Assembly (NCBI RefSeq): GCF_010672085.1
Contig: NZ_JAAHHT010000065.1
Coordinates: forward strand, 1 to 35,333
Length of the DNA stretch: 35,333 nucleotides
Source of the DNA: Okeania sp. SIO3I5
Lineage (GTDB): Bacteria > Cyanobacteriota > Cyanobacteriia > Cyanobacteriales > Microcoleaceae
Reading direction: 5' to 3'
Below the pieces are notes generated by a model that searched no databases, was not told the origin of the DNA, and worked only from the letters and a program-made list of their open reading frames with translations. This document shows, piece after piece, positions 1 through 35,333 of this stretch (its first letter is position 1; every line of letters starts with the position of its first letter). Position numbers and translations under genes: made by a program.

Positions 1-387
1 TAGAAAAATCTCTGAGAAATTTTCGACTAACTATATAGGTAAGTGAAATTTTCATCTCCTCAGAAAAATGGCAAAAAGTTGAGGGGAGACAAGAGGCGAG
101 CGCTCCACTTCAGAAAATTTCTAATTTCCTCTATAAAGAGCAGATATTTTAGAAAAATCTCTGAGAAATTTTCGACTAACTATATAGGTAAGTGAAATTT
201 TCATCTCCTCAGAAAAATGGCAAAAAGTTGAGGGGAGACAAGAGGCGAGCGCTCCACTTCAGAAAATTTCTACTTTCCTCTATAAAGAGCAGATATTTTA
301 GAAAAGTCTCTGAGAAATTTTCGACTAACTATATAGGTAAGTAAAATTTTCATCTCCTCAGAAAAATGGCAAAAAGTTGAGGGGAGG
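1..387. repeat. 149-bp tandem repeat array, 2.6 copies
   Basis: The motif TAGAAAAATCTCTGAGAAAT (TAGAAAAGTC in the third copy) starts at 1, 150 and 299, so the period is 149 bp. The first two copies are almost identical. The third stops near 387, just where a 107-bp inverted-repeat element begins. The unit is AT-rich with one GC-richer patch (gaggcgagcgctcc) and several short inverted A/T arms. No convincing reading frame runs through it. The array may continue left of the window. Confidence 0.9.
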
Positions 388-390
388 CAG

Positions 391-497
391 GGTGCATCTC
401 ATATTGGCAAAAATACTTTTTTTATATTCCCTATATTCCTATTCCCCATTTGCTAAAAGTGATAAATTTTTAGCTTTATTCAAAATTGAGATGCACC
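391..497. mobile_element. Small terminal-inverted-repeat element (MITE-like)
   Basis: The left end GGTGCATCTCA (391-401) is matched exactly by TGAGATGCACC (487-497). The 107-bp interior is AT-rich and has no coding capacity. It begins exactly where the third copy of the 149-bp array is cut off, so it probably inserted into or rearranged that array. I see no clear target duplication. From 498 to 706 there is only AT-rich DNA with no gene. Confidence 0.55.
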
Positions 498-706
498 TCA
501 CCACCTTTACCTATTCTTTCAATAAATTCCCACTTTTCATTCCAAGGTTCTTTCTTGCTCATAACAAACCTCAACAAATTTAGTATATAATAAGAAAGAA
601 TATTATATTTAGGACTTACTCAAAAACTATTATAATGTTATAGTTTATATGGTCTCTGTATAATTCCTAATATTATTATAACTAAATCTTAAACTTAGTT
701 CATTAT

Positions 707-784
707 ATTAGACATCTCCAGAAAAGGTTCTTAAACTCTTACTCTGCTTTTCTAACAATTAGCATTTTTGGAAAAGTCTATTAG
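707..784. mobile_element. TTAGACATCTCC-family element, short form
   Basis: The left end reads ATTAGACATCTCCAGAAAAG and the right end TTTTTGGAAAAGTCTATTAG, whose reverse complement starts CTAATAGACTTTTCC. These are imperfect terminal inverted repeats. The same ends recur at 7551, 12298, 16012, 16753, 29217 and 30728-31180. This copy is about 78 bp and lacks the heptamer tract found in the longer copies. Confidence 0.55.
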
Positions 785-805
785 TAACAGTTTAATATTC
801 AGCTT

Positions 806-841
806 TTTGTTGGGTTGCGCTGTCGCTTAACCCAACCTACT
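806..841. repeat. Dispersed hairpin repeat (GTTGGGTT / AACCCAAC)
   Basis: Arms GTTGGGTT (809-816) and AACCCAAC (829-836) enclose a 12-nt loop. The whole block recurs unchanged at 5715-5750, and a relative with another loop lies near 5855-5886. It ends 25 bp before the glutamine-synthetase-like gene. It may act on the mRNA 5' region, but nothing in the sequence proves this. Confidence 0.6.
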
Positions 842-866
842 ATTCCCTATTGCCTTCTTTAAAAAC

Positions 867-2222
867 ATGAACGACAAAAACCAAAATCTACAAGAAGACA
901 TTTTCAAACATCTAAAAGAAAGCGGTATAAAATTCGTCCGTGTCCTTTTCTGTGACAACGCCAACATCATCCGCTCCAAAGCATTCCATATTGATCTATT
1001 ACCAGAACACTTCCATACAGGAGTCAGCATCACAGTTGCTCAACAAGCACTACCAGTCATGTATGATGCGGTAATTCCCGAAACAGGTCTCACTCCAGTA
1101 GGAGAAGCTTGGTTAGTTCCTGACTGGTCTACCCTCCGTACATTACCCTACGCTCCTACTCACGCCAGTGTAGTTAGCGATATATTTAAAGATGGCACTC
1201 CCTGGTCTTTGTGTCCCCGTAGATTTCTCAAACAAGCGATCGCCTCTGCCGAAAAAGCAGGTTTACAAATAAAAGCTGCCTTTGAAAATGAATTCTATCT
1301 CTTGAAATCTACTCCTGATGGTATTGCTCCCACAGATGATACAGTTTTTGCCTCAACCTTGGGGATGGATATTAACCGTCCTGTCATTGACGATATTACT
1401 GACTGTCTCATCGCCCAAAAAATGCAAGTAGAAAGATATCATCCAGAGTCAGGTCCTGGTCAAAACGAAATTTCCATCCGCTATACCGACGCTTTGCAAG
1501 CTGCCGATAGACAAATAAGTTTTCGGGAAACAGTCCGAGGAGTAGCTCTCAAACATGGACTTACTGCCTCTTTTATGCCAAAAATTTTTGCCGATCAAGC
1601 AGGTAATGGTTGCCACTTACATCTAAGTCTGTGGGAAGGAGAACAAAATATTGTTCCTGACTCAGATGGAATAGGGGGACTCTCCAAAACTTCTCAGAGT
1701 TTCATTGCAGGTATTCTCGAACATTTGCCTGCTTTGATGGCGCTGACAACTCCGAGTGTTAATTCTTATCGTCGCATCCGTCCTCATTTCTGGAGTGGTG
1801 CTTTTCGTACTTGGGGTTTAGATAACCGAGAAGCTGCTGTTAGGGTACCGAGTAATTTTGCTCCACCGTCTCCCACTCATTTTGAATTGAAAACATCTGA
1901 TGCTTCTGCTAATCCTTATTTAGCTTTGGGAAGTGTCATAGTGGCTGGTTTGGATGGGGTTAACCGAGGTCTTGATCTTGGGGAACCGGTGAGAGTCGAT
2001 CCGGGAAATATGATTCCTACAGAAAGGGAGGTGCGAGGAATAGATGCTTTGCCTAGTTCCTTGGCAGAAGCGATCGCTCACCTGAATAATAATGATGTAC
2101 TGAAAAATGCTTTGGGAGCTGAGTTAGCTCAAGCATTTATTGCTGTTCGTCAAGCTGAATGGGAGGCGATGAAAGATATGGAGATAGAGGAGGAAGTTAA
2201 GATTTTGTTGTCTAGATATTGA
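867..2222 (+). CDS. Glutamine synthetase family protein, FluG/NodGS C-terminal type
   Basis: A 451-residue protein of the glutamine-synthetase fold, expected to ligate an amine or ammonia to the gamma-carboxyl of glutamate (or a related acid) using ATP. Visible motifs are the metal-binding E-N-E at 140-142, GPGQNE at 196-201, GNGCHLHLSLW at 247-256, NSYRR at 299-303, NREAAVRVP at 320-328 and SDASANPYLAL at 344-354 followed by AGLDGV. The adenylylation-loop tyrosine motif of GlnA (NLYDLP) is absent, so it is not the housekeeping GlnA and is unlikely to be regulated that way. The short N-terminal beta-grasp region fits the gamma-glutamylamine-synthetase and FluG-like group. The next gene encodes an amidohydrolase equivalent to the N-terminal half of eukaryotic FluG. 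No clear Shine-Dalgarno precedes the ATG. The substrate is unknown. Confidence 0.88.
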   Translation: MNDKNQNLQEDIFKHLKESGIKFVRVLFCDNANIIRSKAFHIDLLPEHFHTGVSITVAQQALPVMYDAVIPETGLTPVGEAWLVPDWSTLRTLPYAPTHASVVSDIFKDGTPWSLCPRRFLKQAIASAEKAGLQIKAAFENEFYLLKSTPDGIAPTDDTVFASTLGMDINRPVIDDITDCLIAQKMQVERYHPESGPGQNEISIRYTDALQAADRQISFRETVRGVALKHGLTASFMPKIFADQAGNGCHLHLSLWEGEQNIVPDSDGIGGLSKTSQSFIAGILEHLPALMALTTPSVNSYRRIRPHFWSGAFRTWGLDNREAAVRVPSNFAPPSPTHFELKTSDASANPYLALGSVIVAGLDGVNRGLDLGEPVRVDPGNMIPTEREVRGIDALPSSLAEAIAHLNNNDVLKNALGAELAQAFIAVRQAEWEAMKDMEIEEEVKILLSRY

Positions 2223-2234
2223 ACTTTGCCATAT

Positions 2235-3156
2235 CAGGACTTAGGCAAACCAACCAAGAAACCGGATTTATTCCCTTAATTTTCTTTCAAATCAGGAATT
2301 ACGCGGAACTATCATATCTAGTCAGGGCGAATGCCATTCGCCCCTACAGATGGTTTATAATTTCGTCAGGACTTAGGCAATCCCAACCAAGAAACCGGGT
2401 TTATTCCCTTAATTTTCTTTCAAATTAGGAATTACGCAGAACCATCATATCTAGTTAGGGCGAATGCCATTCGCCCCTACAGATGGTTTATAATTTCGTC
2501 AGGACTTAGGCAATCCCAACCAAGAAACCGGGTTTATTCCCTTAATTTTCTTTCAAATCAGGAATTACGCAGAATCATCATATCTAGTTAGGGCGAATAC
2601 CATTCGCCCCTACAGATGGTCTATAATTTCGTCAGGACTTAGGCAATCCCAACCAAGAAACCGGGTTTATTCCCTTAATTTTCTTTCAAATCAGGAATTA
2701 CGCAGAATCATCATATCTAGTTAGGGCGAATACCATTCGCCCCTACAGATGGTCTATAATTTCGTCAGGACTTAGGCAATCCCAACCAAGAAACCGGATT
2801 TATTCCCTTAATTTTCTTTCAAATTAGGAATTACGCAGAACCATCATATCTAGTTAGGGCGAATGCCATTCGCCCCTACAGATGGTCTATAATTTCGTCA
2901 GGACTTAGGCAATCCCAACCAAGAAACCGGGTTTATTCCCTTAATTTTCTTTCAAATCAGGAATTACGCAGAACCATCATATCTAGTTAGGGCGAATGCC
3001 ATTCGCCCCTACAGATGGTCTATAATTTCGTCAGGACTTAGGCAAACCAACCAAGAAACCGGATTTATTCCCTTAATTTTCTTTCAAATCAGGAATTACG
3101 CAGAACCATCATACCTAGTTAGGGCGAATGGCATTCGCCCCTACAGATGGTTTATA
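2235..3156. repeat. Seven-copy 133-bp tandem array built from fused element pieces
   Basis: CAGGACTTAGGCAA starts at 2235, 2367, 2500, 2633, 2766, 2899 and 3032, a spacing of 132-133 bp. Each unit has a left part with AGAAACCGGGTTT, like the element at 9593. Its right part has ATTACGCAGAACC plus the palindrome GGGCGAATGCCATTCGCCC, matching the reverse complement of the element at 7807. The unit is therefore a fusion of two end-truncated elements that was then amplified. Copies differ by single bases, including changes near the palindrome centre. There is no coding potential. Confidence 0.9.
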
Positions 3157-3158
3157 AT

Positions 3159-3287
3159 ATCAAATCCAGTAGTATCGGTAGAATTGAAGACCGTGGGGGT
3201 TTGGTCTCCAGACCCTCTACAAACTAGGAGTTTTCGCTCTTTTCTGATGGTAGAATTATATCACTTCCGTTGCCCAGCGGATTTGAT
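3159..3287. mobile_element. ATCAAATCC-family element
   Basis: The left end ATCAAATCC (3159-3167) is inverted at GGATTTGAT (3279-3287). The subterminal gtagtatc on the left, and the 20-odd bases ending ttgcccagcggatttgat on the right, are shared with the element at 9531-9762. It is about 129 bp, has no coding capacity, and directly abuts the end of the 133-bp array. Confidence 0.6.
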
Positions 3288-3395
3288 CTAACTCTTATTC
3301 CTTCTGACTCTTACAGCGGTTTAATGATCAATAAACCACAATCATACTGACTCCGTACGGACGTTGCTTGAGCATTAATGCTAACGTCCCTACCT

Positions 3396-3569
3396 CATTA
3401 CTCCTTACTCCTTACTCCTTACTCATTACTCCTTACTCCTTACTCATTACTCCTTACTCATTACTCCTTACTCATTACTCCTTACTCATTACTCCTTACT
3501 CATTACTCCTTACTCATTACTCATTACTCATTACTCATTACTCCTTACTCATTACTCCCTACTCCCTAC
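3396..3569. repeat. Heptamer tandem repeat (TTACTCC / TTACTCA), STRR type
   Basis: About 24 consecutive heptamers alternate between TTACTCC and TTACTCA. They end some 40 bp before the amidohydrolase start codon. Short tandemly repeated heptamers (STRR) are known from filamentous cyanobacteria. Such tracts change length easily by slippage. This one lies where the amidohydrolase promoter or leader should be. Confidence 0.9.
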
Positions 3570-3612
3570 CTCCACAAAAATACTTTCCATACGCAAACCC
3601 TAATTATATATC

Positions 3613-4731
3613 ATGGAACTTTCAAATATACCTGCTATTGATCAACACGCTCATAACTTATTACAAGCAGAAGCGATCGCTCGTTATCCTTATGCTGCTG
3701 CTTTTACCCAAGCTAATCATCCCGATATTATTAATTATCATGCCCGTCATACCCTATTTTATCGTCGAAGTTTACGGGATATGGCAGACTTATTAAAATG
3801 TGAACCACAAGAGTCAGAAATATTAGCAAAACGAAATAATTTAGGCTTAGAAAATTTCACCAAAATTTGTTTTAAAGCAGCTAATCTTGACACAATTTTA
3901 TTAGATGATGGTTTTCTCCCAGAGGAAATATTACCTTGGCAATGGCATCAACAATTTGTAGGTGTACGGCGATTATTAAGAATAGAAAACCTCGCCCAAA
4001 ATCTTATTCCTCAAGTAAATAGTTTTGCCGAATTTTGGGAAAGATTTAGAGCAGAAATTGATCCTCCACCGCCAGAAGTAGTTGGTTTTAAAAGTATTGC
4101 AGCTTATCGTACAGGTTTAGAAATTCAACCTGTAACAGTAGAAGTAGCAAAATCTCAATTTAATACTATTAAAAAAACAACAGGAGAAAAACCACCACGT
4201 CTGAATGATAAATCTTTAATTGACTTTTTAATAATCCAGACATTAGAAGTAGCTGCCAAACATAAAATACCGATACAATTTCACACAGGATTTGGCGACC
4301 CAGATTTAGATTTACGTTTATCAAATCCTCTACATTTACGGTTTTTATTAGAAGATAATCGCTTTCATAATGCTCCCATTGTTTTATTACACACTTCCTA
4401 TCCTTATACCCGTGAAGCTGGTTATTTAGCATCAGTTTATCCTAATGTTTATATAAGTTTTGGGCTAGTAATACCTTCCTTAAGTGTAGCGGGAATGGTA
4501 TCTGTAATCAGGCAATTAATGGAATTAGCACCTATTAGTAAATTAATGTATTCTTCCGATGCACATTTGATTCCTGATTTATATTATTTAGGTGCGAAAT
4601 GGGGGCGAAAAATTTTGGGAGAAGTGTTAGATGAATCAGTGAAAGATGGAGATTTAACTATTAAGGAAGCTGAGGAAATAGCTGTGGAGATTTTACAAGG
4701 CAATGCTAGTCAGATTTATAATATCAAGTAA
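3613..4731 (+). CDS. Amidohydrolase family protein (FluG N-terminal type)
   Basis: A 372-residue TIM-barrel metal-dependent hydrolase. Metal ligands expected for the amidohydrolase superfamily are visible: DQHAH (His12, His14), a candidate carbamylated lysine in GFKSIAAYRTG (Lys160), FHTGFGD (His224), LLHTSYPY (His260) and YSSDAH (Asp316). It aligns in layout with the nodulin/amidohydrolase half of FluG and plant NodGS. The other half of those fusions is the glutamine-synthetase-like gene upstream on the same strand. A plausible division of labour is that one enzyme makes and the other cleaves a gamma-glutamyl or amide bond; that is inference. The two genes are 1.39 kb apart, with arrays between them, so co-transcription is uncertain. 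The substrate is unknown. Confidence 0.87.
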   Translation: MELSNIPAIDQHAHNLLQAEAIARYPYAAAFTQANHPDIINYHARHTLFYRRSLRDMADLLKCEPQESEILAKRNNLGLENFTKICFKAANLDTILLDDGFLPEEILPWQWHQQFVGVRRLLRIENLAQNLIPQVNSFAEFWERFRAEIDPPPPEVVGFKSIAAYRTGLEIQPVTVEVAKSQFNTIKKTTGEKPPRLNDKSLIDFLIIQTLEVAAKHKIPIQFHTGFGDPDLDLRLSNPLHLRFLLEDNRFHNAPIVLLHTSYPYTREAGYLASVYPNVYISFGLVIPSLSVAGMVSVIRQLMELAPISKLMYSSDAHLIPDLYYLGAKWGRKILGEVLDESVKDGDLTIKEAEEIAVEILQGNASQIYNIK

Positions 4732-5035
4732 CATTAATTAACCCCAATGTAGGGACGTTGCATAAGAGCGTCCTTACTAAAATAATTGGGTTTAAAGCCC
4801 CGCCTTTATCGGCGAAATGTTTTTGGAGCCTTGCTCTAATCCCCGTTACAAAAACCGCTTCTGACTTCTGACTTCTGACTTCTGACTTCGTTAAGAGGTT
4901 GAGGCAACGAAACCCAACATATATAGCACAACGCACTAAAGTTAGGATATCCTACGGCTTTGTTGTATGAAAGCATATAGCTACCGCACAAGATCCAAGA
5001 TCCATGTACTTCATACTTCTACAACTATTGTCCAA

Positions 5036-5140
5036 TACAGCGGTTTTCATTTCAGTAGACCACAGTAGGGACGTTCCATGGAACGTCCCTACTCGGTTTT
5101 GGTTGTGACAGTGTGGTTCATTAATTTGAAAAGCGCTGTA
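5036..5140 (+). mobile_element. Palindrome-centred small element, copy 1
   Basis: The ends TACAGCGGTTTTCA and TGAAAAGCGCTGTA are near-perfect terminal inverted repeats. Inside, 5064-5093 is a perfect 30-bp palindrome centred on TTCCATGGAA with arms of type AGTAGGGACG. A diverged copy in the opposite orientation lies at 5598-5688. Confidence 0.55.
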
Positions 5141-5446
5141 AATAAATCAAACATCTTAGGTTTTTTTGATAAAAAAAGGCTGAAACTTATATCTGTAAAG
5201 GCTTTGAGCCATTTAACTATTAGCCAACAAATGAACAAAACATCAATCTATAGAAAGAGGGTGATATAGCTGCCACTAGGTTGACCTTTCATGTCGAATC
5301 TGGCAACCGAAAAGCGGAACAGATTTTATATGGCTATTACAACAAAGCCATATCCTACTGTTAATATTGTGATGTTTTTTTCAACCAAAATTTATTCTCT
5401 TATACCAATTTGATAAATGTTTGCTACAAATAGCTAGGGAATTTTT

Positions 5447-5477
<31 letters not shown>

Positions 5478-5597
5478 AATGAATGGTATAAATACCGTTT
5501 TTTAGGTCTTAAATCACCTTTTTTGTCAAAGGGATATCTCCTATAAAATCTTTTTATTGCCTCTATTATTCGTAACATTCTTTTTTTAAAATGGTAT

Positions 5598-5688
5598 TAT
5601 AGCGCTTTTCAAAACAAGCAAAATATTGTAGGGAGGTTCCATGGAACCTCCCTACCTACTGTGATCTACCAAAATGAAAACAACTGTA
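5598..5688 (-). mobile_element. Palindrome-centred small element, copy 2 (inverted)
   Basis: This is the reverse-oriented relative of 5036-5140. It shares the flank tttcatt..gtaga.cacagtagg and the end GCGCTTTTCA. Its centre, 5628-5655, is a perfect 28-bp palindrome with arms GTAGGGAGG instead of GTAGGGACG. Both arms changed together, which keeps the hairpin. Confidence 0.5.
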
Positions 5689-5937
5689 GCTAAAAAACGT
5701 ACTGCCATACAAGTTTTGTTGGGTTGCGCTGTCGCTTAACCCAACCTACTGGACTGTTTCAGCTAAAACTGTGCATTAGGGAGTAGGGTAGGGACGTTCG
5801 CATTTTTGTTATGCAACGTCTGTACGGGAGTGGGGGAGTAGGGGAGAAAGACTGTTGTTGGGTTTAGGTCCCTCAACCCAACCTACATCTATTGCAACAT
5901 TTAAGATGAAACAGTCTACTACAACTACAATTATTCC

Positions 5938-6057
<120 letters not shown>

Positions 6058-7107
6058 CTACAATAAATCCTTAAACTTAGGATGATCTGCCAAACTCTTC
6101 AATACCTTCTTAATCTCCTGCGATCGCTCCTTTTTCACAATCAAAGTCACATTCCCATCCCTAACAACAACCACATCCTCCAAACCAATAGTTACAATAG
6201 CATCATCATCGCTAGACGAATAAAAAATCGACCCCTCAGTATCCAACCCCAAATGATTAGCCAACTCCACATTCACACTATCCCCCTTAACCAAACGTTC
6301 CAAAGCATTCCAGTCGCCCAAATCATCCCAACCAAAAGCCACAGGTAACACAAAAGCTTTCTCAGTCCTCTCCATCACCGCATAATCAATACTATTCTTC
6401 TCCAACTGAGAATAACCCCCAGCACCCATCGCCTCCAAAACAGTCATCATAGTCGGCACATACTTTCGTAACTCAGCCAACATTACCCCCACCCTAAATA
6501 CAAAAATACCCCCATTCCAACTAAAGCGTCCTGTTGCCAGAAACTCCTCAGCCTTCTCTCGGTTAGGCTTTTCCGTAAACCGTGCCACCTGATAAGCATC
6601 AAATCCACCAAAATTTCCTGCCTCTTTTCCCTGTTCAATGTATCCATAGCCAGTAGAAGGAAAAGAGGGCTTCACACCTAGGGTGACAATAGCCTCCTGG
6701 TTCGTAGCCAATTCGGCTGCGGCCTCCAGAGTCTTCTGGAATACTTCTGGCTCACCGATCCAATGGTCAGCCGGAAAAAATCCGACAAGTGCATCTTCCC
6801 CATAACGGCGTGCCGTTTCTATTGCTGTCCAGGCAACAGCAGGGGCAGTATCCCTTCCTTCCGGTTCTGCCAAAATATTTTCTTTTGGCATCTGGGGTAA
6901 CTGTTGTCCCACACCTTCGGCCAACATTGCCGAAGTTACAACCCATAAACCATCCCAACCATTAGATAATGGGAGTAATCTGTCTGCTGTTGCTTGTAAT
7001 AAACTTTTACCACTACCGTCCAGAGAGAGAAACTGTTTAGGTCGATGCTTACGACTCAGAGGCCAAAAACGTTCTCCTTTACCACCAGCAAGAATAACAG
7101 GTATCAT
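6058..7107 (-). CDS. manC: Mannose-1-phosphate guanylyltransferase
   Basis: A 349-residue cytoplasmic nucleotidyltransferase that makes GDP-mannose from GTP and mannose-1-phosphate, a precursor for exopolysaccharide, O-antigen and fucose-type sugars. The signature GGKGERFWPLSRKHRPKQ runs from 8 to 25, and FPADHWI (111-117) is the metal/sugar site. GYGYIE (153-158), FTEKP (177-181), WNGGIF (197-202), SIDYAVME (239-246) and WDDLGDWNAL (260-269) complete the family pattern. It ends after the nucleotidyltransferase domain and lacks the C-terminal isomerase domain of bifunctional ManC/AlgA enzymes. The ATG at 7107 begins at the conserved PVILAGG strand. Upstream lies a block duplicated in front of the LCP gene at 8066, suggesting a shared envelope-polysaccharide setting. 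Confidence 0.93.
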   Translation of the reverse strand: MIPVILAGGKGERFWPLSRKHRPKQFLSLDGSGKSLLQATADRLLPLSNGWDGLWVVTSAMLAEGVGQQLPQMPKENILAEPEGRDTAPAVAWTAIETARRYGEDALVGFFPADHWIGEPEVFQKTLEAAAELATNQEAIVTLGVKPSFPSTGYGYIEQGKEAGNFGGFDAYQVARFTEKPNREKAEEFLATGRFSWNGGIFVFRVGVMLAELRKYVPTMMTVLEAMGAGGYSQLEKNSIDYAVMERTEKAFVLPVAFGWDDLGDWNALERLVKGDSVNVELANHLGLDTEGSIFYSSSDDDAIVTIGLEDVVVVRDGNVTLIVKKERSQEIKKVLKSLADHPKFKDLL

Positions 7108-7223
7108 CGGATTCTAGATTACTCAATAGACTTAGATTATTCCATATTAAGTTCTCATTGCCAGTTTCTGCCAAATTTTTGAACTGAACTATAGTAGCGA
7201 AATTTTTGTCGAGAAATGGTATT

Positions 7224-7243
7224 AAACTAAGACGTCTTAGTTT
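7224..7243. promoter_or_regulatory. 20-bp palindrome upstream of manC
   Basis: AAACTAAGACGTCTTAGTTT is a perfect palindrome about 117 bp upstream of the manC start. It lies in a roughly 120-bp block (7158-7280) repeated, diverged, at 7941-8060 in front of the LCP gene. It could be an operator or a hairpin of a repeated element. Confidence 0.45.
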
Positions 7244-7550
7244 GAGTAATCGTCAGAATTTTGAATTTAGATTTTGATTTTGGAATTATTTAGGGTTTGC
7301 TGAAAAAGTCTTATGGATGAGGGTAGTCCTCAGGAGTCAGGAGTCAGGAGTCAGGAGGAATGGGGAATTTAGAGGAGACAGGAGGAAGAATTATCACTTG
7401 ATTTTTCGGCCTTTGTCAACCCTTTCATCCTAACTTTATGCAGCTCTTTAGAATAAAAATCTTGTACTTTTTCAAGACTTAAAAAGACTAAAACTTTTAT
7501 CTATCAATGCTTTTAGATTTAATCAGCAAGCCCTATTTATGAATAAAACT

Positions 7551-7678
7551 TATTAGACTTCTCCGAAAAAGAGGGAGTAGGGGCGATTCGCGAATCGCCC
7601 GTACGGGAGTAGGGGAAAAGAATTGATGATTTATACACGATAATTAATTTTTTTTTGATTATCACCAGATGTCTATTA
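7551..7678. mobile_element. TTAGACATCTCC-family element with inner palindrome
   Basis: Left end TATTAGACTTCTCCGAAAAA, right end CCAGATGTCTATTA. Inside are two copies of gggagtagggg flanking the perfect palindrome GGGCGATTCGCGAATCGCCC (7581-7600). The right half aattgatgatttatacacgataat matches the copies at 29116 and 30728. Confidence 0.6.
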
Positions 7679-7806
7679 TAGCACTACGCATTAAGGTTAG
7701 GACATTTCTAAATCCTGTTTGCGTAGCATTCCGCAGGAAAAGCCTTTGACAGTTCACTATTCCCTATTCCCTATTCCCTATTCCCTAGCGCGTAGCGCTA
7801 TATACT

Positions 7807-7898
7807 CAGGACTTACGCAAATGTTGACATGATACGCTATCTGTAGAGGGCGAATGCCATTCGCCCCTACTATATATGGTGGTTCTGCGTAAGTCCTG
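7807..7898. mobile_element. CAGGAC-family MITE with 5-bp target duplication ATACT
   Basis: Left end CAGGACTTACGCA (7807-7819) and right end TGCGTAAGTCCTG (7886-7898) are perfect 13-bp inverted repeats. The element is flanked by ATACT on both sides (7802-7806, 7899-7903). The 92-bp interior holds the palindrome GGGCGAATGCCATTCGCCC. The tract at 7757-7786 just to the left is a CTATTCC heptamer repeat. Confidence 0.85.
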
Positions 7899-7997
7899 AT
7901 ACTAACTCCCGAGTTATCCTACTAAAGTGATTATTTTTGCCAGTTTCTCCCAAATTTTCCAACTATAGTAGTGAAATTTTTGTGGAGATACGCTCTT

Positions 7998-8017
7998 AAA
8001 CTAAGACGTCTTAGTTT
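7998..8017. promoter_or_regulatory. 20-bp palindrome upstream of the LCP gene
   Basis: The same perfect AAACTAAGACGTCTTAGTTT as at 7224, here 48 bp before the LCP start codon. The surrounding block (7941-8060) is a diverged copy of 7158-7280, while the palindrome itself is unchanged, which hints at selection or recent duplication. Confidence 0.5.
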
Positions 8018-8065
8018 GAGCAACCATCTGAATTTTGAATTTATATTTTTATTTTTGGATTTTTT

Positions 8066-9412
8066 ATGAATAATACCTCTTCTACTAATACTAACTCCCG
8101 ACCTCTTTGGTTTAAATGGTGGTTTTTGATATTTATATTACTTTTGAGCGGAACCATAACTACTTCTTTCGGAGCAATAACTGCTTTGTTTGCCCCCGTT
8201 GAACCAGAATTTATCAGTCAACTACTCCAGGAATTTACAGCAGATGTTATGTGGCGTAAACGCTTGCCTTACCAACTTTCACGATCTATAAATATCCTAG
8301 TTATGGGAATTGACCAAGTTCCAGGAGCCGCAGCAGATTCTCCAGATATATTTGAGGGTCGTAGTGATACTTTACTATTAGTACAAGCTAATCCTACAAA
8401 TAAGACTGTTAGTTTACTCTCAATACCACGAGATACTCAAGTCCGAATTCCTGGAGTAGGTATTGCCAAAATTAATGAAGCCAATGTTTACGGGGGTCCG
8501 CAACTAGCAGAAAATGTTTTAGAATATACTCTCAATGATATTAAGATTGACCGTTATGTGCGAGTCAGCAAAGGAGCGTTTCGAGAATTAGTAGAACAAC
8601 TAGGTGGAGTAGAAGTTTTTGTTCCTCAACGTATGTCTTATGTTGACAATACCCAAAAGTTAAACATAGATTTACAAGCAGGTTGGCAGATTCTCAATGG
8701 AGAACAAGCAGAACAATTTGCCCGTTTCCGAGAAGACGTCTATGGCGATATTGGTCGCGTGCAACGACAACAAGTTTTGCTAAAAGCGCTAAAAAGTCGC
8801 GTTACTAATATGGGAGTGTTACCTCGGTTGCCTCAAATTATTCGGGTGATGCTGAAGTATGTTGATACTGATTTAAGTTTTCAGGAAATGTTGGCTTTGA
8901 TCGGTTTTAGTCTTGACTTAGAGCGGGAGGATTTCAAAATGGTAATGTTGCCTGGAAAATCTAGTTTAGCAAATGATTATGCTAGTTATTGGGTTATAGA
9001 TGAGGATGGTCGCGATCGCGTTCTGGAACAATATTTTGATGTCAAATTAGACAAGTTTAATTATGACAATATATATAATCCGATGGAGGTAAATGAAATT
9101 TTGCCTACCGAGAATACAATAGCTGTACAAAATGCTTCTAGTGATTCTCAAGCAGCGACAAAATTTGCTCAGTATTTGCGCGATCGAGGATTTTACAATG
9201 TTTATGTAGTACCTGACTGGTTTGAAAAACAACGTTTTACTCAAGTTATCGTTCAAGGGGGTTATTTAGAGTCGGCAGAATTTGTGCAAAATACTTTAGG
9301 TTTTGGTCAGATTGAACCTACTTCTACAGGTGAAATTGGTTCTGATTTGACTATTAGATTAGGGGAAGATTCTGTTAATCAAATTAATCTTTTACCAAAA
9401 AAGAGGGAGTAG
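8066..9412 (+). CDS. LCP family protein (LytR-CpsA-Psr) with LytR_C domain
   Basis: A 448-residue membrane-anchored transferase expected to move undecaprenyl-linked glycopolymers onto peptidoglycan or another envelope acceptor. Residues 16-42 form one membrane segment after a short Ser/Thr/Asn-rich cytoplasmic N-terminus. The LCP core is clear: RSDTLLL (99-105), SIPRDTQV (119-126), KINEANVYGG (135-144) and FARFRED...DIGRVQRQQ (218-236), giving the usual pyrophosphate-lipid-binding Arg/Asp set. Residues about 350-430 (NTIAVQNASSDSQAA onward) look like a LytR_C domain. The last codons and the stop lie in a gagggagtaggg tract typical of local repeats, so the extreme C-terminus (KKRE) may be repeat-derived. 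It is divergent from manC and shares an upstream palindrome with it. Confidence 0.9.
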   Translation: MNNTSSTNTNSRPLWFKWWFLIFILLLSGTITTSFGAITALFAPVEPEFISQLLQEFTADVMWRKRLPYQLSRSINILVMGIDQVPGAAADSPDIFEGRSDTLLLVQANPTNKTVSLLSIPRDTQVRIPGVGIAKINEANVYGGPQLAENVLEYTLNDIKIDRYVRVSKGAFRELVEQLGGVEVFVPQRMSYVDNTQKLNIDLQAGWQILNGEQAEQFARFREDVYGDIGRVQRQQVLLKALKSRVTNMGVLPRLPQIIRVMLKYVDTDLSFQEMLALIGFSLDLEREDFKMVMLPGKSSLANDYASYWVIDEDGRDRVLEQYFDVKLDKFNYDNIYNPMEVNEILPTENTIAVQNASSDSQAATKFAQYLRDRGFYNVYVVPDWFEKQRFTQVIVQGGYLESAEFVQNTLGFGQIEPTSTGEIGSDLTIRLGEDSVNQINLLPKKRE

Positions 9413-9415
9413 GGA

Positions 9416-9477
9416 AGACAAGGAGGACAAGGAGGACAAGGAGGACAAGGAGGACAAGGAGGACAAGGAGGACAAGG
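9416..9477. repeat. Nonamer tandem repeat (GGAGGACAA)
   Basis: About seven copies of GGAGGACAA start right after the LCP stop codon. A 9-bp period keeps a reading frame open, but the tract follows a stop codon and has no start of its own. Confidence 0.9.
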
Positions 9478-9530
9478 CAGAAAAAAAGCAATTTTCATTG
9501 CTGGATTAAATGCTGGCAGTAAGCAATAAT

Positions 9531-9762
9531 ATCAAATCCGGTAGTATCTAATACCGCCAGAAACACGTTTTGTTTTAAATTCCCCACTGTATCAGGACTT
9601 AGGCAAAGAAACCGGGTTTTTAGGAGAAATCCTTGTTTTTAACAATCAACATTGAGGAAAAAACCCGGTTTCTGGGTTAGGAAAGCGTAAGTCCTGTGTA
9701 TAACATCTATTTCCCACTTTCCCCGGTTTCTTATAACACTTCCGTTGCCCAGCGGATTTGAT
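9531..9762. mobile_element. ATCAAATCCG-family element split by a nested MITE
   Basis: ATCAAATCCG (9531-9540) is inverted at CGGATTTGAT (9753-9762). The pairing extends outward to a perfect 15 bp (ATAATATCAAATCCG), so part of it may be flank. The ends match 3159-3287. Removing the CAGGAC element at 9593-9696 and one TGTAT leaves about 123 bp, close to the 129 bp of the intact relative. Confidence 0.65.
9593..9696. mobile_element. CAGGAC-family MITE with 5-bp target duplication TGTAT
   Basis: Left end CAGGACTTAGGCA, right end GCGTAAGTCCTG. It is flanked by TGTAT at 9588-9592 and 9697-9701. The interior carries GAAACCGGGTTTTT and an inverted AAAACCCGGTTTC, so the whole 104 bp can fold back on itself. 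It sits inside the ATCAAATCCG element. Confidence 0.8.
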
Positions 9763-10031
9763 ATTATCTACTTTTACAAAAAGTCTACATATTTTTTGGA
9801 TATGTCTATTTACAGAGATAGAAACTGAAGAGAAACTGCCATCAAAAATCATCCAAATATTATATTTGGGGGCGCAGTTTTGCTGAGTTCAAACCAACCT
9901 CAACTAAGGTACTTATTGAATTGCTTATTCTGTGTTGAGGCGATCGCTTTGAGTAAATCCCAATCGAAAATGTTAGCCATGATATAATTAATTGTTATTG
10001 TAAAAATAGCAATTTTAAGCCCCCTAAATTT
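9763..10031 (+). promoter_or_regulatory. Leader of the DUF3987 gene with extended -10 motif
   Basis: TGaTATAAT at 9980-9988 is an extended -10 motif, and a start about 35-40 bp before the ATG at 10032 would follow. No good -35 is visible at the right spacing. One HIP1 octamer lies near 9940. Nothing else is recognisable in these 269 bases. Confidence 0.35.
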
Positions 10032-11456
10032 ATGGCCAAATATCCAAATCAAGAAGCAAAATTAGAGGATGACATAGCAGAGTTGGGAGAGATAATTAAC
10101 TCTAATCAGCCTTTACCCTGTGACAAAATCTTACCCAAAAAACTACACCCTATTTTGACATTTGCTCAAAAGTTAGGAGTCGATCCTGAACCTGTATTAG
10201 TCACCCTAGAAGCTACTATGGCTAGTATGATACACCCAGAAACAAGGATAGTAGGCAGAAAATCTTCAAATTATCAGGAAGTCCCCACTATCTTCTCAGC
10301 TATTGTTGAGGAACCAGGATCAGAAAAATATTTTCGCATAATAAATGCGATCGTCTTCAAACCTCTATTCATAATGCAAAAAGAAGCTACAGAAAAATAC
10401 AAAGCTCTCTTATCAGAGTACAAGAGAGATTTGGCAAAGTGGAAAACTGCTGACAAAAAAAATAGAGGTGACAAACCTACACCACCTAAGGAAAGACAAT
10501 ACATCACAGGGGGCTATACTCCAGAGGCACTTAGAGCAATGGCAGAAGATAATCCCAAGATTTTAAGATTATTTGACAAGCTAGCTAGAGAAGCTAATAG
10601 TCGTGGTAAATACACCAGTAGTAACGGTGGTGAGGCACAACAGTTGTTGGAAGGTGACAACGGTTATCTGCCATCAATGAACAGAAGAGGCAAGCGCTAC
10701 CCCAGTTGTTCAGCTAATCTATCACTTTTAGGAGGTATTCAGCCAGATCTTTTGTCGAAAATTATCTCAAAAGCAGATCCTACTGGAAAGTTTGCCCGGT
10801 ACAATGTAGCCACCTTAATTAGAAGACCTCATTACTTGAATGAAGATAGTGATAGTGACGTACCTTTAAACCTTACTCCATTACTGATTAGTATCTACAA
10901 AGCAATAGATGAATTGCCAGCTTTTAAATTTCACCTTACCCCAGAAGCTTACACAATCTTTGAAAAATATCACAATACAGCTGAATTTAAGAAATTTGAA
11001 GAAACTAAACCAGCTTTGATTTACCAGTACAACAAAGCCGACGGTAAGATTCTGAGATGGGCACTGCTGTATCACATTTTGGAGGCTGTGGCAAATGGTG
11101 AGACTCCTAGTGAGACTATTAGCGAAAAACCTATGCAGATTGCTGGACATAGGATAAGATATCAGCTCGATCAAGTTAGAGCTATCCTAGCTAGAACGGA
11201 GAACACTGAGCCTAGTAAGTTGTCACAAATTTACCAGTTAGCTTTAAGGAAAAATCAGCCAATAACTCCCAGAGATGTCAAAAGGAGTGGTCATGCTAAG
11301 ACACTAAATCAGGCAATAGAAGATTTCAGGCGATTGGAAGCTATGGGTTATGGTCAGACAATTAAAACGAGTCGTACCTGCAAGTTTGTAGCCAACAAGG
11401 AACCAAAGGTGGCAAAAGACGCCTTAAACCTACAGTCGCCTCCTCAAATAACTTAA
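10032..11456 (+). CDS. DUF3987 family protein with degenerate ATPase motifs
   Basis: A 474-residue protein matching the layout of DUF3987, a P-loop-like family common in cyanobacteria and on phages and plasmids and often linked to primase/helicase functions. Recognisable blocks are LEATMASMIHPETRI (59-73), a charged helical stretch QKEATEKYKALLSEYKRDL (116-134), YTPEALRAM (162-170) and LSLLGGIQPDLLSKI (230-244) followed by a short D..GKFARY. The Walker A position, in family members usually GxGKSP-like, reads EPGSEKY (94-100). The Walker B-like DELAG reads DKLAR (182-186). Both ATPase motifs therefore look eroded in an otherwise complete protein. The C-terminal ~70 residues look like a winged-helix domain. 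It has no replication genes nearby. Family placement is from memory. Confidence 0.7.
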   Translation: MAKYPNQEAKLEDDIAELGEIINSNQPLPCDKILPKKLHPILTFAQKLGVDPEPVLVTLEATMASMIHPETRIVGRKSSNYQEVPTIFSAIVEEPGSEKYFRIINAIVFKPLFIMQKEATEKYKALLSEYKRDLAKWKTADKKNRGDKPTPPKERQYITGGYTPEALRAMAEDNPKILRLFDKLAREANSRGKYTSSNGGEAQQLLEGDNGYLPSMNRRGKRYPSCSANLSLLGGIQPDLLSKIISKADPTGKFARYNVATLIRRPHYLNEDSDSDVPLNLTPLLISIYKAIDELPAFKFHLTPEAYTIFEKYHNTAEFKKFEETKPALIYQYNKADGKILRWALLYHILEAVANGETPSETISEKPMQIAGHRIRYQLDQVRAILARTENTEPSKLSQIYQLALRKNQPITPRDVKRSGHAKTLNQAIEDFRRLEAMGYGQTIKTSRTCKFVANKEPKVAKDALNLQSPPQIT

Positions 11457-11499
11457 AATCAAATAGTTCACCCGCTTCGGAACTCCTAATCCCTGCCAT

Positions 11500-12030
11500 C
11501 TACCGAAATAACTCTACCCCATCTCTCCCGTCAATATCTTGCATATAAACCTTCACCTGCTCTTCCTTTGCAGTAGGTAATTTTTTACCTGTAAAATCTG
11601 GATGAATAGGCAATTCCCGATGCCCCCTATCCACCAAAACAACCAATCTAATTACTTCTGGGCGACCATACTCCAAAACTGCATTCAAAGCAGCTCGCGC
11701 AGTTCGACCTTTATAAATCACATCATCAACCAACACCACAATCTTACCAGTAATATCCACAGGAATTTCTGTTTTAGCTGGCGTTCGCATTCCCACTTGA
11801 TCCAAGTCATCCCGATAAAAAGTAATATCCAAAGCTCCCACAGGTACCTTAACTTGTTCGAGTAATTCAATTTGATTTGCCAAAATTTCTGCTAGTGGCG
11901 CTCCTCTAGTCTGAATACCTAACAACACCAATTGAGATAAATCTCCTGACTTTTCAATTACTTGGGAAGCTAGACGAGTAACAGTACGTCGTAACTCCTC
12001 TGCTGATAAAATTTCTACTGTATTACTCAT
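11500..12030 (-). CDS. pyrR: PyrR: pyrimidine attenuator / uracil phosphoribosyltransferase
   Basis: A 176-residue protein of the PyrR family, which binds pyr mRNA in some bacteria and has weak uracil phosphoribosyltransferase activity. The PRPP loop is [18 protein letters not shown], followed by [21 protein letters not shown] and the conserved [10 protein letters not shown] near the C-terminus. The chosen ATG at 12030 gives [17 protein letters not shown], the usual PyrR N-terminus. The frame stays open another 54 codons upstream, but that part encodes repeat DNA. GGAG lies 7 nt before this ATG, and that GGAG belongs to a TTAGACATCTCC element end. No other pyrimidine gene is adjacent, so its regulatory target cannot be seen here. 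Confidence 0.92.
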
Positions 12031-12041
12031 TAGACATCTCC
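12028..12041 (-). promoter_or_regulatory. Ribosome-binding site of pyrR formed by an element end
   Basis: On the minus strand the sequence is GGAGATGTCTAATG. GGAG (12041-12038) is followed by 7 nt and then the pyrR ATG. GGAGATGTCTAAT is exactly the terminal repeat of the family seen at 16913-16926 and 29204-29215, so the element end reaches into the start codon. Confidence 0.6.
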
Positions 12042-12077
12042 GAAAAAGATATAGACTTTTTGCATTGCATATAGTAG

Positions 12078-12264
12078 TAGCGCGTCTAACTTGAAAATGT
12101 GGGTAAATTTGAGAATAATTAAGACCTCTCCCCCAACCCCTCTCGGAGCAGGAGAAGGGCGACTCTTCTCCCCCTTCCCTCCCCCCTTTCAAAGGGGGGC
12201 AAGGGGGGATAGTTGTGGGTTTGGGGGGTTAGGTTTTACCCACAACTTTAGCCTAGACACGCTA
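12078..12264. mobile_element. TIR element with GC-rich core and possible G-quadruplex
   Basis: Left end TAGCGCGTCTA, right end TAGACACGCTA, with subterminal GTGGGTAAA and TTTACCCAC also inverted. It is flanked by GTAG (12074-12077, 12265-12268). The core contains CCCCCCTTT and AAAGGGGGG as an inverted pair, then G-runs at 12194-12199, 12203-12208, 12217-12219 and 12223-12228. These could form a G-quadruplex on the plus strand. It lies upstream of pyrR. Confidence 0.6.
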
Positions 12265-12297
12265 GTAGGTAAGTAGCAAACATTTATCGCACCTGGT

Positions 12298-12414
12298 ATT
12301 AGACATCTCCAAAAATTAAAAATCCAACCAATTCCGATCCAGAAATTATCAATTACTTCTCCCTATTCCCTGTTCCCTATTCCCTGTTCCCTGTTCCCTA
12401 TTTTCTAGAAACAT
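12298..12414. mobile_element. TTAGACATCTCC-family element with CTATTCC/CTGTTCC tract
   Basis: Left end ATTAGACATCTCCAAAAATT, right end near TTTCTAGAAACATCT. The inner part is a heptamer tract of TATTCCC and TGTTCCC (about 12360-12404). The right end touches the cobD stop codon, so it forms the 3' flank of cobD. Confidence 0.55.
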
Positions 12415-13419
12415 CTATTTATTCACCCACCATAAATAACTGATAACTGATAATCCCAACCAGATCAAAAAGCAGTACCGAGTTAACTGCAATGCGCGAT
12501 CGATAGTTTCTGCTGTAATTGGATGAGTAGGTTCTCCCAATAATGGTTTATGTTTAACCACCCCCTTGTAAGAGTTAACACCCCCCATTTGCACTCCCAA
12601 TGTTGCAGCATAAGCACACTCACTCCAACCAGCATTAGGACTTGGATCTTTCACTGCATCTCTTTGACATATTCTCCAAACGTATAGAGGTTTGCCAGAG
12701 AGAAATGCTATAGTCAGCACATTTAAGCGACAAGGTAGCCAGGTTAAAACGTCTTCTAACTTGGCACTAAACCATCCTAGATCGGTATAGGGTGCTTCTT
12801 TGTAGCCTACCATTGAGTCTAATGTACTAACAGCTTTATAAGCAAAGGCCAAAGGTACACTGCCTACATTAGGTATTATTGCTCCTACTAAAGCATAAAA
12901 TAATGGTGCTATTACCCCATCTGTAGCATTTTCTGTAACTGTTTCCAAAACTGCACGAAATATTTCTGAAATTGATAAATTTTCTGTATCTCTACCAACA
13001 TATAAACTTAATTTTTGACGTGCTTCAATTAAATTACCATTTATGACAGGTTGAAGTACGTCTTTAGCTGCCACATTTAAACTTTTACCAGCAAAACAGC
13101 TAGCTAATAGAATACTCTCTAATATTACTACTAATAAAGGAAATTGGACAAAATTTATTCGTAAAGCTTGAACAATTAACCAACTGATAATTCCACTACC
13201 GAAAACAAGAGCGACTGCCAATAAAATACCTGCCAATCTCAGTATAAGTCCAGGGAGCTTCTCTCTATGATATTTACTGAGTTGAAAAATCAGTTGAGTG
13301 TAATGAGTAATTATCCAACCCATCACCTTGACAGGATGTGGCCAACTCCAAGGATCGCCGATTAAATAATCTAGGCAAGCAGCTATAAAAACAACAATGA
13401 AGCTATAGTTATAAGTCAC
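12415..13419 (-). CDS. cobD: Adenosylcobinamide-phosphate synthase (CobD/CbiB)
   Basis: A 334-residue multi-spanning membrane protein that attaches the aminopropanol (phosphate) arm to adenosylcobyric acid in cobalamin or pseudocobalamin synthesis. Family motifs are plain: LDYLIGDPWSWPHPVKVMG (17-35), YVGRDTENLS (139-148), ETVTENATDGVIAPLFYA (158-175), YKAVSTLDSMVGYKEAPY (193-210), SAKLEDVLTWLPCRL (218-232) and DPSPNAGWSECAYAATLGVQMGG (about 262-284). Hydrophobic segments near 5-16, 62-85, 90-110 and 312-330 fit membrane insertion. The start used is GTG at 13419; no ATG gives the conserved N-terminus. The Rrf2 gene lies 98 bp upstream on the same strand. I found no cobalamin riboswitch in that gap. 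Confidence 0.92.
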   Translation of the reverse strand: MTYNYSFIVVFIAACLDYLIGDPWSWPHPVKVMGWIITHYTQLIFQLSKYHREKLPGLILRLAGILLAVALVFGSGIISWLIVQALRINFVQFPLLVVILESILLASCFAGKSLNVAAKDVLQPVINGNLIEARQKLSLYVGRDTENLSISEIFRAVLETVTENATDGVIAPLFYALVGAIIPNVGSVPLAFAYKAVSTLDSMVGYKEAPYTDLGWFSAKLEDVLTWLPCRLNVLTIAFLSGKPLYVWRICQRDAVKDPSPNAGWSECAYAATLGVQMGGVNSYKGVVKHKPLLGEPTHPITAETIDRALQLTRYCFLIWLGLSVISYLWWVNK

Positions 13420-13517
13420 AGGAATTCAAGAATTATAAATTTGTTTTAGTCAATAATCATTGTTAATCATCTAAATGCCGATTAACTTGCACAACTTTAT
13501 AGTCAAACTATCAAAAA

Positions 13518-13961
13518 CTAAACAACAAAACTTGTTTCTTCTCCTACTATAGCTTGCCAACTACGGACATCGTAGTATAAATCTTCTAGGGAAATATTGT
13601 AAAGAGTTTCAGAAAGTTTTTTATGTAGCCGATTCCAGATACAATAAGTAACCCAGTCTTCTGCCTGGTTAGTATCAGGAGCATATCGAGGCAAAGGTTC
13701 GATTGTTTCACCAACAGATTCTAGTATTTGTCCTAGAGATATTTGAGCTGGTAATTTAGCTAATTGATATCCACCTTGAGCGCCACGAAATGAGATAACT
13801 AAACCTCCACGACGCATCTCTATTAGTAACTTTTCAAGATAGGCTACAGGTATCTCTTGACGTACTGCTATTTCTTTGACAGATACTGGAGTATTACTTT
13901 TTTGTAAGCTTAAATCTAAAAGTGCCTTAACACTATAATGTCCACGAGTAGTTAACTTCAT
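13518..13961 (-). CDS. Rrf2 family transcriptional regulator
   Basis: A 147-residue winged-helix DNA-binding protein of the Rrf2 family (relatives include IscR and NsrR). MKLTTRGHYSVKALLDL at the N-terminus, IPVAYLEKLLIEMRRGGLVISFRGAQGGYQLAK (38-69) as recognition helix and wing, and an ISLGQILESVGE dimerisation helix (74-85) are all typical. Only one cysteine is present (Cys107), so the three-Cys [2Fe-2S] site of IscR is missing. It either senses something else or uses a different ligand set. It is divergent from cyAbrB across a 313-bp gap and upstream of cobD. Its targets are unknown; the cysteine desulfurase in this window is 12 kb away. Confidence 0.9.
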   Translation of the reverse strand: MKLTTRGHYSVKALLDLSLQKSNTPVSVKEIAVRQEIPVAYLEKLLIEMRRGGLVISFRGAQGGYQLAKLPAQISLGQILESVGETIEPLPRYAPDTNQAEDWVTYCIWNRLHKKLSETLYNISLEDLYYDVRSWQAIVGEETSFVV

Positions 13962-14274
13962 TCTATTGTTATTAATTAAAAGGGACTAGAGTAATTTATA
14001 GCTGCAACTATATCAAATGGCCACTCAACTAAACTGGTTAATAGTTGATAGTTGATTACTCAATGCTTATATTACATACTATATAGATGATTGCTGAATT
14101 TAATAAATCCCTATTATTAGATTATTGTCTTAAAAATTTAATCAAATATGTGAATTTTTGACATAATTAGTGTAATATAGTTTTACAAGCAAATATCAAG
14201 CTATTGTTTCTTGGAACTTAAACAAGCTCAGACAAAAGTTGATAACTGTAGTTAAGTGTTATAGGATAGAAAAC
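13962..14274. other. Divergent intergenic region between rrf2-like and cyAbrB genes
   Basis: An AT-rich 313-bp gap that must hold promoters for both genes. TTGACA at 14158-14163 is a possible -35 toward cyAbrB, but the nearest TATA-like hexamer is too close for a standard spacer. AGGA at 14263-14266 lies 8 nt before the cyAbrB ATG. I see no repeats or further genes. Confidence 0.5.
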
Positions 14275-14706
14275 ATGGGTAAAAAGAAAAATCCTGAACC
14301 CTTACAAGGGGAAGAATTACTGGAAAAAGTCAAGAACTTAGGCAACAAAACTAAGGAAGACAAAGCTAGAGAATGTGGCTACTACACCGTTACTAAAAAT
14401 GGTGTTGAACGAGTTAACATGATGAAATTTTTGAATGCTTTGATTGATGCTGAAGGTATTAAATTGGATGGGAAACAAAATGGTAATGGACGTGGGGGAC
14501 GTTCTGCTAGTTATAGGATTAGCGTACAATCTAATGGTAATTTACTGATTGGTGCAGCTTATACTAAACAAATGGATTTAAAGCAAGGAGATGAGTTTGA
14601 AATTTCCTTGGGACGTAAACATATTCATTTGCGTCAAGTAGATACAGATGCGGATCTAGATTTAGAAGAAGAAGAGGATCTGGAAGAGGAAATGGCACCA
14701 GCATGA
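14275..14706 (+). CDS. cyAbrB family transcriptional regulator
   Basis: A 143-residue cyanobacterial AbrB-like DNA-binding protein. The family's conserved opening, GEELLEKVKNLGNKTKEDKARECGYYTVTKNG, sits at about 10-41. The swapped-hairpin AbrB domain is near the C-terminus (YRISVQSNGNLLIGAAYTKQMDLKQGDEFEISLGRKHIHL). A highly acidic tail (LDLEEEEDLEEE) follows. cyAbrB proteins regulate nitrogen, carbon, hydrogenase and differentiation genes in cyanobacteria; which class this belongs to cannot be settled by eye. I prefer the ATG at 14275 over one 36 bp upstream because it has AGGA 8 nt before it and matches the usual MGKKK-like start. Confidence 0.9.
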   Translation: MGKKKNPEPLQGEELLEKVKNLGNKTKEDKARECGYYTVTKNGVERVNMMKFLNALIDAEGIKLDGKQNGNGRGGRSASYRISVQSNGNLLIGAAYTKQMDLKQGDEFEISLGRKHIHLRQVDTDADLDLEEEEDLEEEMAPA

Positions 14707-14783
14707 TTTTAAGTTGAGGCTAAATACTTCACATATTTACTATTTACGGAAAAGTGAAATTGAAACCCCCGTCTCTTTCAGAG

Positions 14784-14993
14784 CTATCCTTTACCCATAA
14801 GTCTTATAAGTGCAGGGTGGGGAGTGTGGAGAGTAGAAGAGCGAGAGGAGAGGATAAGGCAAAATTCTGTTATTCACTTTTAGCCACCTCTGTACTGAAT
14901 GAGAAATGGCAGGTTTTTCTTCACCTCCCCTCTCCACCCTCTTTCCCCTTTCCCTATCCTACAAGCAATTTAAGAGATGTGGGTAAAGCATAG
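14784..14993. mobile_element. 210-bp TIR element with 10-bp target duplication
   Basis: Left end CTATCCTTTACCCA, right end TGGGTAAAGCATAG (one mismatch). The identical decamer TCTTTCAGAG flanks it on both sides (14774-14783 and 14994-15003). The interior is purine-rich, then pyrimidine-rich, and has no believable gene. It lies between the stops of cyAbrB and moxR, so the insertion is probably neutral. Confidence 0.75.
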
Positions 14994-15082
14994 TCTTTCA
15001 GAGCGGGGATAAAAACGAGTAAGCTTAAGTAGCTCAAGTCATTTTCGCTTTCCTGTACTATTATTTCTCACAGCTAGTCAAA

Positions 15083-15991
15083 CTAGGAAACTGTGACAGA
15101 ACCCAGTAATCTTTCCACAATTGTTTGAGCGCGTTTTCCTCCTACTGTTATCAAACGATGAGAAAGCACATAAGGAACAAGAAACTTCACGTCATCAGGA
15201 ATAGCATAATCTCTTCCTGAGAGAAAACCTAACGCTTGAGTTGCTTGATGTAAAGCAACGGTTCCACGAGGACTAACACCTAGTGTAATTTCTTCATCTT
15301 CCCTTGTTGCTCTAACCAATCTGAGAATATACTTTTGCAAAGACTCATCTACTTTTACCATGTTGCACAAACGGCGTAACTCCTGTACTTCCTCCAAAGT
15401 AATGCAAGCTTTTAGAGTACTGACTCCTGAACCTTGAGAGATTCTTTGTAACATCTGAAGTTCTTCCGACTCTGTGGGATAGCCTAATGTTAGAGATAAA
15501 GTAAAACGATCCATTTGTGCTTCCGGTAGTGGAAATGTCCCTTGATACTCAATTGGGTTCTGAGTTGCGATGACAAAAAATGGGTTAGGAACAGAACGTG
15601 AAACCCCATCTACGGTAACCTGTTTTTCCTCCATCACTTCCAAAAGAGCAGACTGAGTTCGAGGTGTTGCACGATTAATTTCATCTGTCAATAGTACGTT
15701 TGCAAATACCGGACCTGGTAAAAATTCAAATTCCCCACTGCGGGGGTTCCAAATATTAGTACCAGTAATATCAGTAGGTAGTAAGTCAGGAGTACATTGA
15801 ATACGCTGAAATTTTCCAGCGATCGAATAAGCTAGAGATTTTGCTAGTAAGGTTTTACCTACACCAGGAACATCTTCTAAAAGAACATGACCCCCTGAAA
15901 GTAGTGCTACTAATACTAATTTGATGGCATCTTCTTTACCAACAATTGTCTGACTAAGATTTTGTTTGAGCTTTTCAATACTTTCTTTCAT
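15083..15991 (-). CDS. MoxR-family AAA+ ATPase
   Basis: A 302-residue AAA+ ATPase of the MoxR type, cytosolic chaperone-like proteins that usually act with VWA or DUF58 partners. Walker A is EDVPGVGKTLLA (39-50), Walker B LLTDEINRATPRTQSALLEVMEE, sensor 1 FFVIATQNPIEYQGTFPLPEAQMDRF, and the lid has SPRGTVALHQATQA. The usual downstream DUF58/VWA gene is missing; cyAbrB and a 210-bp element lie there instead. A TTAGACATCTCC element ends about 20 bp upstream of the ATG. Confidence 0.93.
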   Translation of the reverse strand: MKESIEKLKQNLSQTIVGKEDAIKLVLVALLSGGHVLLEDVPGVGKTLLAKSLAYSIAGKFQRIQCTPDLLPTDITGTNIWNPRSGEFEFLPGPVFANVLLTDEINRATPRTQSALLEVMEEKQVTVDGVSRSVPNPFFVIATQNPIEYQGTFPLPEAQMDRFTLSLTLGYPTESEELQMLQRISQGSGVSTLKACITLEEVQELRRLCNMVKVDESLQKYILRLVRATREDEEITLGVSPRGTVALHQATQALGFLSGRDYAIPDDVKFLVPYVLSHRLITVGGKRAQTIVERLLGSVTVS

Positions 15992-16011
15992 AAAATTATT
16001 ATTTGCTGTAT

Positions 16012-16115
16012 CTAATAGACATCTCCAAAAATCAAAAATGAAATCAATTCAAGATATGAAATCAACAATTTCATTCCCTATTCCCTATTCCCTGACTTCT
16101 GCAAGAAGTCTAATA
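16012..16115. mobile_element. TTAGACATCTCC-family element upstream of moxR
   Basis: Left end CTAATAGACATCTCCAAAAA, right end AGAAGTCTAATAA, with an inner TATTCCC heptamer run (about 16073-16093). Its left end lies about 20 bp from the moxR start codon. Confidence 0.6.
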
Positions 16116-16431
16116 ATTACTTTTATTGTTTTGAGATAGACAAAGGTTATAATATTATACTTTTTTTTTGAAAGAAAAAGCTCAAAGCCTTTTTTTGGTA
16201 ATGTTTTTAGATTTATTCGGTGAACTATAGCAATCCTATTTAATAGGAGTCAGGAGTCATAATTTTCAAGGTTTTCAGTTTAAATAAACTATGATAAAAA
16301 TTATCACAATCAATGGGCGAATTGCTATATAGCAATCATATTTCAGTTGTGAGATTTTAGTGGTAATTAGAAGTCAGGAGTCAGGAGTCAGAATCTAAAA
16401 AGATTTTGATTGCTCTTAATTGTTCTTAGAT

Positions 16432-17048
16432 ATAGCAATCCTCCGCATATTCGTGTCAAAAATCTTACTGCTTTTTAGGGAACAGGGAACACTTAACTGG
16501 GAACAGGTAGGAGTTTCAGTTTTTTTATGTACTTTTTGATTTGTCACAACCTATTTAGGATTGCTAGATCTCATAAATCATTCCTGATTGCTATATATCT
16601 AGTTGACAAAAGAATGAATTTTCAATTGTACCAAATTAAATTCACTTCAATAGTTTCCATAAATAAAAATTAACTATAAACGTCCTTACTAAATTTTAGG
16701 AGGAAGTTTTGGGGGTTTTGATAAAACCCGATTTCATATATAGCAATCCTAAATAGACATCTCCAAAAAATATATAGACTTTTTGGAAAAGTAGGGAACA
16801 GGGAACACTTAACTGGAAGGAAGATATTTTCAGTAAAAATGTACATAAAATGATTTTATCAGGAAATTTTACAACTCTATTTTATGATAAATAAAGGGCA
16901 AGTTTATTTTCTGGAGATGTCTAATAGGTTGTAACAATTCAAAAACTAGAAATAAACTCTGAAATTTTTCCCTATTGCTCATTGCCTATTCCCTATTCCC
17001 GAAAAGCAGTAAGATTTTTATACACAAATATATTAGAGGATTGCTATA
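16432..17048. repeat. Large inverted repeat flanking nested elements
   Basis: 16432 onward reads TATAGCAATCCTCCGCATAT then tcgtgtcaaaaatcttactgctttt. The reverse complement of 17001-17048 is a diverged copy of this over about 45 bp. The two arms enclose some 520 bp, including another TIR element (16753-16926). This could be a former composite or stretched MITE. Confidence 0.5.
16753..16926. mobile_element. TTAGACATCTCC-family element, 174 bp
   Basis: Left end AATAGACATCTCCAAAAAAT, right end TTTTCTGGAGATGTCTAATAG. The arms are inverted over about 16 bp with few mismatches. The subterminal tatatagactttttgg also occurs next to pyrR (12048-12062). No coding capacity. Confidence 0.65.
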
Positions 17049-17238
17049 ATACTTAAAATACTATCGCGATCGCTGTGCCTATCAGAAAAACTATGAATCA
17101 AATTGTGAGAATTTAAGAATTAAAAAGGAATAGGATTAATTCCCATTCCTTGAATTAAATCTGGTTGAAATCGCACAATTATTCAAATTGATCTACAGTT
17201 AGCAGGTCTCAGTCTTAATACTTCTAAAGTTATGTTCA

Positions 17239-17424
17239 ACAATTAATAATTAACAATTAATAATTAATAATTACCGAAATAATTAATAATTAAACAATTA
17301 AATAATTAAATAATTTAGGTATAAAGCCTCCCCTTTTAAGGGGAAAAAAATAAATCTTTTCCTTTTAGCCAATCCTCTCCCTAAAAGGGAGAGGTAATTA
17401 TCATTATCCATTATCCATTAATGA
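17239..17424. mobile_element. AT-rich TACCGAA...TTAATGAA family element, copy 1
   Basis: The copy contains taccgaaataattaataatt on the left, a middle hairpin cctctccctaaaagggagagg, and the right end ccattatccattaatgaa. Relatives are at 20135-20297, 25650-25812, 27794-27955 and 32164-32459. All are non-coding with octamer-like ATTATCC repeats. Confidence 0.6.
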
Positions 17425-17767
17425 ACTCTTCTTATCAAGAAGATGATTTTGCTCAAAGGAATTTTTTTCTGATCTTGGTCGATTAGATATTGTTAGGCAA
17501 CCCATCCATCCCTCTACCGCTTTTTTCTCCATGAATGGAAAGGATTTATATCTTAATTTTTCGGATAAAAATAATTGTTTTTTTGCCTATTCCCTATCTT
17601 CTTTTGGAGTTGCTGAATCAAGGTATGAAAATAAAAATTGAACAATCTCAAATATTTGTTATTCAATAGTAATAGTTGAGTCACTACCAAAAAATACAAA
17701 TCATACCCACGCATCAGCAACCCCCTTCTTTTTTATATTTCTTGATACATTCAATCTCTTATATAGT

Positions 17768-18865
17768 TTAATTTGTAAGTATACTTCTAGCAATTATACA
17801 ATCTTCATGTATTTGAGCTTTCAGTAAATCTAGAGAAGCAAATTTTTGTTCGGGTCGCAAAAACTCTATCAAATTTACAGTTAAAGTTTGACCATATAAA
17901 TCTTGAGACCAATCTAATAAGTGAATTTCAACAGATGGATGTAAACCATTTAATGTGGGACGAAAACCAACATTCATTACCCCTAAGTAGGAGCGATCGC
18001 TCCTCAATATTTCTTGAGGTTGCTTTTCTTGAGAAATATAGACTTCCACAGCATAAACCCCAAAACGAGGCAAAAATTTTTGTTGTGGTAACTGAAGATT
18101 TGCTGTAGGAAATCCTATAGTTCTACCTAATTGTTGCCCCTGGACTACTTGACCGACTAAACTGTAGGGGCGACCTAATAAACGATTTGATTTCTTTAGG
18201 TCTCCTTGTTCTAAAGCTTCGCGAATTATAGAACTGCTAATACGTTCTCCATTTTCACAAGTGTACAGAGGTACAGTTGTCACATCTATATTATAGTTAG
18301 CAGCGATCGCCTCTAAATCTTTGGCTTTTCCTGCTCTTTTTCGTCCAAAACAGAAATCATATCCTACACTTATTTGATGTGCTTGTAAGCGTCTGACTAA
18401 AATTTCTTCTACAAACTCAGTGGGAGTTAAATTTGCCAACTCTTGATTAAATGGCAATAATACTACTTGTTCAACTCCAATAAGTTTTAAAAGAGCTAAT
18501 TTTTCTTCTAGTGGAGCCAACAATTTTTTGAGTTTTCCACTAAAAAATTCTTGGGGATGAGGATTAAAAGTAACAACAGTGGAATAAATTTTTTGCCTTT
18601 GGTAATCATCATCTTTATTCAATTCATTTTCAGAATCCCATGATGATAGTTTTAAATTTTGAGGCCACAATTTCACCTTTGTGCCTTCATCTACTTCTGA
18701 ACTTGTTGCCAATTCTGATGGACATACAGAAAGTAACTTCGATCTACCCTTTAAGTTGAAAATCGGTTTAATTACTTGCCTATGTCCTCGATGTAAACCA
18801 TCAAAGTTTCCCAAAGCAATTGCAGTTGGAGTTAGAGCAGTAGCTAAAGAAGAAGTTATCCACAC
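17768..18865 (-). CDS. ribF: Bifunctional riboflavin kinase / FAD synthetase
   Basis: A 365-residue RibF, which phosphorylates riboflavin to FMN and adenylylates FMN to FAD. The nucleotidyltransferase half shows GNFDGLHRGHR (19-29), TFNPHP (about 98-103) and ISSSIIREAL. The flavokinase half shows GRPYSLVGQVVQGQQLGRTIGFPTANL and FGVYAVEV. A stretch of roughly 50 extra residues (about 38-93, rich in Ser, Lys, Asp, Glu) sits between GHRQVIKPIF and VVTFNPHP, where most bacterial RibF have only a short link. This explains the length above the usual 300-330. The GTG start at 18865 gives MWITSSLATALTPTAIALG, the usual cyanobacterial N-terminus. The hydrolase gene lies 93 bp upstream on the same strand, so they may be co-transcribed. 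Confidence 0.93.
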   Translation of the reverse strand: MWITSSLATALTPTAIALGNFDGLHRGHRQVIKPIFNLKGRSKLLSVCPSELATSSEVDEGTKVKLWPQNLKLSSWDSENELNKDDDYQRQKIYSTVVTFNPHPQEFFSGKLKKLLAPLEEKLALLKLIGVEQVVLLPFNQELANLTPTEFVEEILVRRLQAHQISVGYDFCFGRKRAGKAKDLEAIAANYNIDVTTVPLYTCENGERISSSIIREALEQGDLKKSNRLLGRPYSLVGQVVQGQQLGRTIGFPTANLQLPQQKFLPRFGVYAVEVYISQEKQPQEILRSDRSYLGVMNVGFRPTLNGLHPSVEIHLLDWSQDLYGQTLTVNLIEFLRPEQKFASLDLLKAQIHEDCIIARSILTN

Positions 18866-18930
18866 ACCTTATATTTCTATTAATTTAGTTATCTTTTCTT
18901 TTACCAGATTTAATCTGTTTTTTCTAAATT

Positions 18931-18952
18931 TTTTGTTAGTTTACTAACAAAA
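18931..18952. repeat. Hairpin between the hydrolase and ribF genes
   Basis: TTTTGTTAGT and ACTAACAAAA are 10-bp inverted arms with a 2-nt centre, just after the hydrolase stop codon on the minus strand. There is no T-run after the stem in the minus direction, so it is a weak terminator candidate. Confidence 0.4.
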
Positions 18953-18958
18953 TTAAAA

Positions 18959-19873
18959 TTAAACAGAAATTTTAACTTCTTTTACACTATTTACTTCTGA
19001 ATTTTTTTCTTGACCATTAGAAGGAGATATCAATTGAATTGACAAACCTTCTCTCGCCATTAAACTATTAGGAAATTTCTCTGCCACTTGCTCTCCCACC
19101 TTATCTAAAAAGTCATCATTATGCAGGGGATCATGGTGAAAAATTACCAATTTTTTGACTTGAGCTGCCTTAGCAATTTTTACAGCTTCCTGCCAAGTTG
19201 AATGGCCCCACCCTATTTTACTAGACTTTTCCGAGTAATATTCTTCATCTGTATAGGTCGCGTCGTAGATTAAAACATCTGCTTGACGAGCCAAAAATAA
19301 AACATTTTCGTCAAGGCGATCTGGGAAATGTTCGGTGTCAGAAACATAAGCAGCAGAATACCCATGCCAATTTACACGATATCCTATTGCTTCTCCTGGA
19401 TGATTAAGCAAAGCATTTTCTATAAGTACATCATCAATTTTAATTGACTGACCTATTTCCAGATCGAAAAATTTGAGTTCTGCCCCCATAACTTGCAAAG
19501 GTACTGGAAAATTGGGGTTGAGCATTTGGTCATTAAGTCTTTGTTGAATAGTAGCTCCATTAGGAGCAACTAGCCCATATATAGAAAAACGGTTACTTTT
19601 AACAAAGGCAGGCACAAAAAAGGGAAAACCTTGAATGTGGTCCCAGTGGGAGTGAGTGAAAAACAGATGGGCCTCTATTGGCATTTGAGACAGAAGAGAT
19701 TGGCCTAGAACTCGGAGGCCAGTACCACCATCAAATATCAGGCGATGTCCACCAACTCGCATTTCTAAACAAGGTGTGTTGCCTCCATATCTTACTGTTT
19801 CTGTGCCTGGGCAAGCAATACTGCCTCTTACGCCCCAAAATTGAATTGTAAATTGATTTTGTTTAACCGACAT
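18959..19873 (-). CDS. Metallo-beta-lactamase-fold hydrolase
   Basis: A 304-residue MBL-fold enzyme. The metal site is THSHWDHIQGFPFF (His74, His76, Asp78, His79), with further ligands His158 (LLNHPGEAIGY), Asp179 (YVSDTEH) and His247 (IFHHDPLH). WGVRGSIACPG at the N-terminus and GWGHSTWQEAV (221-231) are typical of a cyanobacterial and proteobacterial group of cytosolic MBL proteins near RNase Z and PhnP-type phosphodiesterases. The substrate is not known. The C-terminal 25 residues are polar and probably disordered. It is likely transcribed ahead of ribF. Confidence 0.88.
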   Translation of the reverse strand: MSVKQNQFTIQFWGVRGSIACPGTETVRYGGNTPCLEMRVGGHRLIFDGGTGLRVLGQSLLSQMPIEAHLFFTHSHWDHIQGFPFFVPAFVKSNRFSIYGLVAPNGATIQQRLNDQMLNPNFPVPLQVMGAELKFFDLEIGQSIKIDDVLIENALLNHPGEAIGYRVNWHGYSAAYVSDTEHFPDRLDENVLFLARQADVLIYDATYTDEEYYSEKSSKIGWGHSTWQEAVKIAKAAQVKKLVIFHHDPLHNDDFLDKVGEQVAEKFPNSLMAREGLSIQLISPSNGQEKNSEVNSVKEVKISV

Positions 19874-20018
19874 GAGTTTTATCGCAGAATTTATTCAGTG
19901 AGTCCATCGAGGAGATTTTTTTTATGAGTCAAATTTTTGCCACTAAATGGCTGTGCCCTAAGAATTAATATATTAGCCCAATAATATTTTAACTCTTATT
20001 TTCCCTAATTTACTATGA

Positions 20019-20130
20019 TTGACATCCTCCCAACGTTGCTCTAGGAGACAACGCGGGATTCCTATCTATTCAAACAGACGCTCGCTGAAAGAACTCAAGG
20101 CGGGTAGACGACTCATTGCTGCTTGCTGGC
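20019..20130 (-). ncRNA. omegaRNA-like 3' module / right end of an IS605-type tnpB element
   Basis: Read on the minus strand, this stretch has the order typical of the 3' end of tnpB loci: gagtcgtctacccgcc, ttgagttctttcag, a run ending gaatagataggaatcccg, a hairpin, and a terminal GGGAGGATGTCAA. In TnpB systems this region makes the scaffold of the omegaRNA, and the guide is the flank beyond TCAA (here 20018 downward). A reading frame through it (SSNESSTRLEFFQRASV) could be the original tnpB C-terminus, since omegaRNA overlaps tnpB. It is cut off from the tnpB remnant by an AT-rich element. Identification is by pattern memory. Confidence 0.5.
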
Positions 20131-20134
20131 TTTT

Positions 20135-20297
20135 TACCGAAACAATTAAACAATTAAACAATTAGATAATTCAGGTTTAAAGTCTCCCCAATAAAGGGGA
20201 AAAAAATAAATTTGTTTCCTTCTTGATCAATCCTCTCCCTTTTAGCGAGAGGTAATGAATAATTACCCATTATCCATTATCCATTATCCATTATTGA
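20135..20297. mobile_element. AT-rich family element, copy 2, inserted at the tnpB 3' end
   Basis: Left end taccgaaacaattaaacaat, inner hairpin around cctctcccttttagcgagagg, right end ccattatccattattgaa. It separates the tnpB remnant from its putative omegaRNA module, and it supplies the last codons and TAA of the remnant reading frame. Confidence 0.65.
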
Positions 20298-20664
20298 AGG
20301 CTACTCCTCGTCTTGTTTAATGTCTCGGACTGTCCGCCCGCGACTTCACTAAAAAGTGATAGTTGTACAGGTGTTTCTAATATTTTAGTTTCAAAAGTTG
20401 CAACTATTGGGGTATTTAAAATCTTAATTGCTGCATTAATATCTCTATCATGGAAAGCACCACAATTTAAGCACGTCCACTCCCTAACGCCTAATTCTTT
20501 TTTACCACCTTTAAATCCACAACAACTACAATGCATGACTGGTTGGCTCCCATCTATCAATAACTCTAAATTCTCTACCATACTTTTCAGCCTTTCCTTC
20601 TAAAAATGTCCTAAAAGTTCTCCATCATAAATCACTAATTGCTTTAGCTAATTTGCGATCTCTT

Positions 20665-20707
20665 GGTGCGCGTTCCCTTGCGCCTGTCGGCGACGCGGGG
20701 TCGCACC
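20665..20707. repeat. GC-rich palindromic insertion in tnpB
   Basis: GGTGCG and CGCACC form the ends of a 43-bp GC-rich block inserted between codons for GMVK and RKLAKAISD of tnpB. Removing it restores the usual TnpB spacing. Its composition differs sharply from the surrounding AT-rich DNA. Confidence 0.6.
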
Positions 20708-21267
20708 GCTTTTTAACCATCCCAGAAACATTGTCATACTTCTAAAACAATTGTTTGGTTTTTACGAATTATTTCAGTAGATAATTTATGTAGAAAATCT
20801 GCTCTAATGTCTTTTATTTTTGCATGGAGTCTAGCTATTTTTAGTCTACGTTTTTCACGACGCTGTACTGAGGTTTCGCGAAACGTTACTACTGGTTGGG
20901 TCTTAGCAAATTTACGTTGAAATTTAGCTAACTTTTTCAGGTTCTGTTTGAGTGGCTTCGGAGCTTCAATTTTATCTCCATTGATCAATGTAGCAAATGT
21001 TGAGATACCTAAATCTATACCTATATAACTTTCAGTTTTAGGTAGATATTCAGCACAAGTTTCTACAACAAAACTAGCAATGCTAGGACGGTCTGCACTA
21101 TCTTTAATTATACTTACAGAAGTAGGTTTACTAGGCAATGGTCTTGACCAAACTATTTTGATTTTTCCTACTTTTGGTAGATAGATTTTATCTTGATCAA
21201 TTTTGTAATTACCTCCTACAAATCTAGCAGTTTGCTTTGACTTTCTACTTTTAAATTGAGGTGGTTT

Positions 21268-21293
21268 TAGGGGCGAACGGCCGTTCGCCCCTA
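21268..21293. repeat. 26-bp perfect palindrome inserted in tnpB
   Basis: The perfect palindrome is centred on GAACGGCCGTTC with outer arms TAGGGGC and GCCCCTA. It adds about nine codons (GVGANGRSP) to the tnpB reading frame between the conserved CKCKRKG and KPPQFKSRKS. Similar GGGCGA/TCGCCC palindromes occur at 7581 and in the 133-bp array. Confidence 0.7.
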
Positions 21294-21671
21294 CTCCTTT
21301 TCGTTTACATTTGCAACTTTGAAAAAAGTTTTGATAAGCTTGATTTAAGTCATTCAATGATTCCTGTAATGGAGTGAATCGCTACTTATTTCAACCAAAG
21401 CAGTTCTCTCTTAGCTTGTGTTATGAATTGTTTTTGTAGTTCTGAATTACTTGGCTTTTTAACACCATTAGCATACAGTTGATTGCAATGTGCTAATGAT
21501 TGATTCCAAACATATCTGCAACAGCCAAACAGTTGACTTAGTTTTTTAATTTGGACATGATTAGGGTAGATGCGATATTTGTATCTTGCTTTCACTGTTT
21601 TCGACCTTTTTCTAACACTAAATATTAACAGCGTAGCGGATTTTTATACTATTATTATAGCATATTATTTG

Positions 21672-21759
21672 TATATAATTATGACATCGAATCATAATTA
21701 TATACTCACCATTCATCCAGGCGCTATAATCTATGATTTAGCGCCTGGATGAATGGTGA
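21672..21759. repeat. Two adjacent long hairpins
   Basis: Hairpin 1 has arms TATATAATTATGA (21672-21684) and TCATAATTATATA (21692-21704), 13 bp, with a 7-nt loop. Hairpin 2 has outer arms of 21 bp starting TCACCATTCATCC (21706) and ending GGATGAATGGTGA (21759). The pairing continues inward with one bulge to a 3-nt loop. It lies upstream of the tnpB start and could be the left-end structure of that element or an independent palindromic repeat. Confidence 0.75.
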
Positions 21760-21830
21760 TTGCAGGTAAATTTGAGGCAGTAAGTATATTGGTGAGAATT
21801 AAGTTAGTTTGGTAATGGTGGACATATCAG

Positions 21831-21933
21831 CAGGACTAAAGCCATGCGAACCCAGAAACCCGGTTTCTCGTAGATGCTTATTGTCAAAAACAATGATTTA
21901 CCTTAGAAACCGGGTTTCTTTGCGTAAGTCCTG
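21831..21933. mobile_element. CAGGAC-family MITE with 5-bp target duplication ATCAG
   Basis: Left end CAGGACTAAAGCCATGCGAA, right end TTTGCGTAAGTCCTG. It is flanked by ATCAG at 21826-21830 and 21934-21938. Inside, AGAAACCCGGTTTCT and AGAAACCGGGTTTCT are inverted relative to each other. From 21934 to 22160 I see no gene, only AT-rich DNA with one more acccggtttct. Confidence 0.8.
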
Positions 21934-22160
21934 ATCAGGTTATTCTCAACAATTGACATCTTTTTTGTATTGGTTATTGTAATGTGGAATAGTTAGATTA
22001 AGAATTAGCATTAATATTAGTTTTCAAGTGATAAAACTGTTCAAAAAGAGCTTAACTTGGTTCGCGGATCTCTTGATAATTTTTACAATAAATCGGGTTT
22101 ATGGAAGGTAAATTTTAGTATGGTGGGGCATCTTATACAAACCCGGTTTCTCTGATCTAT

Positions 22161-23816
22161 TTACCAAGTCACCCGATCGCTTAATTTCTCTAACATTTTA
22201 GGTCCAATTCCAGATACTTGATCGAGGTCTGCTAAAGATGTAAAAGGTTGATTTTTTCTTTTTTGAATAATCCGTTCTGCTAATTTAGGTCCGACGCCTG
22301 GCAGTGTTTCTAATTCTTTAGCAGTGGCAGTATTTAGATTAATTTTCTTGTTAGTATCTATTACTAAAGTTTCAGTTTCTATTAATCGCTCGCCACACTC
22401 TTTTTGCTGTTTCTCAACTTTTTTGATCAACCAGGATGGTATACCTATAGTTGCTGTTTGATAAAGTCTTTGAAATTCACGGTCAAAATGAGCTGCTACT
22501 GTGGAATTTTCTATTACTAATAAAGTTTCATCGTTGTTCTGATTAGCTGCTTTCGTCCAATTCTGAGAACCAGTAATTACAATGGAATTATCAATAATTC
22601 CAAATTTGTGATGGAGGCGATCGCCAGGGGGTAAGTTAGGTACGCCTACTGTAGATATCGGTTTTTGCCAAGTCCGATTATCAGTTTCATATTTACATTT
22701 ATTTGCCAAAGCAATTCACATCATATCTAATCCTTCACTATAGTAACGATAGGCAAAACTAGGGTCAATTAAACCTTGAATTAAGACTCTTTGTAGGGAT
22801 TTATTTTCTAGGGTATTAACTAATGGTTGTGATGAAAATACAAATAGGGATAAATTAATAGATGTTTGTGCTTTTTCTAATGTTTGATTTATTAAACCAT
22901 TTACACTTTCTTGCCAAGATTGACTACTAGAAATAGGAGAAAATTGTACGGCAACTTTTGTATCACCAACTAATACTTGCCTGGTATTTCTGAATGGTTT
23001 TTTCACACCAAATTTACTATCTGGTTTACCTCCCGGACCATCTCCCCATAAGATATTAAATTCTTCTGTGAATAATTCAGCTAATTCCAAACTTTCTATT
23101 TTTAAAAGATTATTAGCATTTCCTCGACTCAGGGGTTCTGAAAAATCCCCATGAATACCACTGGTAGTAAAATTAGCCGACGTGACAATAATACTTTCAC
23201 CATCCACAACTAAAAATTTATGGTGCATCAGACCGCTACCCTTAGAACCATCAGCAGTATCATCAATCAAGGGAACTCCTGCATTACTTAAAATTATTAG
23301 AGCATCCCTACGGTTAATTTCATCTTGACTAATCTCCCCATCCATGTTAATATCAGCAAGCTGAATAAACTCATTGTAGCGATTGCGCTCCCGTTCAGGT
23401 AGTCGATCAACCTCAGATGGACTTAAACTTCCCCAGGGACGATTGTAGGTATTTTCAATAATTACTCGCACTTTCACCCCTGCTTGATATCTTTCGGCCA
23501 AAACTTGAGCGATCGCTGGCAAACGTAACTCTTGAACTGCGACATCTACACTAGAAGTAGCATTAGTAATAGTATTAACAATTATTTCTTCGAGATTGTC
23601 TCCTAGTCTGGTTTGCTGACGTAGGGGTTCAGTGTAACTTGAAGCTTGGGATTGATTAAAGTAAGATTTAATTAAGGGGTCTTGTGGCAATGGTGATATG
23701 GGACGAACTAACTGCTGAGGTTTATTCAGACAAGCAGTTAGGCTAAAAGCCAAGAGTAAAACATAGCCAAAGCGCAGTCGAATAGAAGGAAATAGCACTG
23801 ATATTAGCAAGGTCAA
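22161..23816 (-). pseudogene. Phospholipase D-like lipoprotein with EF-hand-like loop and HhH domain, interrupted by one TGA
   Basis: A single reading frame of about 551 codons broken only by TGA at 22718-22716. The first 366 codons carry a signal peptide with lipobox LTAC (Cys29), a canonical EF-hand loop DINMDGEISQDE (155-166) and the first HKD motif (HHKFLVVD, 198-205). After the TGA, in the same frame, come IALANKCKYE, the second HKD motif HHKFGIID and a ComEA-like helix-hairpin-helix tail (LNTATAKELETLPGVGPKLAERI ... VSGIGPKML). PLD enzymes need both HKD motifs, so the stop should abolish activity unless it is read through or is a sequence error. The 5' start is uncertain: only TTG (23816) or GTG (23798) are in frame. 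The product would be envelope-anchored and may act on phosphodiesters such as lipids or DNA. Confidence 0.8.
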
Positions 23817-24139
23817 TCGCTTATTACTTCATGTAAAAAAAAATTTGTAGTTTGGAAACCCAAAGCACTCTAGGTAGAGGGCTTCTGACAAAATACGATT
23901 ATAGTAAGCTACAAAGCGTGACCTATAGCTTAAATACTTCTCAATATTAATTATACTGAAATTTCAGTATGAGTAAATTTTGAACATTATTGCACGATGG
24001 CCAATAATTTAGGGTGATAGTTAAATCAAATTTTCTTGAAGTACAAATATTTTCTGTATTGTCCATTTGCTATGGTATTGGGAAGTAAGAATGACAGCCA
24101 AAACCGAGAGAACCTAGTGACAAGTAACTTTGCTGTTTT
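23817..24139. other. Divergent intergenic region
   Basis: A 323-bp gap between the PLD gene (minus) and the zinc-finger gene (plus). It should hold both promoters. I see no repeat element, terminator or clear promoter hexamer pair here. Confidence 0.5.
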
Positions 24140-24538
24140 ATGCCGAAAAGAAAAAGGACTTTTCCGTGTGGCCATAAAGGATATGGGAGAAAATGCCATC
24201 GCTGTGAACAAGAGCAAATGGTACAGCAAAGATCTGACGAAGAAATAGCGGAAAAGCGAGAAAAAAAGTTAGAGTGGGAAGCTTCTTTCGATGGCGATTT
24301 GATAGACTTAAAGGGTTTACCAGATTATGTAGTGATAAAAGCTAGAACAATTATTTCTGGATTAAATAATAATCAAAGCTATCGGGAATTTGGAGGTAAA
24401 CGACTCCGCCACAATCGTTTTATTGTGAGTATACCTGTTACTCGTAACTATAGAATGATTTGTCAAGATTATGGGAGTTTTGTTGTACCACAGAAGGTTA
24501 TGTCCCATGAAGATTATAATGTTTGCAAACCTAAGTAG
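24140..24538 (+). CDS. Small zinc-finger protein with a RelE/ParE-like C-terminal half
   Basis: A 132-residue protein. The N-terminal MPKRKRTFPCGHKGYGRKCHRC has a Cys/His cluster (Cys10, His12, Cys19, Cys22) that should bind zinc. A charged helix (residues 30-47) follows. The rest (LKGLPDYVVIKARTIISGL ... GGKRLRHNRFIVSIPVTRNYRMICQDYGSFVVPQKVMSHEDY) has the size and strand order of a RelE/ParE-type toxin fold, ending with the typical YR...I....... H..Y pattern. No antitoxin gene is beside it: the upstream gene is divergent and downstream is gene-free. It may be an orphan or a non-toxic relative. I know similar cyanobacterial proteins but no function. The start ATG has no clear Shine-Dalgarno. 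Confidence 0.7.
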   Translation: MPKRKRTFPCGHKGYGRKCHRCEQEQMVQQRSDEEIAEKREKKLEWEASFDGDLIDLKGLPDYVVIKARTIISGLNNNQSYREFGGKRLRHNRFIVSIPVTRNYRMICQDYGSFVVPQKVMSHEDYNVCKPK

Positions 24539-24797
24539 TTAGGGAGTAGGGAAATTAGATAGGGAAACTTTCCAGGTGTAGTTCAAAAATTGGATAATTT
24601 ATTTTTTCCTATTAAAAAGGGAGACTTTTCACCAAGGTATTTAATTATTGATTCTTCGGTAAAAGTAAAGGTATTAATTAGTAATGGTTTGAGTATTTTG
24701 TCACTGGTGGATTATTTCTACGCTACTACATTAGTAATTTTCCAGAATTGAAAAGTCAAAAGTTATAAATATTAGAGAATATTTGAGAAGTTTAAAG

Positions 24798-24952
24798 TAC
24801 ATATAGAATTTACATTTATTGAGCAATTCAATTTAATAGGGGATTAAAAATCTTCAAAATTCTCTCTTATCCTTATCGAAATCGCGGTAAGAGATTTGGA
24901 TTACGAGCTAACTTAATAGCTGGACTTTATAATTACGATTTGGCTAATTAAG
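24798..24952 (+). pseudogene. 3' remnant of an IS5-like DDE transposase
   Basis: Translation gives HIEFTFIEQFN and, after a frameshift, NRGLKIFKILSYPYRNRG then KRFGLRANLIAGLYNYDL and a stop. The pattern (NRRLKIFKIL..RYRNRRKRFGLR.NLIAGIYN) is the conserved C-terminal end of a family of cyanobacterial IS transposases that I place near IS5 from memory. The remaining ~250 codons are gone. No flanking terminal repeats are visible. Confidence 0.65.
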
Positions 24953-25649
24953 TTTTAAGAAAAATCTATTAAATCTCTAGTTGGTTGAGCTTTTAATCAT
25001 TAGCTTAACTTTTTTAGTCTGCCTATTTTTAATAATTTTGTTAATCAGCGATCGCCTACCATTAATTATTCAAAAAAAATCAGAAATCTGGCTATCTTCT
25101 TAAGCAAAGTTAGACAGAAAATAGCAACTTATTATAACACAAAATATTTTTGCAAGAGGTCTATTGTAGATAAAAATTAAAATATAGTTTCACAACTTAT
25201 ATCGAAACACTATATATTGATATTGCAAATATTCAATTTGAGTAACATTCAGCTATTAGCAGTCAGCTCTCAGCTTTTTAATAAACAACTTAGCTCAATA
25301 AATTAGATTATTAAAGTTAGCTGATATCTGGCCGCTGAATGCTTACTAAAAAAAAACGAATTGTGTACCTTGCCAATATAGGGATTCCTATATAAAGCTC
25401 AAATAAATCTCCATAAAAAACAATAAAATTCTGGAATAGGAACTACTCAGTTAGAATAGGCAAAGTCGGATTAATTCAGTCTTATTTGACCAAAAATTCA
25501 AAATTGCTCTAGAGTTATTGCCTGACTAAAATTTAATTTTTGGAGATATTTAAACCCAAAAATTAAAAATTATAATTCCGCTCTGGATGTCTTAAAATTT
25601 TTGAATATTCAATTATCAAATACAGTAGATTCCAGATTAATAATGGGGT

Positions 25650-25812
25650 ATAATTACCAATGGATAATGGATAATTGATAATTAATCCCCAGAGGTTTAA
25701 AGCCTTATAGTTCAAGAGAAAAAAGTGCTACAATATTCGCTTATATTCAATTCCGTTACAGTTTTAACCAGAGGTAATTATCCATTATTTATTGTCCATT
25801 ATCAATTAATGA
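25650..25812. mobile_element. AT-rich family element, copy 3
   Basis: It carries taccaatggataatggataa on the left and taaccagaggtaattatccat then tatcaattaatgaa on the right. The middle resembles copy 4 at 27794. It ends 73 bp before the cysteine desulfurase start, within the expected promoter region. Confidence 0.55.
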
Positions 25813-25885
25813 AAAGTCTCATTTATTCCCACCGAACCGTAATTACTATTCCCTACTTCCTACTCCCTAAAACAAACGGACAAAG

Positions 25886-27079
25886 ATGATGCAAATTTAT
25901 TTAGACTATAGTGCCACAACACCAACAAGGCCAGAAGCGATCGCTACTATGCAGCAAGTTTTTACTCAACAATGGGGTAATCCATCTAGCTTACATACAT
26001 GGGGCCAAAGATCGGCAACATTAGTGGAAAGGGCCAGAATCAAAGTAGCAAATCTCATTAATACAGCGCCAGAATCAATTATTTTTACTTCTGGGGGAAC
26101 TGAAGCTGATAATATGGCAATAATGGGTGTAGCACGTTGCTATGGAAAACCTCAACATATAATTATTTCTGGTGTAGAACATTCTGCTATTTCAGAACCA
26201 GTAAAAATGCTGGAAAACTGGGGTTGGCAAGTGACAAGATTACCTGTTGATCGACAAGGAAGGGTAGAACCTCAACAACTACAAGCTGCATTACAACCGA
26301 ATACAGTTTTAGTTTCCATAATTTATGGCCAAAATGAAGTAGGCACTCTCCAACCAATTGCCGAATTAGGTAATATTTGTCGTTCTTATGGGGTATTGTT
26401 TCATACTGATGCAGTTCAGGTTGTTGGACGTTTACTAGTAGATGTACAAAAATTGCCAGTAGATTTGTTGTCTTTATCTAGTCATAAAATTTATGGTCCT
26501 CAAGGTGCAGGGGCCATTTATATACGAAAGGGTGTGGAGTTAGTCCCTTTATTGGGTGGTGGAGGCCAAGAGATGAAATTACGCTCTGGTACTCAAGCAG
26601 TGGCAGCGATCGCTGGTTTTGGTGTAGCGGCAGAGTTAGCGAATGAGGAGATAGCTACAGAAACATTAAGGTTGAGTAGGTTACGCGATCGCTTATTTGC
26701 ACAGATGGTTGATAATCCTTATGTAATTTTTACTGGAGATAGATGGGACAGATTACCTCATCATGTTAGTTTCTGCATTGTACCTCCAGAAAATGAGATA
26801 GATGATAAGGTTACTGGTAAAACTCTAGTGCGAGAGTTAAATTTAGCAGGAATTGGTATTAGTGGAGGTTCAGCTTGTAATAGTGGAAAGGTAACTCCTA
26901 GTCCAGTATTATTGGCAATGGGGTATACAGAGGAGACTGCGGTTAGAGGTGTTCGTTTGACTTTGGGAAGAGAAACAACGGAAGCTGATATTGATTGGAC
27001 AGCGATGGTGCTGAAGCAAATTTTGACAAGACTGATGGTTAATACTAATTCTCAAAAGTTTAACTATGTATCTTTGTGA
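25886..27079 (+). CDS. Cysteine desulfurase (NifS/IscS type)
   Basis: A 397-residue PLP enzyme that removes sulfur from cysteine as a persulfide for Fe-S clusters, thiolated tRNA or cofactors. YLDYSATTP (5-13), SGGTEADNMAI (69-79), VEHSA (97-101), GQNEVGT (148-154), HTDAVQ (173-178) and the PLP-lysine block SLSSHKIYGPQGAGA (Lys201) are all present. The active cysteine is in SGGSACNSGKVTPSPVLLAMG (Cys331), a group-I arrangement with the flexible loop. The first two codons are both ATG; either may be used. No iscU, nifU or suf gene is adjacent, so the pathway it feeds cannot be told from context. Confidence 0.93.
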   Translation: MMQIYLDYSATTPTRPEAIATMQQVFTQQWGNPSSLHTWGQRSATLVERARIKVANLINTAPESIIFTSGGTEADNMAIMGVARCYGKPQHIIISGVEHSAISEPVKMLENWGWQVTRLPVDRQGRVEPQQLQAALQPNTVLVSIIYGQNEVGTLQPIAELGNICRSYGVLFHTDAVQVVGRLLVDVQKLPVDLLSLSSHKIYGPQGAGAIYIRKGVELVPLLGGGGQEMKLRSGTQAVAAIAGFGVAAELANEEIATETLRLSRLRDRLFAQMVDNPYVIFTGDRWDRLPHHVSFCIVPPENEIDDKVTGKTLVRELNLAGIGISGGSACNSGKVTPSPVLLAMGYTEETAVRGVRLTLGRETTEADIDWTAMVLKQILTRLMVNTNSQKFNYVSL

Positions 27080-28271
27080 TAGGTTGATGGGGATATGGAG
27101 GGATAAGATAATGTGAAGTAAATATAGGATTAATATTGTTGAAAAATGCTATAAGAATTTGGCAATTAAAAATTGCTAATAAATATTTGGAATAGGGAAC
27201 CTGGAACATAAAAACTATTTGATATATAATCCTGCTAATTCATTATCTTATGAGAAAGAAAGTTAAATCAATTCAAAATTCAAAATTATTAATTCAAAAT
27301 TATAACTTCTGCCTAAAGTCAGAGGCTTGAAATCAGGAAAATATTTTTGATTTTTTCGCTCTCTCTGTGAAGAACGAGGCTTGAATCCTGAATTAAACAA
27401 TTATTGAAATTAAGTTAGAACCAAAATTTTTGAACTTTAAATTTTTAATTTTGAATTCAAAAAATGGTCAGAATTCAGAAGTCACCAAATTAGAAAAAAA
27501 GGAAGGATTTATAGCATTTTTCATTAACATAGAATACAACTATTAAGTCTCTAACTTATTAAACTTTAAACCTATTTTTCTAGTTTCTGTAGTCTACTTT
27601 TGTGAAAACTGCTATAAGCAAGGAAATTCTTGAAAAATATACCAAGTTAGGTCTTTCTTGATGGGAAATGGCAAATTTGGTAACTATATAACCTAATTTG
27701 AGATAATTCTAAGTTGGAAAGAAATAGTATTTATAAACTATTTGATTTGATTTGAATTATTATCATAAAATCTCTACTTTTACAGAGCTACTTCAATAAT
27801 TAATAATTAACAATTAATAATTAATAATTACCTCTTCTTAAATGGATGGGCTACCTAAGCATATCCAATCTCCCCTGAAGAAAAGAAATAATATTTATTT
27901 ATATTCAATCCTCACGGTTTTAACCAGAGGTAATTATCCATTATCCATTAATGAAACCACTCATCTGGAAATGTAGGTATAAAAATTAATGAATTGGAAA
28001 TATAGCACTACAAAAAAATGTTAGGACATTAATAAAATTAAAATCCTTTACAGCTAATAATTTTGATTTGATCTGATAGTTGATAGCTGTTTGCTAGGCA
28101 TTTCGGCACGGAAATGCTTAAAGCTCTAGATGCAACTTTCCTGAACAGAAAAAATAGTGGTTAGAAGATTATAAAAATATTATATAATTTGATGATTAAT
28201 TTTCAACTCCAACTAATATTGATAGAGAAAATAGACTAAAAGTCAGATTCTTAAATTTCGGAGCAGATAAA
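27080..28271. other. 1.2-kb gene-free stretch
   Basis: An AT-rich region without a believable gene. It includes short caattaaaaattgc/aattcaaaattattaattc repeats near 27160 and 27280, the AT-rich element copy 4 (27794-27955), a block tatagcactac..ttaggacatt (27999) like 4922 and 7677, and a small hairpin GCATTTC/GAAATGC near 28100. GGAG at 28260-28263 lies 8 nt before the next gene's TTG start. Confidence 0.6.
27794..27955. mobile_element. AT-rich family element, copy 4
   Basis: Left end caataattaataattaacaa, right end accagaggtaattatccat then tatccattaatgaa. It is colinear with copies 1 and 3, with a diverged middle. Confidence 0.6.
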
Positions 28272-29114
28272 TTGAAAAATCAACAACAAAGTTTACAAAC
28301 ATTAATATTAGCAACTGCGTTATCTGTAATATTGCTAATTGGTTTCAATTCTTTTGTAATTATTAATCCTGGTCAAGCTGGTGTTTTGAGTATTTTAGGT
28401 AAAGCGAGAGATGGAGCTTTACTAGAAGGAATTCACTTTAAACCTCCCCTGATTTCCCAAGTAGATGTATATGATGTAACTGTGCAAAAATTTGAAGTTC
28501 CTGGTCAAAGTTCTACAAAAGATTTACAACAATTATCCGCTAGTTTTGCTATTAACTTTCGTTTAGATCCAGTGCAGGTAGTAAAAATTAGAAGAGAACA
28601 AGGTACTCTACAAAATTTAGTTGCTAAAGTAATTGCACCACAAACTCAAGAATCTTTTAAAATTGCTGCAGCGAGAAGAACTGTTGAAGAAGCTATTACA
28701 AAAAGGGAAGAATTAAAATCAGACTTTGATACTGCTTTAGGTTCTCGGTTGGATAAATATGGAATCATTGTGTTAGATACTAGCGTGATTGATTTAACCT
28801 TTTCTCCTGAATTTGCTAGGGCAGTTGAAGATAAGCAAATTGCTGAACAAAAAGCTCAAAGAGCAGTGTATATTGCTGAGGAAGCAGAACAAGAAGCTGA
28901 AGCAGAAATTAATCGTGCCAAGGGTAAAGCAGAAGCTCAAAAACTATTAGCTGAAACCCTAAAAGCACAAGGTGGTGAGTTAGTTTTACAAAAGGAAGCT
29001 ATAGAAGCTTGGAAAAAAGGTGGTTCTCAAATGCCTAAAGTTTTAATTTTTGGCAGTGACAAATCTCAAGGAGTTCCTTTTATTTTCAACCTTAGTAATA
29101 TGAATGAAAATTAA
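28272..29114 (+). CDS. Prohibitin-like SPFH (band 7) protein
   Basis: A 280-residue membrane-anchored scaffold protein. Residues 11-32 form the N-terminal membrane segment. The SPFH domain follows (VIINPGQAGVLSILGKARDGALLEGIHFKPPL ... QLSASFAINFRLDP), and from about 183 to 245 there is an Ala/Glu/Lys-rich coiled coil (IAEQKAQRAVYIAEEAEQEAEAEI). This is the prohibitin layout; prohibitin homologues in cyanobacteria form large membrane-bound rings and often associate with FtsH proteases. The start is TTG at 28272: it is preceded by GGAG at an 8-nt spacing, and no ATG is available before the membrane segment. A TTAGACATCTCC element follows the stop codon directly. Confidence 0.9.
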   Translation: MKNQQQSLQTLILATALSVILLIGFNSFVIINPGQAGVLSILGKARDGALLEGIHFKPPLISQVDVYDVTVQKFEVPGQSSTKDLQQLSASFAINFRLDPVQVVKIRREQGTLQNLVAKVIAPQTQESFKIAAARRTVEEAITKREELKSDFDTALGSRLDKYGIIVLDTSVIDLTFSPEFARAVEDKQIAEQKAQRAVYIAEEAEQEAEAEINRAKGKAEAQKLLAETLKAQGGELVLQKEAIEAWKKGGSQMPKVLIFGSDKSQGVPFIFNLSNMNEN

Positions 29115-29115
29115 T

Positions 29116-29217
29116 TAAAAGAGGGAATAGGGAATAGGGAATAGGGAATAGGGGGAAATAATTGATGATTTCTGTACAATAATTGATTTAATTTTTTATT
29201 GTTGGAGATGTCTAATA
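29116..29217. mobile_element. TTAGACATCTCC-family element, left end missing
   Basis: It starts aaaagagggaatagg directly after the SPFH stop and has a GGGAATA heptamer tract. It then continues aattgatgatttctgtacaat and ends TTGGAGATGTCTAATAG. The outer left TIR (CTAATAGAC) is absent. Confidence 0.6.
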
Positions 29218-29351
29218 GTTAAAATTAGGAAGAAGTAAGGTAAGCATTCAGCATTCAGCTTGATTACCTTTAGTTGAAGAGTCAAGTTCCTCGCTCCGAT
29301 GCTTTAATTCTCTAGTTGAAAATGCAGTAAAAGTTAAACGAATTATTGCTC

Positions 29352-29387
29352 AACGGTAAGCATTCACTCGGCTGAATGCTTACCGTT
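29352..29387. repeat. Perfect 15-bp hairpin
   Basis: AACGGTAAGCATTCA (29352-29366) and TGAATGCTTACCGTT (29373-29387) are perfect inverted arms with loop ctcggc. There is no T-run, so it is not a standard terminator. Fragments of the same sequence (taagcattcag) lie at about 29240. Confidence 0.7.
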
Positions 29388-29697
29388 AATTTATTAAAAA
29401 ACTGAGAGCTGACTGCTAATATAGATAGCATTTTTAAATGAGATGTAAATCTATATTTAGTTTTTTTCTAATCAAAAAATCTTGTCTTGAGTATCCATTA
29501 CTCTTTGTGAAAAGCTACTATTTAATGCTGCTTTCTGTTGTTTACTTTTCCCTGTTTCCTCCAAGATGTTTAATAATCTCAATTTAAGTTCAATAAAAAG
29601 GATACATTTCAATTTTGAATAAAGGCAAAAATTTATCAGTTTTAGGTAACAGGGAATAGAGAATAAGAAAAAAGTATTTTTGCATATAATATACGAA

Positions 29698-30684
29698 ATG
29701 CACTCAATAAAAATTATGGCAGTGGTAGGATTAATAATATTTGGATTAATTTCTACATTAGCTATAGCAAACTCAATTAAAAATGCCCAATTTCTGACAA
29801 ATAAATCTATTAGTTCTGAATTTGTTATTCAGGAATTGCCAGAGCAAATACCTAGTAATAACCAATGGATAATTAATGCTACTCAATCTCAAAAATTAGT
29901 GACAGAAGGAGCAACAATTTTAGATGCTCGTTCTTGTAAAATTTTCCACCCTAAAAGTTTATCAAATGCAATTTGTATAAGCTGGAAAGAATTTTCTCAG
30001 CCTCAATTACCATTTAAAGGAAAATTACTCACAGATGACAAAATTTTAACCGAAAAGTTACAGCGTATTGGGGTTTTTAATGATAAACCAGTAATAGTGT
30101 TTGGCGACACTATAAATGGTTGGGGAGAAGATGGCAGAATAGTTTGGATGTTACGCACTTTAGGTCATCAAAAATCTTTTTTAGTTGATGGTGGTTTTAA
30201 TGCTTTAGTACAAACTGGTTTTCCCACAGTTAATTTTGTTAATAATAGTTCTACTGTCAGGGGAGATTTTGTTGTTAACCGTAAGAAAAATTGGCAAATT
30301 AGTCAGAATGAATTAAAGGCAAATTTAGAAAATAATAATCTGATTATTATTGACACGAGAGAGTTACGGGAATTTTATGGCAAAACACCTTATGGAGAAG
30401 AGCGTGGCGGTCATATTCCTGGGGCAGTTCATATCTATTTTAAGGATTGGTTAGATGAAAATGGAATGTTATTTTCACGGGAAAAAATTTTAGAAATATT
30501 GGCAAAAAAGGGAATTACTAAAGATAAAACTATAGTTACTTATTGTACGGGTGGAGTTCGTTCTGCTTGGTCAAATGTTGTGTTGGTAGATTTAGGATTT
30601 CAGGTGAAAAATTATTCTGGTTCAATGTGGGAATGGTCCGCTAGTAATGCAGATATTTATTCTTTGGATATGTCTAAAAAATAG
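29698..30684 (+). CDS. Sulfurtransferase with tandem rhodanese domains
   Basis: A 328-residue thiosulfate/mercaptopyruvate sulfurtransferase-like protein. Residues about 5-26 form an N-terminal membrane anchor or signal (KIMAVVGLIIFGLISTLAIA). A first rhodanese domain (about 65-180) lacks the catalytic cysteine: its loop reads FGDTINGWGEDGR. The second (about 195-312) has LIIIDTRELREFYG, GHIPGAVHI and the active loop YCTGGVRSAW (Cys283). An inactive N-domain plus active C-domain is the usual TST/MST layout. The anchor suggests it works at or outside the cytoplasmic membrane. I use ATG 29698 rather than the in-frame TTG 18 bp earlier; ATG 29716 is also possible. Confidence 0.88.
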   Translation: MHSIKIMAVVGLIIFGLISTLAIANSIKNAQFLTNKSISSEFVIQELPEQIPSNNQWIINATQSQKLVTEGATILDARSCKIFHPKSLSNAICISWKEFSQPQLPFKGKLLTDDKILTEKLQRIGVFNDKPVIVFGDTINGWGEDGRIVWMLRTLGHQKSFLVDGGFNALVQTGFPTVNFVNNSSTVRGDFVVNRKKNWQISQNELKANLENNNLIIIDTRELREFYGKTPYGEERGGHIPGAVHIYFKDWLDENGMLFSREKILEILAKKGITKDKTIVTYCTGGVRSAWSNVVLVDLGFQVKNYSGSMWEWSASNADIYSLDMSKK

Positions 30685-30727
30685 GGAGTAGGGGCGAGCA
30701 AGCGAATCGCCCGTACGGAAGTAGGGA

Positions 30728-31180
30728 GTTGAGGGAAATAATCGATAATTTCTCTAGGATTATTAATTTGATTTTTTATTATTGGATATGTCTATTGACC
30801 GAAACATTTTGCTCAGAACTCTCCTCGAAAAAAGAGGGAGTAGGGAGTAAGGAATGGAGGGAAATAATCGATAATTTCTCTAGGATTATTAATTTGATTT
30901 TTTATTATTGGATATGTCTATTGACCGAAACATTTTGTTCAGAATCTTCCTCAAAAAAAGAGATAGTAGGGAGTAAGGAGTGGAGGGAAATAATCGATAA
31001 TTTCTCTAGGATAATTGATTTGATTTTTTATTATTCGATATATCTATTGACCGAAACATTTTGCTCAGAACTATCCTCAAAAAAGAGGGAGTAGGGAGTA
31101 AGGAGTGGAGGGAAATAATAGATAATTTCTCTAGGATAATTGATTTGATTTTTTATTATTGGATATATCTATTGACTGAA
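30728..31180. repeat. Four-copy 126-bp tandem array of TTAGAC-family sequence
   Basis: GAGGGAAATAATCGATAATT (ATAGATAATT in the last copy) begins at 30731, 30857, 30983 and 31108. Each unit holds the right part of the TTAGACATCTCC element (gattttttattattggatatgtctatt), a bridge gaccgaaacattttgctcagaa, and an aaaaagagggagtagggag start. As 126 is divisible by 3, a frame stays open for about 120 codons with 42-residue repeats, but it has only a TTG start and no ribosome-binding site. I read it as non-coding. Confidence 0.85.
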
Positions 31181-31312
31181 TGTATTTAAGTTCGTAAGTT
31201 ATCAGTGCATACCATATAGATGTAAATGTGTCAAAGACTGGTTAGAGCAACTGAGGAAAATTAGTTAGCCATCTTTAGACAAAGGTGAGGCGATCGCCAA
31301 CCTAAACAACGA

Positions 31313-31440
31313 TATAATCAATGTTTGAGGCTCTAAAATTTGATTAGGCAATAAAACTCCCTTGGATTATACATTGGTTCATATTATCACAAAAAGGCTG
31401 AAACTATTGAAACTTTGTTGCCTAGTTCAGCTTTTTTTTG
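31313..31440 (+). ncRNA. Candidate small RNA with intrinsic terminator
   Basis: TATAAT at 31313-31318 could start a transcript near 31325. The transcript would end at the terminator at 31391-31439, giving about 115 nt. TAGGCAA (31345-31351) can pair with TTGCCTA (31418-31424) in competition with the terminator stem. There is no reading frame. No family recognised, and the -35 is poor. Confidence 0.35.
31391..31439 (+). terminator. Intrinsic terminator
   Basis: Stem GCTGAA(a)CTA / TAGTTCAGC (31397-31406 with 31423-31431), one bulged A, loop of 16 nt, followed by eight T. It is the clearest terminator in the window, yet no gene ends just upstream on the plus strand. Confidence 0.6.
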
Positions 31441-32562
31441 TTGTTTTTTTGTCATAGATTGATGACAAAGTTAAAAATTTTAAAATTATAAGCTGAGATT
31501 GATAATTAAAACTTTTAGGATTAGGATGTTGATGAGTGGGAAAAATTAGATATATAAGATGAAGTTGAAGTAATTAGTATTAAAACAAATAAGAATAATT
31601 ATTAATACTATTAATATCAAGTTTGGTTGTATAGTCATCGAAAAACCTACTTAGCAACTATTAATTCGGCGTTGGTAATTGCTGGGATGATTTTCTACTA
31701 GGGGTGATAGCCATCACTTACTCTAGTTAAATATTTAGAGGTATTAGAAACACATTACTTTTAAAGTTTCATCCCTTGATTTACCAACGCCATTAATTCT
31801 TTTAATCTGTAAATAAACCAGTGCTCACTGCTATATCTAATAAAAAATCTTCTCCCTTTAAATCTTACTTCTTCCTTTTTGCTTCCTAACGCCAAAGTGT
31901 AATACCAATTCCCAAAAATAATGCTGTACTTCCTCAAAACTTCAGTTATTAAGTAATAAGTAAGTAAGAGCAATTTTTTGAAGGATTAGTTTGCCAAAAA
32001 CGCTATTACTATTTAGGGCTTGCTGATTAATTATCAAAGTATTGATATATAAAGATTTGAGTTTTTTATGATATTTAAAAAGTGCCTTTTTTTCAGTTGA
32101 AAATACTCAAAAAGCCAGTATTTTGGTCTGACTATGGCAGAAAAATCACTCTGACAATTCTTACCGAATAATTAATAATTAAATAATTAAATAATTAAAT
32201 AATTCAGCTTTGTTAGCCTCCCCTTGGATAGAGGAAAAAGCGGTTGGCAAGCGAAGCAGTCCGTAGGATGGGATGCCGAGGTCTCCTTTCCCTCCGGGAC
32301 GCTACGCGTTTCATGTCGCGTAGCGTTTTATGTCGGCTCTTAGCCGAAAACGGCATATCCAATCGACCAAGAGAAATCAATTTTTTCCTTTGAGTCTTAC
32401 CTCTCCCTTTTAGGGAAAGGTAATTATCAATTATCAATTATCCATTATCCATTAATGAATCCTGCTTCCTACTTTCAAGAATATGTAGCAAGAATGCGCG
32501 AGATTTGGTATAAGTATTTAACCAGACACGATCTAAAACTAGAATAGAATTTCGTACAAATT
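31441..32562. other. Gene-free stretch before the SBBP gene
   Basis: AT-rich. Around 31630-31700 a short frame reads YQVWLYSHRKTYLATINS then ALVIAGMIFY and stops. It looks like the end of a former gene but I cannot name it. No start precedes it. The AT-rich element copy 5 with a GC-rich insert fills 32164-32459. Confidence 0.5.
32164..32459. mobile_element. AT-rich family element, copy 5, with GC-rich insert
   Basis: The outer parts (accgaataattaataatt ... tatccattatccattaatgaa) match the family. The middle holds about 120 bp of foreign-looking GC-rich DNA (32237-32356) with hairpins ACGCTACGCG/CGCGTAGCGT (32299-32326) and CGGCT/AGCCG (32334-32346). This copy is therefore about 130 bp longer than the others. 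Confidence 0.6.
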
Positions 32563-34494
32563 ATGGATGAACAATTATTTGAAAATTTACCCTCAATATT
32601 ACTACCAGATCCACCACCTGAAGCACCACCTGAAGTAATTAGCTTGGGAGGAGAAAATATTCCGGAAATTTCTGAGGATACTATAGGAATAAATGATTCT
32701 AACAACGATCAAATTCTGATTACCGATGCACCAATTTTCCCTTCCCAAATTCCTCCAACAAATAACCCAACTTTAGAATTTTCTGACTTGTTAGGAGGTA
32801 GTAATTTTGAAGAAGGAACAGGAATAACTATTGACAATCAAGGCAATACTTATATAACTGGCAGTACCAACTCTCTAGATTTTCCAATTACTTCAAATGC
32901 CGTACAAAATAGCTTTGGTGGAGGTGATGAATTTGGTCTTGGCGATGCTTTTGTTGCTAAATATTCACCTGATGGAACTCTAATTTATGCCACATATATA
33001 GGTGGGAGTGGTGACGATTTTGGTACCGATATTGCTGTAGATATAACTGGAGATATTTACGTCACGGGTAATACTAATTCGGTTGACTTTCCAACAGTAA
33101 ATGCTTTGCAAAATACTTATGGAGGTGGTGAATTTTCTGGCGATGCTTTTGCTGTCAAACTATCTAATGACGGAAGTAATATCCTTTATTCTACTTATTT
33201 AGGTGGGCAAGATAACGATTTTAGTAGTGCTATTGCTGTAGATAATAATGGGGATGTTTATATAACAGGAGAAACTGGTGCAACACTGCGTTTTCCAATT
33301 CAACCTATTCCTGGAGTTGGTGATTTTCCGACTACAGAAAATGCTCGACAAAATACCCTAGTTACTGAATTTAACCGAGATGCTTTTGTGAGTAAAATAT
33401 CTACTGATGGAAGTCAGTTAATTTACTCAACTTTATTGGGTGGAAATGACACAGAAATCAGTCAGGATATTACTGTTGATAATAATGGTAATGTTTATAT
33501 TACTGGTGAGACTCGTTCCTTAGATTTTCCAACTATAAATGCAGTACAAAATACTATTGGGGGAGATGCAGATGTATTTATTACTCAGCTTAATAGTGAT
33601 GGTAGCGATCTAATTTTTTCTACTTATTATGGTGCTGTAGATGGAGATATTGGTAATAGTATTGCTGTAGATAATGTGGGTAATATTTATGTAGCTGGAA
33701 ATTCGGGTAGTCAAATTATTGGTGGTGATGCGGTAGTACCTCCAGTTGGTCAGTTTCCTACTTTTAATGCTCTGCAAAATACTTTTGGTGGAGGTGAAAG
33801 TGATGGAATATTAATTAAGATTAATAGCGATCGCTTCGTTGAATATGCTACTTACTTAGGTACGGAAAATTTCGATTCTATTGAGAGTATCGATCTTGAT
33901 GCTGGAGGAAATAGTTATATTGTTAGCAACAACAATTTTGCCAATACTATTGTGAGTAAAATATCTAATGATGGTCAAGTTCTAGAATATTCTATTCCCT
34001 TCCGGGTAAATGACAATCTTGGGGTGTTTGGTAATGATATTGCAGTAGATGAAATTGGTAATGCTTATTTTGTCGGTTTGACTATTCCTACTTCTGGTTT
34101 AGAACCTATTCTGCAAGTCAGTCAAGTTGATGGTGTAGATATAATAGATGACGCCTTTGTTGCTAAACTTGCTGCTAATAGTTCTTCTCCAGGTATTCCG
34201 ACTCCTGTTTTTCCTCCCAATATTCCTGAAAGTTTCAACGAAAGTAATTATTTAATAGAAAATTCTGGTGTAGCGGATGCTGTGGCAAATGGTTTATTTA
34301 GTAGTGGGTTTGAGCATTGGTTAGAGTTTGGTTTTTCGGAAGGGCGATCGCCTCAGTTTGCTTTTGATGAGGAATTTTATCTGGCAAGTTACCCTGGAGT
34401 TGCTGATGCTGTAGCAAATGGTATTTTTATTAATGGGTTAGAACATTACGTTAGATTTGGTCAAGCAGAAGGACGTTTGGCGAATAATGAATAA
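32563..34494 (+). CDS. SBBP-repeat beta-propeller protein with C-terminal cyanobacterial repeats
   Basis: A 643-residue protein probably exported or surface-located. After a Pro/Asp-rich N-terminus (1-70) without an obvious signal peptide come seven SBBP-type repeats. Their signatures lie near 72, 141, 208, 287, 351, 426 and 474, with core LIYSTYLGG...D....IAVD..GN.YITG.T.S.DFP. Seven blades fit a closed beta-propeller. Two C-terminal repeats of about 38 residues follow (558-595 and 601-638), each FNE..YL....GVADAVANG.F..G.EH....G..EGR, a module I know from other cyanobacterial extracellular proteins. The absence of a signal peptide together with that tail suggests type I or other non-Sec export, which is inference. 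The ligand or role is unknown, perhaps adhesion. Confidence 0.85.
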   Translation: MDEQLFENLPSILLPDPPPEAPPEVISLGGENIPEISEDTIGINDSNNDQILITDAPIFPSQIPPTNNPTLEFSDLLGGSNFEEGTGITIDNQGNTYITGSTNSLDFPITSNAVQNSFGGGDEFGLGDAFVAKYSPDGTLIYATYIGGSGDDFGTDIAVDITGDIYVTGNTNSVDFPTVNALQNTYGGGEFSGDAFAVKLSNDGSNILYSTYLGGQDNDFSSAIAVDNNGDVYITGETGATLRFPIQPIPGVGDFPTTENARQNTLVTEFNRDAFVSKISTDGSQLIYSTLLGGNDTEISQDITVDNNGNVYITGETRSLDFPTINAVQNTIGGDADVFITQLNSDGSDLIFSTYYGAVDGDIGNSIAVDNVGNIYVAGNSGSQIIGGDAVVPPVGQFPTFNALQNTFGGGESDGILIKINSDRFVEYATYLGTENFDSIESIDLDAGGNSYIVSNNNFANTIVSKISNDGQVLEYSIPFRVNDNLGVFGNDIAVDEIGNAYFVGLTIPTSGLEPILQVSQVDGVDIIDDAFVAKLAANSSSPGIPTPVFPPNIPESFNESNYLIENSGVADAVANGLFSSGFEHWLEFGFSEGRSPQFAFDEEFYLASYPGVADAVANGIFINGLEHYVRFGQAEGRLANNE

Positions 34495-34517
34495 TGAATA
34501 ATGAATAATGAATAATT
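34483..34517. repeat. Heptamer tandem repeat (GAATAAT)
   Basis: Four to five copies of GAATAAT overlap the end of the SBBP gene: the last codons (NNE) and the stop are inside the tract. Length change here would alter the protein's C-terminus. Confidence 0.85.
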
Positions 34518-34650
34518 AATTGAAAAAAATAAAGCTAGTAAGATATTCGTTATAGCTTCGTAGGTAGGTTTCGCTGCGCGACATGAAACGCATTTTTCTT
34601 ATGCAACGTCCCTACCTTATGTAACAAACATTTATCACGCTTGGTTATGA

Positions 34651-34953
34651 TTAGCTATTATAAAAAGGTGAATCCATACCGAGGGAAGTTTCTTTAGTTC
34701 CATCACCATCAAAAAGCTTCACACTAAGATTTCCATTGACTTGTTTCGCGAATGGAATTAATAAACCATCAATATAATTTTGTGCATTTTCTACAGAATC
34801 AAATTCGTAAAAACCACCTACACTATGGGTATTTAAACCACTCAACCAAGTCTTTGATTTTAACCCTGGAAATTTTTTCATCTCTAAATTAATAGGTTCC
34901 CAATTAATTTCAGTAAAAGGAATTGATACTTGGTATTCAGCTATAAAAATCAT
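34651..34953 (-). CDS. YdhR-like small protein (dimeric alpha/beta barrel), copy 1
   Basis: A 100-residue protein resembling the YdhR putative monooxygenase family, single-domain ferredoxin-like proteins that form dimeric alpha/beta barrels. Visible pattern: MIFIAEYQVSIPF as strand 1, FPGLKSKTWLSG as helix end and strand, VGGFYEFDSVENAQNYIDG as strand and helix, and LSVKLFDGD as last strand. Length matches YdhR (about 100). Enzyme activity is not established for the family. A nearly identical second copy lies 398 bp to the right in the same orientation, so the pair arose by tandem duplication. It converges with the SBBP gene. Confidence 0.75.
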   Translation of the reverse strand: MIFIAEYQVSIPFTEINWEPINLEMKKFPGLKSKTWLSGLNTHSVGGFYEFDSVENAQNYIDGLLIPFAKQVNGNLSVKLFDGDGTKETSLGMDSPFYNS

Positions 34954-35048
34954 CCATTATCAATTAATCAACTGTTGGGAGTTAATTAATTTTTAGACAA
35001 AGAAGAAAGCTCACAGGGATTATGGCACGGATACACGAATTAAGAGAA

Positions 35049-35333
35049 TTAGCTATTATAAAAAGGTGAATCCATACCGAGGGAAGCTTCTTTAGTAACA
35101 TCACCATCAAAAAGCTTCACACTAAGATTTCCATTGACTTGTTTCGCGAATGGAATTAATAAACCATCAATATAATTTTGTGCATTTTCTACAGAATCAA
35201 ATTCGTAAAAACCACCTACACTATGGGTATTTAAACCACTCAACCAAGTCTTTGATTTTAACCCTGGAAATTTTTTCATCTCTAAATTAATAGGTTCCCA
35301 ATTAATTTCAGTAAAAGGAATTGATACTTGGTA
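35049..35333 (-). CDS. YdhR-like small protein, copy 2 (start beyond window)
   Basis: A second copy of the gene at 34651-34953, offset by 398 bp and almost identical at DNA level. The visible differences are at the C-terminus (DGDVTKEASLG here against DGDGTKETSLG). The matching DNA continues to the last base, so the true start, equivalent to 34953, should fall about 18 bp outside the window. An internal ATG (MKKFPGLKS) is unlikely to be the start because strand 1 would be lost. The high identity means a recent duplication or gene conversion. Confidence 0.75.
   Translation of the reverse strand, partial: YQVSIPFTEINWEPINLEMKKFPGLKSKTWLSGLNTHSVGGFYEFDSVENAQNYIDGLLIPFAKQVNGNLSVKLFDGDVTKEASLGMDSPFYNS

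Follow-up and report, generated by a model that had tools for sequence, protein, structure and literature searches.

The gene for a PLD-like helix-hairpin-helix lipoprotein in Okeania sp. SIO3I5 is interrupted by a single premature TGA. This stop almost certainly reflects one of two things: a genuine nonsense mutation that arose very recently in this lineage, or a wrong base in the assembly. A real mutation appears the likelier of the two and a sequence error a substantial but lesser possibility, a split that was made by judgement and not computed. The gene lies in a stretch of 35,333 nucleotides, the whole of which is referred to as the window. A sequence-only reading had offered recent nonsense mutation, sequence error or programmed readthrough as explanations. 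The first two fit all the evidence, whereas programmed readthrough is without support. The case is an ordinary single-stop interruption, and no evidence of recoding emerged.

The stop lies inside the second PLD domain

The whole interrupted gene was placed at 22161..23816 on the minus strand from its open reading frame, translation and Pfam matches and from near relatives, in which this region is a single open frame. From a TTG at 23816, the first start codon listed and an uncertain one, to the TAA at 22161, the frame has 551 codons before the terminal TAA. Its sole internal stop is the TGA at 22716..22718, which is flanked by GLDMM and IALANK. The sequence-only reading, which saw in the translation one TGA splitting an otherwise continuous 551-codon PLD frame, was therefore accurate, and the interval that it gave, 22700-22730, contains the stop.

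The upstream part (22719..23816, minus strand; 366 aa) comprises a putative lipoprotein-type signal peptide, the first PLD domain with HKD1 and the beginning of the second PLD domain, with PLDc_2 matched at residues 79-257 and the PLDc active-site motif at 195-217. The downstream part (22161..22709, minus strand; 182 aa if read from a TTG) comprises the remainder of the second PLD domain with HKD2, followed by a helix-hairpin-helix (HHH_3 at residues 120-181). PLDc_2 was matched in Pfam with E values of 1.4e-20 for the upstream part and 1.1e-16 for the downstream part, and the PLD-like domain with an HKD motif found on each side of the stop places the gene in the PLD superfamily (PF13091). Of the 132 positions in the PLDc_2 profile, the downstream fragment matches just 58-131, which puts the stop inside the second PLD domain. 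Its earlier placement between two HKD halves thus holds for the HKD motifs but not for the domains.

The HKD1 motif HHKFLVVD (23202..23225) and the HKD2 motif HHKFGIID (22590..22613), both on the minus strand, were placed by hand from the translation, and their HHKF and D are near-invariant. The ComEA-like helix-hairpin-helix domain was assigned to 22167..22352 (minus strand) from a profile match positioned by hand. Near the start, the Cys codon at 23730..23732 (minus strand) ends the motif LTAC, which we take to be a lipobox. This Cys is present in 75 of the 76 relatives aligned there.

The PLD part resembles Nuc/NucT-type nucleases and mitochondrial cardiolipin hydrolase, and the tail resembles ComEA. 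PLD domains with HKD motifs are common to this gene and the Nuc/NucT-type nucleases (NF010492; PDB 6ehi, 1byr), but here two PLD domains and a helix-hairpin-helix are combined in one chain. Assignment to NucT itself (NCBIfam NF010492) was rejected, as a sister protein scored 76.2 bits against the curated cut-off of 297. The protein is probably an envelope-anchored, nuclease-like member of the PLD family, and an enzyme that processes DNA or RNA while anchored in the membrane would be a reasonable guess at its role. If the TGA is real, translation would break off partway through the second PLD domain, giving a product that has neither HKD2 nor the DNA-binding helix-hairpin-helix and should be inactive.

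Relatives encode glycine at the position of the stop

The gene gave one match in its own 10.5 Mb genome at the threshold used, and a match in 57 of the 59 genomes searched, its own included. Among named relatives, those closest to the source genome are Okeania sp. SIO2F4, Hydrocoleum sp. CS-953 and Trichodesmium. Each of the two nearest sisters has one open frame and is ~91% identical to the window copy. The orthologues of Okeania sp. SIO2F4 (L031/L111) and Hydrocoleum sp. CS-953 (L032/L003), also ~91% identical, share its architecture; each has a conserved neighbour on one flank, and L111 has one on either flank. Unlike the window gene, they are single open frames with no internal stop. With several relatives further away, the alignment ends near residue 463-478 and does not take in the helix-hairpin-helix.

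The interrupted frame is not a chance one: relatives read through this point in a single open frame, and at the column of the stop a Gly codon was found in all 109 aligned stretches (loci L002-L110), a count in which many genomes appear twice, by handle and by name, and from which matches without a locus are left out. After removal of duplicates, Gly was present in 90 of 90 distinct sequences and TGA in none. The sequence-only reading had proposed a check of this codon in sister strains; our comparison is between species, and every relative aligned there has Gly and none has TGA. Across 128 near-invariant columns (>=97% conserved), the window copy departs at the stop only, while relatives depart at 0 to 5. 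In tblastn, the copy aligned in a single frame from end to end with the two nearest sisters. The earlier statement that there is no further damage holds as far as it was tested. A stop absent from orthologues, with little other damage, is the pattern of a recent nonsense pseudogene. Nonsense-interrupted bacterial pseudogenes likewise carry a single premature stop that is not seen in relatives and are otherwise intact, and we found no difference from them.

The gene was constrained until recently

Before the stop, Nei-Gojobori dN/dS of the window copy was 0.238 against sister G003 and 0.240 against sister G002; after the stop it was 0.216 and 0.176, respectively. Values this low on both sides indicate that each part was under purifying selection until recently. 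By simple parsimony, 25.5 synonymous and 20.5 non-synonymous changes are private to the window before the stop, and 4 synonymous and 6 non-synonymous after it. The corresponding ratios of non-synonymous to synonymous changes after the stop in the sisters are 4 to 8 and 5 to 10, so the share is higher in the window, with counts too small to call relaxation. In columns constant in the nine relatives of the dN/dS alignment, a hand count gave 3 private amino-acid changes in the window and 3 and 2 in the sisters, which shows no relaxation. The lack of any departure in the other 127 near-invariant columns (~286 non-synonymous sites) bounds neutral drift at ~0.01 per site, about a tenth of the window branch of ~0.11 synonymous changes per site (both hand estimates). 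The gene was thus constrained until recently, as would be expected if the stop is a young nonsense mutation or a wrong base.

Readthrough of the UGA is very improbable

Constraint alone would also be compatible with programmed or significant UGA readthrough that yields the full-length protein, since intact and constrained sequence on both sides of the stop and the absence of further damage are predicted by readthrough as well. We nevertheless consider such readthrough very improbable. A programmed site would be expected to have a conserved stop, and the TGA is conserved in none of the 90 distinct relatives. The residue replaced is an invariant Gly, and such a position would be a poor candidate for insertion of tryptophan or selenocysteine. 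Folding of the 79 bases that begin with the stop showed no advantage over shuffled sequences (z -0.13), and two other stretches that were folded, one overlapping upstream and one from a sister, gave z values of 0.44 and 1.38. A UGA-reading tRNA with a TCA anticodon was not found by ARAGORN in 35 tRNA-bearing loci of this genome, a search in which 150 of 820 first-look candidates were scored and one could be missed; a TCA-anticodon pattern had 9 matches against 22 for the reversed control. The literature surveyed by title and abstract opening included nothing on this gene or on readthrough at such a site.

The source genome does have a tRNA array, a point in favour of readthrough. At L158 (G000:C368:44000-55718) there is a tRNA-like cluster that includes three members with near-identical bodies and the anticodons caa, gtt and tta, which we liken to the trn array of Anabaena. 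In Anabaena, deletion of trcR, the repressor of such a tRNA-array operon, raised the activity of lacZ reporters with UAA, UAG or UGA (PMC10272220). Nothing links this effect to the gene studied here. The related proposal that the TGA is real and is usefully read whenever a tRNA array switched on by stress makes translation less accurate, the full-length protein being made only then, is in our view even less probable. A separate predicted tRNA with anticodon TTA (L151, G000:C384:1968-2039; L195 is the whole 3,430-base contig) would read UAA and should not read UGA, and it had no match in the 34 other genomes searched. The open frame on this contig is presumably integrase-like.

A selenoprotein was rejected because no selenocysteine tRNA (RF01852) exceeded the cut-off among the 150 of 478 first-look candidates scored, the best reaching 45.0 against 47 bits at a tRNA-Leu. 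Genome-wide recoding of TGA was also rejected, as TGA terminates 3 of the 18 window ORFs examined and conserved domains elsewhere are almost free of internal stops: these occurred in 0 of 16 AMP-binding matches in the genome, in none of the ABC matches listed, and in 3 of 100 kinase matches. These three were low-scoring, at <=57.5 bits, with a single one above the cut-off, and among them had seven TAA stops and one TGA.

A split enzyme is similarly hard to credit

PLD halves can in general assemble, and a TTG at 22709 lies two codons past the TGA, where leucine is encoded by other codons in sisters G003 and G002. The gene might on this basis have been split into two assembling proteins, the second made by reinitiation at this TTG, but we give this scarcely any weight. 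Intact relatives G023 and G027 have TTG at the same place, and the TGA interrupts the second PLD domain itself. By eye, no signal peptide is apparent in the downstream part, and the lipoprotein Cys of the upstream part is conserved, so the two halves would be in different compartments. The missing export signal and the position of the stop inside a domain make a two-protein enzyme unlikely.

The neighbouring genes compared are intact

Decay of the whole neighbourhood was rejected on the ten other window genes for which frames of relatives were available, none of which has an internal stop. A broken transposase relic is also present. This relic, at 20306-21619, is a decayed transposase of IS200/IS605 type with stops and frame breaks. 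A relative of it is found in sister L111 (4075-5479) on the opposite side of the PLD gene, so the two copies inserted at different sites. A neighbour at 24140-24538 combines a ParE-like toxin domain with the zinc-binding DUF7682 and is 90-96% identical in the eight matching stretches of relatives, where it is on the same contig as the PLD gene. The window also has nine copies of a palindrome-like motif, AAACCSGGTTT (at 21856, 21907 and 22139, and within 2392-2924 and 9609-9661), and a perfect 21-base inverted repeat at 21706-21759.

In several other genomes the gene is damaged or was not found

A single in-frame stop interrupts the helix-hairpin-helix region of the gene in Nostoc sp. LPT (L078). 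In G048 the frame runs no further than HKD2, and in G044 the gene is split between two frames. In G008 a remnant was found, with a stop and only about the first 100 residues, and in G017 the first 136 residues (L023 numbering) were not found in the stretch fetched. G005 and G052 had no match among the 59 genomes searched. Some of these genomes are drafts or incomplete, and the losses in them may stem from faulty assembly. With orthologues cut short, interrupted or undetected in several genomes, the gene seems dispensable. For annotation, the window gene should be marked as interrupted, with the caution that a base error is possible. With its single premature TGA, almost certainly a recent nonsense mutation or such an error, the window copy is one more example of a gene that several cyanobacteria carry in damaged form or appear to lack.
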